The notes under the pieces are model-generated. The model was not told the origin of the DNA and made no database searches. It saw only the letters and a program-made list of their open reading frames with translations. The position numbers and the translations under genes are program-made. A stretch of DNA of 64,000 nucleotides, taken from Rhodovulum bhavnagarense. Its GTDB lineage: Bacteria > Pseudomonadota > Alphaproteobacteria > Rhodobacterales > Rhodobacteraceae. The DNA lies in NCBI RefSeq assembly GCF_004343505.1, contig NZ_SLXU01000003.1:124001-188000 (forward strand), given 5' to 3'. Of this stretch, positions 1 to 64,000 are shown piece after piece (the stretch's first letter is position 1; each line of letters opens with the position of its first letter).

Positions 1-1084
1 TGATCTTGCCCCCGCCGACCGCGGCCGCAACGCCCGTCGTTCCCGGGCACGATGTTGCCAGCCCCCGCGCCACCCGTACCGCGAGAAAGGCAAACGCCTG
101 TGCCTCCAGCATGTCGCCGTCAAGCCCCACATCCTCGACCTGCACGGCCGCAACGCCCGTGCGTTCGACAAGCATGGCCATCATCAGCGGGTTCAGCCGC
201 CCGCCACCGGTTATCAACAGACGTTCTGGCGGTACAGGGCAGTGTTCCAGACCTGCGGCCACGGCGCTGGCCGCGGCGGCGGTCAGCGTGGCGGCGGCAT
301 CGGCATCCGACAGCTGCGCCACCTGCGCCATAAGGTCTGAAAAGGCGTTGCGATCCAACGATTTCGGCGGCATACGATGGAAATGCGGGTGTTCCAGAAA
401 CGCCGCGATGATCGCCTCATCCACGACACCCTGTGACCCCAATGCACCGTCGCGGTCGCATTCCACCCCGCGCCGCGCCCGCATCAGGTCATTCAGCGGC
501 GCGTTGGCCGGTCCCGTGTCAAAGGCTAATAACGCGCCCGTGTCCTCGGGTCGGTCGCGGGATGGATCGACCCAGGTCAGGTTGCCCACTCCGCCGAGAT
601 TGACAAAGGCCACGGGCGCTTTTGCCCCGATCCAGCGGGCGCAGGCGAAATGAAAAAACGGCGCCAGCGGTGCGCCCTGTCCGCCCAGGCGGATATCGGT
701 GCTGCGAAAATCCCAGACCACCGGCAGCCCCAGCGCCTTGGCCAGAACGTCCCCGTCGCCCGCTTGATGGGTGCCGCGCCCGCGCGGCTCATGCGCGAGC
801 GTCTGGCCATGAAAACCCGCGATATCGATGCCGTCAAAGCGTGCCATCAACTCGGCATGGGCGGTCTCGACCACCTCGGCGGCCGCATCGACCCCCCGAT
901 CACCCGGCCAGCAGCCCAGGGCCTCCGTGATCGCCGCGCGCTCGTCCTCGGAATAGGGGCGGTAGGCGGTGTCGCCGAACGCCACGATCCGTTCGCCATC
1001 CGTGACCACGACCGCCGCATCCACCCCGTCCAACGACGTGCCCGACATGGTTCCCAGCGCCCTGACCGGTCGATCTTTCAACAT
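1..1084 (-). CDS. anmK: Anhydro-N-acetylmuramic acid kinase (3' end cut by window)
   Basis: Phosphorylates 1,6-anhydro-N-acetylmuramic acid to MurNAc-6-phosphate in cytosolic recycling of cell-wall fragments. Reading the minus strand from the ATG at 1084 gives [20 protein letters not shown], containing the family's N-terminal [12 protein letters not shown] signature. Later motifs are GFHGQTLAH, a [12 protein letters not shown] block and a C-terminal [11 protein letters not shown] segment, all typical of AnmK. About 361 codons lie in the window, close to full family length, so only a few C-terminal residues are missing beyond base 1. An AAGGGGAAGG stretch just upstream of the ATG is a fair ribosome site. 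The gene diverges from tyrS with a 65-bp gap, a pairing often seen in Rhodobacterales. The large plus-strand open frames across this stretch are shadows. Confidence 0.93.
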
Positions 1085-1149
1085 GGCCTTCCCCTTGCCG
1101 CCCCGCACCGGTATATCACGCCCAATTCAGGCCCAAGGGACAAGAGGCA

Positions 1150-2403
1150 ATGACCTACCACCCCCGATCAGACTTCCTGCGCGTGATGATCGAGCGCGGC
1201 TTTCTGGCCGATTGCACGGATTACCAGGGCCTTGACGAGGCGCTGAGCAACGGGGTTGTGCCCGCCTATATCGGTTTCGATGCGACCGCGAAATCCCTGC
1301 ATGTGGGCAGCCTGATCCAGATCATGATGCTGCGCTGGTTGCAAAAAACCGGGCACAAGCCGCTGGTGTTGATGGGCGGCGGTACGACCAAGGTGGGCGA
1401 TCCCAGCTTTCGTGCGGACGAACGCCCGCTGCTCACACCCGAGCAGATCGAGGCGAATATCGCCGGGATCAAACAGGTCTTTGCCCGCTATGTCACGTTC
1501 GGTGAAAAGCCGACCGACGCGTTGATGCTGAACAATGCCGAATGGCTTGATGGGCTGAACTATCTCGATTTCCTGCGCGATATCGGTCGGCATTTCAGCG
1601 TCAACCGGATGCTGTCTTTTGAATCGGTGAAATCGCGGCTGGACCGTGAACAGTCGCTTAGTTTCCTCGAATTCAACTACATGATCCTTCAGGCCTATGA
1701 CTTCATGGAACTGAACCGTCGCTATGGCTGTCGGTTGCAGATGGGCGGATCGGATCAATGGGGAAATATCGTTAACGGCATCGACCTTACGCGTCGGGTT
1801 ATCGATGTCGAAGTGTTCGGCCTGACCTCACCTCTCTTGACCACTTCTGATGGCAAGAAGATGGGCAAGACTGCCGACGGTGCGATCTGGTTGAATGCTG
1901 AAATGCGCAGCCCTTACGAGTTCTGGCAGTTCTGGCGCAACACCACCGATGCCGATGTGGGCCGGTTCCTCAAGCTATATACCGAACTGCCGATCGAGGA
2001 ATGCGACCGGCTGGGGGCGCTCGTGGGGGCCGAGATCAACGAGGCCAAGATCGTGCTGGCCAACGCGGTGACGACGCTGTGCCACGGGGCCGATGCGGCG
2101 GCCGCGGCCGAGGCCACTGCCCGCGAGGTGTTCGAGCGGGGCGGCGCGGGCGATGACCTGCCGACCCTGTCACTAAGCCGGACTGAACTGGGCGAGGGGG
2201 TTTCGGTGGCTCAACTCATCACCCGCGCGGGGCTGGCCAAGTCCGGCAAGGATGCCAAGCGTCTGATCGCCGAGGGCGGCGCGCGACTGAACGACGAACC
2301 GATGACTGATGCCGGGCTGCTGGTCCAGGCCGCCATGCTTGCCGAACCGATCAAGCTGAGCGCGGGGAAGAAACGTCACGCTTTGGTTCGGCTGGTGGAT
2401 TAA
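1150..2403 (+). CDS. tyrS: Tyrosine--tRNA ligase
   Basis: Charges tRNA-Tyr with tyrosine in the cytosol. The 417-residue protein is a class I synthetase of normal TyrS length. The HIGH-type motif appears as HVGS at residues 51-54, preceded by the YIGFDATA tyrosine-site segment. The second signature is KMGKT at about 237-241, followed by ADGAIWLN. The GGSDQWGN block (about 200) is also diagnostic. The last ~65 residues form an S4-type RNA-binding domain ([20 protein letters not shown]). The ATG at 1150 follows AAGGGACAAGAGG, a good ribosome site. It diverges from anmK and is followed by an A-rich dyad that does not look like its terminator. Confidence 0.97.
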
Positions 2404-2406
2404 CGG

Positions 2407-2445
2407 TTTCTGCAATGCGGCAAAAGAATTGCTGCATTGCAGAAA
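2407..2445. promoter_or_regulatory. Long dyad containing two PhaR-like CTGC-N3-GCAG sites
   Basis: The arms TTTCTGCAATGC (2407-2418) and GCATTGCAGAAA (2434-2445) are perfect inverted repeats, and pairing continues inward for three more positions around an AAAAGAATT loop. The dyad holds one near match (CTGC-AAT-GCGG, 2410-2420) and one perfect match (CTGC-ATT-GCAG, 2432-2442) to the pattern I recall for the PHB regulator PhaR of Rhodobacter. It sits directly after tyrS and 130 bp before a small gene. It is followed by A residues, not T, so it is a poor terminator for tyrS. An operator is the better reading, by inference. Confidence 0.55.
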
Positions 2446-2465
2446 AAACATGGCGGCTTCCGTTG

Positions 2466-2476
2466 CTGCGCCGCAG
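2466..2476. promoter_or_regulatory. PhaR-like site CTGC-GCC-GCAG
   Basis: A perfect CTGC-N3-GCAG dyad that extends to the palindrome TGCTGCGCCGCAGCA. It lies 24 bp beyond the previous perfect site and about 100 bp upstream of the small gene at 2574, so three half-site pairs are stacked in 67 bp. The assignment to PhaR is by motif only. Confidence 0.45.
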
Positions 2477-2573
2477 CATTTCTGGTATCCGGGTCGTAGA
2501 GTTCCCGCCGACACGATTTGTCGGTGTGCGGATCTTCTGCGCGAACACCCGGAAACCGAAAGGACCAGCCCCG

Positions 2574-2771
2574 ATGAGCAACGATGATATCGCATCCCGG
2601 ATTCTGGGCTTTACCGGGTTTCTCGCCCATGCCGCCGAACGGGTTGAACATGCCGCCCTCGGCCTTGGCTGGTTGGATGCGCACGGTCGCCCGACCGCCG
2701 ATGGCCGCGCGCTGATAGAGGCGCTTTATACTCAGGAAACCACCCGCAGCGTTTACCGAATGGCGAACTGA
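2574..2771 (+). CDS. Small conserved-looking hypothetical protein (65 aa)
   Basis: A 65-residue acidic/helical protein starting MSNDDIASRILGFTGFL, with an AAAGGACC ribosome site about 10 bases before the ATG at 2574. I do not recognise a family. The sequence is amphipathic helix throughout (FLAHAAERVEHAALGLGWL) with no Cys, no membrane segment and no signal peptide. The only handle is context: it is preceded by a cluster of PhaR-like CTGC-N3-GCAG dyads and followed within 2 kb by a phasin-like gene, so a role at polyhydroxybutyrate granules or in their control is possible but unproven. The reading frame extends upstream to 2415, but the earlier part overlaps the dyads and lacks a ribosome site. 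Confidence 0.55.
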   Translation: MSNDDIASRILGFTGFLAHAAERVEHAALGLGWLDAHGRPTADGRALIEALYTQETTRSVYRMAN

Positions 2772-2878
2772 GCGGGCGGTTGGGCGCGCTTGACTGCCCT
2801 TGTCTTGGGCAAGTCGCCCAATTCGCGGGTGGGGTTTGTTGAAAACGGGCGCCTTGGTGGCCGCGCTGCACCATAATG

Positions 2879-2889
2879 CCGCAATGCAG
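2879..2889. promoter_or_regulatory. PhaR-like site CCGC-AAT-GCAG (one mismatch)
   Basis: One mismatch from CTGC-N3-GCAG, within TGCCGCAATGCAGCG, about 120 bp upstream of the gene at 3009. The spacer AAT repeats that of the site at 2410. It is a candidate operator for the 3009 gene, by inference from the cluster. Confidence 0.35.
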
Positions 2890-3008
2890 CGAAAAGCTGT
2901 TTATCCTTGGGCATGAAACGACATCCAGGCGTGCCATGTCACATGTCGATCATGCGCGCGTGTTAGCCTGCGCCCGCCCGGCTCTGTCTGCTATGAAAGG
3001 AAACTGAG

Positions 3009-3404
3009 ATGTCCGTATTTGCCGTTCCGCTCGCGTTGACTACGGGATATTGTCGGTTCTGGGGAATGGCGGCGCGGATGCAGGTGCAGATCGCTGAACA
3101 GTGGATGACGCTTGCCCGGCAGATGAACCCGCTCTTGCCGGCGACCGGATTGCATTCCGTCAATGATGGCGTGCCTGAACCTGTGATCGAAGCGGTGCCG
3201 CGGAAGGTAGCGCCCGCCGCCCCGGACCAAGCTCGGCCAGCCGTGCCCGGACCCGACGTGGCCCTGGTGGCCGAACGGGCATCTGATGTGGCGCCCGTGG
3301 CCGCGAGCACCCCAAGCCCGACCGACCCGTCTGGGGGCGCTCCGGCACCCCGTCGTCGCGCCCGCCGCAAACCCGCGGCGCCCAGTCAGCCATTTGCGGA
3401 TTGA
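3009..3404 (+). CDS. Hypothetical protein with basic Pro/Ala tail; possible PHB-granule protein
   Basis: A 131-residue protein; the ATG at 3009 follows AAAGGAAA. Residues 1-50 are a hydrophobic/amphipathic helical part (WGMAARMQVQIAEQWMTLARQ). From about residue 55 on it is a low-complexity Pro/Ala/Val linker ending in a basic cluster, PRRRARRKPAA. A short helical granule-binding head with a Lys/Arg-Pro-Ala tail is reminiscent of granule-associated proteins whose tail contacts DNA, and of small phasin-like proteins common in Rhodobacterales. I cannot assign a family from sequence alone. A PhaR-like dyad lies 120 bp upstream and a phasin-like gene lies 600 bp downstream, which is the main support for the suggested role. 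Confidence 0.5.
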   Translation: MSVFAVPLALTTGYCRFWGMAARMQVQIAEQWMTLARQMNPLLPATGLHSVNDGVPEPVIEAVPRKVAPAAPDQARPAVPGPDVALVAERASDVAPVAASTPSPTDPSGGAPAPRRRARRKPAAPSQPFAD

Positions 3405-3512
3405 CCGCGCGCGCCGCGAGGCGAGGCGGGTGCATCGCCCTGCGTGAAACAAAAGAACATGCTCGGCCTTGGGTTTGCAGGGTTCTTTCCCGCACGCGGA
3501 AATAACCCGTTT

Positions 3513-3523
3513 CTGCGCCGCAG
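3513..3523. promoter_or_regulatory. PhaR-like site CTGC-GCC-GCAG
   Basis: A third perfect CTGC-N3-GCAG dyad in 1.1 kb, in the gene-free stretch 3405-3640 and about 120 bp ahead of the small gene at 3641. Apart from this site I see nothing definite in that 236-bp gap. The assignment is by motif and clustering only. Confidence 0.4.
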
Positions 3524-3640
3524 AGATACGCGCCGGGCGCAAGGCGGGACTTCCGCCTTGGCATTGGCCATGTCAACGACACTGCCCTATCTTGGTCGGC
3601 AGGGGAGGAAACATCTGTAAGCGAACAGGAGTTTCCAGAA

Positions 3641-3847
3641 ATGGCAATCGCACATACAAACATCACCGGCGGGCACCTGTCCCTGCTCGGCACGGTGGCG
3701 GCTCTTTTCGAGCGCGTCGTGGAGGGGCAGGCACGCAGCCGCCAGGTCGAGAAACTGAACGCAACAAGCGATGCGGAACTAGCCAGGCGCGGCGTCACCC
3801 GCGAAGAGGTGATCCGCCATATCTTTCGCGATCGCTACTATCTCTGA
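3641..3847 (+). CDS. DUF1127-like small protein
   Basis: A 68-residue protein starting MAIAHTNITGGHL, with CAGGAG 10 bases ahead of the ATG. The second half (EKLNATSDAELARRGVTREE) matches the pattern of DUF1127 (YjiS-like) proteins: a short arginine-containing helix, then a D-x-E-L-x-x-x-G-V/I-x-R/T turn. The ending HIFRDRYYL resembles variants found in Rhodobacteraceae. In other alphaproteobacteria DUF1127 proteins are linked to RNA binding and phosphate or carbon storage regulation; nothing here shows which applies. It has its own terminator right after it. A PhaR-like dyad lies 120 bp upstream. Confidence 0.7.
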   Translation: MAIAHTNITGGHLSLLGTVAALFERVVEGQARSRQVEKLNATSDAELARRGVTREEVIRHIFRDRYYL

Positions 3848-3868
3848 CGGGGGCGCCGCGTTGCGACC

Positions 3869-3895
3869 GGGCGGTCCTGCGGGGGCCGCCCTTTT
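3869..3895 (+). terminator. Rho-independent terminator after the DUF1127-like gene
   Basis: GGGCGG (3869-3874) pairs with CCGCCC (3886-3891), with three further inner pairs round a five-base loop, followed by TTTT (3892-3895). It starts 22 bp after the stop codon at 3847, so the DUF1127-like gene is probably monocistronic. Confidence 0.75.
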
Positions 3896-4037
3896 GCTGA
3901 CTGCGGTGGTGATCCTGGTTGTTCGGATGGCGCCGCGCCGTCATTTATGGTCTGTGCGCCCCTTTCCCGCATCGTGGTCTTTGACGGTCGCACGCGGATT
4001 GCCTAGTTTCACACTAGACCGCAGTGGAAAGGGTAAG

Positions 4038-4394
4038 ATGAAAACCATGCCTGATCGGCCCCCGATGAACACCCCGTTCCAGACCCTGGCCCACGCGCAG
4101 GGCGAGGGGCTGGCCTTGTCGGCCTGGCTTGGCTGCGCGGTGGCCGATTACCTGCGCCGGGCGAGTGCCGACATGGCCTGTTTTGCCCGTGACAAGGTCT
4201 TGCGCGATGCCGACATGGTGCGCAGCACAATGACCTGCCGTGATCCGGCCCTATTGGCCGGGCTCTCTCAGGCCTACCTTGATGCAACTGTTGCCGCCAC
4301 CGCGCAAGAGGCCGGGCGACAGGCCGACAAGACCGCCCGTTTCTGTTCGCATGTTCTGACCCGAATGGGGTCGGATCGGTCGCGGGGGGCTTGA
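4038..4394 (+). CDS. Phasin-like (Phasin_2 type) protein
   Basis: A 118-residue protein from the ATG at 4038, preceded by GGAAAGGG. The core helix (CFARDKVLRDADMVRSTMTC, then RDPALLAGLSQAYLDATVAA) follows the phasin pattern: F-x-x-x-x-L-x-x-D, a run of hydrophobic heptads, a C-R-(S/D)-P turn, Q-x-x-(F/Y)-L and a second Ala-rich helix. Phasins coat polyhydroxybutyrate granules or act as general small helical chaperones. The frame is open back to 3861, but that part contains the preceding gene's terminator, so 4038 is the better start. Its last bases are also the -35 region of the copA promoter. Gene identity is by pattern only. Confidence 0.7.
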   Translation: MKTMPDRPPMNTPFQTLAHAQGEGLALSAWLGCAVADYLRRASADMACFARDKVLRDADMVRSTMTCRDPALLAGLSQAYLDATVAATAQEAGRQADKTARFCSHVLTRMGSDRSRGA

Positions 4395-4421
4395 CCTTCC
4401 AGCAACTGGAAACCCTATCTG
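4391..4421 (+). promoter_or_regulatory. CueR/HmrR-type copper promoter of copA
   Basis: -35 TTGACC (4391-4396) and -10-like TATCTG (4416-4421) are separated by 19 bp, the stretched spacing that MerR-family activators require. The spacer carries the dyad CCTTCCAG-CAA-CTGGAAAC, almost identical to known CueR/HmrR operators. The element overlaps the stop codon of the phasin-like gene and lies about 33 bp ahead of the copA ATG at 4454. It is strong evidence that copA-cueR is a separate, copper-induced transcript. Confidence 0.88.
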
Positions 4422-4453
4422 TGAGGCCGGTTCCAGACACGGAGGCGGTCAAG

Positions 4454-6901
4454 ATGGCTGTTCAGATCACTAGGTTGACCTTGCAAGGGCTGCACTGCGC
4501 CGGCTGCGTGCGGCGGGTAGAGCGTGCGCTCGCCGAGGTTGCGGATGTTGTCGGCGCGCGTGTCAACCTTGCCACCGGGATGGCCGAGGTCGATCACGTC
4601 GGCCCGGCCGCGCCCTTGGTTAAGGCGGTCGAGGGGGCTGGCTTCGGGGTGTTGCGGGATACGTATGTGCTATCGGTCGAGGGGGCAAGCTGTGCCTCCT
4701 GTGTTAACCGGATCGAGAGGGCGCTCATCGCTCAGCCCGGCGTGATCGAGGCATCCATGTCGCTGACAACCGGCGAGGCGCGCGTCATCGTCACGCCAGG
4801 CGGGGCGAACGCGGCAGAGCTTGCTCGCGCTCTTGTCCGCGCGGGCTATCCGGCTCGACCACGTGACACCGCTACCGCCCCCGATCCCGGCATCGCCCGG
4901 ACCGCCGAGGTACGCATGCTGCGTCGCAAGGCCGGCCTGGCCGCTGCGCTTGCCCTGCCGGTGGTGGTGATGGAAATGGGTGGCCATCTCGTACCGGGCT
5001 TTCGTGAATGGCTGGCCCTGCCGTTTGGCGAACAGGGACTGCGCGTGGTGTCTTTCCTGCTGACGACCGCGATCCTTGCCGTGCCGGGAAGGATGTTCTT
5101 TTCTCGGGGCTTGCCGCTTTTGTGGAAAGGGGTGCCCGACATGAACGCGCTGGTGGCGCTGGGCACCGGGGCGGCCTGGGGGTTTTCAACGCTGGCGACT
5201 TTTGCGCCCGGTCTGCTGCCGCCAGGCACCGCGCATGTGTATTTCGAGGCGGCCGCCGTTATTGTCGCGCTTGTCCTGACTGGCCGGATGCTGGAGACGC
5301 GGGCCAAGACCCGCACCGGTGCCGCGATCCGTCACCTTCTTGCGCTGCAACCCGCCACCGCGCGCGTCGTTACGGGGAACGGCGTACAAGAGCGTCCGAT
5401 CGACAGCCTCGTTCCCGGCGACGTGATCGACCTGCGTCCCGGCGAAAGGGTCGCGACCGATGGCGAGGTGATCGAGGGGCGGGGCAACGTCGATGAATCG
5501 ATGTTGACCGGCGAACCGATGCCCGTGGACAAGGTCCCCGGCGATCCGGTGACCGGCGGCACGGTCAATGGCACCGCGCCTCTGCGGTTTCGGGCGACAA
5601 GGGTAGGGCGCGAGACCGCGCTGGCCCAGATCGTGGCGATGGTCGAGGCGGCGCAGGGTGCCAAACTGCCGGTGCAGGCGCTTGTCGACCGTGTGACCGG
5701 GGTGTTCGTGCCGGTGGTGCTGTCAGTGGCCTTGCTCAGCGTGGCACTCTGGCTGATCCTCGGGCCCGACCCGGCGATGGGCCTGGCGCTGGTGGCGGGG
5801 GTGTCGGTTCTGATCGTGGCCTGCCCCTGTGCGATGGGGCTGGCGACGCCGACCTCGGTCATGGTCGGGTCAGGGCGGGCGGCGGAACTCGGGGTTCTGT
5901 TTCGTAACGGTGCCGCGCTTCAAAGTCTTGCCGGTGTGCGCACTGTTGCCTTCGACAAAACCGGGACGCTGACCGAGGGACGTCCCGTTCTGACCGAGGT
6001 CATTCTTGCCGACGGGGTAGATCGCGCGCTTGCGCTGCGGTTGGCCGGCGCGCTGGAGGCCCGTTCGGAGCATCCCGTCGCGCAGGCGATCCTGGCCGCC
6101 GCGCCCGCCGATCTTCCCCAGGCAGAGGCGGTTGAGACGTTGCCGGGGCTTGGCATGCGCGGTCGTGTCGAAGGGCAAGAGGTACGGGTTGGAACGGCCC
6201 GGCTGATGCTGCGCGAGCATATCCCGCCCGGCCCGCTTGAGGCTGCCAGCCAACAGATTGCCGCGCGTGGCGTGACACCGGTTCATGTGGCGGCGGATGG
6301 CCGGATGCTTGCCGTTCTCGGCCTTTCCGATCCTCTAAAGCCCTCGGCAGCCGGGGCCATTGCCGCACTGCATGATATGGGGCTGTCCACCGCGCTGATT
6401 ACCGGCGACACTGAAATCACGGCACGGGGTGTTGCCCGCGCCCTTGGCATAGCCCATGTCACGGCGGGGGTGCTGCCGGGGGGCAAGCGCGATGCGCTGG
6501 CCGCTCTGCGCGAAAACGGTCCCGTTGCCTTTGTCGGGGACGGTCTGAACGATGCGCCCGCCCTTGCCGAGGCTGATACCGGGATCGCCATAGGCACAGG
6601 CACCGATATCGCGATCGAGGCCGCCGACGTGGTGCTGATGTCCGGCGATCCCATGGGGGTGGCAGATGCCATCGCCCTGGGGCGCAAGACAATGGGCAAC
6701 ATCCGGCAGAACCTGTTCTGGGCTTTTGCCTACAACGTTGCGCTGATCCCGGTTGCCGCGGGCATTCTTTACCCGTTCGAGGGCCCGTTGCTTTCCCCGA
6801 TGTTGGCGGCGGGGGCGATGGCGGCCTCCAGCCTGTTCGTCCTGTCAAATGCGCTGCGGCTGCGCGGTTTTACCCCACTGCGCGAAAGGAAGAAGCCATG
6901 A
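4454..6901 (+). CDS. copA: Cu(+)-exporting P1B-type ATPase
   Basis: Pumps Cu(I) out of the cytoplasm using ATP. The 815-residue protein has two N-terminal heavy-metal domains with CxxC (GLHCAGC, C15/C18; GASCASC, C80/C83). It has the intramembrane CPC at 457-459, the phosphorylation site DKTGT at 501, SEHPVAQA in the nucleotide domain and GDGLNDAPAL in the hinge. The ATG at 4454 has GGAGG at 4441-4445. The frame opens earlier with a TTG at 4391, but that codon is the promoter's -35 box, so 4454 is correct. The last four bases overlap cueR (ATGA), implying one transcript. Copper rather than Zn/Cd specificity follows from CPC, the paired CxxC domains and the CueR site. Confidence 0.96.
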   Translation: MAVQITRLTLQGLHCAGCVRRVERALAEVADVVGARVNLATGMAEVDHVGPAAPLVKAVEGAGFGVLRDTYVLSVEGASCASCVNRIERALIAQPGVIEASMSLTTGEARVIVTPGGANAAELARALVRAGYPARPRDTATAPDPGIARTAEVRMLRRKAGLAAALALPVVVMEMGGHLVPGFREWLALPFGEQGLRVVSFLLTTAILAVPGRMFFSRGLPLLWKGVPDMNALVALGTGAAWGFSTLATFAPGLLPPGTAHVYFEAAAVIVALVLTGRMLETRAKTRTGAAIRHLLALQPATARVVTGNGVQERPIDSLVPGDVIDLRPGERVATDGEVIEGRGNVDESMLTGEPMPVDKVPGDPVTGGTVNGTAPLRFRATRVGRETALAQIVAMVEAAQGAKLPVQALVDRVTGVFVPVVLSVALLSVALWLILGPDPAMGLALVAGVSVLIVACPCAMGLATPTSVMVGSGRAAELGVLFRNGAALQSLAGVRTVAFDKTGTLTEGRPVLTEVILADGVDRALALRLAGALEARSEHPVAQAILAAAPADLPQAEAVETLPGLGMRGRVEGQEVRVGTARLMLREHIPPGPLEAASQQIAARGVTPVHVAADGRMLAVLGLSDPLKPSAAGAIAALHDMGLSTALITGDTEITARGVARALGIAHVTAGVLPGGKRDALAALRENGPVAFVGDGLNDAPALAEADTGIAIGTGTDIAIEAADVVLMSGDPMGVADAIALGRKTMGNIRQNLFWAFAYNVALIPVAAGILYPFEGPLLSPMLAAGAMAASSLFVLSNALRLRGFTPLRERKKP

Positions 6902-7290
6902 ATATCGGTGAAATTTCCATCCAAAGCGGTTTGCCCCCAAAAACGATCCGCTATTACGAGGAAATCGGCCTGATCGCCCCGGCCCGCGCTGCGAATGGCT
7001 ATCGCAGCTTTTCCGAGGCCGACCTGCATCGCCTGGCTTTTCTGGGTCGTGCCCGCGCACTGGGTTTTACCATCGAGGATTGTCGCGCGCTTTTGGCCCT
7101 TTACACCGACCGTGACCGTGCGAGCGCCGATGTAAGGCGTATCGCGCGCGACCACCTTGAGCTGATCGACGGCAAGATCGCCGAGTTGCAATCGATGCGC
7201 GAGACGCTGTCCGATCTCGTCGCCGCCTGCGCAGGGGATGACCGGCCCGACTGTCCGATCCTGAGAGATCTTGCCGGCACCCCCGACTGA
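6898..7290 (+). CDS. cueR: Copper-responsive MerR-family regulator
   Basis: A 130-residue activator that senses Cu(I) and turns on copA. It has the MerR N-terminal winged helix (MNIGEISIQSGLPPKTIRYY), a dimerisation helix, and the metal loop C111-x7-C119 (CAGDDRPDC) that defines CueR/HmrR types. It starts within the copA stop codon, so it is cotranscribed with its own target and, given the operator at 4391-4421, is autoregulated. The E. coli protein has C112 and C120 at matching positions. Ag or Au response is also possible for this family. Confidence 0.93.
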   Translation: MNIGEISIQSGLPPKTIRYYEEIGLIAPARAANGYRSFSEADLHRLAFLGRARALGFTIEDCRALLALYTDRDRASADVRRIARDHLELIDGKIAELQSMRETLSDLVAACAGDDRPDCPILRDLAGTPD

Positions 7291-7409
7291 GCACGGCTTG
7301 CCCGCGTTCCGTCGACCTGTCTTTCGGGGACGCGTCGCGTTTGCGCGGCGATCCGGTGGTCGGTTTCGCGATTCCCGTTTGACATCTCGCGCCGATGCGG
7401 TAGGCAGGC

Positions 7410-7590
7410 GGGGCTTTGGTTCTGTCCCTTCGGGGATGGATGAAAAGGGAACGCGGTGCGCCCTCTTGGGTAACTCCGCGGCTGCCCCCGCAACTGTAGG
7501 CGGAGAGCGCGGCTGATACACGCCACTGGGGAAACCCGGGAAGGCCAGCCAAGCGATGACCCGCAAGCCAGGAGACCTGCCAAGGCAAGA
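7410..7590 (+). ncRNA. Cobalamin (AdoCbl-type) riboswitch
   Basis: The leader carries the conserved blocks of the cobalamin riboswitch in order: GGTTCTGTCCC near 7419, GATGGATGAAAAGGGAAC (7434-7451), GCTGCCCCCGCAACTGTAGG (7481-7500), GCCACTGGGGAAACCCGGGA, and the B12 box GCCAGGAGACCTGCC (7567-7581). The boundaries are approximate. It precedes btuB by about 150 bp and is followed by a terminator hairpin, so B12 binding most likely stops transcription of the uptake operon. The stretch 7291-7410 between cueR and the riboswitch shows no gene. Confidence 0.95.
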
Positions 7591-7632
7591 TCACCCTTTC
7601 CAGACGCGGGGCGCGTTCTGGAGGCGGCCTGA

Positions 7633-7675
7633 CCGCAGTGGTGACCTGAAAAGCACCGTCTGCGGCGGGGTTTTT
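7633..7675 (+). terminator. Riboswitch-controlled terminator
   Basis: CCGCAG (7633-7638) pairs with CTGCGG (7660-7665) and GGTG (7640-7643) pairs with CACC (7654-7657) round an A-rich loop. CGGGG and TTTTT (7671-7675) follow. It sits between the B12 box and the btuB start, the place of an expression platform. Formation when B12 is bound is inferred from the class. Confidence 0.75.
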
Positions 7676-7735
7676 GCCCTTCCCGGACATATTGTCGAAT
7701 CATCGGCGCATCCGCGCCGGGAACGGAGGGTATAA

Positions 7736-9547
7736 ATGACCGCGAACCGAACCGCCACGATTGCACTTCTGGCCGGGCTTTCGCCCTTGCCGGGGCTTGC
7801 GCAGGACAGCCTTCTTCTGGAGGAGATCACGGCTACCGCCGGACTCGTCCCCGTAGAGATCAGCCGTACCGGGGCCACCGTCGAGACGCTGAATGGCGAC
7901 GAACTCAATTCCGGTGGACAGGGCGTGGCCGACACGTTGGACAGGCTTCCCGGTGTGTCGCTGACCTCGAATGGGGGGCTTGGCACCACCTCGTCGCTGC
8001 GGCTGCGCGGGTTGGGAGGCAGCTATATCGGCGTTCGGATAGACGGGATTGACGTGACCGACCCGTCTTCTACCCAGACCGCGTTCGATTTCGGACCCTT
8101 CGCCCGCGGCCTGCCTGGCCGTGTCGAGGTGCTGAAGGGATCGCAATCGGCGCTTTACGGCTCGGAGTCGATTGCCGGGGTGGTGGACATCACCACGTGG
8201 CGCCCTGAAAAACTGGGCTTTTCGGGCGGGCTCCAGGTCGAAGGCGGCAGCGATGCGACCTACTCGGGCACGCTGAACCTAGGCCAGCTTGGCGAGCGAG
8301 GCGAGATCGCGCTGACGCTGTCCCATGTCGCGACCGACGGTTTTTCCGCACGCAGCAGCGATACCGAGGCCGACGGGTTCGAGCAGACATCGCTGTCGTT
8401 GTTTGCCGCCTATGATGTGACCGAGAATCTTCGGCTTGGTTTTTCTGCCCTTTATGCCGAAGGCGTCAGCAATTTCGACCGCTCGACCATCGATCCCTCC
8501 GGCGATTACGATACCGAGCAGACCGGCGCACGCCTCTTTGCCCAGTTCGCCACCGGCGCGGTCGAGCATGAATTCGCGCTGTCCAGCTATGAAATCGACC
8601 GCGTGGACGCTACCGCGCCAGCTTTTTACACCCGGAATTTCCTGGGCGAGCGGCGGTCGGCGGAATATCTTGGCAATGCCGAATTGCGTCCTGGTCTGAC
8701 GTTGGCCTTCGGCGCCGACTGGACCGAGGAAAAGGCCCGGCTCGACGCGCTCAACTTTTCTGCCGAGAGCAGCGCGGCATTTGGCGAACTGCAATATGCG
8801 GCAAGCGATGCGCTCGATCTGTCGGTTTCGCTGCGCTATGATGACCATTCGGATTTCGACGATCAGCTTTCGGGGCGTGGTGCGATGGCCTGGCGTCTCC
8901 AGGACGACCTGATCCTGCGGGCGGTGATCGGTACCGGCTACCGCGCGCCGTCTCTCTATGAACGGTTCAACCCCAGCTTTGGCAATCCCGCGCTGTCGCC
9001 CGAGAAAAGTCGCAGCGCCGAGCTCGGCATCGAAAAGCGCTATGGCGGGGACAGTCATGCCAAGGTGACGCTGTTCCATACCGAGATCGATGACCTGATC
9101 GATTACGATTTCACCACCTTTACCTATAACCAGGTGCCCGGCACGACGCGCAGCCAGGGTGTCGAGATATCTGGCCTTTGGGAAGTGAACGACCGTCTCT
9201 CCCTGCTCGGCAACTACACATATACAGATGCCGAAGGGCCGAACGGCACGCTGATCCGCGTGCCGCGCCACGATCTGAACATCGGGGTAGAGGCCGGGCT
9301 GTCCGATCGGCTGACCGGTGTTCTCTCGGCGCGCTTCGCGGCGGATCTGACAGATTACACGGTCTATCCCGCGACCGGGCCCCTGGACGATTTCACCGTG
9401 GTCGATGCCAGCCTGAGCTATGCGTTGCAAAACGGGGCAGAGGCATATTTCCGCATAGAGAACCTGTTCGACGAGCAATACGAGACCGTGCGCGGCTATA
9501 ACAGCCCCGACCGTTCGATCTTTGCGGGTATCCGTGCGACGTTCTAG
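7736..9547 (+). CDS. btuB: TonB-dependent vitamin B12 outer-membrane receptor
   Basis: Imports cobalamin across the outer membrane. The 603-residue protein has a signal peptide of about 22 residues ending GLAQDS. A TonB-box-like EEITATAG follows, then the plug domain (VADTLDRLPGVSLTSNGG, LRLRGLGGSYIGVRIDG, VEVLKGSQSALYGSESIAG). A barrel follows and ends with a terminal aromatic residue (FAGIRATF). The NLFDEQYETVRGYN segment near the end is typical of BtuB. GGAGGG precedes the ATG. It is the first gene after the cobalamin riboswitch and heads an ABC transporter plus TonB operon, which fixes B12 as the substrate. Confidence 0.95.
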   Translation: MTANRTATIALLAGLSPLPGLAQDSLLLEEITATAGLVPVEISRTGATVETLNGDELNSGGQGVADTLDRLPGVSLTSNGGLGTTSSLRLRGLGGSYIGVRIDGIDVTDPSSTQTAFDFGPFARGLPGRVEVLKGSQSALYGSESIAGVVDITTWRPEKLGFSGGLQVEGGSDATYSGTLNLGQLGERGEIALTLSHVATDGFSARSSDTEADGFEQTSLSLFAAYDVTENLRLGFSALYAEGVSNFDRSTIDPSGDYDTEQTGARLFAQFATGAVEHEFALSSYEIDRVDATAPAFYTRNFLGERRSAEYLGNAELRPGLTLAFGADWTEEKARLDALNFSAESSAAFGELQYAASDALDLSVSLRYDDHSDFDDQLSGRGAMAWRLQDDLILRAVIGTGYRAPSLYERFNPSFGNPALSPEKSRSAELGIEKRYGGDSHAKVTLFHTEIDDLIDYDFTTFTYNQVPGTTRSQGVEISGLWEVNDRLSLLGNYTYTDAEGPNGTLIRVPRHDLNIGVEAGLSDRLTGVLSARFAADLTDYTVYPATGPLDDFTVVDASLSYALQNGAEAYFRIENLFDEQYETVRGYNSPDRSIFAGIRATF

Positions 9548-10382
9548 GCACATATCCGCGGTTGCCGCCCTGGTCTTGACGTTGACTGGGGCGGTATCCC
9601 AGGCCACTCCTGCCCCCGTGCCGGAGCGGGTGGTTTCGATCAATCTGTGTACCGACCAGCTTGCGATGATGCTGGCCGACGAGGGACAGCTGATTTCCGT
9701 TTCGATGCTGGCACGCGACGCGCGGCTGTCGCCGATGGCCGATCGCGCGCGCGCCTTTCCGGCAAACCACGGCCAGGCAGAAGAGCTGTTTCTGATGCGC
9801 CCCGGCCTGGTTCTGGCTGGGCGCTACGGGGCACAGGCCAGCGTGAACATGCTGCGCCGGCTCGGGATCGAGGTGGTTCAGATCGCGCCCGCCCGGTCCT
9901 TTGACGATATCCGGGCCAACCTGCGTAGCGTGGGCGCGGCGCTGGGGCGCGAGGATGTGGCCGAGGTCTTGATTGCCCGCTTCGATGCCGATCTTGCCGC
10001 GCTGGCCCGCGAGGGCGAAGCTGGGGCGCGCGCGGTCGTCTACGCGCCCAACGGTTTCACTTCGGGCCAGGGCACGCTGGTCAACGATATGCTTGCCGCG
10101 GCAGGGTTGCGCAACGCCGCGACCGAGGGTGGGCATAGCGGGGGCGGGCGGCTTCCGCTGGAACGGCTCGTGACGCTGGAGCCCGACCTGGTAATCCGGG
10201 CTGCGCGATTTGGTGGCGCATCACGCGCCGAGGAAATGCTGGACCATCCCGCGCTGGCCAAGGCGATGGCCGATCAGCCGGTTCGTCCGCGTTCAGGAGG
10301 GCGCTATATCTGCGGCACGCCGCTGGTTCTGTCGGCGGTGGCCGAATTGGCGGCGGCTGCACGGGCGCTGGAGGCGAGATGA
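9534..10382 (+). CDS. btuF: Periplasmic cobalamin-binding protein
   Basis: Captures B12 in the periplasm and hands it to BtuCD. The product has a basic start and hydrophobic signal segment (SAVAALVLTLTGAVSQATP). The cluster-9 binding-protein pattern of FecB/BtuF follows: RVVSINLCTDQLAMMLAD, then an ERLVTLEPDLVI segment. I placed the start at the GTG at 9534, which overlaps the btuB stop by 14 bp; a TTG at 9522 would add four residues, and neither has a strong ribosome site. The 3' end overlaps btuC by four bases. Position between receptor and permease supports the name; by sequence alone it could be an iron-siderophore binder. Confidence 0.85.
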   Translation: MRRSRHISAVAALVLTLTGAVSQATPAPVPERVVSINLCTDQLAMMLADEGQLISVSMLARDARLSPMADRARAFPANHGQAEELFLMRPGLVLAGRYGAQASVNMLRRLGIEVVQIAPARSFDDIRANLRSVGAALGREDVAEVLIARFDADLAALAREGEAGARAVVYAPNGFTSGQGTLVNDMLAAAGLRNAATEGGHSGGGRLPLERLVTLEPDLVIRAARFGGASRAEEMLDHPALAKAMADQPVRPRSGGRYICGTPLVLSAVAELAAAARALEAR

Positions 10383-11371
10383 GCTATTCCATGCTTTTAT
10401 CTGGTCTTTCCCTGTTGACCGCGCTGCTCTTCGCGGCCGCGCTGCTGATCGGTCCTGCTGGGCTCTCGCCACTGGAAAGCCTGTCGGCGCTGGTCACGGG
10501 ACAAGGAGAGGCGGCCGTTCTGGTGATGCGTGAAATTCGCCTGCCGCGAGCGGTCCTTGCCGCCCTGGTCGGGGCAAGCCTGGGTCTGTCGGGGGCGGCG
10601 TTGCAAGGATATCTGCGCAACCCGCTGGCCGAGCCCGGTTTGATCGGCGTATCGGGCAGTGCCGCACTGGGTGCGGTGATCGCGCTTCAGACAGGGCTGG
10701 CCGCGGCACATGTGCTGGCACTGCCGGCAATGGCATTGGCAGGTGCATTACTGGCGGTTATGCTTCTTCTGCTGCTGGCCGGGCCGCGCGGAGGTGCCTT
10801 TACGCTGATCCTGGCGGGGATTGCGCTGTCAGCGCTGGCGGGGGCCCTGACAACGCTGGTTCTGAACCTTTCGCCGAACCCTTACGCGGCGGCCGATATC
10901 GTGTTCTGGATGATGGGTTCGCTTGCCGACCGGTCCTTCATGCATGTCTGGCTGGCGCTGCCATTTACCTTGATCGGATGGCTGCTGCTGGCCGGGCTGG
11001 GACGGGGGCTGGATGCGCTGACGCTGGGCGAGGACGCGGCCGAGGCGCTTGGCATTCGTCTGAACCGGCTTCGACTGGGGTTGGTGTTGGGCGTGTCGGC
11101 CTGCGTTGGCGCGGGCGTGGCGGTGGCCGGAGCTATCGGTTTTGTCGGGCTGATCGTCCCGCACCTCTTGCGCCCGCTGGTCGGTGCGCGGCCGGGGCGG
11201 CTTTTGTTGGCGTCGGCGCTTGGGGGGGCGGCGCTGCTGCTGGCCTCTGATATCGCCGTCCGTATGATCTTGCCGGAACGCGATCTGAAACTGGGCGTTC
11301 TGACGGCGCTTCTGGGGGCGCCGCTTTTCCTGCACCTGATCTACAAGACCCGCGCGGAGCAGGGCGCATGA
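10379..11371 (+). CDS. btuC: Cobalamin ABC transporter permease
   Basis: A 330-residue FecCD-family inner-membrane permease with about nine to ten hydrophobic segments. Family marks include REIRLPRAVLAALVGASLGL, a GALLQGY-like ALQGYLRNPLAEPGLIGVSG block, and the late GFVGLIVPHLLR coupling segment followed by ...RDLKLGVLTALLGAPLFL. It starts inside the stop codon of the binding-protein gene and ends overlapping the ATPase gene, so the three are translated as a block. Assignment to B12 rather than iron rests on the riboswitch and btuB upstream. Confidence 0.9.
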   Translation: MSYSMLLSGLSLLTALLFAAALLIGPAGLSPLESLSALVTGQGEAAVLVMREIRLPRAVLAALVGASLGLSGAALQGYLRNPLAEPGLIGVSGSAALGAVIALQTGLAAAHVLALPAMALAGALLAVMLLLLLAGPRGGAFTLILAGIALSALAGALTTLVLNLSPNPYAAADIVFWMMGSLADRSFMHVWLALPFTLIGWLLLAGLGRGLDALTLGEDAAEALGIRLNRLRLGLVLGVSACVGAGVAVAGAIGFVGLIVPHLLRPLVGARPGRLLLASALGGAALLLASDIAVRMILPERDLKLGVLTALLGAPLFLHLIYKTRAEQGA

Positions 11372-12123
11372 CCGGGCTGTCGCTGTCGCATCTGAGCGTC
11401 CATCGCGGACCCTGCCCGGTGGTGGACGATGTCACCCTGGAGGTAAAGCCCGGCGAATGCGTTGGCCTGATCGGCCCCAACGGGGCGGGAAAAACGACGC
11501 TGATGCGCGCGGCGCTTGGCCTGATCGCGCATAAGGGAGATTCTTCGATTGCGCGGCTTTCCTCGGCCGAGCGTGCCCGCGCCGCCGCGTGGCTGCCGCA
11601 GATGCGCGAGATTGCCTGGCCTGTCAGCGTGGAAACGCTCGTAGGGCTTGGCCGCACGCCGCATATGGGCCCTGCCCAACGCCCGGGTCCCCTGGATCGT
11701 GCTGCGATCGATGCAGCACTCGCGCGGATGGAGTTGGCACAGTTTGCCGGGCGCCGTGCAACCGCGCTGTCCGGCGGCGAACAGGCCCGCGTCCTCATTG
11801 CGCGGGCGCTGGCGCAAGAGGCGCCGGTGCTGATCGCGGACGAACCCATTGCCGGGCTCGATCCGGCACACCAGATCACGACAATGCGCATCTTTTCCGA
11901 TCTTGCCGCCGAGGGGCGACTGGTCCTGGTGGCGTTGCACGATCTTGGTCTCGCGGCGCGGTTCTGTACCCGGCTGGTCCTGATGCATCGCGGGCGACTG
12001 GTGGCCGATGGCGAACCGGCCGACGTGCTGAACTCGGATAACCTCGCGCGGGTCTTTGGCCTGCGGGCCTTCATGGCCGAAACCGAGGATGGCCCGGTTT
12101 TTCAGCCCCTGGAGGTCGTATGA
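11368..12123 (+). CDS. btuD: Cobalamin ABC transporter ATP-binding protein
   Basis: A 251-residue ATPase that powers BtuC. Walker A is GPNGAGKTTL near residue 35, the ABC signature is LSGGEQARVLIARAL, Walker B is VLIADEPIAGLDP, and the switch His lies in VALHDLGLAARF. The length is normal for FecE/BtuD-type ATPases. It overlaps btuC by four bases and is followed after 31 bp by exbB, continuing the operon. Confidence 0.92.
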   Translation: MTGLSLSHLSVHRGPCPVVDDVTLEVKPGECVGLIGPNGAGKTTLMRAALGLIAHKGDSSIARLSSAERARAAAWLPQMREIAWPVSVETLVGLGRTPHMGPAQRPGPLDRAAIDAALARMELAQFAGRRATALSGGEQARVLIARALAQEAPVLIADEPIAGLDPAHQITTMRIFSDLAAEGRLVLVALHDLGLAARFCTRLVLMHRGRLVADGEPADVLNSDNLARVFGLRAFMAETEDGPVFQPLEVV

Positions 12124-12154
12124 ATCGCACCGCCAATCCAGTGAAGGACATGTC

Positions 12155-12778
12155 ATGCAGGCCTTGAGCGATATGCTGATCAAGGGTGGACCGGCGATCT
12201 GGGTGATCGCGGCGCTGTCGGTGCTGACGCTGGCGCTGATCCTGTGGAAACTCTGGCGGCTGATCCTCATGGGGGCCTTCGCGGGCGCGCGGGCCGAACG
12301 CGCGGTGCAACTCTGGCAGGAAGGCGCACGCGATCGCGCGGCCGAAACGGTATCCGGCCGCGTCGGCCTGCGTGCGCGGTTGGTGCGTGCGGCGATCGCG
12401 GCGCTGGCGTCGGGCTTGTCCGAGCAGGCCGCGCGCGAGGAAACCACTCGCATCGCCCGCCGCCTGCTGGCCGAGGCCCGAACCGGGCTGCGCGCGCTGG
12501 AACTGATTACGGTAATCGCGCCGCTGCTTGGGCTTCTGGGCACGGTGACGGGTATGATCGAGGCGTTCCAGGCGCTTGAGTCGACCGGGGCCGCGGCCGA
12601 TCCGTCCGACCTGGCCGGCGGGATCTGGGAGGCGCTTTTGACCACCGCGGCGGGCATGGCCGTCGCCATCCCTGCCGCCATCGCCCATAGCTGGCTGGAA
12701 GCAGTCGTCGATAGTGCCCGCGCCGATATGGAGGACCTTGCGACCCGCCTTTTCCTTGCACGCGCAACGGAGGCATGA
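12155..12778 (+). CDS. exbB: ExbB/MotA-TolQ-family proton channel protein
   Basis: Inner-membrane channel subunit that, with ExbD, energises TonB. From the ATG at 12155 (GAAGGA just upstream) the product is 207 residues. It has an N-terminal membrane helix (IWVIAALSVLTLALILWKL), a cytoplasmic stretch, and two C-terminal helices: APLLGLLGTVTGMIEAFQAL and the A-G-I-W-E-A-L-L-T-T-A-A-G block, both hallmarks of the family. The frame is open back into btuD, but that part has no family similarity. It lies between btuD and two exbD genes, so it is probably dedicated to B12 uptake. Confidence 0.9.
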   Translation: MQALSDMLIKGGPAIWVIAALSVLTLALILWKLWRLILMGAFAGARAERAVQLWQEGARDRAAETVSGRVGLRARLVRAAIAALASGLSEQAAREETTRIARRLLAEARTGLRALELITVIAPLLGLLGTVTGMIEAFQALESTGAAADPSDLAGGIWEALLTTAAGMAVAIPAAIAHSWLEAVVDSARADMEDLATRLFLARATEA

Positions 12779-12781
12779 ACG

Positions 12782-13162
12782 ATGTTCGCCTTCGACGTGT
12801 CACGCCGCCCACGCCGTCCCAGCCTGACGCCGATGGTGGACGTGGTATTCCTGCTTTTGGTCTTTTTCATGCTGGCTGCGCGTTTCGGCCCGCAGGCAGG
12901 GCTGGAACTGGTCGCCGCGAGCGCTGGTGACGAGGCATGGACAGGCCCGCCGAGACTTGTCGAAATCGATGCGGCGGGTGTGCGTCTGAACGGGGTAGAG
13001 ATGGATATGGCCGAGGCGATAGAGCGCTTGCGCGTCTTGACCCAGAGGCCAGGCGACCCGATCCTGCTGCGTCCCGCAGCCCCGGCTGATACCCAGGACC
13101 TGGTCGATGCGCTGGAGGCTTTGGGGCGTGCAGGATTTTCCGGCGTGATGCTGGTGGAGTAG
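12782..13162 (+). CDS. exbD: ExbD-family biopolymer transport protein (first copy)
   Basis: A 126-residue protein with the ExbD layout: a short basic N-terminus, one membrane helix (PMVDVVFLLLVFFMLAARFG) carrying the conserved proton-path Asp in MVDVV, then a periplasmic domain. It starts three bases after the exbB stop. It differs from the next gene, which is a second ExbD-like protein with Asn in place of this Asp. Confidence 0.88.
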   Translation: MFAFDVSRRPRRPSLTPMVDVVFLLLVFFMLAARFGPQAGLELVAASAGDEAWTGPPRLVEIDAAGVRLNGVEMDMAEAIERLRVLTQRPGDPILLRPAAPADTQDLVDALEALGRAGFSGVMLVE

Positions 13163-13166
13163 GGCG

Positions 13167-13544
13167 ATGCTGAACTTTGGCACCGAGACATCGGCAAGGC
13201 GGGGCGAGGCGATCGTGCCTATGATCAATGTCGTTTTCCTGTTGCTGATCTTTTTCCTGATGACAGCGCGCCTGACCCCGCCCGAGCCTTTCCTTACCAC
13301 CCCGCCGCGCGCGGGCGGGGGAACTTCGGTTGCGGGTGCGACGCTCTACCTTTCGGCCGAGGGCGTGTTGGCCTATGGCGCGGAACGTGGCGAAGCAGTT
13401 CATGCCGCGTTGTCGGCAAACGGGACGGGCGCGGTTCTGCTGCGTGCAGATGCCGGTGCGTCCGCCGCGCATCTGGCCAAGGTCGTGGCGCGGCTGACGG
13501 CACAGGGGCATGGCCCGGTGCGACTTGTGACGGTGCCGCGGTGA
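13167..13544 (+). CDS. exbD: ExbD-family biopolymer transport protein (second copy)
   Basis: A 125-residue protein with the same layout as its neighbour: basic N-terminus, one helix (PMINVVFLLLIFFLMTARLT) and a periplasmic domain. The helix reads MINVV where the first copy reads MVDVV, so the Asp that carries protons in ExbD/TolR is replaced by Asn. It may therefore be a structural partner in a mixed ExbD dimer. The gap to the first copy is four bases and its stop overlaps the tonB GTG start. Confidence 0.87.
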   Translation: MLNFGTETSARRGEAIVPMINVVFLLLIFFLMTARLTPPEPFLTTPPRAGGGTSVAGATLYLSAEGVLAYGAERGEAVHAALSANGTGAVLLRADAGASAAHLAKVVARLTAQGHGPVRLVTVPR

Positions 13545-14419
13545 GGCGTCTTCTGGATATCGCGCTGTTCGTCCCGCTGGCCGCCGGGATTCACGTCGCG
13601 GCCTTCGGGATTGCCAGCGGTCCCATGGGCGGTGCGCCGGGGGCCGGGGGCGCAGGGGGAGAGGACCTGGTCACACTGGCTGCCGCGCCTCACTCGATGG
13701 CAGAGCTCGCGCGGGACTGGGCAAGACAGCCCGCTGCGCAGACTGATCTCGCCGTGCCGGATCGTCCTCAGGCCGCACAGGCGCCCCGCCTGCCCGATGC
13801 CGAACGCATGGCCGCCCCGGTACGGGAACCTGCACGGCCCGCCCGCCCCGAACTCGGCGAGGTACCCCCGGTCGCTGAAATGCCGCCCCGACCGTCCGTG
13901 TCGCGGCGTAACGCGTCTTTGCCCGGACCCCGCGAGGCGCCGCACGCTGATGGCCCGTCCCGGCCCGATCACGCGCCCGATATCGCATCTCGGTCCAGCC
14001 CGCCGCCGGTCACGCGCAACGCCCCTGCTTCCGAGCCGCAACAGGCCCGTCGGGCCAAGGGAACAGAAGCCGTCCCGCAGGCGGGCCAGGCCGCGCGCGC
14101 CGCTGCCGCGCCGTCGCTTTCGTCAGCCATGCGCGGTCAGCTGCGCGCCGAATGGGGGGGGCAAATCCTGGGGCGTGTAACCCGTCATCACCGCTATCCG
14201 CGTGGCGCCACGGCCCAAGGCGTGGCACTGGTGGAACTGGTGGTGGATCGCGAGGGCAACCTCGTGTCGGCCCGCCTATTGCGCAGCGCGGGCGATGCGA
14301 CCCTGGATCGTGCGGCGCTGGCCACGGTGCATCGCGCGTCACCTTTTCCAAAGGCCCCCGATGGCTTGGACCGTGCCCGCGACAGCTTCGCGGTGCCGTT
14401 GCGCTATGAACGCCGCTAG
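13541..14419 (+). CDS. tonB: TonB-family energy transducer
   Basis: Couples ExbBD to the outer-membrane receptor. The 292-residue protein starts with GTG inside the exbD stop (GTGA). It has an N-terminal anchor (LLDIALFVPLAAGIHVAAFG), a long Pro/Ala/Arg-rich periplasmic spacer (about 75-180), and a C-terminal TonB domain: VTRHHRYPRGATAQGVALVE, then VDREGNLVSARLLRSAGD and PFPKAPDG. It is the last gene of the B12 operon and converges on fdhD with a 27-bp gap. Confidence 0.9.
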   Translation: MRRLLDIALFVPLAAGIHVAAFGIASGPMGGAPGAGGAGGEDLVTLAAAPHSMAELARDWARQPAAQTDLAVPDRPQAAQAPRLPDAERMAAPVREPARPARPELGEVPPVAEMPPRPSVSRRNASLPGPREAPHADGPSRPDHAPDIASRSSPPPVTRNAPASEPQQARRAKGTEAVPQAGQAARAAAAPSLSSAMRGQLRAEWGGQILGRVTRHHRYPRGATAQGVALVELVVDREGNLVSARLLRSAGDATLDRAALATVHRASPFPKAPDGLDRARDSFAVPLRYERR

Positions 14420-14446
14420 GGGCCGGGCCGGGGACGTGGCGGCATT

Positions 14447-15271
14447 TCAGACTGCATCCCGTCCCCCCGTGGTCCCGGCAATCCGGTGAGGATGGGTATA
14501 GACCTCGCACCTTTCTCCGCGCGCCCAGGCGACCAGCGTCAAACCGGCCGCGTCTGCCGTCGCGACCGCGCGCGCGGTTGGGGCAGAAACCGCCGCCAGA
14601 ATGGGCGCGCGGGCCAGCACCGCCTTTTGGACCAATTCGATTGACAGCCGGCTCGACATCACAACGATCCCGCCCGACAGGTCCGCACCCGCCCGCGCGC
14701 GCGCCCCGATCAACTTGTCCAGCGCGATGTGCCGGCCGATATCCTCGCGCAGCGTGCCAAGCCCTTTGCCCGGGGTCCAGAAACCGGCTGCATGTGTTCC
14801 TCCGGTCTGCGAATGCAGGGTTTGAACCGCCCGCATATCGGACATCGCGCGGACGATCTCTGCCCGTGTCACGCGTAGGCCACAGGCTGGCAGGGGGGGC
14901 AGGGGGCGTTCTGCCGCCGCGAGGCTGTCAAGCCCGCACAGACCGCAGCCCACCGGCCCGACCATCGCGCGGCGCCGTGCGGCCAGCCGGGCACCGACGG
15001 GCGCGGCAAGCCACATCCGCATCTCTATCCCGGTATTGTGCTCGACGCGCTCGATCGCCGTGATCTGGTCGGGGGACGCTACGATTTCCTCGCTCAGCGC
15101 AAATCCAAGTGCGAAATCCTCCAATGCGACGGGGCTTGCCATCATTACCGCCTGGGTGGCGCCGTCGAAACTGAGGGCCACGGCGCATTCGCGCGCCAGC
15201 ACCCTGTCTGCCGGCCGCATGTTATCCTCCGCAAGAACAAGCGCGCGGGCAGGAAAAACAGGCCGGGTCAT
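14447..15271 (-). CDS. fdhD: Formate dehydrogenase accessory sulfurtransferase
   Basis: Sulfurates the molybdenum cofactor before insertion into formate dehydrogenase (called FdsC in Rhodobacter-type operons). The 274-residue protein carries the conserved C109-x-x-C112 in VGCGLCGLDS, TGGTHAAGFW, and EDIGRHIALDKLIGARA, all typical of FdhD. Its ATG at 15271 overlaps the fdsA stop, so it is the last gene of the fds operon. The small FdsD subunit gene that follows this gene in some related operons is absent: tonB begins its convergent 3' end 27 bp away. Confidence 0.95.
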   Translation of the reverse strand: MTRPVFPARALVLAEDNMRPADRVLARECAVALSFDGATQAVMMASPVALEDFALGFALSEEIVASPDQITAIERVEHNTGIEMRMWLAAPVGARLAARRRAMVGPVGCGLCGLDSLAAAERPLPPLPACGLRVTRAEIVRAMSDMRAVQTLHSQTGGTHAAGFWTPGKGLGTLREDIGRHIALDKLIGARARAGADLSGGIVVMSSRLSIELVQKAVLARAPILAAVSAPTARAVATADAAGLTLVAWARGERCEVYTHPHRIAGTTGGRDAV

Positions 15272-18150
15272 TGGATAGGTCTATCTGGGGACGTTTCTAT
15301 CCGTCGGGCGCATTTGGCTTGGCGTGCCGCCCGCCGTTGCCAGTCCGAGGGGCCATTGGCCAGGCCGACCTGAACCGCGGTCACCTTGTATTCGGGGCAA
15401 CTTGTCGCCCAGTCGGCATTGTCGGTGGTGACCACGTTGGCCTGCGTGTCGGGATGATGAAAGGTGGTGTAGACAACTCCCGGCGCCACCCTTTCGCTGA
15501 GCGTGGCCCGCAGCGTCGTTTCGCCCGTGCGCGAGGTCAGTTTTACCAGATCAGCCTCATCTATTCCGCGCTGTTCGGCGTCGTGGGGGTGTATTTCCAG
15601 CCGGTCCTCGCCGTGCCATGCGCAGTTGGCTGTGCGCCGGGTCTGGGCGCCCACGTTGTACTGGCTGAGGATACGACCTGTCGTCAGCAATAGCGGAAAG
15701 CGTGGACCCGTTCGTTCCTCGGTCGCGACGTAATCGGTGATCACGAACAGCCCCTTTCCACGCACGAAACCATCCGCATGCATTACGGGAGTGCCCTCGG
15801 GGGCTGCTGCGTTGCAGGGCCATTGGACCGAGCCTTGACGGTCGAGCAGGTCATAGCTGACCCCTGCAAAGGCCGGCGTGACCGCGGCGATCTCGGCCAT
15901 GATCTCTTCGGGATGGCCATAGGTCCAGCCCGCCCCCATGGCGTTGGCAAGCCCTTGCGTCACCTGCCAGTCCGCCAGCCCGGCCCTGGGGGCCATCGCC
16001 CGGCGCACGCGGTTGATCCGGCGTTCGGCATTGGTGAACGTCCCGTCCTTTTCGAGAAAGCTCGATCCGGGCAGGAATACATGGGCATAGCTGGCGGTTT
16101 CGTTCAGGAACAGATCGTGGACCACGACCAGGTCCATCGCTTTCAAGGCCGCGGTGACATGGGCCGTGTTCGGGTCCGATTGCGCGATGTCCTCGCCCTG
16201 GATGTAGATCCCTCGGAAACTGCCATCGCAGGCCGCGTCCAGCATGTTCGGCAGGCGCAGCCCAGGCTCTGCCGATAACGGCACGCCCCACGCGGATTCC
16301 AGCATCGTTCGGGTAGAGGTGTCCCCGACATGGCGATAGCCGGGGAATTCGTGCGGGAAAGATCCCATGTCACAAGCCCCCTGCACGTTGTTTTGACCAC
16401 GCAGCGGGTTCACGCCGACGCCTGGACGCCCGATATTGCCCGTCGCCATCGCCAGGTTGGCGATGGCCATCACGGTGGTAGAGCCCTGCGAATGCTCGGT
16501 CACGCCGAGGCCGTAATAGATCGCCGCGTTCCCGCCGGTTGCGTAAAGGCGCGCGGCCGCGCGGACCTGCTGTGCCGGTACACCGGTCACGCCCTCGGTG
16601 GCCTCGGGCCCGAGGTGGTCCAGTGCCACGAAAGCGGCCCACTCGGCATAGGCGTCAGCCTCGCAGCGCTCGGCGATAAAAGTCGTGTCAGTCAGCCCCT
16701 CGGTGACGATCACATGCGCCATCGCCGTCAAAAGCGCCACGTTCGTGCCGGGGCGCAGGGGCAAGTGGTGCGTGGCGCGCAGATGCGGGCCGCGAACCAG
16801 GTCGATCCGGCGCGGATCGGCCACGATCAGGCGTGCCCCAGCCCGCAGCCGCTTCTTGAGGCGTGAGGCAAAGACCGGATGTCCGTCGGTGGGGTTGGCC
16901 CCGATCACCAGGATCACGTCGGCCTGCTCCACGCTGTCGAAATCCTGCGTCCCGGCCGAGGTTCCCAAGGTGGTCTTTAGCCCATAGCCCGTTGGCGCGT
17001 GGCAAACGCGTGCGCAGGTATCCACGTTATTGTTTCCGAACACGGTGCGGATCATCTTTTGCACGAGGAATGTTTCCTCGTTCGTGCAGCGCGACGAGGT
17101 AATTCCGCCAATGGCGTCCACGCCATGCGTGTCCTTGATCGCATTCAGGCGCGCAGCGGCAAAGCCGAGGGCCTCGTCCCAATTGACCTCTCGCCAGGGC
17201 TGATCGATCCGCTCGCGGATCATCGGTGTCAGGATGCGATCGGGATGATGAACATATCCCCAGGCAAACCGTCCCTTGACACAGGAATGGCCGCGGTTTG
17301 CCTTGCCTTCCTTCCAAGGTACCATGCGGACCAGCCGATCGCCTTTCATCTCGGCCCTGAAGGAACAGCCGACCCCGCAATAGGCGCAGGTCGTCACCAC
17401 CGCGCGATCGGGCGTGCCCTGCGCGATGACCGTGTTTTCCTGCAAGGCCTCCGTCGGGCAAGCCTGTATGCAGGCGCCGCAACTCACGCAGTCCGAAGAC
17501 ATGAAATCGGCCGCACCGGTTGAAATCCGTGCTTCGAACCCCCGCCCCTCGACGGTCAGCGCGAATGTGCCCTGTACCTCGTCGCAGGCGCGCACGCAGC
17601 GATAGCAGGCGATACATTTGGACGGGTCGTAGGTGAAATAAGGTGTGGTTTCGTCCCTCGACCGGTAGCGCGGGTTGGCCTCGCCGTTCTGGCGCGGGGT
17701 GAAGTGGTTCGCGCCGGGGTCATAGCGCATGTCGCGCAACCCCACCGCGCCGGCCATGTCCTGCAAGCGGCAGTCGCCATTGGCCGCGCAGGTCAGGCAA
17801 TCCAGCGGGTGGTCAGAAATATAGAGTTCCATCACGCCACGGCGCAGCCGTGCCAGGGTATCGGACTGGGTATGCACCTGCATGCCTTGGATGGCCGGCG
17901 TAGTGCAAGAGGCCGGCATGCCGCGCCGCCCCTCGATTTCGACCATGCACAACCGGCATGACCCGATGGGCTCCAGGTTGTCAGTGGCGCAGAGTTTCGG
18001 AATGTCGATCCCGAGTTCGGCCGCGGCGCGCATTACGCTGGTGCCTTCGGGCACCGTTACGGAATGGCCGTCGATGGTCAGCGTCACGCTGTGCGCCGCT
18101 TCTCGGGCCGGGGTGCCGAAATCAGGATCGGGAAGGATGAAATCTCTCAT
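15268..18150 (-). CDS. fdsA: NAD-dependent formate dehydrogenase, molybdenum catalytic subunit
   Basis: Oxidises formate to CO2 at a bis-MGD molybdenum site. The 960-residue protein has an N-terminal [2Fe-2S] domain (C54, C65, C68, C82). An H114/C118/C121/C127 cluster motif follows, then two [4Fe-4S] ferredoxin motifs (C179-C189 and C221-C231) and a [4Fe-4S] site at C255, C258, C262, C290. The active-site pair is C383-H384 in RVCHAPTG, so this is a cysteine, not selenocysteine, enzyme; R. capsulatus FdsA has Cys386-His387. It is preceded by fdsB (49-bp gap) and overlaps fdhD. Sulfuration by FdhD and the cofactor from moa/moe genes are required. Confidence 0.96.
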   Translation of the reverse strand: MRDFILPDPDFGTPAREAAHSVTLTIDGHSVTVPEGTSVMRAAAELGIDIPKLCATDNLEPIGSCRLCMVEIEGRRGMPASCTTPAIQGMQVHTQSDTLARLRRGVMELYISDHPLDCLTCAANGDCRLQDMAGAVGLRDMRYDPGANHFTPRQNGEANPRYRSRDETTPYFTYDPSKCIACYRCVRACDEVQGTFALTVEGRGFEARISTGAADFMSSDCVSCGACIQACPTEALQENTVIAQGTPDRAVVTTCAYCGVGCSFRAEMKGDRLVRMVPWKEGKANRGHSCVKGRFAWGYVHHPDRILTPMIRERIDQPWREVNWDEALGFAAARLNAIKDTHGVDAIGGITSSRCTNEETFLVQKMIRTVFGNNNVDTCARVCHAPTGYGLKTTLGTSAGTQDFDSVEQADVILVIGANPTDGHPVFASRLKKRLRAGARLIVADPRRIDLVRGPHLRATHHLPLRPGTNVALLTAMAHVIVTEGLTDTTFIAERCEADAYAEWAAFVALDHLGPEATEGVTGVPAQQVRAAARLYATGGNAAIYYGLGVTEHSQGSTTVMAIANLAMATGNIGRPGVGVNPLRGQNNVQGACDMGSFPHEFPGYRHVGDTSTRTMLESAWGVPLSAEPGLRLPNMLDAACDGSFRGIYIQGEDIAQSDPNTAHVTAALKAMDLVVVHDLFLNETASYAHVFLPGSSFLEKDGTFTNAERRINRVRRAMAPRAGLADWQVTQGLANAMGAGWTYGHPEEIMAEIAAVTPAFAGVSYDLLDRQGSVQWPCNAAAPEGTPVMHADGFVRGKGLFVITDYVATEERTGPRFPLLLTTGRILSQYNVGAQTRRTANCAWHGEDRLEIHPHDAEQRGIDEADLVKLTSRTGETTLRATLSERVAPGVVYTTFHHPDTQANVVTTDNADWATSCPEYKVTAVQVGLANGPSDWQRRAARQAKCARRIETSPDRPIQ

Positions 18151-18199
18151 CTTCGGCCCTTTCTGGTATGTCGCTCGACCATCCTTGTGCGCGACCCGC

Positions 18200-19714
18200 T
18201 CATTCTGCTGCTGTCCTGTGGCCGTTGAAATCCGCGGGAAAATGTTTCAACGCGCTTTCGACGGGGTAGGGGGCAAAGCCCCCCAGCGCACAAAGTGAAC
18301 CCTCGCGCATCACCTCGCACAGATCGGCCAGCAGGGGTGCGGCCTGCGGATCGCCCGCGATCATCCGGTCAATTGTTTCGATCCCGCGCACCGCCCCGAT
18401 GCGGCAGGGTGTGCATGTGCCGCAGCTCTCGACCGCGCAGAATTCCATCGCAAATCGGGCAAGCCGGGCCATGTCGGCGCTATCGTCATGGACAACGATG
18501 CCCGCATGCCCCAACAGTCCCCCCGCCGCCGTGCATTCTTCGTAGTCGAGCCGCGTGTCAAACAGCGCGGGTGGAAAATAGGCCCCCAACGGGCCGCCCA
18601 GTTGAACCGCCTTGATCGGGCGGCCAGTGGCCGTGCCGCCGCCGATATCGGTGACGAGTTCACCCAGCGAAATGCCAAATCCTGTTTCGAACAGCCCGCC
18701 ATATCGCACGTTGCCGCCGATTTGTACCGCAACTGTCCCGCGTGAGCGCACCGTGCCATGCGCGGCATAGCCAGGGGCGCCATCGGCAAGGATATGTGGC
18801 ACGGCTGCAAGCGTCAGCACGTTATTGACCACCGTTGGTCGCCCCAGGAACCCGGCGATCGCGGGCAAGGGCGGTTTGGGGCGTACCGTGCCGCGCTTGC
18901 CCTCCAACGAGTTCAACAACGCGGTTTCCTCGCCGCAGACATAGGCCCCCGCGCCCAGTCGCAGCTCTATCGAAAAGCCGATATCGGTCAGCACATGATC
19001 GGAAAATACATTAATGGCATCTTTTAGTATTCTGTTTGCATTAGTATATTCGGATCTGAGATAGATGAAGCCCCGATCGGCCCCGACCGCGCGGCCCGCA
19101 ATCGTCATGCCCTCCAAAAGGGCAAAGGGATCGCCTTCCATCAGCATCCGATCGGCAAAGGTGCCGCTGTCACCCTCGTCTGCATTGGCCACGATCACCT
19201 TGGACGGCGCGTTGGTTTCCAGCGTGGTGCGCCACTTGATCCCGGCGGGAAATCCCGCACCGCCGCGTCCGCGCAAACCGCTTTGGATGATTTCCTCGAC
19301 GATTTCCATTGGGGTCATGGCTTGTGCCCGTGCCAGGCCTGAAAGGCCTCCATGGGCGCGATAGGCGTCGAGGTCCAGCGGGTCGATCACACCGCATCGG
19401 GCAAAGGTCAGGCGTGTCTGACGGGCGAAAAAAGGAATGTCCCCGATTGCTCCAAGGGCCTTGGGGTGATCGGTAAAATCGTTTTCAAATAATAATCCTA
19501 CATCGTCTTCTTCAAGTGGCCCAAAGCCCGTTCGAACACCTTCGCGCGAGACTTCCAGCAAGGGTTCGAGCCAGACCATCCCGCGCGATCCGGTCCGCAC
19601 CAGGTTCAGTCCGATCCCGCGGCGGCTTGCCTCTTGCTCAATACGCAGTGCAACGGCCTCGGCCCCCAGGGCCAGCGCCGCCGTGTCGCGCGGAAGGTAT
19701 AGCGTGAGTGTCAT
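18200..19714 (-). CDS. fdsB: Formate dehydrogenase beta subunit (NuoF-like, FMN/NAD)
   Basis: Passes electrons from the iron-sulfur chain to NAD via FMN. From the ATG at 19714, which overlaps the fdsG stop, the product is 504 residues. The N-terminal ~130 residues are thioredoxin/NuoE-like linker. The NuoF core follows with RGRGGAGFPAGIKW (NAD), the YVCGEETALLNSLEG flavin loop and a C-terminal [4Fe-4S] site, C430-x2-C433-x2-C436 in ESCGTCTPCR plus C475. The frame is open another 32 codons upstream but that part lies inside fdsG. Just after the conserved core the local base composition at 19015-19045 turns AT-rich, an oddity in an otherwise GC-rich gene. Confidence 0.95.
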   Translation of the reverse strand: MTLTLYLPRDTAALALGAEAVALRIEQEASRRGIGLNLVRTGSRGMVWLEPLLEVSREGVRTGFGPLEEDDVGLLFENDFTDHPKALGAIGDIPFFARQTRLTFARCGVIDPLDLDAYRAHGGLSGLARAQAMTPMEIVEEIIQSGLRGRGGAGFPAGIKWRTTLETNAPSKVIVANADEGDSGTFADRMLMEGDPFALLEGMTIAGRAVGADRGFIYLRSEYTNANRILKDAINVFSDHVLTDIGFSIELRLGAGAYVCGEETALLNSLEGKRGTVRPKPPLPAIAGFLGRPTVVNNVLTLAAVPHILADGAPGYAAHGTVRSRGTVAVQIGGNVRYGGLFETGFGISLGELVTDIGGGTATGRPIKAVQLGGPLGAYFPPALFDTRLDYEECTAAGGLLGHAGIVVHDDSADMARLARFAMEFCAVESCGTCTPCRIGAVRGIETIDRMIAGDPQAAPLLADLCEVMREGSLCALGGFAPYPVESALKHFPADFNGHRTAAE

Positions 19715-20163
19715 TTCTCCAGCTCCGCCAAAAGCGCCTCTGCCCCGGCCCGACCGCGCGGTACGCCGTTGATCGTCGCCGCAGGCGCACAGGAACAAAG
19801 GCCAAGACAATAGACCGGTTCCAGCGTCACCACGCCATCGGCGGTGGTCTCGTGCCAGTCAACCGACAGTGCGCGGCGCAGGGCCTCGCCAAGTTCCGCG
19901 CCGCCCATCGCCTGGCATGCCTCGCCCCGGCAAACCCGCAGGAGGTATCGACCGGCGGGAGCAGTGCGGAAATCGGGATAGAAAGTGACGACGCCATGCA
20001 ATTCGGCGCGGGACAGATCCAGCACATGCGCGATTTCCGGCAAGGTCTCGGCTGGGATATGGCCGAATTCCGCCTGAACCGCGTGCAGCACCGGCAGAAC
20101 CGGGCCGTCGAGATGGCGATGGGCCTCGGCAATCTGGCGGGCGCGTGGGACGGGGTCGGTCAT
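19711..20163 (-). CDS. fdsG: Formate dehydrogenase gamma subunit (NuoE-like [2Fe-2S])
   Basis: Small electron-transfer subunit of the FdsGBA complex. From the ATG at 20163 (GGAG just upstream) it is 150 residues. The thioredoxin-fold [2Fe-2S] ligands are C78 and C83 (CRGEAC) and C119 and C123 (CLGLC), spaced as in NuoE. Earlier in-frame ATGs at 20187 and 20199 exist but the first overlaps an upstream dyad and neither has a ribosome site. It is first in the operon fdsG-fdsB-fdsA-fdhD, and its stop overlaps fdsB. Confidence 0.93.
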   Translation of the reverse strand: MTDPVPRARQIAEAHRHLDGPVLPVLHAVQAEFGHIPAETLPEIAHVLDLSRAELHGVVTFYPDFRTAPAGRYLLRVCRGEACQAMGGAELGEALRRALSVDWHETTADGVVTLEPVYCLGLCSCAPAATINGVPRGRAGAEALLAELEK

Positions 20164-20180
20164 GGGAGGCTCCGGTAGAT

Positions 20181-20196
20181 GCATACGCCAGTATGC
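20181..20196. promoter_or_regulatory. Dyad GCATAC-N4-GTATGC upstream of fdsG
   Basis: A perfect 6+6 inverted repeat (GCATAC, GCCA, GTATGC) ends 18 bp before the fdsG ATG. On the minus strand it overlaps a -10-like CATACT preceded at 18 bp by TTGATC. An operator for a dimeric regulator of the formate dehydrogenase operon is likely; which regulator is unknown, as none is encoded next to it. Confidence 0.5.
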
Positions 20197-20272
20197 CAAC
20201 CAAGCGCCCTGCCGATCAATCCACAGGCGACACCGCAGGCGGGGAAACCGACCTTGTTTGGGCGCGCGCGGC

Positions 20273-20968
20273 TCAGTCCGTGGAAACGGTCTGCCAACGT
20301 GCCTCGAGCATTTCTATCGCCCTGACACGGTCCTCGGTCCTGGGATGGCTCATCAACCAGGCAGGAACCACGCCGCCGCGCGCGCCGGCCAGGCGTTCGA
20401 GCTTGGCAAAAAGCTTCTTTTGCGGCCCCGTGCCGATCCCGGCCTTGGTCAGCAATGCGGCGGCATAGGCATCAGCCTCGTATTCGTCCTGCCGCGACAG
20501 GCGCGCGCTCAGCACACGACTGAGCGCATTCGCGACGAATACCCCGATACCGGGCAGAAACCGCGCCAGCACCATCGCCAGCGCCGTGCGCAGCGCGTTC
20601 TGGCCGGAAAAGTCGATCATCCGCCGTCGTGTATGCCCCAGTGCGACATGCCCCAATTCATGCGCGATGACGCTGGCCAGTTCCTCGGCCGTGACCTCAC
20701 CCGCGCGATAGCGATCATAGAATCCGCGGGTAAGGAAAATGCGCCCGTCAGGCGCGGCCAGTCCGTTGACCGGAGCGATCTCGTAAATGTCGACGCGGAT
20801 GCGAGGCAGGTCCAGAGCCTGCGCCATGCGATCGGTCAGCGCCTTGATCCGCGCATCTGCCAGCTCGGTCGATCTCGCGTCCAGTTCGCGCCGTGTTCGC
20901 CATGCAGAGAAATGATACATGGCAAGGGCGTAAAGGACGGCCAGCAGAATCGGGGTCAGCTTGAGCAT
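20273..20968 (-). CDS. M48-family zinc metalloprotease
   Basis: A membrane-anchored peptidase. It has an N-terminal hydrophobic helix (LKLTPILLAVLYALAMYHFS), the zinc motif HELGH with the downstream third ligand in DEYEADAYAA, and an R-T-R-R-R-M-I loop in between, as in M48 proteins such as YggG/LoiP. A 231-residue product results from the ATG at 20968; another ATG at 20977 would add three residues, and the frame runs open to 21079 without a ribosome site. It may act in envelope protein quality control. It is divergent from a secreted muramidase gene 125 bp away. Confidence 0.85.
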   Translation of the reverse strand: MLKLTPILLAVLYALAMYHFSAWRTRRELDARSTELADARIKALTDRMAQALDLPRIRVDIYEIAPVNGLAAPDGRIFLTRGFYDRYRAGEVTAEELASVIAHELGHVALGHTRRRMIDFSGQNALRTALAMVLARFLPGIGVFVANALSRVLSARLSRQDEYEADAYAAALLTKAGIGTGPQKKLFAKLERLAGARGGVVPAWLMSHPRTEDRVRAIEMLEARWQTVSTD

Positions 20969-21093
20969 GGATCGCATATGGGGCGCGTTGGTGGCCACGG
21001 CAAGCCACACCGCCAGGCAACGGCGGGTGAAACCGAATCTGAACCCTTGATTGTCAGGCTCCGGTGGTAGTCTGGACACGAAAGGAATTCGGG

Positions 21094-21852
21094 ATGTCGA
21101 TCGGTTTGCGCTCGCTGGTGCTGGTCGTGGTTCTTGCCGTGCCGCCCCGTGATGCGACGGCGGGGGCGATGTCGTTGCTGGGTGACGGCGGTTTCTTGGG
21201 TTCGGGCGCGGGCGGGGCCCTGATCGCCGCGCGTCCGGAATCCTCCTCGATCACAGGCCCCAGCCTGTTTGCAGGGATCGGTGGGACGGGGATCTTGGCG
21301 CCGATGGCGCGGCGCGGCGCGGCGACCGCACCGCCGGATGGAATGCCATGGCTGGGGGCGGCGGGAACGCGCGACGCGGTCGCCGCCGGCATCCGCGACC
21401 TGGTCGCCCGAGCCGAGGCGGGGACGAAAGGCTATGACGCCGTACAGCATGGCGCAAGGCTGCGTCCGCCGCGTGCGCCCACCCGCATGACCCTTGCCGA
21501 GATCGATGCCTGGATTCGTGCCACCCCCGGCCAGCCCCATGCCATCGGCCGTTACCAGTTCATTCCCTCGACGCTGCGCCGCCTCGTGGCCGAGTTGGGC
21601 GTCGCGCAAAGCGCGGTGTTTTCGCCCGCGCTTCAGGACGCTTTGGCTGATCGTCTGCTGGACGAGGCGGGGCTGAGCGATCTTCTGGCCGGGCGGTTGG
21701 CCCGCCGGGCATTCATGAACAACCTCGCACGGGTTTGGGCGGGGCTGCCGAATTCGGGTGGAAAATCCCATTATCATGGCTTCGCAGGCAACCGCGCAAC
21801 GATGTCCTGGGCGCAATTCGAGACGCAGATGGGCAGGATCTTTCCCGGCTGA
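21094..21852 (+). CDS. Secreted lysozyme-fold muramidase (lambda R / GH104-like)
   Basis: A 252-residue protein with a signal peptide (GLRSLVLVVVLAVPPRDATA). The central domain reads DLVARAEAGTKGYDAVQ, with a candidate catalytic Glu, then HAIGRYQFIPSTLRRLVAEL, then ARVWAGLPNSGGKSHYHGFA. This order matches the lambda-lysozyme/lytic transglycosylase fold: E, then GRYQ, then the W-x-x-LP-G block. It probably cleaves the glycan strands of peptidoglycan in the periplasm. The ATG at 21094 has GGAATTCGGG upstream; an in-frame start 30 bp earlier is less likely. No phage genes lie nearby, so it is a housekeeping or autolysin-type enzyme. Confidence 0.75.
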   Translation: MSIGLRSLVLVVVLAVPPRDATAGAMSLLGDGGFLGSGAGGALIAARPESSSITGPSLFAGIGGTGILAPMARRGAATAPPDGMPWLGAAGTRDAVAAGIRDLVARAEAGTKGYDAVQHGARLRPPRAPTRMTLAEIDAWIRATPGQPHAIGRYQFIPSTLRRLVAELGVAQSAVFSPALQDALADRLLDEAGLSDLLAGRLARRAFMNNLARVWAGLPNSGGKSHYHGFAGNRATMSWAQFETQMGRIFPG

Positions 21853-21870
21853 GGGGCACATGGGGCGCGC

Positions 21871-23055
21871 TTATCGGCTCAGCGTTCTCATGCCGCGCTC
21901 GATCCCTTCCAGCGTCATGGGCACCATGCTGTTCCCGAAAATCTCGCGGATCATGCCGATCGACTGGGTATAGTCCCAGAACTTTTCTGGAACGGGGTTG
22001 ATCCAAAGGCTATCGGGCCAGGCCGCGCGGGCACGTTCCAGCCAGATGCGTCCAGGCTCGGGATTCCAGTGTTCGTTCGCGCCGCCGGCAAAGGCGATCT
22101 CGTAGGGCGACATGCTGGCATCGCCCACGAAGATACACTTGTAATCCGGGCCATAGGTATGCAGCACGTCCCAGGTCGGTATGACCTCGCTCCAGCGGCG
22201 GCTGTTGTCGCGCCAAACGCCTTCGTAAAGACAATTGTGGAAGTAGTAATATTGCAGGTGCTTGAACTCTGCCCGCGCGGCAGAGAACAATTCCTCGACC
22301 ACCGCGATGTGGTCGTCCATCGACCCGCCCACATCCAGAAATAGCAGGATCTTGACGGCGTTGCGCCGCTCTGGTCGGGTCTTGACGTCAAGATAGCCGT
22401 GATCCGCGGTCGCGCGGATCGTGCCGTCGAGATCCAGCTCGTGATGCACGCCCTCCCGCGCCCAGCGGCGCAGCCGTTTCAGCGCGACCTTGATGTTGCG
22501 CGTGCCCAGTTCCACCGTGTCGTCCAGATTGCGAAACTCGCGCCGGTCCCAGACCTTGACCGCGCGGCGATGGCGGCTTTCGGTTTGCCCGATGCGCACA
22601 CCCTCGGGGTTGTAGCCATAGGCGCCGAAGGGCGAGGTGCCGGCGGTGCCGATCCACTTGTTGCCGCCCTGGTGGCGGTCCTTCTGTTCGCGCAGGCGCT
22701 CCTTGAGGGCCTCCATCAACTTGTCAAATCCGCCGAGGGATTCGATCTGCGCGCGCTCTTCCTCGGACAAGTGCCGTTCGGCCAGTTTGCGCAGCCAGTC
22801 CTCGGGAAGATCCAGCGCTTCCAGCACGTCGCCCGGTGCGATCTGTTCCAATCCGCCAAAAGCTTGCGCGAAGGCTTGGTCGAAACGGTCAAGAAGCCGT
22901 TCGTCCTTTACCAGGACAGTCCGGGCGAGGAAATAGAATGCCTCCGCGTCATAGGTCACGAGACCGGCTTTCACGCCATCGAGAAAACTCAGGTATTCGC
23001 GCAGGGAGACGGGGATGCCGGCATCGCGCAGGGTCTGGAAAAAAGGCAGGAACAT
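21871..23055 (-). CDS. VWA-domain protein, CoxE-like
   Basis: A 394-residue protein with an N-terminal helical domain ([20 protein letters not shown]) and a C-terminal von Willebrand A domain. The MIDAS motif is [11 protein letters not shown] (the canonical DxSxS appears as DVGGS), with a late T-x-D-like [19 protein letters not shown]. CoxE-like proteins partner MoxR AAA+ ATPases, together acting as a metal-dependent remodelling chaperone, for example in cofactor insertion. The partner MoxR gene is three genes upstream on the same strand, separated by an acetyltransferase and a DUF2927 lipoprotein. The target is not evident from the sequence. Confidence 0.85.
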
Positions 23056-23074
23056 GGGGTCCGATCGGGCAGGG

Positions 23075-24454
23075 TCAGAATGAGGGGCCTAGCCGGGGGG
23101 GCGCGGCGGGATTCAGGGCGGCGATCTCTGAGAGCCGGGCGCGCACTTCGGTTTCAGAGCCGAAACCGTAGCGCGCCCATCCCAGCGCGTCGCGGCGCAC
23201 CGCGCGCGCCTCGCTGGCGCGGCCCTGCGCCTCTAGCGCCTCGGCCTTGATCATCAACATCGAGGATAAAAGCGCGGCGTTCTGCGAGTTGACCGTAGGT
23301 GCAAGATTGCGATTGATGAACTCAAGCACGATATCGGGCTGTCCCGAGGATAGCGCGAAAGCCGCCAGATGCATGGCGACATGGGCACGTTGTACACGCG
23401 TTTCTGGCCGCGCGGCATAAATCTGGCCCGCCTCAAGGAAGGCGCGCAGCGCCGCGTCGCCCTCGCTGGCAAGCGTGAGGCGTCCTTTTGCAAATAGGCT
23501 GAAGGCCAGGCGCGAATCCAACCAGCCATTCGCGCGCGCGATCTCGACCGCGCGGTCGGCGGCCTGGCGTCGCTGGCTGGCTGCGGTGCGCGGGCCAAGC
23601 GCGGTCTCGATCGCGTCGATCCAGTCGCGCGAGGTGGGTGCGACGGGCGGGCGTTGCGATATCCTTTCGCCCGCCGGGTTGAGGCGGGCCAAAAGCGCGG
23701 GCAAGCGCTGGGCGACCTCGTCCCGGGTCATCCCGTTTTCCAGCTCGGGCGCGTAATAGGCGCGCAGGACGAGCATATCGAAACCGGTCAGGACGGTGTG
23801 GAAATTATCATCGTTGAACACCGAATCCGGCAGCCGGTAAAGATCGTTGAGTGGACCAAGCGCCTGCGCCAGTTCCTCGTGCAGGCAGTCGCGCAATTCT
23901 TGCGGGCTTACATCGCCCGGCACAAAGATCGCCACTTGATCCCGCTGGGTCAGTGTTGCCCATTCCACACGATCGGACCGGCGGGCGCGACGGTACTCGT
24001 CCCAACTCGTGACGCGGGGCGCGACGAAACAGGCCGCTTGCGGGACCAGTCGTTGCAACCTGTCCCGTGGCAGAACCTCGATGGTGATCTGCGCGGCCTG
24101 GTTCGTGGCGACGCGGCGGATGTCGATGCCGGCCTCGCGTCGCAGCCGCTCAAGCAGGACGGACAGATCGGGGCCAAGGCTGGGCGGGGCCTGCCCTGTG
24201 ACGCGCACCGATACAGGTTCGTCGAACCGGGTCATCGCGGGCAAGCTGCGCCCGCTTTCCATGCGAAAGGCAAGATCCAGGAAATCCTGCGCGATCTGGG
24301 TATTCGGCCTTTCCGGCGCATCGGCCCTCGTTGGCGGAAAGGTCATGATCGGCGGCAAGGTGACCGGCCCTTGCGGCAGGCGAGACGGGGGGGTGGACAT
24401 CTGCGCGCCGCAGGCCCCGAGCAATAGGACGGACATCAGTGCTGCGCGCAGCAT
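23075..24454 (-). CDS. DUF2927 lipoprotein
   Basis: A 459-residue predicted lipoprotein: MLRAALMSVLLLGACGAQ is a signal peptide with lipobox LGAC. The DUF2927 core is recognisable near residues 160-250: SPQELRDCLHEELAQALGPL, then NDLYRLPDSVFNDDNFH. HEELAQ hints at a zinc-peptidase-like motif but is not canonical HExxH. The C-terminal third is helical and repeat-like (TPR-type, AHVAMHLAAFALSSGQ). It starts four bases after the GNAT gene and is followed by the CoxE-like gene after 19 bp. The function is unknown. Confidence 0.78.
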   Translation of the reverse strand: MLRAALMSVLLLGACGAQMSTPPSRLPQGPVTLPPIMTFPPTRADAPERPNTQIAQDFLDLAFRMESGRSLPAMTRFDEPVSVRVTGQAPPSLGPDLSVLLERLRREAGIDIRRVATNQAAQITIEVLPRDRLQRLVPQAACFVAPRVTSWDEYRRARRSDRVEWATLTQRDQVAIFVPGDVSPQELRDCLHEELAQALGPLNDLYRLPDSVFNDDNFHTVLTGFDMLVLRAYYAPELENGMTRDEVAQRLPALLARLNPAGERISQRPPVAPTSRDWIDAIETALGPRTAASQRRQAADRAVEIARANGWLDSRLAFSLFAKGRLTLASEGDAALRAFLEAGQIYAARPETRVQRAHVAMHLAAFALSSGQPDIVLEFINRNLAPTVNSQNAALLSSMLMIKAEALEAQGRASEARAVRRDALGWARYGFGSETEVRARLSEIAALNPAAPPRLGPSF

Positions 24455-24457
24455 GGC

Positions 24458-24904
24458 CTAGTTCCGCACGTATTTGATGAACGGCGTGACCTGTCCGATC
24501 CGATCATAAAGCTGGCGCGCGGTCGCGTTGAACGATTGCGTCATCCAGTAGACGCCGGCAACACCGCGCGCGTCGGCGGTGGCATAGACCGCCTCGACCA
24601 GGGCCCGCCCGATCCCCGTGCCGCGCAGCGTGGGATCGACATACAGGTCTTGCAGATAGCAAACACCCTCTGGTTTCCAGCAGTGGCGGTGAAAGATGAA
24701 ATGCACCAGCCCCACAGGCCGCCCTCCCATGACCGCCAGCCTGCATCCCATCTCGGGATCGCCGCCGGGCAACAGCCGCGAAAAGGTGGTCTCAAAGACC
24801 GATTGTGGAACCGAGGCCTCGTAAAAGCTCAGGTACTCCGTCCACAGACGATGCCAATCTGGTCTGTCTGCGGCCGTCAGGGGGCGGATGATGGGATCGC
24901 TCAC
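24458..24904 (-). CDS. GNAT-family N-acetyltransferase
   Basis: Acyl-CoA N-acetyltransferase of unknown substrate. The coenzyme A motif is DPTLRGTGIGRALVEAVY (R-x-x-G-x-G/A), followed by GVYWMTQSFNATARQLYDRI and an ending similar to the RimI/YhhY type. I use the GTG at 24904 (149 residues), which has AAGAGG upstream; an ATG at 24955 would add 17 basic residues without a ribosome site. The gene ends three bases before the DUF2927 lipoprotein start and lies 105 bp downstream of moxR. Confidence 0.83.
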   Translation of the reverse strand: MSDPIIRPLTAADRPDWHRLWTEYLSFYEASVPQSVFETTFSRLLPGGDPEMGCRLAVMGGRPVGLVHFIFHRHCWKPEGVCYLQDLYVDPTLRGTGIGRALVEAVYATADARGVAGVYWMTQSFNATARQLYDRIGQVTPFIKYVRN

Positions 24905-25009
24905 GGGCACGGGCCTCTTGCAGCGGCGTCTGCCGGATATCTTGCCTTTGCCCATCTTGCGAGAGCGCCGACCCCTTCACAAGAGCGATTGCACCGGTCT
25001 GGGTCTTGC

Positions 25010-25849
25010 TCAGATACCGCGCCGTGCCATAAAGGCCAGCCGCTCGAACAATTGAACGTCCTGTTCGTTTTTCAACAGCGCGCCATGCAGCCGGGGCAGG
25101 GCGGTCTTGCCCTCGCGACGCAGGTCCTCGGGGCTCAGATCCTCGGCCAGAAGCAGTTTCAGCCAGTCCAGCACCTCCGATGTCGAGGGCCTTTTCTTTA
25201 ACCCGTCCGTCTCACGGATCTCGTAGAACCGGGTCAGCGCCGCATGCAGAAGATCGCGCTTGATGCCGGGGTGATGAACCCCGACGATCCGTTTCATCGT
25301 CTCGATGTCGGGAAAGCGGATGTAGTGGAAGAAACAGCGCCGCAGGAATGCGTCGGGCAATTCCTTTTCGTTGTTCGAGGTGATGATGACAACGGGGCGC
25401 TGCGTCGCGCGCACCGTTTCGCCGGTTTCATAGACATGAAATTCCATCCGGTCGAGTTCCTGCAGCAGGTCGTTCGGAAACTCGATATCGGCCTTGTCGA
25501 TCTCATCGATTAGCAACACCACCTTGTGCGGTGCGGTGAACGCCTCCCACAGCTTGCCACGCCTGATATAGTTGGCAATGTCATGCACCCGCGCATCGCC
25601 CAGTTGGCTGTCGCGAAGGCGGCTGACGGCATCGTATTCATAAAGCCCCTGCTGGGCGCGGGTGGTCGACTTGATATGCCATTCGATCAGGGGCAGTCCC
25701 AGGCTCTGCGCGACCTGGCGGGCCAGTTCGGTCTTGCCGGTGCCCGGTTCGCCCTTGACCAGGAGCGGACGTTCCAGCGCGACGGCCGCGTTCACCGCAA
25801 CCGCCAGGTCGTCGGCGGCGACGTAACTGTCAGTGGAGCCGAACTGCAT
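25010..25849 (-). CDS. MoxR-family AAA+ ATPase
   Basis: A 279-residue ATPase of the MoxR type, acting as a chaperone with a VWA partner. Walker A is GEPGTGKT (33-40) and Walker B is VVLLIDEIDKAD (D115, E116). The sensor 1 Asn is in IITSNNEKELPDAF, and sensor 2 lies near RPSTSEVLDWLK. It heads a minus-strand run moxR-GNAT-DUF2927-CoxE. In E. coli and other bacteria MoxR/CoxE-type pairs support metal-centre assembly or envelope stress functions. Confidence 0.9.
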   Translation of the reverse strand: MQFGSTDSYVAADDLAVAVNAAVALERPLLVKGEPGTGKTELARQVAQSLGLPLIEWHIKSTTRAQQGLYEYDAVSRLRDSQLGDARVHDIANYIRRGKLWEAFTAPHKVVLLIDEIDKADIEFPNDLLQELDRMEFHVYETGETVRATQRPVVIITSNNEKELPDAFLRRCFFHYIRFPDIETMKRIVGVHHPGIKRDLLHAALTRFYEIRETDGLKKRPSTSEVLDWLKLLLAEDLSPEDLRREGKTALPRLHGALLKNEQDVQLFERLAFMARRGI

Positions 25850-26037
25850 GGGTCTCGTCCCCTATCCAATTGAAAATCCGGGGCGACCATAGCGCGCCTT
25901 TCCAAAGCTTCAAGCGGCATGTAACAGGCCATAGCATAGTGACAGATGGGTGCGATTGGGCTACACGCTGCCCCAGATGCGCCGGGGGAGAGTCGCAGAT
26001 GGATGATGGATCGTCCGGCAAAACCGAGGGAGCAGAG

Positions 26038-26460
26038 ATGAAAGCCGAAGTTTTCCTGCCCGACGATTACCGGCCTGCCGAAGACGAACCTTTCATGAAC
26101 GAGCGCCAGCTCGAATATTTCCGGCGCAAGCTGATCGGTCTCAAGAACGAGGTTCTCGACGAAAGCCGGAGCACGCTTGAAGGGTTGCAGGACGGAACGC
26201 GCAACATCCCCGATATCGCTGATCGCGCCAGCGAGGAAACGGATCGCGCCCTGGAACTGCGTATCCGTGACCGCCAGCGCAAGCTGGTCGCCAAGATCGA
26301 TGCCGCCCTGCGCCGGATCGAGAATGGTGATTACGGATATTGCCAGGAAACCGGGGAACCGATCTCGCTCAAGCGGCTCGATGCGCGTCCCACCACAACC
26401 CTGAGCCTTGAGGCACAAGAGCGCCACGAGCGCCGAGAGCGTGTCCATCGCGACGACTGA
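26038..26460 (+). CDS. dksA: DksA-type RNA polymerase-binding regulator
   Basis: A 140-residue secondary-channel regulator acting with ppGpp. The coiled-coil tip motif is DIADRA (D59, D62, A64), preceded and followed by long coiled coil. The zinc-finger region has only C102: the other three ligand positions of E. coli DksA are T105, S123 and A126 (GYCQETGEPI, RPTTTLSLEAQ). Rhodobacter sphaeroides DksA is known to have a reduced set of cysteines. The ATG at 26038 has GGGAGC upstream and fits the family start MKAEVFLPDDY; an in-frame ATG at 25999 is less likely. It is divergent from moxR. Confidence 0.92.
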   Translation: MKAEVFLPDDYRPAEDEPFMNERQLEYFRRKLIGLKNEVLDESRSTLEGLQDGTRNIPDIADRASEETDRALELRIRDRQRKLVAKIDAALRRIENGDYGYCQETGEPISLKRLDARPTTTLSLEAQERHERRERVHRDD

Positions 26461-26494
26461 GGCGGAACGAAAAGCCCGTCAAAGAGAGGGCATC

Positions 26495-27688
26495 ATGGCC
26501 TTGCAAGGACGAAAAATCACTGTTCTGGGTGCCGGTATCGCCGGTCTCGCTGTTGCCACAGTGCTCGCCCGTCATGGTGCAGAGGTCGTCGTACTCGAGC
26601 GCGCAGATGCCATTCGCGAGGTAGGGGCGGGGCTACAGATCAGTCCCAACGGTGTCAGCGTGCTTGATGCGCTTGGGCTCGGCGAGACGCTGGCCCGGAT
26701 CGGCATGCGCGGGCGCGAGGTGGTGCTGCGCGACTTTCGCCAAGGGCGCGAGGTGCTGCGTCTTGACCTGTCGCGTTCGGAGGGCGGGTATTATTTCATT
26801 CACCGGGCCGACCTGATCGACATGTTGGCGGATGCCGCGCGGGCCGCGGGCGTCCATATCAGGCTTTTGCACGAGATAACCGGCCTTGCGCTGGATGACG
26901 ACCGCGTGCACCTGAGTACGGCGCAGGGCGCGCATCTGGGGGCCGATTTGGTGATCGGGGCGGATGGGCTGCACTCGGTGGTGCGCGGGCTTTTGAATGG
27001 GCAGGCCTCGCCCGACTTTACCGGCCAGGTTGCCTGGCGGGCCACCGTGCCCGCCGATGGACGGGTGGCACCGATCGCCACCGTCCACATGGGGCCGGGG
27101 CGGCACCTTGTGCATTATCCGCTGAGGGGCGGCAAGCTGGTCAATATCGTCGCTGTCGAAGAACGTCGCGACTGGGTCGCCGAGGGCTGGAACCACGATG
27201 ATCAGCCCAACAACCTGCGCAGCGCCTTTGCAGGGTTCGGCGGCGCGGTGCCCGCGTTGCTGGAGCGGGTCGAAAAGGTCAATCTATGGGGCCTTTTCCG
27301 TCACCCGGTCGCAACCAACTGGCACAAGGGCCGTGCCGCGATCCTGGGCGATGCGGCACATCCCACTCTTCCCTTCCTCGCGCAGGGTGCCAACATGGCG
27401 CTGGAAGATGCCTGGGTGCTGGCTGCGGCTCTTGCCGCCCATGACGATCACGAAGCCGCCTTTGCCGCGTACCAGGCAGAGCGCCGTCCGCGCACGATGC
27501 GCATCGTCGATGCGGCAAGCCGCAATGCCCGCAATTACCACCTTTCCGGCCCGTTACGCATGGCCGCCCATGCCGCCTTGCGTGTTGGTGGCGCATTGGT
27601 GCCGGGCGCGCCGCTCAGGCGGTTCGACTGGCTTTACGCCTACGACGCCGCTGCGCGCCACCCGCTGGTGGCCGCACCGATGGGCTGA
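26495..27688 (+). CDS. FAD-dependent aromatic monooxygenase (salicylate hydroxylase / UbiH type)
   Basis: A 397-residue flavoprotein. The Rossmann motif is ITVLGAGIAGLAVATVLARHG near the N-terminus, a DG motif is in LVIGADGLHSVVR, and the FAD-ribityl GD motif is AAILGDAAHPTLPFLAQG. The order fits group A flavin hydroxylases such as salicylate or 3-hydroxybenzoate hydroxylases and ubiquinone-ring hydroxylases. The substrate is not evident, and no aromatic-ring catabolic genes are beside it. The ATG at 26495 has AGAGAGGG upstream and follows dksA by 34 bp, so it may share its transcript. Confidence 0.85.
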   Translation: MALQGRKITVLGAGIAGLAVATVLARHGAEVVVLERADAIREVGAGLQISPNGVSVLDALGLGETLARIGMRGREVVLRDFRQGREVLRLDLSRSEGGYYFIHRADLIDMLADAARAAGVHIRLLHEITGLALDDDRVHLSTAQGAHLGADLVIGADGLHSVVRGLLNGQASPDFTGQVAWRATVPADGRVAPIATVHMGPGRHLVHYPLRGGKLVNIVAVEERRDWVAEGWNHDDQPNNLRSAFAGFGGAVPALLERVEKVNLWGLFRHPVATNWHKGRAAILGDAAHPTLPFLAQGANMALEDAWVLAAALAAHDDHEAAFAAYQAERRPRTMRIVDAASRNARNYHLSGPLRMAAHAALRVGGALVPGAPLRRFDWLYAYDAAARHPLVAAPMG

Positions 27689-27691
27689 GGC

Positions 27692-28471
27692 TCAGGCGTC
27701 CAGCGTCAGCCAGACCGGAACGTGGTCAGAGGGTTTGTTGCCGCCGCGCAGCGCTGCCTCTATCCGGCAGTCGGTCATCAGGTCGGCGGCCTGCGGCGTC
27801 AGCAGCATGTGGTCGATGCGGATTCCGTCATTTCGGTCCCAGGCGCCGCGCTGGTAATCCCAGAAACTGTAATGGCCGGGCCCTTGGATGCGGGCCCGGA
27901 AAGCCTCGGTAAAGCCAAGGTTGACGATCCGTCGGAATGCCGCGCGGGTCCGGGGCAGGGCCAACGCATCCTCTGCCCAGGCCGCGGGGCGGGCGGCATC
28001 TTCGTCCTGGGGAATGACGTTGTAATCGCCAGCCATGATGGCGGGTTCCTCGGCTTCCAGCAGGTCACGGGCACGTTGCTCCAGCCGTTGCATCCAGGCC
28101 AGTTTGTAGTCGTATTTCGGCCCCGGCGCGGGATTGCCATTGGGCAGGTACAGACAACACAGGCGCACCGCGCGCGCGCCCATGACCGTGGCCTCGATCC
28201 AGCGCGCCTGGTCGTCGTCGTCATCGCCCGGCAGCCCACGGGTGACATCCTCCAGCGGTAGTTTCGAAAGGATTGCGACCCCGTTGAATCCCTTTTGCCC
28301 GTGGGTTTCCAGGTTATAGCCGCGCTCCTCGAACGGTTCTCGTGGAAACGCGGCGTCCTCGGACTTGATCTCCTGCAACAGCGCGACATCGGGGCCGGCC
28401 TCATCCAGCCATTTCAACACGGTCTCGATCCGCGCCTTCACGCCGTTTATGTTGAACGTGGCGATCTGCAT
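27692..28471 (-). CDS. xthA: Exodeoxyribonuclease III (AP endonuclease)
   Basis: DNA-repair endonuclease/exonuclease of the ExoIII family, 259 residues. Family motifs are MQIATFNINGVKAR at the start, LLQEIKSEDAAFP with the Mg-binding Glu, the DYNVIP(Q) segment with active-site Asp, GFTEAFR, YSFWDYQ, IDHMLLT with the Asp-His pair, and a C-terminal PSDHVPVW. It ends three bases from the converging monooxygenase gene. A short inverted-repeat element separates it from the flavoprotein upstream. Confidence 0.95.
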   Translation of the reverse strand: MQIATFNINGVKARIETVLKWLDEAGPDVALLQEIKSEDAAFPREPFEERGYNLETHGQKGFNGVAILSKLPLEDVTRGLPGDDDDDQARWIEATVMGARAVRLCCLYLPNGNPAPGPKYDYKLAWMQRLEQRARDLLEAEEPAIMAGDYNVIPQDEDAARPAAWAEDALALPRTRAAFRRIVNLGFTEAFRARIQGPGHYSFWDYQRGAWDRNDGIRIDHMLLTPQAADLMTDCRIEAALRGGNKPSDHVPVWLTLDA

Positions 28472-28490
28472 CCGTGCACCCCCGAGGTTC

Positions 28491-28573
28491 CTGCTTTGGG
28501 CGAAATATCCCCGCCGGAGGCGAGGAAGTCCATGGCAGGACCGCCTTCGGCGAGGATATTTTCACCAAAGCAG
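28491..28573. repeat. Imperfect long inverted repeat (intergenic element)
   Basis: The arms are 28491-28521 and 28543-28573, about 31 bases each, with a 21-base middle. Each arm contains a version of CTGCTTTGG...AAATATCC...CGCCG and its complement. The element fills the gap between the xthA start and the flavoprotein stop. A related motif, GGGTATTTCGGCCAAG, occurs at 47445-47460, so it looks like one copy of a dispersed Rhodobacterales intergenic repeat. Confidence 0.6.
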
Positions 28574-28574
28574 T

Positions 28575-29774
28575 TCAGAGCCTGGCGCGCTCGGCGATCG
28601 CCGTCCCCGCGGCCCAGCCCGAGGACCAGGCCCACTGGAAATTGTAACCGCCCAGCCAGCCGGTCACGTCCACCGCCTCGCCGATGGCGTAAAGGCCGGG
28701 GACGAGGCGGCTTTCCATGGTTCGGGCGTCCAGCCCTTCGGTCGCGATACCGCCCAGCATCACCTCGGCGGTGCGATAGCCCTCTGTGCCCGTCGGGGTC
28801 AACCGCCAGTCGGACAGTGCCGCGGCCAGCAGCGCAAGATCGCAGGCGTCGAGCGCGGCCAACTGCCCGGTCAGCCCGGCGCGCGCGGCCACATGCGCGG
28901 CCAGGCGCGCGGGCAGGCGCGTGGCCAGCGCGTTGGCCACGTTCTTGCGGCCCGCGCTGGCCCTGATCTCTTCCAGTGCCTGCCCGGCGTTCTGTCCGGG
29001 CAAGAGGTCGATCACGATTTCCTCGCCTTCGCGCCAGTAGGACGAGATTTGCAGCATGGCGGGCCCCGAGAGCCCCCGGTGAGTGATCAGCATCGCCTCT
29101 GAGAAGCTGATTTTGCCCAGGCTTGTACGGACCGGCGCGGCGAGGCCTGCAAGCGGTTTGAGCGAGTCCAGCGCAGGGCCTGAGAGGGTGAAGGGGACCA
29201 GCGCGGGACGGGTATCGGCGATCCGGTGGCCGAACTGGCGAGCGATACGAAGGGAAAAATCGGTTGCACCCATTCCCGGGATCGACTTGCCGCCGGTGGC
29301 CAGCACCAGCGTGGCGGCGCGCAGGCGTTTTCCGTTATCGAGTTGGACGTGAAAGCCCGCGTCGTCATGGGCGATCCCGGCCGCGCCGACACCCAACTGA
29401 AGTCGCGCGCCGGACCGGTTCATCTCCGCCAGCAGCATGTCGACGATCTGAGTGGCTTTCCCGTCGCAAAAGAGCTGGCCCCGGGACTTTTCATGCCAGG
29501 CGATGCGGTGCCGCCCGACCATGTCGAGGAAATCCCACTGGGTATAGCGGGCCAGGGCGGATTTGACGAAATGCGGGTTTTCGGACAGGTAGTTGGCCGC
29601 TCCCGCATGCAGGTTCGTGAAATTGCATCGCCCGCCGCCCGAAATACGGATCTTTTCCCCCGGTGCGCGCGCGTGGTCGATCACCATGACCCGTGCACCG
29701 CGCCCGGCGGCATGGGTCGCGCACATCATTCCCGCGGCGCCCGCGCCGATGATCAGGCAATCGAGATCTGTCAT
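28575..29774 (-). CDS. HI0933/YhiN-family FAD-dependent oxidoreductase
   Basis: A 399-residue flavoprotein. The N-terminal dinucleotide motif is IIGAGAAGMMCATHAAGRGA, followed by EKIRISGGGRCNFTNL, the family's most characteristic block. Later it has LVLATGGKSIPGMGATDF and the C-terminal GEAVDVTGWLGGYNFQWAW. The reaction is unknown; related proteins have been linked to tRNA or quinone reduction without firm proof. It is the last gene of a group transcribed leftward, 42 bp from the b561 gene. Confidence 0.88.
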   Translation of the reverse strand: MTDLDCLIIGAGAAGMMCATHAAGRGARVMVIDHARAPGEKIRISGGGRCNFTNLHAGAANYLSENPHFVKSALARYTQWDFLDMVGRHRIAWHEKSRGQLFCDGKATQIVDMLLAEMNRSGARLQLGVGAAGIAHDDAGFHVQLDNGKRLRAATLVLATGGKSIPGMGATDFSLRIARQFGHRIADTRPALVPFTLSGPALDSLKPLAGLAAPVRTSLGKISFSEAMLITHRGLSGPAMLQISSYWREGEEIVIDLLPGQNAGQALEEIRASAGRKNVANALATRLPARLAAHVAARAGLTGQLAALDACDLALLAAALSDWRLTPTGTEGYRTAEVMLGGIATEGLDARTMESRLVPGLYAIGEAVDVTGWLGGYNFQWAWSSGWAAGTAIAERARL

Positions 29775-29815
29775 GGAGGGGTATTGCGCGTGGGCTGCGC
29801 CTGCCGCCTGTGCGC

Positions 29816-30421
29816 TCAGCCGTCCTTGCGGACGGTCTTGCGCCCGGTGACCATCGGGGTCACGAGGTTTTCACCCTTCCACTTGTTGTAGAAACCGATG
29901 GCGGCGACGTGCAGCGCGACAAGGCCGAGGACAACCCAGCCCATCACGTCATGCAGCGACAGCGCCGCCAGCCGGCTGTCGGAGCCCACGTATTTGGCAA
30001 GCGGGCCGACATTGATGTAATCCTCGGGGTCGACGAACAGGCCCGACCCAGCCTGCACGGCCAGCACCGCCAGCAGAACGAAGACGAAAAACCCGCCCAG
30101 CGGGTTGTGCCCGCGCCAGTAAGACGGCTTGCGGCGAAACATGCCGAAAACATATTTCAGGATCGAGAACGGCCCGTAGGCAAAATTCGCGAACCGGGCG
30201 TGTTCGGGGCCGACAAAGCCCCAGATCACGCGAAAGGCAAGCAGCCCGAGCACCGCGTAGCCGAAATAGAAATGCAGCGTCATGACGTCCGGGCCGAACT
30301 GGCCCAGACCCCAGGCCGCGACCACGCAGAGCGTGAGCGACCAGTGAAAGATCCGCAACAGCGGATCCCAGACGCGGACGGTTTCCAGATCGGATCTATC
30401 GGTGCTCGGGCTCTTGGTCAT
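29816..30421 (-). CDS. Cytochrome b561-family membrane protein
   Basis: A 201-residue integral membrane di-heme cytochrome b with four helices. Candidate heme His residues occur in RIFHWSL, TLHFYFGYAVLG, SLHDVMGWVVLG and VALHVAAIGF. The C-terminus is a basic cytosolic tail. It starts three bases after the cytochrome c' gene ends, so the two form an operon in which b561 may exchange electrons with quinone and the periplasmic c-type cytochrome. Confidence 0.88.
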   Translation of the reverse strand: MTKSPSTDRSDLETVRVWDPLLRIFHWSLTLCVVAAWGLGQFGPDVMTLHFYFGYAVLGLLAFRVIWGFVGPEHARFANFAYGPFSILKYVFGMFRRKPSYWRGHNPLGGFFVFVLLAVLAVQAGSGLFVDPEDYINVGPLAKYVGSDSRLAALSLHDVMGWVVLGLVALHVAAIGFYNKWKGENLVTPMVTGRKTVRKDG

Positions 30422-30424
30422 GGA

Positions 30425-30880
30425 TCAGAAATCCTTGGCGCGGTAGTCGTCATGGCAACCCTTGCAGGTGCCGCCGACCTTTTGCAGGGCCTTGCCCATC
30501 TCTGCCTTGTCGAGACCGGCCACCTCGTTCAGTTCGTTGACCGCCTGGACATAGGCCATGCCCTTTTCACCGACACCGGCCTGGTCTTCCCAGATGGCGG
30601 GCAGGGCGCGGGTCTTGCCGGGCATGTCGGCATTCGAGGTGCCGGGCGCATAAAGGTGGCCGATGTTGTACTGGGTCATGATCTTGAGGTTGCCGGCCAG
30701 GGTCTCTGCGCGGGCACCGTCATACTCGACGTCGCCCTTGGCCATTGCGCTCAGGCCGGCCATGTTGGCGCCCAGCATCTTGTAGTAGCCGCGGCGGGCC
30801 TCGACGAGATCTTCAAGGCCGGCGGCAAAGGCACCGGCCGGGGCGGCGGCGATGAGGGCAGTCAGAAGAACCTTGCGCAT
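30425..30880 (-). CDS. Cytochrome c'-type protein
   Basis: A 151-residue periplasmic protein with a signal peptide (RKVLLTALIAAAPAGAFAAG). It is a four-helix-bundle cytochrome c' with its single heme site, CKGCH, near the C-terminus (VGGTCKGCHDDYRAKDF). Class II cytochromes bind NO or CO at a five-coordinate heme, and roles in NO defence are known for some. The ATG at 30880 has GGAG about six bases upstream. The partner is the b561 gene three bases downstream. Confidence 0.93.
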   Translation of the reverse strand: MRKVLLTALIAAAPAGAFAAGLEDLVEARRGYYKMLGANMAGLSAMAKGDVEYDGARAETLAGNLKIMTQYNIGHLYAPGTSNADMPGKTRALPAIWEDQAGVGEKGMAYVQAVNELNEVAGLDKAEMGKALQKVGGTCKGCHDDYRAKDF

Positions 30881-31048
30881 GAAATGCTCCTTCAGTGCGG
30901 TGTCAATTCGAGGTTGCGATAGCACGCGACAGTTACACGGTCACGTTACGGATTTCCGTCGCCCATATCACGATTTCGTGCCATGGGGTCCAGCGACGCA
31001 CCGGCGGCATCTTGCCGATTTTCGGCGGTTTTCGCTGGCGTGGGTCTC

Positions 31049-31780
31049 TCATGATGTGGGGTCCTGCGCAAGCGCATCTACCGCGCGCAGTTGCACAGAC
31101 TGGGTGCGTCCGGCGCGGGCCGCAGCGACCAGTGCAGCAAAGATCGCGCGCTGTCGGCGCGCATAGACGAGATGCTCGGGGTGCCACTGGACACCCAGGG
31201 CAAAGGGGTCGCGGGTTCGTTCCACCGCCTGGATCATGCCGCCACGGTCATGGGCGGCAATGCACAGGTCGCGGCCCAGCCGGTCGATTGCCTGGGAGTG
31301 CAGGGCATTGACCCTCATCTTGTCGGTCCCCGCGATCGCCGCCAGTCGGGTCCGCGGGCAGACATTCACCTGTTTGCGCGGCAGGATCGTCCAGTGCCGG
31401 TCAGAGCCTGCGTGAACCTCGTAAGCGTTCTGGTGGAGCGTGCCGCCCAGCGCAACGTTGATCATCTGGGCGCCGCGACAGATGCCCAGCACGGGCATGT
31501 CGCGGGCGATTGCGGCCTTTATCAGATCACGTTCCAGCGCGTCGCGGGCCGGGTCCAGGCGGGCGGCGGCGACCATCTGCATCATCCCGTAGAGATGGGG
31601 CGAGATATCGTCGCCGCCGCCGATTACAAGGCCGTCCACGCAGTCAAGATCCGCGTTGCGCCCCGTTCCCCAGCGCACCGCCCGCCCGCCAGCCAGCCAC
31701 AGGTTGAGTGCGACCAAGGGAAAAATGCGCCAGCCCGACCGTTTCGAGGTGGTCACGGCGATCCGGGGTCTGGGGGTCAT
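31049..31780 (-). CDS. Class I glutamine amidotransferase / gamma-glutamyl hydrolase (peptidase C26)
   Basis: A 243-residue PuuD/C26-type enzyme that cleaves gamma-glutamyl bonds. The nucleophile elbow is LGICRGAQMINVALGGTLHQ, and the catalytic His-Glu pair is in GVQWHPEHL. The GGGDDISPHLYG loop is also typical. The ATG at 31780 lies within the stop codon of the amidoligase gene, so the two enzymes are translationally coupled. A ligase paired with a gamma-glutamyl hydrolase suggests making and trimming a glutamyl-linked product; what it is cannot be told from the sequence. Confidence 0.88.
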   Translation of the reverse strand: MTPRPRIAVTTSKRSGWRIFPLVALNLWLAGGRAVRWGTGRNADLDCVDGLVIGGGDDISPHLYGMMQMVAAARLDPARDALERDLIKAAIARDMPVLGICRGAQMINVALGGTLHQNAYEVHAGSDRHWTILPRKQVNVCPRTRLAAIAGTDKMRVNALHSQAIDRLGRDLCIAAHDRGGMIQAVERTRDPFALGVQWHPEHLVYARRQRAIFAALVAAARAGRTQSVQLRAVDALAQDPTS

Positions 31781-32781
31781 GGGCCGGCCCATAGCGCCAG
31801 TTCGTCAAGCCGTGTCTCGACATGGGCCAGCCAGTCGGGACGGGTGCTGATGAATTGGCCGCGATAGTCCAGCCAATCATCGGCCAGCCGGTCCAGATCC
31901 ATGGGTCTGGCTGCCAGCGCCTCGACCATCGCCCAGCGATTCCACTCATACGCGATGCGCCAGCCGATCTCGTCGATGCGGCAATCGGGCAGGCGATAGT
32001 GAAAGGCAGGGCGGGCCGATACCGATCGCGCCTCGTCGCCCAGCGCGGCGCACAGGCGATCCTCGTCGAGGTGGCGCAGGCAGGGCAAAAGGTCCAGCCC
32101 CCTGTTTCGGGTAGGCGTATCGGCCAGGTAGGCCTCTACGAGCGCGTCCAGCGACCAGGTCCGCGCCTCACCCGCCAGCCGGTCGACAAAGCGGCGGGGA
32201 TAGGGCTCGATGAAAGGCATGACGCGGCGCGACGGGTCGATCGGATCGGCATTTCGCAACCAGTCTTCAAGAAGGGCAAAGGCGCGCAATACCGGCAGGA
32301 TCGCCCCTGCCGTTTCATCCGCGATCTCGGGATTGAGGTGCAGCCCGTAGCCAAGAAACATCCCTTTACGGCTGCCTGTGGCGCCGGCTTTGCACAGATG
32401 GCCGCGCAGGTTTTCCAGCTCGGGCATGTCGTCGGGTGCAAGAGGGGGCGTGACGATTTCCACGGGCACCACGGCCCGTGACAGGTCAAGCCCCAGATCG
32501 GCAAGCGCGTTGCCCGCCTTGTCGCGCCAGGCGGTGTCCAGGCATATCCCGATATCGCCCAGCGTCGTGTCCTGCACGCTCAGTTCATGGGCATCTATCT
32601 GGCCGATCCGCCCGCCCAGTGCCGCGACGACCTGTTGGGCTGCCTCTGTCTCGGTCAGCCCTCCGAACTCGATCTCGACGCCGACGCGGCGTGGAAAGCC
32701 TTTTGCGGTCATACGCGGTGACAGGGGCAGGAACCGGTCGCGCGGGACAAGGGCGGTTATGCCATCCATGGGCGGATTCAC
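31777..32781 (-). CDS. Amidoligase-family protein (Amidoligase_2 / GCS2-like fold)
   Basis: A 334-residue protein with the family start GVEIEFGGLTETEAAQQVV, a GYGLHLNPEIADETAGAIL block and a late WRIAYEWNRWAMVEALAA stretch. Members are predicted to form amide bonds like gamma-glutamyl-cysteine or glutamine synthetases, and comparative work has linked them to class I amidotransferase-type partners. I use the GTG at 32781, overlapping the erpA-like stop; an ATG at 32769 is a close alternative. The direct downstream partner is the C26 hydrolase. No peptide substrate is evident nearby. Confidence 0.8.
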   Translation of the reverse strand: MNPPMDGITALVPRDRFLPLSPRMTAKGFPRRVGVEIEFGGLTETEAAQQVVAALGGRIGQIDAHELSVQDTTLGDIGICLDTAWRDKAGNALADLGLDLSRAVVPVEIVTPPLAPDDMPELENLRGHLCKAGATGSRKGMFLGYGLHLNPEIADETAGAILPVLRAFALLEDWLRNADPIDPSRRVMPFIEPYPRRFVDRLAGEARTWSLDALVEAYLADTPTRNRGLDLLPCLRHLDEDRLCAALGDEARSVSARPAFHYRLPDCRIDEIGWRIAYEWNRWAMVEALAARPMDLDRLADDWLDYRGQFISTRPDWLAHVETRLDELALWAGP

Positions 32782-33107
32782 ATTGCGAACGAGGTTCCGC
32801 AGCCGCAGGAACTTGACGCGTTGGGGTTGTCGATGGTGAATCGCGCGCCGATCAGCTCCTCGGAAAAGTCGATCACCGCCGATTGCAGGAAGGGCAGGGA
32901 AACGGGGTCGACCACCACGGTTTCGCCCGCGCCTTGCAGTACCAGGTCGTCCTCGGCCACCTCATCGAGCCGGATATCGTATTGAAACCCCGAGCATCCA
33001 CCGCCCTCGACGGCGATACGAAGCGCCTTGCCCTGGCTGGCGGCCCCGATTTCCTTGAGCCGTTCAAAGGCGCGGTCGGTCACTTTGGGGGGAAGGTTCA
33101 GGTGCAT
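32778..33107 (-). CDS. erpA: A-type iron-sulfur carrier (ErpA/IscA-like)
   Basis: A 109-residue HesB-family protein that delivers Fe-S clusters. The three conserved cysteines are in GGGCSGFQY and SCGCGTSF. The ATG at 33107 gives MHLNLPPKVTDRAF; upstream it is divergent from dgt with an 83-bp gap. Its stop overlaps the amidoligase start, an unusual neighbour for an Fe-S carrier. Confidence 0.9.
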   Translation of the reverse strand: MHLNLPPKVTDRAFERLKEIGAASQGKALRIAVEGGGCSGFQYDIRLDEVAEDDLVLQGAGETVVVDPVSLPFLQSAVIDFSEELIGARFTIDNPNASSSCGCGTSFAM

Positions 33108-33190
33108 CGCGTGGCGTTTCCCTGTGTCAAAACGTTCATTTCCTGAATATATGGGCCGAAATAACGTCGGAACAAGCAACGAGACGGCCC

Positions 33191-34327
33191 ATGCTTGCCC
33201 CCTATGCCTGTAAACCCGATCAAAGCCGCGGGCGGCTTTTCCTCGAAGAGGAAAGCGCCTTTCGCTCGTGCTTCCAGCGCGATCGGGATCGGATCATCCA
33301 TTCCTCGGCCTTTCGCCGCTTGATGCACAAGACGCAGGTTTTCGTCGTCCACGAGGGCGACAGCTTCCGCACGCGGCTGACCCATTCGATCGAGGTGGCG
33401 CAAGTGGCGCGCACCATTGCCGGGGCGCTTGGGCTGAACCCCGAACTGACAGAGGCGGTCGCGCTGGCCCATGACCTGGGCCACACGCCCTTTGGGCATA
33501 CTGGCGAGGATGCGCTGGCCGCGCTGATGGCGCCCTTTGGCGGATTCGATCACAACGCACAGGCCATCCGCATCGTCACCCGGCTGGAGCGGCACTACGC
33601 TGAATTCGACGGGCTGAACCTGACCTGGGAGGCGCTGGAAGGCATCGCCAAGCATAACGGTCCCGTGTCCGGCCCGTTGCCCCATGCGCTGGCCGAATAT
33701 GACGATCGTCACAATCTTGAACTCTCCACCCATGCCAGCGCCGAGGCGCAGGTGGCGGCATTGGCCGACGACATCGCCTATAACAATCACGACTTGCATG
33801 ACGGGTTGCGGGCGGGGTTGTTCACCGAAGACGAGATCGCGATCTTGCCAATCATCGGCGACTGCTTTGCCGAGGTCGATCGCGCCTGGCCGGGGCTCGA
33901 TCCCAAGCGGCGTCGTCACGAGGCGCTGCGGCGGGTCTTCGGGGTGATGGTGTCGGACGTGATCGACCAATCCCGCACCACGCTTGACGAGACTGCCCCG
34001 GACAGCGCGGCCGCGGTGCGCGCGCTGGGCCGCCCGGTCATCCGGTTTTCAGATGCGCTCTGGTCCGATCTGAAAGAAATTCGCGCCTTCTTGTTTGCCC
34101 GAATGTACCGTGCGCCCTCGGTCATGTCGGTGCGGGCCGAGGTGACCAAGGTTGTTGAGGCGCTGTTCCCGCTCTACCTGGGCATGCCTGCGCTGTTGCC
34201 CGAGAAATGGCGCGCGGACGTGGCCGCCGCACCCGATAAAGCCGCGTTGGCGCGTATTGTCGCCGACTACATCGCAGGCATGACCGACCGCTTTGCGATG
34301 CAGGAACATGCCCGGCTGGTGAGCTAG
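33191..34327 (+). CDS. dgt: Deoxyguanosinetriphosphate triphosphohydrolase-like protein
   Basis: A 378-residue HD-domain dNTPase-like enzyme that trims deoxynucleotide pools. Motifs are the N-terminal DRDRIIHSSAFRRLMHKTQV and RLTHSIEVAQVARTI, the metal-binding HDLGHTPFGHTGE, and a later DDIAYNNHDL. The order is standard for the shorter dGTPase-like family. It diverges from erpA and is followed by argS after 60 bp. Confidence 0.93.
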   Translation: MLAPYACKPDQSRGRLFLEEESAFRSCFQRDRDRIIHSSAFRRLMHKTQVFVVHEGDSFRTRLTHSIEVAQVARTIAGALGLNPELTEAVALAHDLGHTPFGHTGEDALAALMAPFGGFDHNAQAIRIVTRLERHYAEFDGLNLTWEALEGIAKHNGPVSGPLPHALAEYDDRHNLELSTHASAEAQVAALADDIAYNNHDLHDGLRAGLFTEDEIAILPIIGDCFAEVDRAWPGLDPKRRRHEALRRVFGVMVSDVIDQSRTTLDETAPDSAAAVRALGRPVIRFSDALWSDLKEIRAFLFARMYRAPSVMSVRAEVTKVVEALFPLYLGMPALLPEKWRADVAAAPDKAALARIVADYIAGMTDRFAMQEHARLVS

Positions 34328-34387
34328 GCTCCCGTTGACCTCGCCCGCCCCCGTGATAAACCCCGCCGCAAGCCGAAAGGGACGCTG

Positions 34388-36133
34388 ATGAACCTGTTTA
34401 CCGACCTGCGCAAGCTCGTGATCGCAACGCTTGAGGCGATGGCCGCCGAGGGCGTATTGCCCGACGGGCTGGACACCGGCAATGTCGCGATGGAACCGCC
34501 CCGCGATCCCGCCCATGGCGATATGGCGACCAATGCCGCGATGGTGCTGGCGAAACTCGCTGGGATGAAACCCCGCGATATCGCCGATGATCTGGCCCGT
34601 CGCCTGGGTGCGGACCCGCGCGTTGCCCTGGCCGAGGTGGCGGGCCCCGGCTTCATCAACCTGCGCCTTGCCCCCGCCGTATGGCAGGGTGTTGTCACCT
34701 GCGTGCTGTCCGAGGGAGCCGGTTTTGGCCGCTCGACGATGGGGCAGGGCGAGAAGATCAACGTCGAATACGTCTCGGCCAACCCGACCGGTCCTTTGCA
34801 TGTCGGTCATACCCGCGGCGCGGTGTTCGGCGATGCGTTGGCCAGCCTGCTGGACTTTGCGGGCTATGAGGTGACACGCGAATACTACATCAACGATGGC
34901 GGCGCCCAGGTCGATGTCCTGGCCCGGTCGGTCTACCTGCGTTACCTGGAGGCGCATGGGCGCGAGGTGGCGTTCGAAGACGGAACCTATCCCGGCGACT
35001 ACCTGATCGAGGTCGGACAGGCGCTCAAGGAAAAGGTGGGCGATGCCTATCTCGGCCAGCCCGAGGCGGTCTGGCTTGGCGAGGTGCGCGACTTTGCCAC
35101 CGACCGGATGATGGGTCTGATCCGCGACGATCTGGCCGCGTTGGGCGTGACCATGGATCGGTTCTTTTCCGAGAAATCGCTTTATGGCACTGGCCGGATC
35201 GAGGCCGCGATCGAGACGCTGCGCGGCAAGGGGCTGATCTACAAGGGTACGCTGGAGCCGCCCAAGGGCAAGACCCCCGAGGATTGGGAGCCGCGCGAAC
35301 AGACCCTGTTCAAATCCACCGAGCATGGCGATGACGTGGATCGTCCGATCATGAAATCGGACGGATCATGGACCTATTTTGCTCCTGACATCGCCTATCA
35401 CTTTGACAAGATAGAACGCGGCTATGATCAGTTGATCGACGTGTTTGGCGCCGATCACGGCGGCTATGTCAAGCGCATGAAGGCCGCGGTGTCTGCCTTG
35501 TCCGATGGGCGCGTGCCGCTGGACGTCAAGCTGACTCAGCTGGTCAAGCTTTACCAGAACGGTGAACCGTTCAAGATGTCCAAACGCGCGGGCACCTTCG
35601 TGACGCTGCGCGATGTGGTTGACCAGGTCGGGCCGGACGTGACCCGGTTCCACATGCTTACACGCAAGAACGACGCGCCGCTGGATTTCGATTTTGCCAA
35701 GGTCTTGGAACAGTCCAAGGATAATCCCGTCTTTTACGTGCAATACGCACATGCCCGCATTTGTTCGGTTTTGCGCAAGGCGGCCGAGGCGGAAATCGTG
35801 GTGGATGATGCCTCCCTTGCCGGCGCGGATCTGGGGCGCATCGATCACGAGGCCGAATGGGCGGTGGCCAGAAAGCTGGCCGAATGGCCGCGTCTCGTCG
35901 AGATTGCGGCACGCACCCATGAACCGCATCGCGTGGCGTTTTACCTCTACGAATTGGCATCCGAATTCCACACGCTATGGAACCGGGGCAATGACACGCC
36001 CGGTCTGCGTTTCCTGCAAGAGGACGATCAGGCCACAAGCCAGGCCAAAATCGCCCTTGCCCGTGCCGTTGCCGTTGTTATTTCCGCCGGTCTTGGTATT
36101 CTCGGCGTCGATCCGGTCGAGGAAATGCGCTGA
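34388..36133 (+). CDS. argS: Arginine--tRNA ligase
   Basis: A 581-residue class I synthetase. The HIGH-type motif is [16 protein letters not shown], and the KMSKS-type site reads [17 protein letters not shown]. The DALR anticodon-binding domain is at the C-terminus ([17 protein letters not shown], then [17 protein letters not shown]). CGAAAGGG lies upstream of the ATG. It heads argS-SPOR-nagZ-scpA-scpB, a conserved Rhodobacterales order. Confidence 0.97.
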
Positions 36134-36214
36134 CGAACAAGTCGCATCCCGCCCGGAAAGAGGCAGGCAAGAAGCGACTGGCGCGCGTATACGTGGCCGG
36201 GATGCGAGGCAGAC

Positions 36215-37105
36215 ATGGCAGATATCGAGTTCGACGCAGTCGATTATGACGATGCGGGCGGTGGCCCTCCACTTATTGCGACCCTGACGATGTGGGCGGG
36301 CGGCGTCGTGTCGCTGGCGCTGGTGGCCGGGTTGGCGACCTGGGGGTACCGGATCACGGTGCGCGACATGACCGGTGTGCCGGTGGTTCAGGCGCTGGAA
36401 GGGCCGATCCGCGTTGCCCCGGATGAACCCGGCGGGCAACTGGCGGTTCACCAGGGGCTTGCGGTGAATCGTATTGCCGCCGTTGGCGAGGCCGCGCCGC
36501 CAGCCGACGAGTTGCGCCTCGCGCCGATGGCCGTGGCCCTTGCTGAGGAGGACATGGCGCGCGGCGATCTGCTTCCCGCGCCGCAGTTCGCGGCCGTTGC
36601 ATCCGGGCAGACGGTGCAGCCCGCGCCGGGGGGCGGTGCAGACATCCGGGCCGTTGATGCGCCTCTGGAAGAAATCGACGATATGGCGCCTCGGGCGGAT
36701 GCTTTGCCGCGCTTGCCTGCCGGGGCGCTTGCGCGTTCACCACGTCCCGCGCCCCGCCCCGAGGGAGACCTGGTCGCCCGTGCGGCGGTTGCCGCGGCGA
36801 CGGCCGCGATCGCGCCCGCGCCTGCGGTGGAACTGAGCCCGCAAGAAATCATCGCGGGCACCGTTCTGGTACAACTTGGCGCCTTTGACAGCCCCGAGGA
36901 TGCCCGCAGCACCTGGGGCGGATTGACCGACAGTTTTGCCGACTTCTTTGATCAGAAGATGCGCGTGGTGCAGCAATCCGAAAGCGGCGGGCGCCAGTTC
37001 TACCGCCTGCGTGCGACGGGTTTTGCCGACATGGCGGATGCACGACGCTTTTGCGCGGCGTTGATGGCCGAGGGGGCGGACTGCATCCCGGTGGTCGCGC
37101 GGTGA
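36215..37105 (+). CDS. SPOR-domain membrane protein
   Basis: A 296-residue protein with one membrane helix (residues about 24-46, ATLTMWAGGVVSLALVAGLA), a Pro/Ala-rich periplasmic linker, and a C-terminal SPOR domain (TVLVQLGAFDSPEDARSTWG to FADMADARRFCAALMAEG). SPOR domains bind denuded peptidoglycan at the septum, so a divisome or wall-remodelling role is likely. Its stop overlaps the nagZ start (GTGA). Confidence 0.88.
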   Translation: MADIEFDAVDYDDAGGGPPLIATLTMWAGGVVSLALVAGLATWGYRITVRDMTGVPVVQALEGPIRVAPDEPGGQLAVHQGLAVNRIAAVGEAAPPADELRLAPMAVALAEEDMARGDLLPAPQFAAVASGQTVQPAPGGGADIRAVDAPLEEIDDMAPRADALPRLPAGALARSPRPAPRPEGDLVARAAVAAATAAIAPAPAVELSPQEIIAGTVLVQLGAFDSPEDARSTWGGLTDSFADFFDQKMRVVQQSESGGRQFYRLRATGFADMADARRFCAALMAEGADCIPVVAR

Positions 37106-38112
37106 GCGCGGGCGCGTTCATCGCGGGCTGCGCCGGGCCTGTGCTTGGCGCGGATGAGCGCGCCTTTTTCGCCGCAGCCGATCCTTTCGGCTTTATTCTC
37201 TTTGCACGCAATATCGAAGACCCCGAGCAATTGCGCGGCCTTACCTGTGCCTTGCGCGACGCCGTCGGGCGCGATGCGCCGATCCTGATCGACCAGGAGG
37301 GCGGGCGCGTGCAACGCATGGGGCCACCCTTTTGGCGGGAGTGGGGCCCGGCGCTTGACCAGATCGCCCAAGTGGGGCCGGGGCAGGCGGCACGCTCGAT
37401 GTACCTGCGCGCGCGGCTGATCGCGGCGGAACTTGCGGAAGTTGGCATCGATACCAATTGCGCGCCGCTGGCCGATCTGGCCCGGCCCGAAACCCATCCA
37501 ATCCTCAAGAACCGCTGTTATGGAAGCGAACCGGTCAGTGTCATCGGTGCGGCGCGGGCGACCGCCGAGGGGCTTTTGGCCGGTGGCGTTCTGCCCGTTC
37601 TCAAGCATATTCCGGGCCATGGGCGGGCAAGCGTCGACAGCCACGTTGACTTGCCGCGGGTGTCGGCCCCGCGCGCCACGCTGGAGGCCGAGGATTTCGT
37701 CCCCTTCCGTGCGCTGGCCGACCTGCCTTTTGCGATGACCGCGCATATCGTGTTCGATGCCGTCGACGAAATGCGCCCGATCACCACCTCGCCCGAGGGG
37801 ATCGCGTTGATCCGAGACGGTATCGGTTTCGATGGGTTCCTGATGTCCGACGATATCTCGATGCAGGCGCTTACCGGCCCGATCGCGGCGCGTTGCGTGG
37901 CCAGCCTTCGGGCAGGGTGCGACGCGATCTTGCATTGCAATGGCGATCTGGCAGAGATGGAGGTGGTCGCCGAGGAAAGCGGTGTATTGAGCCGGGAAAG
38001 TGCCGTGCGCGCGGCGCGGGCGCTTGTACGCCGCCACCCGCCGGAGCCTTTTGATATCAGGGGGTTCGAGGCAGAGCTTGAGGCGCTGCTGCAAGGGACA
38101 GTGCATGGATGA
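37102..38112 (+). CDS. nagZ: Beta-N-acetylhexosaminidase
   Basis: A 336-residue glycoside hydrolase family 3 enzyme that removes GlcNAc from muropeptides in the cytosol. The signature LKHIPGHGRASVDSHVDLP contains the His and the catalytic region. DQEGGRVQRMGPPF at the active-site entrance and FDGFLMSDDISMQAL with the nucleophile Asp are also present. Translation starts at the GTG at 37102 within the SPOR gene stop. Functionally it pairs with anmK of the wall recycling pathway at the left end of the window. Confidence 0.94.
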   Translation: MSAGAFIAGCAGPVLGADERAFFAAADPFGFILFARNIEDPEQLRGLTCALRDAVGRDAPILIDQEGGRVQRMGPPFWREWGPALDQIAQVGPGQAARSMYLRARLIAAELAEVGIDTNCAPLADLARPETHPILKNRCYGSEPVSVIGAARATAEGLLAGGVLPVLKHIPGHGRASVDSHVDLPRVSAPRATLEAEDFVPFRALADLPFAMTAHIVFDAVDEMRPITTSPEGIALIRDGIGFDGFLMSDDISMQALTGPIAARCVASLRAGCDAILHCNGDLAEMEVVAEESGVLSRESAVRAARALVRRHPPEPFDIRGFEAELEALLQGTVHG

Positions 38113-38896
38113 GGACGCGTTCGACGAGGTTGCCGCCCATGATCCCGTTTCCGCCCGTCGTGCCGCGGAGGCGCTGATCGTCGATGTCGACGGCTACGAG
38201 GGGCCGCTTGACATGCTCTTGACGCTGGCCCGCGGCCAAAAGGTCGATCTGCGCCGGATATCGGTGTTGCAAATGGCCGAGCAGTATCTCGCCTTTATCG
38301 AGCAGGCCAAGGCGCTTCGGATCGAACTGGCCGCCGATTACCTGGTGATGGCGGCCTGGCTTGCCTTTCTGAAATCACGCCTTTTGCTGCCGCCCGACCC
38401 GGCCCAGGATGGCCCATCGGGCGAGGAACTCGCTGCGCACCTCGCGTTTCAGCTTGAACGACTCGAAGCCATGCGCGCGGCCTCGGCCAGGCTGATGGCC
38501 CGCGATCAGCGTGGGCGCGATTTCTTTGTCCGTGGCCTGACCGAGGATGTGACCCGTATCCGCAAGGTCAGCTATACCGCGACCCTGCTGGATCTGATGC
38601 AGGCCTATGCGCGCATCCGCACGCGCGATGATTTCCGCCCTTACATCATGGACCGCGAAAGCGTCTACACCATGGAGGATGCGCTTGAGCGGATGCGCGC
38701 CATGATCGGCTATGCGGGCGACTGGGTGGAGCTGTCGGGGTGGCTGCCCGAGGGCTGGCAACTTGACCCGGTACGCCGCCGCGCCGCGACTGCCGCGCAT
38801 TTCGCGGCTTCGCTGGAACTGGTCAAGCAGGGGGTACTGGATATTCGCCAGGGCGATATGTTTGCCCCCATCCACATTCGCAAGAGGACACGGTGA
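38105..38896 (+). CDS. scpA: Segregation and condensation protein A
   Basis: Kleisin subunit of the SMC-ScpAB chromosome condensin, 263 residues. The N-terminal block is VDVDGYEGPLDMLLTLARGQ, with VDLRRISVLQMAEQYL. The C-terminal part is a winged-helix (VTRIRKVSYTATLLDLMQ). The ATG at 38105 overlaps nagZ by eight bases and its stop overlaps scpB. Confidence 0.95.
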   Translation: MDEDAFDEVAAHDPVSARRAAEALIVDVDGYEGPLDMLLTLARGQKVDLRRISVLQMAEQYLAFIEQAKALRIELAADYLVMAAWLAFLKSRLLLPPDPAQDGPSGEELAAHLAFQLERLEAMRAASARLMARDQRGRDFFVRGLTEDVTRIRKVSYTATLLDLMQAYARIRTRDDFRPYIMDRESVYTMEDALERMRAMIGYAGDWVELSGWLPEGWQLDPVRRRAATAAHFAASLELVKQGVLDIRQGDMFAPIHIRKRTR

Positions 38897-39537
38897 TGCC
38901 GGCCGATCCGCCGCCGCAAGAGGACAGCCTTTTCGAGGCGCCGCCGATCGGCGAACAGGAACGCATGGTCGAGGCTATCCTCTTCGCCAGCGCGGAGCCG
39001 GTACGCGTGGCCGAGTTGAATGCACGCATGCCCCATGGTTGTGACGCGGCCGAGGCGCTTGCCCATCTTGCCCGCCGTTACGAGGGGCGCGGCGTGCGCC
39101 TCGTTCGGGTGGGCGAGGCATGGGCGTTCCGAACTGCGCCCGATCTTGGCTTTCTCATGCAGAAAGAGACCGTTGAGGTCCGCAAGCTCAGTCGCGCCGC
39201 GATCGAGACACTGGCCATCATCGCCTATCATCAACCCGTCACCCGCGCCGAGATCGAGGAAATTCGCGGCGTGTCGCTCAGCCGGGGCACCATCGATCAG
39301 TTGTTGGAACTGGAATGGATTCGCTTTGGCCGTCGAAGGATGACACCGGGGCGCCCGGTGACCTATGTTGTGACAGAGGGCTTTCTTGATCATTTCGGGC
39401 TGGAAAGCGCGCGCGATTTGCCGGGACTCAAGGAGTTGCGTGCCTCGGGCCTGCTGGACAGCCGCCCGATGCCCGGCACCGAGGAAGACGACCTTGCCGA
39501 AGGCGCGCAGGGCGACATGTTCGAGGACGAGAGCTGA
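38896..39537 (+). CDS. scpB: Segregation and condensation protein B
   Basis: The second SMC partner, a 213-residue double winged-helix protein. MVEAILFASAEPVRVAELNA is the ScpB N-terminal pattern and LAIIAYHQPVTRAEIEEIRG and SLSRGTIDQLLELEWIRFG are the central signature. The ATG at 38896 (TGATG with the scpA stop) is preferred; an in-frame GTG at 38893 is possible. AGAGGACA lies upstream. Confidence 0.95.
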   Translation: MPADPPPQEDSLFEAPPIGEQERMVEAILFASAEPVRVAELNARMPHGCDAAEALAHLARRYEGRGVRLVRVGEAWAFRTAPDLGFLMQKETVEVRKLSRAAIETLAIIAYHQPVTRAEIEEIRGVSLSRGTIDQLLELEWIRFGRRRMTPGRPVTYVVTEGFLDHFGLESARDLPGLKELRASGLLDSRPMPGTEEDDLAEGAQGDMFEDES

Positions 39538-39561
39538 ACGGGGGTAAGAGGAGAGCGAGAA

Positions 39562-39771
39562 GTGAACGCGACCCAGTTGATCAACATGGCTGTGCGCATC
39601 GTGATGCGCAAGTTTCTGAACAAGGGAATCGATGCTGGCATCGACATGGCCACGCGGCGCCGGCAGGATACCGACCCGGCGGACAGGCGCGATGCCCATG
39701 CCCAGGCGCAGGATACGAAGAAACGCGTGAAGCAATCCATGCGCATCGCCCGGCGCATCGGCCGGTTCTGA
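39562..39771 (+). CDS. Small basic hypothetical protein (69 aa)
   Basis: A 69-residue protein starting at GTG (MNATQLINMAVRIVMRKFLN) with AGGAGAG about 12 bases upstream. It is very basic with an amphipathic N-terminal helix and a polar, Arg/Lys-rich C-terminus (RRRQDTDPADRRDAHAQAQD, then KKRVKQSMRIARRIGRF). No family recognised. It follows scpB by 24 bp in the same direction and is probably cotranscribed. Confidence 0.65.
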   Translation: MNATQLINMAVRIVMRKFLNKGIDAGIDMATRRRQDTDPADRRDAHAQAQDTKKRVKQSMRIARRIGRF

Positions 39772-39823
39772 TCGGGCAGGCCGTTCTGCGTGCCGGCGTT
39801 CCGGGAGCGCACGCCTTTGCGAG

Positions 39824-40924
39824 CTAAGCGGTGGCAGCTTGGTCCGCGCGGAAATGCTTGGACAATTTCAGCCCCTGGCCCTGGTAATTCGAGGCGATAC
39901 CCGCCCCGTAGAGCGTGCGTGGGCGTTCGGCCATGCGTTCATAAACCAGCCGGCCTACGACCTGTCCATGCTCAAGGGCAAAGGGTGCCTCGTGGCAGCG
40001 AACCTCAAGCACCCCTTTCGAGCCCGCGCCACCGGCCGCGTCATGGCCGAAACCGGGATCGAAAAAGCCCGCATAATGCACCCGGAATTCGCCCACCATG
40101 GCAAGGTAAGGCGCCATTTCGGCGGCAAAGTCGGGCGGGATATGTACCGATTCCCGGCTGACGAGGATGTAGAATGCGCCGGGATCGAGGATGATCCGTC
40201 CCCGGTCGGTGCGAAGCTCTTCCCAGAACTCGGCTGGATCGTAGGCGCCGATCCGATCGAGGTCGATCACGCCCGTATGGGGCTTTGCACGAAATCCCAC
40301 GAGGCTGTCGGCGGTCGGGCGCAGGTCCACCGAAAAACCCAATCCCTGCGAGATCACGGCAGGCCCGCCTTTGACCAGGCCGACCGTGTCATGCAGCGCG
40401 GCGAGTTCGTCATCCTCCAGAACGGACTGTCCACGGCGAAAGCGGACCTGGTTCAATCGCTGTCCGGGACGCACGAGAACCGAAAACGAGCGGGGGCAGA
40501 TTTCGGCATATAGCGGGCCACGATAGCCGTTGGGAACGCGGTCGAATTCAACCCCGCCATCGGTAATGGCGCGCGTCAACAGGTCCAGCCGTCCGGTCGA
40601 GCTCTTGGCGTTGGCAACCGCCTGGATATCAGAGGGCAGATCGAGGCTTTCCAACAGGGGCACGACATAGACGCAACCCTTTTCCAGCACCGCGCCCCCC
40701 GAAAGATCGATGCGATGCATTTCGAAATCGGCAAGACGCTCGGCCACGCTATGCCCCGTACCGGGCAGGAACGAGGCGCGCACGCGATAGGCCACATGCC
40801 CAAGGCGCAGGTCCAGAGAGGCGGGTTGAACCTGTCCCTCGGCCAGCGGCGTATCGCTAAGGATCGCCCCCCCGGTCACGAGGGTCTCGATTTCCTGTGC
40901 GGGCAAAACACCGACGCCGGTCAT
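39824..40924 (-). CDS. dcd: 2'-deoxycytidine 5'-triphosphate deaminase (long form)
   Basis: Converts dCTP to dUTP in pyrimidine nucleotide synthesis. The signature AKSSTGRLDLLTRAITDGG is the Dcd motif. At 366 residues it is about twice the E. coli length: a second trimer-fold-like half (RIILDPGAFYILVSRESVHI, then GKG-like AAGGAGSKGVLEVRCHE) follows, as in the long alphaproteobacterial form. The ATG at 40924 has GAAGGAGAG upstream; the open frame continues another 184 codons, but that stretch contains the tRNA gene. Confidence 0.93.
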   Translation of the reverse strand: MTGVGVLPAQEIETLVTGGAILSDTPLAEGQVQPASLDLRLGHVAYRVRASFLPGTGHSVAERLADFEMHRIDLSGGAVLEKGCVYVVPLLESLDLPSDIQAVANAKSSTGRLDLLTRAITDGGVEFDRVPNGYRGPLYAEICPRSFSVLVRPGQRLNQVRFRRGQSVLEDDELAALHDTVGLVKGGPAVISQGLGFSVDLRPTADSLVGFRAKPHTGVIDLDRIGAYDPAEFWEELRTDRGRIILDPGAFYILVSRESVHIPPDFAAEMAPYLAMVGEFRVHYAGFFDPGFGHDAAGGAGSKGVLEVRCHEAPFALEHGQVVGRLVYERMAERPRTLYGAGIASNYQGQGLKLSKHFRADQAATA

Positions 40925-41004
40925 GCGCTCTCCTTCGTCAGGGGATGGCCCCGAAACCAGAACCGCCCGCGACGCGAGAGGTGCGGCACGGGCGGTTTTG
41001 ATGT

Positions 41005-41081
41005 TGGTCGGGCTAGCAGGACTTGAACCTGCGACCTTCCGTCCCCCAGACGGACGCGCTACCAGACTGCGCCATAGCCCG
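41005..41081 (-). tRNA. tRNA-Pro (anticodon GGG)
   Basis: A 77-nt cloverleaf on the minus strand. The acceptor stem is CGGGCTA/TAGCCCG, and the anticodon loop is CTGGGGG with GGG at 34-36. The T arm is GCAGG-TTCAAGT-CCTGC, the discriminator is A, and CCA is encoded. It lies between dcd and the merR gene on the same strand. Confidence 0.97.
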
Positions 41082-41144
41082 ACGTGGGGCGTGTCATACC
41101 ATGTCTGGCGGCGGGGGCAAGACGCAAAACCCATATTCCGCGCC

Positions 41145-42164
41145 TTACCTCGGATGGGTTTCATCCATGCGCAGGGCAAGGCCCCGCAGCCGTCCGACAA
41201 GGTCAATGGTGCGCGCCGAATCCTGCCGCAACGCGCGGTGAAACTCGGGGCTGCGCGCCAACGTGCGCAGCGGGGCGCTACGGGGTGCAAAGGCTGGATC
41301 GTCATCGGCGGGATCGTCTGCGGCCAGATCAGCCCCCGGCCGGAGCGCGGCAGGGGAGGGCACGGTCGGGGGATCGCCGGGCGGCGCACGATCAGGTGAG
41401 GCGGGCGAGGATTGCGTGGGCCTTGCCGTGATCGGGTGGCCGCCAGCGAGCCGACTGCCGTGAGCGTCTTCTTCACCGGTCTCTACGATCGGCCCGGCGC
41501 CGCTATGCATGTCGTCGCTATCCTCGTTGCCCCCTTTGCGCGATGTCTCAGACCGGGGCGGCGCGTCGTTCTGCGCCGGGTGCTGCACGCGGGGGGCATC
41601 GTTGAGTGGCGTCGTCTCGATCTCGGCGTCGGGCGGGGTGATGTCGTTGCGGGGATGATCACGCGCAAATAGCGGCAAACCGGGATCGGCATCGTCGGTT
41701 TCGGTCCGGGGCTGACCGAAGGGCACGACATTGTTGTCGTCCTCTTGGTCGTCCTCGTCGTCCTGTGGAACATCTTCGATCATCGGGGCTTCGGGCGCGT
41801 CCTCGTCCGGTTGCTTGGCCCTGCTGCGCCGGACTGCGGGCAGGGGCGGCAATCCCGCCTCGACGCTGTCTTTTATTGCCGCGTCGCCCGGGAGCTGTGG
41901 CGAGAGATTCGCCACCGCGCGTACCCCTTCCTCGCGCAATATCTTCTGAACGCCGCGGATCGTGAGACCCTCGTCATGCAAAAGCCGTTTGATCCCGCCC
42001 AGTAGCTGCATGTCGGCGGGGCGATAATAACGCCGCCCGCCAGCGCGTTTTACCGGTTTGACCTGGCTAAAGCGGCTTTCCCAGAATCGCAGGACATGCG
42101 CCGGGGTATCCAGCCACTCGGATACCTCGGAAATGGTGCGAAACGCATCGGGGGACTTCTGCAT
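41145..42164 (-). CDS. MerR-family transcriptional regulator with long disordered tail
   Basis: A 339-residue protein with an N-terminal MerR winged helix ([20 protein letters not shown], then [20 protein letters not shown]). After about residue 100 a long acidic, low-complexity region follows ([20 protein letters not shown] and on), then a more conserved helix near the end ([20 protein letters not shown]). There is no metal-binding Cys pair, so it is not a metal sensor. It is nine bases downstream of ihfA, its usual partner in alphaproteobacteria. The effector is unknown. Confidence 0.85.
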
Positions 42165-42172
42165 CCGGGCCG

Positions 42173-42481
42173 CTAGCCCTTGTTGCCGGCGGCGACCCGC
42201 TCTTTCATCAGGTGAGAGGGGCGAAAGGTCAGAACCCTGCGCGGCAGGATCGGAACCTCTTGGCCGGTTTTGGGATTGCGGCCCACGCGTGCGGCCTTGT
42301 CGCGAACGGAAAAGGTGCCGAACGACGAAATCTTGACTGTCTCGCCACGCACCAGCGCATCAGACATGTGCTTAAGCACGCTTTCGACCAGGTCCGCGGA
42401 ATCGTTACGCGACAGCCCAACCTCGCGGAACACCGCCTCGGTCAGGTCCATCCGGGTGAGGGTATTGCCCGCCATTGCCAT
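42173..42481 (-). CDS. ihfA: Integration host factor subunit alpha
   Basis: DNA-bending nucleoid protein of 102 residues. The HU/IHF family block is [20 protein letters not shown], and the IHF-type arm is [20 protein letters not shown]. The ATG at 42481 has GGGAG four bases upstream; an in-frame ATG at 42475 ([11 protein letters not shown]) is an equal candidate with better spacing. It follows fabH by 92 bp. Confidence 0.95.
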
Positions 42482-42573
42482 GTTCTCCCGATGCCATTGC
42501 CAAGACTGAGCGTGGGAGAAAAGGCTTTAAAAGTCAATATCAACGCCTTGCAGCGCCCAGTTTCAGCGCCATT

Positions 42574-43545
42574 CTACCAGCGTAAAACCACCGACCCCCA
42601 GGCCAGGCCACCGCCAATCGCCTCTGTCACCAACAGGTCGCCCGGCTTGATCTGGCCCCGCGCCTTGCCCACTGACAACGCCAGCGGGATCGAGGCGGCC
42701 GAGGTGTTGCCGTGATCTTGAACGGTGACCACGACGCGTTCCATCGGCAGATCGAGTTTTTGCGCGGTGGCCTTGATGATGCGCAGGTTGGCCTGGTGGG
42801 GCACAAGCCAATCCACATCGGCGCCCGTCAGCCCCAACTTGTCCAGGGCGGCATGGGCCGTGGCCGACAGTTTCTCGACCGCGTGGCGGAACACTTCGCG
42901 CCCCTGCATGCGCACATGGCCGGTCGTGCCATTGGATACGCCTCCATCGACATAGAGGATGTCCCGGTGCCGACCGTCCGAATGCAGATCGACCGACAGA
43001 ATGCCCTGATCGTCGGCCGTGCCGGCGCCGCTGCCGGCCTCAAGCACCAGGGCACCGGCCCCGTCACCGAACAACACGCAGGTTCCCCTGTCGGTCCAAT
43101 CCAGAATGCGACTGAAGGTTTCGGCCCCGATGACCAGAACCCGATGCGCCTGGCCCGACAAGATCATCGCGTTGGCGGTTGACAGCGCATAGACGAACCC
43201 GGCGCAGACCGCCTGCACGTCGAAAGCGAAACCATGCGTCATGCCAAGCCCGGCCTGGACCGCGGTTGCGGTCGAGGGAAAAGTCTGGTCCGGGGTGGTC
43301 GTGGCCAGGACGATCGCATCTATCCCGCTGGCATCGAGGCCCGCATCCTCCAGGGCTGCTCGCGCAGCCGCCAGCGCGAGATCAGAGGTCTTTTCGCCCG
43401 TGGCCGCGAAATGGCGCCGCTCGATCCCCGAACGCGACCGAATCCATTCATCAGAGGTGTCGAGGGTCGTTTCGAATTCGGCGTTCTCGACGACGCGCTC
43501 GGGCAGGTAATGCCCCACGCCCCTGACGATGGATCTATTTGCCAT
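42574..43545 (-). CDS. fabH: Beta-ketoacyl-ACP synthase III
   Basis: Starts fatty-acid synthesis by condensing acetyl-CoA with malonyl-ACP. The 323-residue protein has the catalytic triad: Cys in [14 protein letters not shown], His in [13 protein letters not shown], and Asn in [14 protein letters not shown]. Two bases separate it from plsX, so they are cotranscribed, as in most proteobacteria. Confidence 0.97.
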
Positions 43546-43547
43546 GG

Positions 43548-44648
43548 TTATCGTGTGCTCCCCGCCGCGGCCTGCGTGGCCTCCTGCTCGCCGCAGGCTG
43601 CTGTTGCAACCCGCATCGCCAGCCGCTCGGTAAACCCGGACTGGGCCAGTTCGAAGGCCAGTTTGACCGCTGCTGATACGCCCGTTGCATCGGAAGACCC
43701 ATGCGATTTGACAACCGTACCGTTCAGACCCAGGAATACCCCGCCATTGACACGGCGCGGATCGATCCGCTTTTTGAGGCGGCGCAGCGAGGTATAGGCC
43801 AACAGTGCCGCGATGCGCGACAGCGGGGTTGCATTGAACGCCTCGCGCATGAAATCGCCGATCAGCCGGGCCGTGCCCTCGCCGGCCTTCAGCGCGACAT
43901 TCCCGGTAAAGCCGTCGGTCACGATCACGTCGATCTTGTCCGAGGGAATATCGCCCCCCTCGACGAAACCAACGAAGTCGAAATTGGCGCGATCCGCACA
44001 GTTCTGGATGAGGTCATGGGCGGCCTTTAACTCGGCCCGGCCCTTGTTTTCCTCGGTGCCGACATTCAGCAAGCCCACGCGCGGGCGGTCCAGTCCAAGA
44101 CCGTTTCGGGCATAGGAAGTGCCCATCAGCGCATATTGCAGCAGATCATGCTCGTCTGCGCGCACGTCCGCACCCACATCCAGCATCACGTTGAACCCGT
44201 GCGGATTGCGCGAAGGCCAGAGACAGGCGATGGCAGGACGGTTTACGCCCGGCAACTTGCGCAGCCGGACGATGGACAGCAGCATCAGCGCGCCGGTATT
44301 GCCGCATGACACGCAAACCGGCGCCTCTCCCTGGCGCACGCAGTCGATCGCGGACCACATCGAGGTTTTCTGCCCATGCCGCATCACGTGGCTGGGCTTG
44401 GCATCCATCGTTACGACATCCTCGGCATGCCGGATATCCACACGCCCTTCCAGCACCTTGCGACGCGCCACGAGCCGTTCAAGCTCGGGCCTGTTGCCGT
44501 GCAGGATAAAACGGATATCGGGGTTCTTGCCCGCCGATCGGGCAAGACCCGCCACCACCGCGGATGGCCCGCGGTCGCCCCCCATCGCGTCAACCGAGAT
44601 CACGGTCCGCGGGGCGGCGCGCAAATGCTGACGCTGTTGTTCGGTCAT
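43548..44648 (-). CDS. plsX: Phosphate acyltransferase
   Basis: Makes acyl-phosphate from acyl-ACP for phospholipid synthesis. The 366-residue protein carries [16 protein letters not shown] at the start, [35 protein letters not shown], and a C-terminal G-D-F-M-R-E motif ([15 protein letters not shown]). It lies between rpmF and fabH. Confidence 0.97.
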
Positions 44649-44675
44649 GGGTGACGCTCAGCCCTGCCAGCCGGC

Positions 44676-44885
44676 TCAGGCGGCGTCTTCTTCATCCAGG
44701 TCGATCTCGTCGGCCAAGGCGACAACTTCGCGGTCGTCATAATGGCCACAGGACGGGCAGACGTGGTGCGGGCGCTTCAACTCGCCGCAATTGGAGCATT
44801 CGGCCGGGTTGCCGGGCACCAACGCATCGTGCGAGCGGCGCATGTTGCGGCGGGACCGCGTGACTTTATTCTGAGGGACAGCCAT
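44676..44885 (-). CDS. rpmF: Ribosomal protein bL32
   Basis: A 69-residue large-subunit protein. [20 protein letters not shown] is the bL32 start, and the zinc-knuckle positions are held: [21 protein letters not shown] has four cysteines in two CxxC pairs. Twenty-seven bases before plsX, in the usual order. Confidence 0.97.
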
Positions 44886-45040
44886 GTCTCAACCTCGATC
44901 CTTCGGGGCAATCTGCCCGGTGGTATTTCTCTTGGGGAAACGCGCCTCTTGGCGCCCTCGGCGCGGCGTCCTACCCATCGTGCAAGCGAGGCCGGGACCA
45001 TACTGCGATTCTGGCTGCGCGCAAGTGTTTTCTGTCGCCG

Positions 45041-45598
45041 TTAATCGTCGAGTTTCTTCTTCAGCGCGGCCAGCCCGGCAAACGGCTTTGCCGTCTCGTC
45101 GGTCAGCGGTGCGACGCCGGGCGGGCCGATCACCGTCTCGGCCAACTCGGCCCCCTCGGTACGAGGATAAAGCGGCAGAGCAAGCGCCAGAGCCTCTTCC
45201 ATTACCTGGGTCGGATCGATTGTCTCGGGCAGCGGTTCCTCGGTCTCGTCGTCGGGCATCTCGATCTCGTCGCCCTCGGGCAGGGGCGGCATCTCGGCGC
45301 GATAGGTGCGGATCACGGGTGCGTCGATGCGCGTCGTCACCGGGGCAAGCGTTACAACGCAGGGCTGGACCACCGTCGCGCCCAGGCTTGCCTCCAGCCG
45401 CCAGTCGCGTCGGCCCTCGGGGACAAGCCGCCCGGCAAGGCGCAGCTTGCGCAGCGCAATCAGCCCCAAACGCTCGGCCAGCGCGGCGCGCGCGGGCGCA
45501 TCGGGTTCGACCACGATCTCGACCGCGGCGCGCGCGGGCAGTCGGCGGGGATGGATCGGGGTGTCTGTCTTCTGGCGCGCTGGCATGGCTCGTTCCAT
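45041..45598 (-). CDS. YceD/DUF177 family protein
   Basis: A 185-residue acidic protein of the DUF177 family, which accompanies rpmF almost everywhere. The family block CVVTLAPVTTRIDAP (C-x-x-x-L) is followed by an acidic stretch and the ending LAALKKKLDD. Starts at the ATG at 45598 (MERAMPARQ); 45586 is another option. Function is thought to be in ribosome/rRNA maturation. The frame is open far upstream through bamE; that part is a shadow. The 155-bp gap to rpmF shows nothing definite. Confidence 0.85.
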   Translation of the reverse strand: MERAMPARQKTDTPIHPRRLPARAAVEIVVEPDAPARAALAERLGLIALRKLRLAGRLVPEGRRDWRLEASLGATVVQPCVVTLAPVTTRIDAPVIRTYRAEMPPLPEGDEIEMPDDETEEPLPETIDPTQVMEEALALALPLYPRTEGAELAETVIGPPGVAPLTDETAKPFAGLAALKKKLDD

Positions 45599-45667
45599 TC
45601 TTGAACCGGCGGAGTTCCTTCTGTAAGCGTCGATAGGAGCCAAGGGGCGCCGTGACAAGGGGGTGGC

Positions 45668-46126
45668 ATGGCAAAGCGGGACGCAAGATGGGCAAGGTGG
45701 ATCGCTGTCGGCCTGCTGGCGGGCGCCATGGCCAGTTGCAGCCCGATCTATCGAAATCATGGCTATGCCCCCAGCGACAGTGATCTGGAGCAGATCCTGG
45801 TCGGCGTGGACAGCCGGGCCTCCGTGGCCGAACTGGTCGGGTCTCCGCAGGTGGCCGGGGTGATGCGTGACGATGCGTGGTATTACGTCGCCAGCCGGAC
45901 CCGGACCGTCGCCTATCGTGCCCCCGAGGAGATCGGTCGCGAGGTCGTGGCGATCTCTTTCGACGAAGGGGGCACGGTCAGCAATATCGAGCGCTTCGGC
46001 CTCGAGGATGGGCGCGTGATTGCATTGAACCGGCGCGTAACCGACGACAATATCAAGGGCGTGTCCTTCATTCGCCAATTGCTGGGCTCTGTCGGCCAGT
46101 TGCGCGCCGAAGACCTGATCGACTAG
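45668..46126 (+). CDS. bamE: Outer-membrane assembly lipoprotein BamE (SmpA/OmlA)
   Basis: A 152-residue outer-membrane lipoprotein of the BAM complex. The signal peptide ends in a lipobox MASC ([20 protein letters not shown]). The SmpA domain follows with [19 protein letters not shown] and [17 protein letters not shown]. The stop overlaps the converging msrB stop. It diverges from the yceD-rpmF operon with a 69-bp gap. Confidence 0.9.
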
Positions 46127-46533
46127 GCATCTTCCCCGCGAGAGGCGGGGACGAAGTCCAGCGCCACCCCGTTAATGCAATAGCGCAGCCCCGTGGGGGC
46201 TGGTCCGTCGGGAAAGACGTGGCCCAGATGCGCCGCGCAGGCCGCGCAATGCACCTCGGTCCGGGTCATGAACAGGCTGCGATCTGTCCGCTCGCCCACG
46301 GCTTCGGGGTTGAAGGGGCGCGTGAAGCTGGGCCAACCCGTGCCGCTGTCGAACTTGTCGGCCTGTTCAAACAGGGGCGCGCCGCAGCACACGCAGCGGA
46401 AAGTGCCTGCTTCTTTCGGGAAATCGTCATGGCTGAAGGGCGGCTCGGTGGCGTGCTTGCGGGTCACGCGATAGGCCAGTTCGGACAGACGTTCGCGCCA
46501 TTCGGCATCGGTCCTGGTGGTTTTCTGAGGCAT
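46123..46533 (-). CDS. msrB: Peptide-methionine (R)-S-oxide reductase
   Basis: Reduces methionine-R-sulfoxide. The 136-residue protein has both zinc CxxC pairs (CVCCGAPLF and [15 protein letters not shown]), the HVFPDGP loop, and the catalytic Cys in [16 protein letters not shown]. It converges on bamE with overlapping stop codons. Confidence 0.95.
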
Positions 46534-46640
46534 TCGGTCACCTTCTGCCTGTCAAATTGATGTCACATCTTGCGTGCTATCGGCACGCAACCTTAACTAG
46601 GCGCGCGGACACCGCCCGCCAGTCCCTTGGAGCAGTCACG

Positions 46641-47387
46641 ATGCTGTCACTTCGCAAGGGCCGCTATACCGCGCGCCTGGCCGAAACCCCCGCCGATGTC
46701 GACGCTGCCCAGCGGTTGCGCTATCTGACCTTCCGTGCCAGCGTGGATGCGCCCGAAGGGCGCGACGCCGACGCCTTTGACGCCGCCTGCCGTCACGTGC
46801 TGGTCGAGGATGCTCGTAGTGGCGCGCTGGTTTGCTGTTTTCGCCTTCTGCCTCTGCATTGCGGGGCAGAGATAGGCCAGAGCTATTCGGCGCAGTATTA
46901 CGAATTGTCGGCGCTGGCCGAATTCGATGGACCGATGGTCGAGATGGGGCGGTTCTGCATCCATCCCGACTGGCGCGACCCAGATATCCTGCGCGTGGCA
47001 TGGGGCGCGATGACGCGGTTCGTGGACGAGGAAGGCGTCGAGATGCTGTTCGGCTGTTCCTCGTTCAAGGGTACCGAGGCCGAGGCCTACATGGATGCCT
47101 TTGCGCTGTTGACCGAACGCCATCTCGGCCCGAAGCGGTGGCTGCCGCGGGTCAAGGCGCCCAACGTGTTCCGTTTTGCCCAGTTGCTTCGGTTGCGAAA
47201 GCCGGATGCGAAACGGGCCATGCTCGGGATGCCGCCGCTTTTGCGCAGCTACCTGGTGATGGGGGGGTGGGTGTCCGATCATGCGGTGGTGGATCGCGAC
47301 CTCAACACGCTGCACGTGTTTACCGGCCTGGAAATCCGGGCGATCCCGCCCGCGCGCAAGCGCCTGTTGCGCGCGGCAGCGGGCTAG
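46641..47387 (+). CDS. olsB: Ornithine-acyl-ACP N-acyltransferase (OlsB-like)
   Basis: Adds a 3-hydroxyacyl group to ornithine, the first step of ornithine lipid synthesis. The 248-residue GNAT-like protein starts at the ATG at 46641 with GGAGC about eight bases before. Family marks are RLRYLTFRASVDAPEG-type N-terminus, QSYSAQYYELSALAEFDGPM, the EMGRFCIHPDWRDPDILRVA block, and the FGCSSFKGTEAE segment. The partner olsA is not in the window, so this is an unlinked copy. Confidence 0.85.
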   Translation: MLSLRKGRYTARLAETPADVDAAQRLRYLTFRASVDAPEGRDADAFDAACRHVLVEDARSGALVCCFRLLPLHCGAEIGQSYSAQYYELSALAEFDGPMVEMGRFCIHPDWRDPDILRVAWGAMTRFVDEEGVEMLFGCSSFKGTEAEAYMDAFALLTERHLGPKRWLPRVKAPNVFRFAQLLRLRKPDAKRAMLGMPPLLRSYLVMGGWVSDHAVVDRDLNTLHVFTGLEIRAIPPARKRLLRAAAG

Positions 47388-47418
47388 GCGGAGCTGACTG
47401 GCGCGAGGCGGGAATCGG

Positions 47419-47466
47419 CCGGGGGCGCTGCCCCCGGACCCCCGGGGTATTTCGGCCAAGAAGAAG
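47419..47466. repeat. GC hairpin plus GGGTATTTCGGCCAAG repeat element
   Basis: A stem of CCGGGGGC (47419-47426), loop GCT and GCCCCCGG (47430-47437), followed by ACCC and GGGGTATTTCGGCCAAGAAG. This fills much of the 137-bp gap between olsB and the DUF1289 gene. The second half is related to both arms of the element at 28491-28573. I recall a near-identical element in intergenic regions of many Rhodobacterales; function unknown. Confidence 0.6.
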
Positions 47467-47524
47467 CTGGAGGCCCGCGGTCTGGCAAGGGGCGCATCAT
47501 GCGCGCCCGGCGATGCGCGGCTGA

Positions 47525-47698
47525 TCAGACCTTGCGGTTGGGCAATTCGGCCATGATCCGCGAGCGTTCGGTGTCGGACAGCCGCGACCAGGCCGCGATT
47601 TCATCCATGGAACGCGCGCAACCGGCGCAGAGCCGGGTTTCGGGATCGATCCGGCAGATATCGATGCAGGGGGTCCGGGGCGGTATCGACGAGGTCAT
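47525..47698 (-). CDS. DUF1289 family small protein
   Basis: A 57-residue protein, MTSSIPPRTPCIDICRIDPE at the start. The DUF1289 cysteine pattern is CIDIC...RLCAGCARSMDEI, with four cysteines in C-x3-C...C-x2-C that may bind metal, followed by W-S-R-L-S-D-x-E-R. The ATG at 47698 overlaps the ruvX stop. It is not a listed long frame because of its size. Confidence 0.85.
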   Translation of the reverse strand: MTSSIPPRTPCIDICRIDPETRLCAGCARSMDEIAAWSRLSDTERSRIMAELPNRKV

Positions 47699-48174
47699 CT
47701 GTGGAGTTCCATGTGGGAGAGCCGGTCAAGAAAGCCTTGAAGGATATAGCTGGCGGCGACGTGGTCGATGACCTCGGCACGGCGGCGGCGGGAGGTATCG
47801 GCCTCAAGGAGTGCGCGTTCGGCGGCGACGGTCGAGAGGCGTTCGTCCCAGAACCCGATCGGCAGGTCGGTCATTCGGGATAGATTGCGGGCAAAGGCGC
47901 GGGTCGATTGGCAGCGCGGTCCCTCTGTCCCGTCCATGTTGCGCGGCAGCCCCAAAAGAAATCCCCCGGCATCGCGTCCCGCGGCGATGTCGAGAAGTCG
48001 GGCGGCATCGAGGCCGAACTTGCGCCGCCGGATGGTTTCCAGCGGGCTCGCGATCGACCATAGCCCGTCAGAGACCGCCACGCCTATGGTCTTGTCGCCG
48101 AGGTCCAGCCCCACGAGGGCGCGGCCGCGCGGCAGCGCGGCGGCCAGCGCCTCGGGGGTGTCATGCACGCTCAC
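47695..48174 (-). CDS. ruvX: Putative pre-16S rRNA nuclease (RuvX/YqgF)
   Basis: A 159-residue RNase H-fold nuclease that trims the 5' end of 16S rRNA. The motif LVGLDLGDKTIGVAVSDG carries the first catalytic Asp, and FWDERLSTVAAERALLEADT the second block with Glu. D-x-x-A near the end (IDHVAASYILQGFLD) is the third. The start at the GTG at 48174 overlaps the ccmI stop (GTGA). The frame continues into ccmI upstream, but that is a shadow. Confidence 0.92.
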   Translation of the reverse strand: MSVHDTPEALAAALPRGRALVGLDLGDKTIGVAVSDGLWSIASPLETIRRRKFGLDAARLLDIAAGRDAGGFLLGLPRNMDGTEGPRCQSTRAFARNLSRMTDLPIGFWDERLSTVAAERALLEADTSRRRRAEVIDHVAASYILQGFLDRLSHMELHR

Positions 48175-49412
48175 TCGGCCACACCTGCGGACGTCGCGGC
48201 CTGGCGGACCTCTTGCAGGGCCTCGGGATGAAGCGCGAAGACCTGCTGTGCCTCTGTCCAGATGGCGCCGGCCTGCGCGGTGTCGCCGAGGATGCCGAGG
48301 GCGCGGATGAGCTGGGCCCATTCCTGTGGTGTGCCGCCGCGGGTCGCGAGCCGTTCGGACAGGTTCGCCACCATGCCCTTGATCATCTCCTGGCGCTGTT
48401 GCGGGGTCATGTCTTCGGCGGCCTGCATGTCCTCGGCACTGGGGCCGCGCAGGGGGGCGTTGGCCTGGGGCAGGGGGGGGAGCTGGTAGTCGTCCACCCC
48501 GGCCTGCCAGGCCAGTTCCTCGATCTGGGCGCGAACCGGTCTCAGCCAGGGATCGTCCGGCCCGGTGAGGCCAAGCAGGTGACGCCAGACACGAAAGGCG
48601 GTGTCGGGCCGGCCGGTCTGGATATGCATCAGGCCCCAGTAATAGAGCGCGATCCCGTTTTCGGGGTCACGGTTAAGGGCGTTTTCGAGGGCGGCTTCGG
48701 CCTCGGGCGAGACATAGCCGCCCGCCGCGATCACCATCATGTCGGCCAGCGTGGCGTAATCCTCGGCCGTGGCGCGACCCTTTTTCAGGTCGATCGCGCG
48801 GGCCTGTGCCTTGTGGGCGGCGTCGAAATTGCCCAGCGCGGCCTCGTTGCGGGCCAGCAGCAGGAAGCCGCGCAGATCCTCTTGTCTTTCGGCCACGACC
48901 TCGCGCAATTGGCGAACAAGGTCGAGATGTGCAGGGTCGGGCGCCTCGATGCCGGGAATCGGTCCCGCCTCGGCCTCGGCGACGGCCTGGCGGGGGCGCT
49001 GTTCGCGCGCCTCTTTCGCCATTTCGATGCGGGCTTGCAAGGGCAGGTCGGGATAGCCAGGCGCGCCGATCCGGGAATAGGTGAACCAGGTGCCGGCCAG
49101 CAGAACGGCCAGAACGATACCGCCCGCTGCGGCGCTGAGCCCCGGCGGTGCAGTTGCCGCGCCGGTCGAGGCGGCCAGCTTGCGGTCGGCATCAAGGACG
49201 CGGCGTGAGACCTCGGTGCGGATGCGCGCGGCGTCGTCCCCCGTGATGATGTCGCGCGCGAGGTCGCGGTCGACCTCGGCAAGCTGTTCGCGGTAGACCC
49301 TCAGGTCATAGGCCGCCGCCGGTGCATCGCCGCGCCGTCCGCGCAGCAGGGTAATCAGCAGGACCGCCGCGACGATTGCGGCCAGGGCTATGGCGAGCGC
49401 CGTGAATTGCAT
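48171..49412 (-). CDS. ccmI: Cytochrome c-type biogenesis protein CcmI
   Basis: A 413-residue apocytochrome c chaperone. Two N-terminal membrane helices are at 4-25 (TALAIALAAIVAAVLLITLL) and about 95-120, joined by a heptad-rich cytosolic loop (DLRVYREQLAEVDRDLARDI) typical of CcmI-1. The periplasmic TPR-like domain follows. It probably forms an operon with ruvX and DUF1289. The other ccm genes are not in the window. Confidence 0.92.
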   Translation of the reverse strand: MQFTALAIALAAIVAAVLLITLLRGRRGDAPAAAYDLRVYREQLAEVDRDLARDIITGDDAARIRTEVSRRVLDADRKLAASTGAATAPPGLSAAAGGIVLAVLLAGTWFTYSRIGAPGYPDLPLQARIEMAKEAREQRPRQAVAEAEAGPIPGIEAPDPAHLDLVRQLREVVAERQEDLRGFLLLARNEAALGNFDAAHKAQARAIDLKKGRATAEDYATLADMMVIAAGGYVSPEAEAALENALNRDPENGIALYYWGLMHIQTGRPDTAFRVWRHLLGLTGPDDPWLRPVRAQIEELAWQAGVDDYQLPPLPQANAPLRGPSAEDMQAAEDMTPQQRQEMIKGMVANLSERLATRGGTPQEWAQLIRALGILGDTAQAGAIWTEAQQVFALHPEALQEVRQAATSAGVAE

Positions 49413-49571
49413 GAGGGCCTCTTGCTTTGCTTGGCTTGACCCGGTCTAGACCGACGGCGCCCGGCCCGAAAGGGAGAAAGGGCGTCAAGGGCTTGCACCT
49501 TGCCCGATGTCGCGTTCTTGTGATGCCATGCCGCTGGTGGGCAGGGGGCTTCGGGCGGCAGGTTGCTAGAA

Positions 49572-49588
49572 CGGGCCTGCCAGGCCCG
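49572..49588. other. Perfect palindrome upstream of soxB
   Basis: CGGGCCTG-C-CAGGCCCG is an 8-bp perfect inverted repeat, 24 bp before the soxB start. It could be an operator or a 5'-UTR hairpin for the sarcosine oxidase operon. The remainder of the 199-bp gap to ccmI shows no gene. Confidence 0.45.
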
Positions 49589-49611
49589 CATCGAACAAGG
49601 GGAGTCGCCCG

Positions 49612-50865
49612 TTGGCCACGAGACGTTATTCTGCCTTTGCCATCGCGCGCGAGGCTGCGCGATATCACGCAGGCTGGGACCGGGCCTGGCGCGCGCCCGA
49701 GCCGAAGAAACATTACGATGTCATCGTCGTGGGGGCGGGTGGCCACGGATTGGCCACGGCCTATTACCTGGGTCGTAACCACGGTATCCGCAACGTGGCG
49801 GTGGTTGAAAAGGGCTGGCTGGGGGGCGGCAATACCGGGCGCAATACCACGATCATCCGATCGAATTACCTGCAGGACGCATCGGCTGCGATCTACGAAA
49901 AGGCCCGCAGCCTTTATGAAACGCTGAGCCAGGACCTGAACATGAACGTGATGTTCAGCCCGCGCGGCGTGCTGATGCTGGCCCAGACCGAGCACGAGGT
50001 CCGCGGTTGGAAACGCACCGCGCATGCCAACGTGCTGCAGGGCATACCGACCGAGTTCGTGGGCCCCCAACGCGTCAAGGAGATCGTGCCGATCATCAAT
50101 ATCTACGGGCCGCGTTATCCGGTGCTGGGGGCGCTTTGGCAGGCGCGTGGCGGCACGGCGCGCCATGATGCGGTGGCCTGGGGTTATGCGCGGGCCTGTT
50201 CTGCCATGGGGATGGACATCATCCAGAATTGCGAGGTGACGGCGATCAGGCAGTCGGATGGCGAGGTTACCGGCATAGAGACCACGAAAGGTGCCATCGG
50301 CTGCGGCAAGCTTGCCATCGTGGTGGCGGGCCATTCGGGGCGGCTGGCCGACATGGCCGGCTTCCGCCTGCCGGTGGAATCGGTGGCGTTGCAGGCGCTG
50401 GTCAGCGAGCCGATCAAGCCCTGCATGGACGTAGTGGTGATGGCCAACACCGTTCACGGTTACATGAGCCAGTCCGACAAGGGCGAGATGGTGATCGGCG
50501 GCGGCGCCGACGGGTTCAACAATTTCACCCAGCGCGGCAGTTTCCACCATATCGAGGAAACCGTGCGCGCGCTGTGCGAAACCTTCCCCATCATCACGCG
50601 GCTCAAAATGCTGCGGCAATGGGGCGGGATCGTGGACATGACCGGGGATCGCTCGCCGATCATCTCGAAAACGCCTTTGGGGGGCTGTTTCATCAATTGC
50701 GGCTGGGGCACCGGGGGCTTCAAGGCGATCCCCGGCTCGGGCTGGGCGATGGCGCAGCTGGTGGCCAAGGGCGAGCCGGGGCCGCTGGCCGTCGAGTTCG
50801 GGCTGAATCGGTTCCGCGAGGGACGATTCATCGATGAAAGCGTGGCCGCTGGGGTGGCGCATTGA
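49612..50865 (+). CDS. soxB: Sarcosine oxidase subunit beta
   Basis: Catalytic flavin subunit of heterotetrameric sarcosine oxidase, 417 residues. The FAD Rossmann motif is DVIVVGAGGHGLATAYYLG and the family block GNTGRNTTIIRSNYLQD is typical of SoxB. The covalent FMN-His region is near the middle. It oxidises sarcosine to glycine with formation of H2O2. It starts at TTG (49612) with AAGGGGAG 10 bases upstream, a rarer start but no better one exists. It heads soxB-(54 aa)-soxD-soxA-soxG. Confidence 0.95.
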   Translation: MATRRYSAFAIAREAARYHAGWDRAWRAPEPKKHYDVIVVGAGGHGLATAYYLGRNHGIRNVAVVEKGWLGGGNTGRNTTIIRSNYLQDASAAIYEKARSLYETLSQDLNMNVMFSPRGVLMLAQTEHEVRGWKRTAHANVLQGIPTEFVGPQRVKEIVPIINIYGPRYPVLGALWQARGGTARHDAVAWGYARACSAMGMDIIQNCEVTAIRQSDGEVTGIETTKGAIGCGKLAIVVAGHSGRLADMAGFRLPVESVALQALVSEPIKPCMDVVVMANTVHGYMSQSDKGEMVIGGGADGFNNFTQRGSFHHIEETVRALCETFPIITRLKMLRQWGGIVDMTGDRSPIISKTPLGGCFINCGWGTGGFKAIPGSGWAMAQLVAKGEPGPLAVEFGLNRFREGRFIDESVAAGVAH

Positions 50866-50998
50866 CAGGGGGCAGGGCATTTCTGCGGGGGGGTGGCTTG
50901 GGCCGCACTGTCGCAGATGGCGCCGGCGGGCGAATGGTCGCCTTGACCGTCCGCGCGGTTTCAATAAGTTGCGGCAAGCGAAACATTGAGAGGCGCCC

Positions 50999-51163
50999 AT
51001 GTCTGACGAACAAGATGTCGTTCTCGTGTCACCGGCCGCGGCAAAGTGGATCGGCCTGGTCGGCGGATTGCTTGTCCCGCTTTTTCTCGCGGTGGTGGCC
51101 AGCCAGATCTACATGCCGCGTGGTGAAACAAGCGTGCAGGTCTTCCCGCTTCCCGACGAATAA
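50999..51163 (+). CDS. Small single-pass membrane protein in the sox operon (54 aa)
   Basis: A 54-residue open frame, from ATG at 50999 (GAGAGG eight bases before) to TAA at 51163, in the gap between soxB and soxD. It has a short acidic N-terminus (MSDEQDVVLVSPAAAKW), one membrane helix (IGLVGGLLVPLFLAVVASQI) and a polar tail YMPRGETSVQVFPLPDE. No family recognised. It is in the operon by position and direction. A role in membrane tethering of sarcosine oxidase or in sarcosine uptake is speculation. Confidence 0.65.
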   Translation: MSDEQDVVLVSPAAAKWIGLVGGLLVPLFLAVVASQIYMPRGETSVQVFPLPDE

Positions 51164-51217
51164 GGGGGGCCGCATCCGCGCCCCCCGTCTGTTGCAATTC
51201 CAGACCGAGGGGGCGCG

Positions 51218-51547
51218 ATGCTTCGCTTGACCTGTCCCTGTTGCGGCGCGGCCGCAGACGAAACCGAACTGGCCCCGGGCGGCGAAGCGCACCTGTTGCG
51301 TCAAGGCCCCGGCTCCTCCGATGACGCTTTCGAGGCGTATCTCTTCCAGCGAAAGAACCCTTACGGCGTTCATTTCGAGCGCTGGCGCCATGCCCATGGC
51401 TGCGGCAAATGGTTCCATGCGGCGCGCGATACCCGCACGCTGGAGGTCTTTGGTACCTATTCCGCCCAGGTCAGCGCTCCGCCGCAGGACATCCTTGACC
51501 GGATCGCCGAAAAACATCCCGGGTTCAGCTCGGAGGGTGGGCAATGA
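51218..51547 (+). CDS. soxD: Sarcosine oxidase subunit delta
   Basis: Zinc-binding small subunit, 109 residues. The zinc ligands cluster as CPCCG (C6, C8, C9) and HAHGCGKWF (H58, H60, C62). The family length and the ending match known SoxD. The stop overlaps the soxA ATG by four bases. Confidence 0.95.
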   Translation: MLRLTCPCCGAAADETELAPGGEAHLLRQGPGSSDDAFEAYLFQRKNPYGVHFERWRHAHGCGKWFHAARDTRTLEVFGTYSAQVSAPPQDILDRIAEKHPGFSSEGGQ

Positions 51548-54500
51548 GCTTGCGTCTGGAAACCGGCGGGCGGCTGATCGACCGCAGCACGCCGCAGCGC
51601 TTCACCTTCGACGGGGCGGCGTGCGAGGGGTTTGCCGGCGACACGCTGGCCGCAGCCCTGCTGGCCAATGACCGGGTGATGGTTGGCCGGTCCTTCAAGT
51701 ATCACCGTCCGCGCGGGCTGGTGGCCTCGGGTGTCGAGGAGCCCAACGCGCTGGTCGGCCTGGGCACTGGCGGCCGGTTCGAGCCGAACCAGCGCGCCAC
51801 GATGACCGAGCTGTTCGACGGGCTCGTGGCCGAAAGCCAGAACCGCTTCCCCTCGCTCGCCTTCGATGTGGGTGCGCTCAACGCCCGGCTGGCCCGGTTC
51901 CTGCCCGCGGGCTTTTACTACAAGACGTTCCTGTGGCCGCGCGCCTTCTGGAAACATGTCTATGAACCGGTGATCCGTCAGTCCGCGGGTCTGGGCCAGG
52001 CTCCGACCGAGGGCGATCCCGAAAGCTACGAACATTTCTACGCCCATGTGGACCTGCTGGTGGTCGGCGGCGGCATTGCCGGGCTGCAGGCGGCGCTGGC
52101 CGCGGCGAAGGCGGGCGCCGAGGTGCTGCTGATCGAGCAGACGGCCCATTGGGGCGGCCGCGCGCCGGTGGACGACGTGACCATCGACGGCAAGCCCGCC
52201 GCCGAGTGGGTTGCGCAGACGGTCGCGGCGCTGTCGGCGATGGACAATGTCCGCCTGCGCCTGCGGATGCAAGGGACGGGTGTTTACGATCATGGCTATG
52301 TGCTGGCCGATGAACGGCTGACCGATCACGCGCCCGACCGTCCCGGCCCGCGCCACCGGTTGTGGAAGATCCGGGCGAAACAAATCATTGCGGCGACCGG
52401 CGCGATCGAGCGGCCGCTGGCCTTTCCGGGCAATGACGTGCCGGGGGTGATGCTGGCCTCGGCCTTGCGCGACTATGTGGTCAACTGGGCGGTGGCGCCG
52501 GGGCGGCGCACCGTGGTGGTCACGAATAATGATGATGCCTACCGCACCGCTTTGGCCCTGCTCGATGCGGGGCTTGAGGTGCCTGCGATCCTGGATGCGC
52601 GCGATGTGGCCGACGGCCCGCTGCCGCAGGCAGCGCGCGCGCGTGGCATTCCGGTGCGCACGGGCATGGCGGTGGTCAAGGTCAAGGGCACCACGCGGGT
52701 CAAGGGCGTGGGGGTCGGCAATGCCGGCGGCATCGGCCTGCCCATCGACAGCATCGCCTGCGATGCGGTGGCGATGTCGGGCGGCTGGTCGCCGGTGGTC
52801 CATCTGTGGTCCCATTGCGGCGGCAAGCTGATCTGGGACGCGGCCAACGCGATGTTCCGCCCCGATCCGGGCCGCGCGCCCACGGGGGCGGATGGCGCGC
52901 CTTTCGTCCACACCGCGGGCAGCGCCAGCGGTGCGCTTTTCGCCGGGGATTGCCTGGCCGATGCCGCGCGCGCCGGCGTCGCTGCGACCACCGCCCTTGG
53001 ACATGCCGCAGAGGCGAACCCGGCCCGGGCCGAGGCCGCCGATGAGGCACCGATGCAACCGTTCTGGGTGATGCCCGGCCGGGCCGGGCCTGATTTGCGG
53101 ATGAAGATGTTCCTCGACTACCAGAACGACGTGAAGGTGTCGGATGTCCAGCTGGCGGCGCGCGAGGGCTATGAAAGCGTCGAACATACCAAGCGCTACA
53201 CCACGCTTGGCATGGCCACGGATCAGGGGAAACTGTCCAACATCAACGGCCTGGCGATCCTGGCCGACAGCCTGGGGGCAGAGATCCCGCAGGTCGGCAC
53301 CACCACCTTCCGCCCGCCCTACACGCCGCTGACCTTCGGCGCCATCGCGGGCGAGGCGCGTGGCGATCTGTTCCAGCCGGTGCGCCAGACCCCGATGCAT
53401 GCCTGGCACGCGGGGCAGGGCGCGGTGTTCGAACCGGTCGGGCAATGGCGCCGGCCCTACTGCTATCCGCGCAAGGGGGAAAGCCGCGCGCAGGCCGTCC
53501 AGCGCGAGGTGACGAACACGCGCGAAAATGTCGGCCTGCTGGATGCCTCGACCCTGGGCAAGCTGCTGGTCAAAGGGCCCGATGCGGCCGCGTTCCTCGA
53601 CCGCGTCTATACCAACATGATGTCCACGCTGAAGCCGGGGCGCTGCCGCTATGGGCTGATGTGCAGCGAGAACGGGTTCCTGATGGATGACGGTGTCGTG
53701 GCGCGGCTGTCCGAGGACAGTTTCCTGTGCCACACCACCTCGGGCGGGGCCGAACATGTGCATCAGCACCTTGAGGAATGGCTGCAGACCGAATGGTGGG
53801 ATCTCAAGGTCCACGTCGTCAACCTGACCGAGCAACATGCACAGGTGGCCGTGGTCGGCCCCAAGGCGCGCCAGCTGCTGGACCGCCTGGGGGGCATGGA
53901 CCTGTCGAAAGAGGCGCTGTCCTTCATGGGCTGGGCCGAAGGGCAACTGGCCGGGATCCCGGCCCGGGTCTACCGTATCTCCTTCTCGGGCGAACTCAGC
54001 TTCGAGGTGGCCGTGCCGGCGGGGCAGGGGCAGGCGTTCTGGGACAAGTGCCTGGAGGCCGGGGCCGATCTGGGTGTCGCGCCCTACGGCACCGAGGCAC
54101 TGCATGTCATGCGCGCCGAGAAGGGCTTCATCATGATCGGGGATGAAACCGACGGCACGGTTATCCCGCAGGACCTCGGGCTCGACTGGGCGGTGTCCAG
54201 GAAGAAAGCCGATTTCATCGGCAAGCGCGCGCAGGAGCGGGTGCACATGACCGATCCTGAGCGCTGGAAACTGGTCGGGCTGGAAACGCTGGACGGCTCG
54301 GTTCTGCCGGACGGGGCCTATGCGGTGGATGCCGGGTTGAATGGCAACCGCCAGCGCAACACCCAGGGCCGGGTGACCTCGACCTACCACTCGCCCACCC
54401 TGGGGCGCGGGATCGCGATGGGTCTGGTGCGGCGCGGCCCCGACCGGATGGGCGAGGTGCTGGAGTTCATGCGCACCGATGGGCGCACGGTGCGTGCACG

Positions 54501-54552
54501 CATTGTCAGCCCGGTCTTCTACGACCCCGAGGGGGAGAAGCAGAATGTCTGA
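51544..54552 (+). CDS. soxA: Sarcosine oxidase subunit alpha
   Basis: The large, 1002-residue subunit. It opens with a ferredoxin-like fold segment (GAACEGFAGDTLAAALLAND) and an NAD/FAD-type Rossmann motif, LLVVGGGIAGLQAALAAAKA near residue 175. It ends with a GcvT-like folate domain over the last ~400 residues (LVKGPDAAAFLDRVYTNMMS, then GFIMIGDETDGTVIPQDLGL). The GcvT half takes the one-carbon unit from sarcosine to tetrahydrofolate. It overlaps soxD by four bases and soxG by eight. Confidence 0.97.
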   Translation: MSLRLETGGRLIDRSTPQRFTFDGAACEGFAGDTLAAALLANDRVMVGRSFKYHRPRGLVASGVEEPNALVGLGTGGRFEPNQRATMTELFDGLVAESQNRFPSLAFDVGALNARLARFLPAGFYYKTFLWPRAFWKHVYEPVIRQSAGLGQAPTEGDPESYEHFYAHVDLLVVGGGIAGLQAALAAAKAGAEVLLIEQTAHWGGRAPVDDVTIDGKPAAEWVAQTVAALSAMDNVRLRLRMQGTGVYDHGYVLADERLTDHAPDRPGPRHRLWKIRAKQIIAATGAIERPLAFPGNDVPGVMLASALRDYVVNWAVAPGRRTVVVTNNDDAYRTALALLDAGLEVPAILDARDVADGPLPQAARARGIPVRTGMAVVKVKGTTRVKGVGVGNAGGIGLPIDSIACDAVAMSGGWSPVVHLWSHCGGKLIWDAANAMFRPDPGRAPTGADGAPFVHTAGSASGALFAGDCLADAARAGVAATTALGHAAEANPARAEAADEAPMQPFWVMPGRAGPDLRMKMFLDYQNDVKVSDVQLAAREGYESVEHTKRYTTLGMATDQGKLSNINGLAILADSLGAEIPQVGTTTFRPPYTPLTFGAIAGEARGDLFQPVRQTPMHAWHAGQGAVFEPVGQWRRPYCYPRKGESRAQAVQREVTNTRENVGLLDASTLGKLLVKGPDAAAFLDRVYTNMMSTLKPGRCRYGLMCSENGFLMDDGVVARLSEDSFLCHTTSGGAEHVHQHLEEWLQTEWWDLKVHVVNLTEQHAQVAVVGPKARQLLDRLGGMDLSKEALSFMGWAEGQLAGIPARVYRISFSGELSFEVAVPAGQGQAFWDKCLEAGADLGVAPYGTEALHVMRAEKGFIMIGDETDGTVIPQDLGLDWAVSRKKADFIGKRAQERVHMTDPERWKLVGLETLDGSVLPDGAYAVDAGLNGNRQRNTQGRVTSTYHSPTLGRGIAMGLVRRGPDRMGEVLEFMRTDGRTVRARIVSPVFYDPEGEKQNV

Positions 54553-55105
54553 GACTGCCCGCAGCCAAGGGCTTGCCCGGATCGAGGCCGTGGCCGGCCG
54601 TGGCATGATCACGCTGAAAGGCGACATGGACAGCCGCCGGTTCAAGAACGTGCTGGCAAAGGCGCTGGATCTGCCACTGCCCGACCCGTTGCGCTGCGCC
54701 TTCGAGGGCGCGCGCGGTATCGGCTGGATGGCCCCCGACGAGGTGTTGATCTTCGTCCCCGGGGCCGAGGTGCCCGAGGCGCTGGCGGCCCTGCGGGACA
54801 AGATCGGCGATGATCATATCACCGCCGTCGACGTGTCGGATGCGCGCGCGCAGTTCCGCCTGACTGGCCCCGGCGCGCGCGAGGTTCTGGCCAAGCTCTC
54901 GCCCGTCGATTTCGCGCCCGCCCGCTTCGTCCCGGGCACATTCCGGCGGACGCGGCTGGCACAGGTGCCGGTGGCCGTCTGGCAAAAGGACGCAGACCGC
55001 TTCGGGCTGGTCTGTTTCCGGTCGGTCGGCGGCTACGTCGCCGGGCTCTTGGCCAACGCCGCCGCACCCGGCGCGGAGGTCGGCTATTTTACTGCCGGGG
55101 GTTGA
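54545..55105 (+). CDS. soxG: Sarcosine oxidase subunit gamma
   Basis: The 186-residue gamma subunit, last gene of the operon. It has GITLKGD-like MITLKGDMDSRRFKNVLAKA, WMAPDEVLIFV, and FRLTGPGAREVLAKLSPVDF, all typical of SoxG. It starts at the ATG at 54545, eight bases inside soxA. The frame is open earlier, but that part lies in soxA. The stop is at the base of a weak GCCGGGGG/CCCCCGGC hairpin. Confidence 0.93.
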   Translation: MSETARSQGLARIEAVAGRGMITLKGDMDSRRFKNVLAKALDLPLPDPLRCAFEGARGIGWMAPDEVLIFVPGAEVPEALAALRDKIGDDHITAVDVSDARAQFRLTGPGAREVLAKLSPVDFAPARFVPGTFRRTRLAQVPVAVWQKDADRFGLVCFRSVGGYVAGLLANAAAPGAEVGYFTAGG

Positions 55106-55168
55106 CCTTCCCCCGGCTTGGCCTCCATCTACGGCAAAGTGACGCAGTCAACAAAGAGGGGCCCATTC

Positions 55169-55777
55169 ATGGCTTTCGAACTTCCCGATCTTCCCTATGC
55201 CCACGACGCGCTTGCCGATCTGGGCATGTCGAAGGAAACGCTGGAGTATCACCACGACCTGCACCACAAGGCCTATGTCGACAACGGCAACAAGCTGATC
55301 GACGGCACCGACTGGGCCGGCAAGAGCCTGGAAGACATCATCAAGGGCACCTACGAGGCCGGCGCGGTCGCGCAGAACGGCATCTTCAACAACGCTTCGC
55401 AGCATTGGAACCACTGCCAGTTCTGGGAAATGATGGGGCCGGGCAAGTCGGCCATGCCCTCTGAGCTGGAAGCGCGTCTAAAGGATGCGTTCGGGTCGGT
55501 CGATGGGTTCAAGGAACAGTTTTCCGCCGCGGGGGCAGGGCAGTTTGGTTCTGGCTGGTGCTGGCTGGTGGTCGATACCGACGGCACGCTGAAGGTGACC
55601 AAGACAGAGAACGGGGTGAACCCGCTCTGCTTTGACCAGACCGCGCTGTTGGGCTGTGACGTGTGGGAACATTCCTACTACATCGATTTCCGTAACAAGC
55701 GCCCAGCCTATCTGACCAACTTTCTCGACAACCTGGTGAACTGGGAAAATGTGGCCGAACGGCTGGCCAACGCCTGA
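55169..55777 (+). CDS. sodB: Superoxide dismutase (Fe type)
   Basis: Converts superoxide to H2O2 and O2. The 202-residue protein has iron-ligand His H28 in TLEYHHDLHHKAYVDNGN, the second His in QHWNHCQFWEMM and the Asp/His in DVWEHSYYIDFRN. The AGAGGGG box precedes the ATG at 55169. It follows soxG by 63 bp in the same direction and ends at a strong terminator; Fe rather than Mn is inferred from the E. coli-like QHWNHCQFW. Confidence 0.93.
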   Translation: MAFELPDLPYAHDALADLGMSKETLEYHHDLHHKAYVDNGNKLIDGTDWAGKSLEDIIKGTYEAGAVAQNGIFNNASQHWNHCQFWEMMGPGKSAMPSELEARLKDAFGSVDGFKEQFSAAGAGQFGSGWCWLVVDTDGTLKVTKTENGVNPLCFDQTALLGCDVWEHSYYIDFRNKRPAYLTNFLDNLVNWENVAERLANA

Positions 55778-55798
55778 TCGGGCGCATCTGATATGCGA

Positions 55799-55827
55799 AA
55801 CGGCCGCCCATAGGGCGGCCGTTTTCA
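55799..55827 (+). terminator. Rho-independent terminator of sodB
   Basis: AACGGCCGCCC (55799-55809), loop ATA, GGGCGGCCGTT (55813-55823), then TTCAATTTT. It is one of the strongest hairpins in the window and starts 21 bp after the sodB stop. The adjacent gltA gene on the other strand ends at 55888. Confidence 0.9.
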
Positions 55828-55887
55828 ATTTTCTGGCCCGGTGTCTTCCAATATCCCGGCGCTATTGCAGGATGACGATCACGCGCC

Positions 55888-57183
55888 TCAGCGGTCTTCC
55901 ACATCGACATAGTCGCGCCGCGTCTCTCCAGTATAAAGCTGGCGTGGGCGGCCGATTTTCATTGCCGGGTCGGCGATCATCTCTTTCCACTGGGAAATCC
56001 AGCCCACTGTGCGCGATACCGCAAAGATCGGTGTGAACATCGAGGTCGGAAAGCCCATCGCGTCAAGGATGATACCCGAATAGAAATCCACGTTCGGGTA
56101 AAGCTTTTTCTCGACGAAATACTCATCCTCCAGCGCGATCTTTTCCAACTCCATCGCGACCTTCAGGGTCTCGTTATCTTCGACGCCCAGCAGGTCCAGA
56201 ACCTCATGCGCGGATTGTTTCATCACTTTCGCGCGCGGATCGAAATTCTTGTAGACGCGGTGGCCAAAGCCCATCAGGCGGAACGGATCGTTCTTGTCCT
56301 TGGCGCGGGCGATGAATTCTGGAATGCGATCCACCGTCCCGATTTCCTGGAGCATTTCAAGGCAAGCCTGGTTCGCACCGCCATGCGCCGGCCCCCAGAG
56401 ACAGGCGATACCGGCCGCGATACAGGCAAACGGGTTGGCGCCCGAGGAAGATGCCAACCGCACCGTCGATGTCGAGGCGTTCTGTTCGTGATCGGCATGC
56501 AGGGTAAAGATGCGATCCATCGCGCGGGTCAGGATCGGGTCGACCTCGTATTCCTCGGTCGGAACCGCGAAACACATGCGCAGAAAGTTCGAGGCGTAAT
56601 CGAGATCGTTGCGCGGATAGACGAAGGGCTGGCCGACCGAATATTTGTAGGCCATTGCCGCGATGGTCGGCACCTTGGCGATCAGTCGGATCGAGGCGAC
56701 CTCGCGCTGCCATGGATCGTTTACATCGGTCGAGTCGTGGTAAAAGGCCGACATCGCGCCCACCACGCCCACCATGACGGCCATCGGGTGTGCGTCGCGC
56801 CGGAACCCGGTAAAGAAACGGTGCATCTGTTCATGCACCATGGTGTGGCGCGTCACCCGGCTTTCGAAATCCTCAAGCTGCGCGGCGGTCGGCAATTCAC
56901 CGTAAAGCAGCAGAAAACAGACCTCCAGGAAGTGCGACTTCTCGGCAAGCTGGTCGATCGGGTAGCCGCGATGCAGCAACTCGCCCTGATCTCCGTCGAT
57001 GAAGGTAATGGACGATTCACACGACGACGTAGAGGTAAAACCCGGATCGTGGGTGAATACGCCCATTTTGCCGTAAAGCTTGCGGATATCGATCACGTCG
57101 GGGCCCGCGCTGGGGCTGAGCACCGGAAGTTCGACCGTTTTTTCCCCAAGCGTCAGAGTCGCGGTTTTCGTGCTGTCGGCCAT
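55888..57183 (-). CDS. gltA: Citrate synthase
   Basis: Condenses acetyl-CoA and oxaloacetate at the head of the TCA cycle. The 431-residue protein has [20 protein letters not shown], the [14 protein letters not shown] block, and [17 protein letters not shown], all catalytic region signatures of type II synthases. The ATG at 57183 has AAGGGACC upstream; the frame extends further but is a shadow. It lies 97 bp downstream of gltX on the same strand. Confidence 0.97.
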
Positions 57184-57280
57184 TAAGGTCCCTTTCATTT
57201 CACGGGAAACCGGGGCCGCGCTCCCTTTCGCGGCACCGGTCATTGGCGTGCGGGGCGCGTGCGTGGCCGGATGCCCGTCC

Positions 57281-58684
57281 TCAACCCCTTGCGTCAGCCA
57301 GCCGGGCAATTGTTTCCTCCCGGCCGATGACAAGCATCATATCAAAGACGCTGGGGGAAACCGTGCGCCCCGCCAGCGCCGCGCGCAAGGGCCCTGCCAG
57401 CTTGCCCAGCGTCAGCCCATGGGCCTCTGCCACTGCGCCAACTGTCGCCTCAAGCGCCTCTCGCGACCAGCTAGCATTTTGCAGATGCGGCGTCAATTCC
57501 GACAGTATACTACGGGATACACCATCTAGGGCCTTCATGGCCTTCTCGTCCGGCTCGATGGGGCGAGTCGCCAGAACGAAATGTGCTTTTTCAGAGAGTT
57601 GCGGGAATGTTTTTATGCCAGTTTTCAGCAGGGGCAGCGCCTTTGCAAGCCCCTCTTTCTGCGTGATCTCAAGCGGCGACTGCCCGGTTGCGGCGAGGAA
57701 TGCCTCGTACTCACGCAGCAGCGCAGCATCCTGCATGACCGCGAAATGCTGGCCGCAAAGATTTTCCAGTTTCTTGAAATCGAGGCGGGCGGGTGATTTG
57801 CCGATCCCCTCAAGGCCGAACCAGCCCTGCGCCTGAGCGTCGGTAAAGAACTCATCATCGCCGTGCGACCACCCCAACCGGGTGAGGTAGTTGCGCATCC
57901 CCACCGCTGGATAGCCCATGTCGCGGTATTCCTCGACCCCCAACGCGCCGTGGCGTTTCGACAGTTTCTTGCCGTCGGGGCCGTGGATCAGCGGGATGTG
58001 CGCCCAGACCGGGACCTGCCAGCCCATCGCGGCATAGATCTGCATCTGGCGCGCGGCGTTGTTGAGGTGGTCATCGCCCCGTATCACATGGGTCACGCCC
58101 ATGTCGTGGTCGTCGACTACCACGGCCAGCATATAGGTCGGTGTGCCGTCCGAGCGCAGCAGGACCATGTCGTCAAGCTGGTCATTGCCGATGGTTACCT
58201 TGCCCTGGACTTCGTCATTTATGACCGTTGCGCCCTCGCGCGGAGCCTTCAGCCGGATGACATGGGGCGCATCGGGATGCGTGGCCGGATCAACGTCGCG
58301 CCAGGGGCTTTGATAGAGGGTGGATCGACCTTCGGTGCGGGCCTCTTCGCGAAATGCGGCAATGTCGTCCTGCGTGGCAAAGCACTTGTAGGCGGTGCCG
58401 CTGGCCAACATCGCCTCGGCCACCTCGCGGTGCCGGTCCGCACGGGCGAACTGGCTGACCGGTTCGCCGTCCCAGTCCAGCCCCAGCCATGTCAGCCCGT
58501 CCAGGATCGCTTGCGTCGCCTCGGGGGTCGAGCGGGCGCGGTCGGTATCCTCGATCCGCAGCAGGAACTTTCCACTGCGCCCGCGTGCGTAAAGCCAATT
58601 GAAAAGGGCTGTGCGCGCGCCTCCGATATGCAGAAAGCCGGTGGGCGAGGGGGCAAAGCGGGTGACGACAGGAGCCTCGGACAT
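57281..58684 (-). CDS. gltX: Glutamate--tRNA ligase
   Basis: Charges tRNA-Glu. The 467-residue protein has [20 protein letters not shown] (HIGH as HIGG) and [20 protein letters not shown] (KLSKR). The length and order are those of GltX/GluQ-like enzymes with a C-terminal anticodon domain. The ATG at 58684 is used, with AAGG upstream. It diverges from comEC. Confidence 0.96.
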
Positions 58685-58761
58685 GCACCTTAACCTTTTG
58701 GAAACCATGTTGGGGATAGTGTTGCCCTCTGTCTAGGAGATCGCTGCACAGAGGACAAGCC

Positions 58762-60789
58762 GTGGCGCTGCGAGCGGCATTCGAGGCCCAGCGGGGGCAC
58801 CTGTTTGCCTGGGCCCCGGTGATGCTGGGTCTCGGCATCGGGCTTTACTTCGCGCTGCGGGTCGAACCGCCGGGCTGGGTGCTGGGTCTGGCAGGGCTGG
58901 GCGCCGCGGGGCTCGGGGGACTTGCATTGTGGCGGCCGGGTTTGGCGCCGCTCGCGCTGATTCCTGGGCTGATCGCGGCGGGGCTGGTCCTCTCGGCGTT
59001 GCGCAGCCACGTCGTCACCGCGCCCGTGCTGCCTTATCGTGTTCATGCTGCGGTGGAGGGACGGGTGGTCGCGCTTGACCGGTCGTTTTCGGATGTGCCG
59101 CGCTTGACGCTGGACCAGGTCTGGATCGCGGGGCTGGCCCCCGGCAAAACACCCACTCGCCTGCGCATTGCCTTGCATGGCGATGGTGGTCTGACCGCGC
59201 CGATGCCGGGTACCCGCATCGGGATCACCGCCCATCTTTCGCCCCCGGCCGCCCCGTCCGAGCCGGGCGGGTTCGATTTCCGGCGTCACGCCTGGTTTCA
59301 GCGGCTGGGCGGTGTCGGATATGCCCGCAGTCCGCCCGTGATGCTCGCTCTGCCCGAGGAAGGCGCGGCGCTGATCGTGAACCGGGTCAGGATGCGTTTG
59401 TCGGCGGCGCTGCGTGCGCGTCTGCCCGGTGACGAGGGGGCCTTTGCGGCGGCCATCCTGACCGGGGACCGCTCGGGGATTTCCCGCGGAACACTGCAAG
59501 AGTTGCGCGATTCCAACCTCGCGCATCTGCTGGCGATTTCGGGGCTTCATATGGGGCTATTGACCAGTTTGGTCTTTGGTGCGCTGCGTACCGCGGTGGC
59601 GTTGGTGCCGGTGCTGGCGCTGCGTTTGCCCGCCAAGAAGATCGCGGCCATCGGAGCCCTCTGTGCCGGGGCATTCTACCTTGCCCTGTCGGGCGGAAAC
59701 GTGGCTACCGAACGGGCCTTTATCATGGTGGCCGTCGTTCTGGGGGCGGTGTTGGCCGACCGACGTGCGCTGACGCTGCGGGCGGTGGCGGTGGCTGGCT
59801 TGATCGTGCTGGTGCTCAGCCCCGAGAGCCTGACCGGCGCGGGTTTCCAGATGTCTTTTGCCGCCACCACGGCGCTGGTGGCCGTGTTCGGTGCGCTGCG
59901 TGGTCTGCCCAAGACCGTGCCGCGCCCGCCGCGATGGCTGCGCGCACCTTTGGCGGTGGTGGTGTCCTCTCTCGTGGCTGGCGCCGCGACCGCGCCCTTC
60001 GGGGCGGCGCATTTCAACCAGGTCGCGCAATTCGGTCTCTTGGCCAATCTGTTGAGCGTGCCGCTGATGGGGGCGCTCGTGATGCCGGCGGCGATTGTGG
60101 CGACCTGCCTTGCGCCCTTTGGCCTGGCGGGGCTGGGTCTTGAGCCGATGCGCTGGGGCATCGCCTGGATTCTCGCGGTGGCCGAACGGGTGGCAGCGTT
60201 GGACGGGGCGGTCTGGCCGGTTGTGGCGCCGGGGCCCTTGGTGTTGCCGTTGATGACGCTGGGGGCGCTTTTCACGGTGCTGTGGCGCGGCTGGCCGCGG
60301 GTGGCCGGGCTGGTTCCCGTTGCCGCGGCCTTTGCTCTTTGGGCACAGACAGAACGTCCGGCGCTTTTGATCGCCGAAAGCGGCGGGTTGATCGGGTTAA
60401 TGGGGCCTGAGGGACGGACGCTAAGCAAGCCTTCGGGCGAGGGGTTCATTGCACTGAGCTGGTTGGAAAACGACGGCGACCGGGCCGACCAGGAAACCGC
60501 CTTTGGCCGGCCTGGCCTGGCGGGGACGCCCGGCGCGCAGCGTGCAGAGGTGGCGGGCCAGGGCATCACGCTGATTTCCGGCCGGGGCTGGGCGGCGCGG
60601 CTTGCCGCTGCTTGTGCCGAGGGTTGGGTCATCGTCCCCCAGAGGGTCGCGGACCCACCCGAGGGATGCGTCATGTTCGATCGTACCGCTTTGGATACTA
60701 CCGGTGCACTTTCTGTTCATGCCACGCCGCAGGGCCCTCGCCTTACCGCGGCGCGGGTGGTGGCGGGACGCCGCTCCTGGACTCAGTAG
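58762..60789 (+). CDS. comEC: ComEC/Rec2-family DNA-internalisation protein
   Basis: A 675-residue membrane protein, the putative DNA-translocation channel. Numerous helices, an N-terminal OB-like section ([20 protein letters not shown]), and the competence domain marks [18 protein letters not shown] and [20 protein letters not shown]. The C-terminal metallo-beta-lactamase domain is absent: only about 150 residues follow the last helices. The start is GTG at 58762 with AGAGGACA upstream. The stop overlaps the converging lexA stop. Confidence 0.9.
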
Positions 60790-61484
60790 CTGCGGATCAG
60801 CCCGACAAGGCGGCCTTGAACCTCGACCTGGTCGCGGCGCAACAGCCGCGTCTCATAGGCCGGGTTCGCAGCCTCAAGCGCGACCATATCGCCCTTTCGA
60901 CGAAACCGCTTCAGCGTCGCTTCGAAGCCTTCGACCAAGGCGACCACGATTTCACCGTTCTCGGCCGATTTCTGTTCGCGGATCACCACGATGTCACCAT
61001 CGTTGATCCCGGCCTCGATCATCGAGTCGCCCTTGACCTCCAGCGCGTAGTGCCGACCCTTGCCCGACAGCATCGTTCCGGGCACCGCGACATGGGTGGC
61101 GACCTCTGAAATCGCTTCGATCGGGGTGCCTGCCGCGATACGGCCCATCACCGGCAGTTCCATCGCGCCGACGGCCTCGACCGGCATGGCGCCGGGCGGC
61201 GGGGGCGGAGGTGCGTCGCCCTTGATGACCTTGGGGGAAAAGCCCTTCGCGGCGAATTCCGTTTCGAGTGCGTCAGGCAGTTTCACGATCTCGATTGCGC
61301 GCGCACGGTGGGCCAAGCGTCGGATGAAGCCACGTTCCTCAAGTGCCGTGATCAGACGGTGAATGCCCGACTTGGAGCGCAGGTCCAGCGCCACTTTCAT
61401 CTCGTCAAACGAAGGCGGAACGCCATCGGCCTGGGTCCGCTTGTGAATGAATTCGAGCAGATCAAGTTGCTTGCGCGTCAGCAT
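60783..61484 (-). CDS. lexA: LexA repressor
   Basis: SOS repressor and self-cleaving protease, 233 residues. The N-terminal winged helix is [20 protein letters not shown] onward. The cleavage bond is A118-G119 ([10 protein letters not shown]), and the catalytic pair is S154 in GDSMIEAGI and K192 in EATLKRF. A Pro-rich linker ([10 protein letters not shown]) is between them. An SOS box lies 34-48 bp upstream of its start. It converges on comEC. Confidence 0.96.
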
Positions 61485-61517
61485 GGACCCTCCGTCCTCG
61501 CAAAGGCGTTCGCCAAT

Positions 61518-61532
61518 GTTCTATACATGTTC
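61518..61532. promoter_or_regulatory. Alphaproteobacterial SOS box of lexA
   Basis: GTTC-TATACAT-GTTC is a perfect GTTC-N7-GTTC, the LexA site of alphaproteobacteria. A further GTTC half site begins eight bases upstream (61508) with six-base spacing. The box is in the lexA promoter region, so lexA is autoregulated. Confidence 0.9.
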
Positions 61533-61568
61533 CCGATTTGTGTCAACCCGCCCGGTCACGGTGGCCGG

Positions 61569-62741
61569 TCACAGTGGCAGGTATTCGACCTTGTCGCCGG
61601 TCTTGCGTGGGCCGTCATCGGGCGGGCGGATCACGAGGGCGCGGGCCTGTGAAAGGACCGTCAGAAGGGCACTGTCCTGATATTCGAACGGGGCAAGGCG
61701 CCCGCCGGAAAGACGCGCGCGCATGTAGTGTTCGCGCGGTCCATTGGCTGGAAGATCAGAGGCCAAAATGCCAGTCACGCGGGGGGCAGGGACGGCGGGC
61801 AGGCCTTGCATCGCTCGCAGTGCAGGCAGGACAAAGACCTGCGCACAGACCAGCGCCGATACCGGGTTGCCCGGCAGCCCGATCATCGCGGCCCCCCCCA
61901 TCCGCCCGGCCATCAGGGGTTTTCCGGGGCGCATGGCAACCTTGTAGAACATCTGTTCCAGCCCCAGTTCGGCGGCAACCTGCCCCACCAGGTCGTGATC
62001 GCCCACAGAGGCGCCGCCGATTGTCAGAACCAGGTCTGCGCCCTCGGCCAAAGCGAACACGGTTTTCAGCGATGCCTCCGTGTCCCGCGCAATCGGGAGC
62101 AATCGTGCAGTTGCCCCCTCGGCCTCTACCATAGCCTTTAGCGCGAACCCGTTCGAGGCGATGATCTGATCCGGGCCGGGGCTTTCGCCCGGCATCACCA
62201 ATTCGTCCCCAGTGGCGATGATCGCAACCTCTGGACGACGATGAACGGTTAGGCCGGGAACGTTCATTGCCGCGGCCAGCGCGAGGTCCGCGGGGGATAG
62301 GCGACGCGGGGCGACCAGGCGCTCGCCAACGGCGAAATCGGCGCCGCGGCGGCGAATATGGGTCGAGGCATCCAGCGGATCGCCCAGCGTGATCGTATCG
62401 CCGTCGCGGGTCACGTTCTCCTGGATCACCACACGCTCGGCCCCAGGCGGCACAGGGGCTCCGGTGAAAATGCGCACGGCCTGTCCTGGCCCGAGCGATC
62501 CATCGAACCGTCGTCCGGCGGCAGAGGTGCCAATCACGCGCAGCAAAGCGCCCGGCCGCGCGTCGGCGCCGGTCACCGCATAGCCATCCATCGCGGAGGC
62601 CGGAAAGGGCGGTTGGTCGCGGCGGGCGATTACCGGCGTTGCCAGGACGCGGCCTGCGGCCTCGGCAAGCGCCACTTCTTCGCCGGGCAACGGCGCGACC
62701 AGATCGAAGATATGCGCCAGCGCCTGCGCGACCGAAATCAT
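61569..62741 (-). CDS. moeA: Molybdopterin molybdenumtransferase
   Basis: Inserts molybdate into adenylated molybdopterin. The 390-residue protein has the [11 protein letters not shown] motif, [20 protein letters not shown], and [20 protein letters not shown], which are MoeA signatures. Overlaps moaC by four bases (ATGA). It supplies the cofactor for formate dehydrogenase, among others. Confidence 0.96.
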
Positions 62742-63217
62742 TGCGTGACCTCGAAGCGGCCCGACTTGCCGCCCTCTTTCAGGGTCAGGCGGATACCGCC
62801 GATCTCCATCCCCTTTTCGGCGGCCTTGAGCATGTCATAGACCGTCAGCGCGGCGGTGGAGACCGCGGTCAGCGCCTCCATCTCCACGCCGGTCTGGCCC
62901 GCGGTCTTGACCGTGGCGGTGATGCGAAGGCCGGGCAGGTCTGGATCGGGGGTCAGGTCCACGGCCACCTTGGTGATCGGCAGGGGATGGCAGAGCGGGA
63001 TCAGCTCGGCCGTCTTCTTGGCCCCCATGATGCCCGCCAGCCGCGCCACGCCCGGCACGTCCCCCTTTTTCGCCCGCTGTTCGGTGACCAGCGCCAGGGT
63101 TTCGGGCGTCATCTTCACCCAGCCCTCGGCCACGGCCACGCGTGCCGTGGCGGGCTTGTCCGAGACATCGACCATATGGGCATGGCCCTCGGCGTCGAAA
63201 TGGGTGAGATCGGCCAT
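62738..63217 (-). CDS. moaC: Cyclic pyranopterin monophosphate synthase
   Basis: Second enzyme of molybdopterin synthesis, 159 residues. It carries [20 protein letters not shown] and [20 protein letters not shown] and [20 protein letters not shown]. The ATG at 63217 is used; GTG at 63220 is in frame and would add one residue. It overlaps trpC and moeA. Confidence 0.96.
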
Positions 63218-64000
63218 CACGCCACCGGGTCGGCCAGCAAGGCACGGGTGGCCGCGGTGACATCCGCCTGCCGCATCAGGCTTTCCCCGATCAGGAAGCG
63301 GCGCACGCCGTGACCGGCCATGTCGGCCAGATCGTCCGGCGTATAGAGCCCGGATTCACTGACCACCTGCCGGTCCGTGGGCACGCGGGCGGCCAATGTG
63401 CGGGTGGTGTCCAGCGTGGTCTCGAAGGTCTTGAGGTTGCGGTTGTTGATGCCGATCAGCGGCGATTTCAGCGCCAGGGCGCGGTCCAGTTCTTCGGCAT
63501 CATGCACCTCGATCAGCACGTCCATGCCCCAGCCGAAGGCGGCATCTTCCAGTTCCGCCGCCTGGCTGTCGGAGACCGAGGCCATGATGATCAGGATGCA
63601 ATCGGCCCCCAGCGCGCGGGCCTCGGCCACCTGGTAGGTGTCGTACATGAAATCCTTGCGCAGGCAGGGCAGGGCGGTCGCCTGATGGGCCTGCACCAGA
63701 AAGTCCTTGGCCCCCTGAAAGGACGGCGTGTCGGTCAGCACGGACAGGCAGGCCGCGCCGCCGTCCTGATAGGCGCGGGCCAGCGCGGGCGGGTCGAAAT
63801 CGGCGCGGATAAGGCCCTTGGAGGGGCTCGCCTTCTTGACCTCGGCGATCAGGCCGTAGCCGGTTGCGGCCTTGGCGGTCAGGGCGTCGGCAAAGCCGCG
63901 CAGGGGCGGGGCCGCCTTGGCCTCGGCCTCGACGGCTGCCAGCGGCTTGGCGGATTTGTCGGCGGCGACCTCTTCCAGCTTGTAGGCCTTGATGCGGTCG
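63217..64000 (-). CDS. trpC: Indole-3-glycerol phosphate synthase (5' end cut by window)
   Basis: Closes the indole ring in tryptophan synthesis. The minus-strand frame is open from 64000: [13 protein letters not shown], then the [20 protein letters not shown] motif with catalytic Lys/Glu, LFLVQAHQ-like [20 protein letters not shown], and the C-terminal [20 protein letters not shown]. Only a few N-terminal residues are missing. It is followed by moaC and moeA with overlapping starts. Confidence 0.95.

Follow-up and report, generated by a model that had tools for sequence, protein, structure and literature searches.

A carboxylate-amine ligase gene of the Amidoligase_2 type and a peptidase C26 type hydrolase gene, found side by side in Rhodovulum bhavnagarense, form a genuine two-gene module. 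The two genes co-occur in the genomes sampled, the hydrolase is replaced in one clade by a gamma-glutamyl-cyclotransferase-like protein (GGACT type), and in Rhodovulum the pair has been inserted between erpA and a cytochrome c′ gene. The overall reading of this module, considered moderately probable, is that the ligase makes a gamma-glutamyl amide and the C26 hydrolase cleaves it.

Gene arrangement and protein matches

The window, i.e. the whole stretch of 64,000 nucleotides that was analysed, displays the following features.

32778-33107, minus strand: A-type Fe-S carrier (ErpA-like); PF01521, 2.6e-18
31777-32769, minus strand: Amidoligase_2 carboxylate-amine ligase, annotatable from GTG 32781; PF12224, 1e-47; start taken from orthologues
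31777-31780, minus strand: ATGA overlap of the ligase stop and the hydrolase start
31049-31780, minus strand: peptidase C26/class-I GATase-fold hydrolase; PF07722, 9.9e-51; conserved C101, H200 and E202
30425-30925, minus strand: cytochrome c′ gene, which borders the insertion on the other side and is outside the module; PF01322

The Fe-S carrier, ligase and hydrolase genes are present as originally claimed, all on the minus strand and each with a Pfam match (the Pfam scan covered ten proteins of the window). Upstream of the trio are dgt, argS and a SPOR-domain gene, which are divergent, and downstream are the cytochrome c′ and cytochrome b561 genes.

The three genes had been described as joined by two four-base overlaps, and of these the one at 31777-31780 stands. 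The other, at 32778-32781, depends on a GTG start codon that stems from the ATG-TGA end of erpA. Since orthologous ligases begin with MDxIT or a similar sequence, which corresponds to ATG 32769 in the window, the ligase probably starts there, leaving a gap of 8 bases after the erpA stop and no overlap. The same GTG is present in loci L006 and L008, where an ATG preceded by a GGAAAGG-like site comes after it. In the 11 relatives with an adjacent erpA, the homologous ligase start is situated approximately 3 to 240 bases past the erpA stop and is often preceded by GGAAAGG-like sites. With starts as chosen by the analyst, the ligase and C26 genes overlap in 17 of 17 relatives, by exactly 4 bases in 10; in L018, one of the other seven, no start codon stands at the position chosen for the C26. 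The tight coupling of expression originally drawn from two overlaps is plausible, but of the two overlaps one is real and the other probably is not. In Rhodovulum the pair would probably be carried on the erpA transcript.

The name ErpA is a soft one for the carrier of the window, which gives 108.3 bits against the ErpA equivalog NF010147 (cut-off 117) and 107.4 bits against the broader subfamily TIGR00049 (cut-off 58.8).

The ligase gives 163.6 bits with PF12224 (cut-off 22) over model positions 2-244 of 245. Residues E32, E34, H144, N146, R181, R221, D226, R253, H257 and R259 do not vary among 43 sequences, of which nine come from GGACT-type loci. An AlphaFold model of the ligase (pLDDT 90) was compared with known structures by Foldseek. 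The five best matches are to plant glutamate-cysteine ligase or YbdK-type proteins, with E between 9e-3 and 2e-2, and all of the first seven are GCL, YbdK-type or GS entries; these matches are weak, none with E better than 9e-3 or TM above 0.43. A search of solved-structure sequences with the ligase profile gave only two chance matches (E = 0.25 and 0.31), and a search of phage records with the window ligase gave only three matches (E = 6e-3).

The C26 protein gives 173 bits with PF07722 (cut-off 20.5), and C101, H200 and E202, the catalytic Cys-His-Glu residues, are invariant in 14 of 14 sequences. Its best solved relatives are Lin1909, a probable glutamine amidotransferase and PuuD. Against the PuuD equivalog NF008471 it reaches 89.3 bits, under the cut-off of 266.

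Co-occurrence and exchange of the partner gene

An order-wide sample of 292 genomes, drawn evenly, was searched with a ligase profile (E up to 0.001) and a profile of the linked-type C26 (E up to 1e-40), the profile search scoring only a few first-look candidates per genome. The ligase was found in 47 genomes and the C26 in 43, and all 43 are within the 47. By genus, the C26 is found in 25 of 112, all within the 27 genera that have the ligase. Because the genomes share ancestry, Fisher values for this co-occurrence are not probabilities. In 40 of the 43 genomes the two genes are adjacent, in one they are 6.4 kb apart, and in two of one genus (G525 and G641) they are on different contigs. The C26 is also directly downstream of the ligase in 23 of 26 genomes with a ligase match in a class-wide sample (one match weak) and in 20 of 24 in a phylum-wide sample (two weak and partial); the order, class and phylum samples overlap. 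The ligase family is scattered through the Pseudomonadota, as these 24 genomes are out of 398 sampled. The claim that ligase and C26 hydrolase belong together is thus borne out.

Four of the 292 genomes carry the ligase and lack a linked-type C26; three of these belong to the GGACT type, and no partner was found in the fourth (G468). The orphan ligases of G468, G131, G384, G846 and G779 have no linked-type C26 or GGACT gene within approximately 1.4 to 10 kb, and in these genomes PF06094 matches are elsewhere or absent. Plasmid ligases of Azospirillum, Microvirga, Indioceanicola and Rhodovastum (L218-L221) show no annotated C26 or GGACT neighbor within approximately 4 kb, and those of Indioceanicola and Rhodovastum are near transposase or recombinase genes. 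In L132 (6691-14747, genome G672) the 6.4 kb between ligase and C26 holds a PhyR-like gene together with small genes that may be related to stress, as judged from the translations. The ligase-adjacent C26 of a Roseovarius MAG (L086, 10938-11738) aligns with the Pfam model over its final third only and represents a truncation, a frameshift or an assembly error. A ligase on a contig labelled as an Oceanospirillaceae MAG (L043) groups with Pseudooceanicola, the result of either transfer or a mis-binned contig.

Eleven of 80 named loci are without the C26. In ten, a GGACT-type gene immediately precedes the ligase in the same orientation, and the eleventh (L062) ends at a contig edge, where the C26 would be. 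Two of the ten GGACT-type genes were scanned and give 29 bits with PF06094 (cut-off 22.8); the remaining genes were assigned by way of a BLAST cluster that contains all ten. The model of the GGACT-like protein (pLDDT 84) matches AIG2, GGCT and GGACT structures with TM of about 0.5. The E of a DRYE sequence, the putative catalytic glutamate, is invariant in 12 of 12 GGACT-like sequences and aligns with a Glu of 2jqv, a weak match (E = 0.058). The protein displays an N-terminal hydrophobic helix and may face the periplasm, away from the cytosolic ligase. An AP-x-YLPP...NAPP stretch that follows the helix resembles the lipoproteins YifL and LptM (E = 0.47 and 0.63), which may be chance.

In a tree of the ligases, the ten GGACT loci, which belong to Roseibaca, Roseinatronobacter and relatives, form one clade with 100/100 support, the bootstrap being close to its settling mark and not at it. 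The sister group consists of three loci. Two of these, L034 and L037, carry the C26 plus a divergently placed GGACT gene, and the third, L062, shows no GGACT match in 10 kb upstream. The simplest history, read from the two sister loci with both genes, is a passage from C26 alone to both genes to GGACT alone. The swap is a single event in a single clade. Among the 292 genomes, strong GGACT-type matches (E = 2.5e-40 or better) are found in four, all adjoining the ligase, and 19 further genomes show weak matches only (E = 5e-10 or worse). Other PF07722 proteins are encoded elsewhere in 11 of 11 genomes tested, three of the GGACT type included, with weak matches only in G846; loss of the linked C26 therefore need not mean loss of the activity.

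Insertion site and host neighborhoods

The original prediction treated the Fe-S carrier, ligase and hydrolase as one unit, with a gene order to be found in close relatives. The carrier fails as a member of this trio because the gene order is not conserved with respect to erpA. In the genus sample the ligase is carried by 13 of 16 genomes, the window genome counted. Among 17 relatives with the ligase, the C26 comes after it in all 17; erpA comes before it in 11, all of one genus, and in none of the five relatives outside the genus. By tblastn, the window erpA has matches in four of the 80 named loci, all of them Rhodovulum, and the C26 in 69. Empty sites are seen in four of four genus genomes (three without the pair and one with the pair elsewhere), where erpA is directly before the cytochrome c′ gene with a gap of approximately 110-170 bases. 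The erpA gene is the landing site of the pair and probably not its functional partner; the link to Fe-S appears to have arisen by chance at insertion.

Neighbor clustering covered 74 of the 80 named loci, the ligase having been missed by the gene caller in the other six; for the wider class-level loci the nearest genes were read. The common hosts among the 74 are rlmN (28 loci) and a locus encoding an ECF/PhyR-type sigma factor together with a histidine kinase (17 loci), where RlmN and the sigma factor are identified by Pfam and the kinase and PhyR by reading only. A constant third gene was looked for and rejected. The recurrent neighbors RlmN, asparaginase II (13), IalB protein (14), LOG-like (16) and DapD-like (12), the last two labelled by reading, appear to reflect shared synteny within one large clade, with the sigma/PhyR/kinase locus as the other common host.

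An oxidase or aldehyde dehydrogenase is near the ligase in three single loci. The oxidases beside the ligase in L133 and near it in L149 are nearest to L-pipecolate oxidase in NCBIfam, both below cut-off. In L223 (12368-16834; plasmid pSC52_3 of Rhodobacteraceae SC52), the pair is preceded, in the same orientation, by genes for an aldehyde dehydrogenase and for an amino-acid ABC binding protein, with a PQQ methanol/ethanol dehydrogenase nearby, possibly a local context of amine or alcohol oxidation.

A single pathway of ErpA, ligase and hydrolase that requires an Fe-S cluster is extremely unlikely. In its favor, erpA is on the same strand as the ligase with a short gap in Rhodovulum, and rlmN, the common neighbor elsewhere, is another Fe-S gene. 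However, adjacency to erpA is limited to four of the 80 loci and a single genus, the empty sites show erpA without the pair, and little weight is given to rlmN because the third common type of host, the stress-sigma locus, is not an Fe-S gene. Thus a misleading link to Fe-S metabolism is removed from the pair.

An EcfG-type stress-promoter motif, with the consensus GGAAC, 15-18 bases and C/T GTT, is found within 250 bases upstream of 14 of the 80 ligases as compared with 49 of 1400 other genes of the same loci, and 22 of those 49 belong to sigma/PhyR clusters. When 90 patterns were tried, the true EcfG motif ranked first and the best permuted pattern reached four of 80; random 420-base segments contain the motif in 1.7% of cases. 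The 14 motif-bearing ligases are spread over the tree and are not independent, and one motif, that of L021, is inside erpA. By eye, the motif is also upstream of the ligase on pDSHI02 of D. shibae DFL12, a laboratory strain whose ligase is 39% identical to that of the window, and the genes near this ligase are taken, by reading, for stress genes. No EcfG-type motif was found near the module in the window or in the ten GGACT-type operons. It was not seen outside the family of the window: the one of 25 class loci and two of 21 phylum loci that carry it are from G367 and G432, both of that family. The general stress response is a possible physiological handle on the pair.

Proposed chemistry, alternatives and known systems

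The ligase would spend ATP on linking the gamma-carboxyl of glutamate to an amine through its amino group, and the C26 protein would hydrolyse this gamma-glutamyl amide to glutamate and amine, as level control, release or recycling. In the Roseibaca/Roseinatronobacter clade the cyclotransferase-like protein would take the place of the hydrolase. Hydrolases of the C26/PuuD type and cyclotransferases of the GGACT type are unrelated in fold and have in common the cleavage of gamma-glutamyl bonds to amines. Because the two types interchange beside the ligase, a gamma-glutamyl bond is suggested as its product. This shared activity, together with the weak likeness of the ligase model to glutamate-cysteine ligases, points to a gamma-glutamyl amide that is made and unmade. 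The exchange would narrow the chemistry to such an amide, and this one product would be expected to serve as substrate for both of the unrelated enzymes. A ligase that forms a gamma-glutamyl-type bond and a C26 that breaks it, as originally proposed, is the best reading from the co-occurrence, the partner swap and the weak model matches. Points against it are the low strength of those structural matches, a swap confined to one clade with a cut third sister locus, the other PF07722 proteins of the GGACT-type genomes, the ligases that stand alone, and the possible periplasmic placing of the GGACT-like protein.

Alternatively, the C26 could be a glutaminase subunit that hands ammonia from glutamine to a ligase amidating a carboxylate, the two forming an amidotransferase complex. 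The class-I GATase fold of the C26 (PF00117, 5.3e-16), the near-perfect co-occurrence and the overlapping genes are consistent with this. However, the GGACT-type protein found instead in one clade is not expected to supply ammonia, and the swap therefore argues against an ammonia-supplying C26. The C26 is also unlinked in G525 and G641, several ligases stand alone, and the best NCBIfam match of the C26 is gamma-Glu-GABA hydrolase, below cut-off. A glutaminase role is thus unlikely. Also quite unlikely is a reversible isopeptide tag, in which glutamate (or a peptide) would be put on proteins or peptides of the cell wall by the pair and taken off again. Gamma-glutamyl-lysine is a known substrate class of animal GGACT, and a DapD-like gene, presumably (by reading) of the lysine/diaminopimelate route, is found approximately three genes downstream in 12 of the 74 clustered loci. 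Phage amidoligases have been suggested as cell-wall modifiers in the text excerpted from PMC10580990. Against this, the DapD-like gene belongs to the rlmN-associated synteny of one clade, and among the neighbors annotated no wall or substrate-protein gene is seen beside the pair across lineages. Adjustment of gamma-glutamyl tails on a folate or pterin acceptor is very unlikely; the C26 family includes folate gamma-glutamyl hydrolases and the D. shibae pair comes after a dihydroneopterin aldolase gene, but this is one locus only and no folate gene was noticed among the other neighbors read.

The reading of a gamma-glutamyl amide made by the ligase and cleaved by its partner can be extended, tentatively, to a stress-inducible gamma-glutamyl-amine cycle apart from glutathione and Puu. 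Amidoligase_2 would store, detoxify or buffer an amine as its conjugate, the C26 or the cyclotransferase (the latter yielding 5-oxoproline) would free the amine, and in Rhodobacterales the cycle would have come repeatedly under the general-stress sigma factor EcfG.

Amidoligase-GATase neighborhoods are said to have been predicted by Iyer et al. in 2009. The window pair is of the same family and type, with Amidoligase_2 beside a class-I GATase-like hydrolase. It differs from that prediction in that the partner types interchange inside a single bacterial family, where two sister loci have both, and in the Rhodovulum insertion behind erpA. The Pfam text for PF12224 reportedly describes partners of two kinds, glutamine-amidotransferase-like in proteobacteria and an AIG2 cyclotransferase in fungi. 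The excerpted text of PMC10580990 cites Iyer et al. 2009, and excerpts of PMC3890496 and PMC10580990 place the amidoligase family in phages as well. In the LUZ24-like phage UFV-P2, amidoligase, GAT, ATP-grasp and AIG2 genes are near each other (PMC3890496, excerpt). As in this cluster, Amidoligase_2 is near an AIG2/GGCT-like gene in the GGACT clade; unlike the window pair, the phage genes include an ATP-grasp enzyme, and their GAT is of class-II type.

In the PuuA/PuuD route gamma-glutamylation is followed later by C26 hydrolysis, the same order of steps as proposed for the window pair. However, the window C26 is far under the PuuD equivalog (89 versus 266), and no PuuB- or PuuC-like gene is present among the ten window proteins scanned. 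PuuA gamma-glutamylation in the polyamine route is described in the excerpted text of PMC8998196. AtdA1/AtdA2 and NpaA1/NpaA2 each combine a gamma-glutamylanilide synthase with a GAT-like enzyme, and the AtdA2-type enzyme hydrolyses the toxic conjugate and keeps its level proper (PMC11335346, excerpt). The window pair would likewise couple a ligase that gamma-glutamylates an amine at the cost of ATP with a GAT-like hydrolase. The AtdA1/NpaA1-type ligases are glutamine-synthetase-like, whereas the window ligase matches only PF12224, and unlike the AtdA/NpaA systems no dioxygenase gene is present among the ten window proteins scanned.

The suggestion of an undescribed pathway holds in part. No biochemical test of the pair and no tested ligase substrate was found among the literature matches listed, which give the beginnings of abstracts; the pairing itself was reportedly predicted in 2009. 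The pair is a conserved enzyme module of an already predicted kind, and what is added here is the partner swap, the co-occurrence and the EcfG-type motifs before 14 of the 80 ligases.
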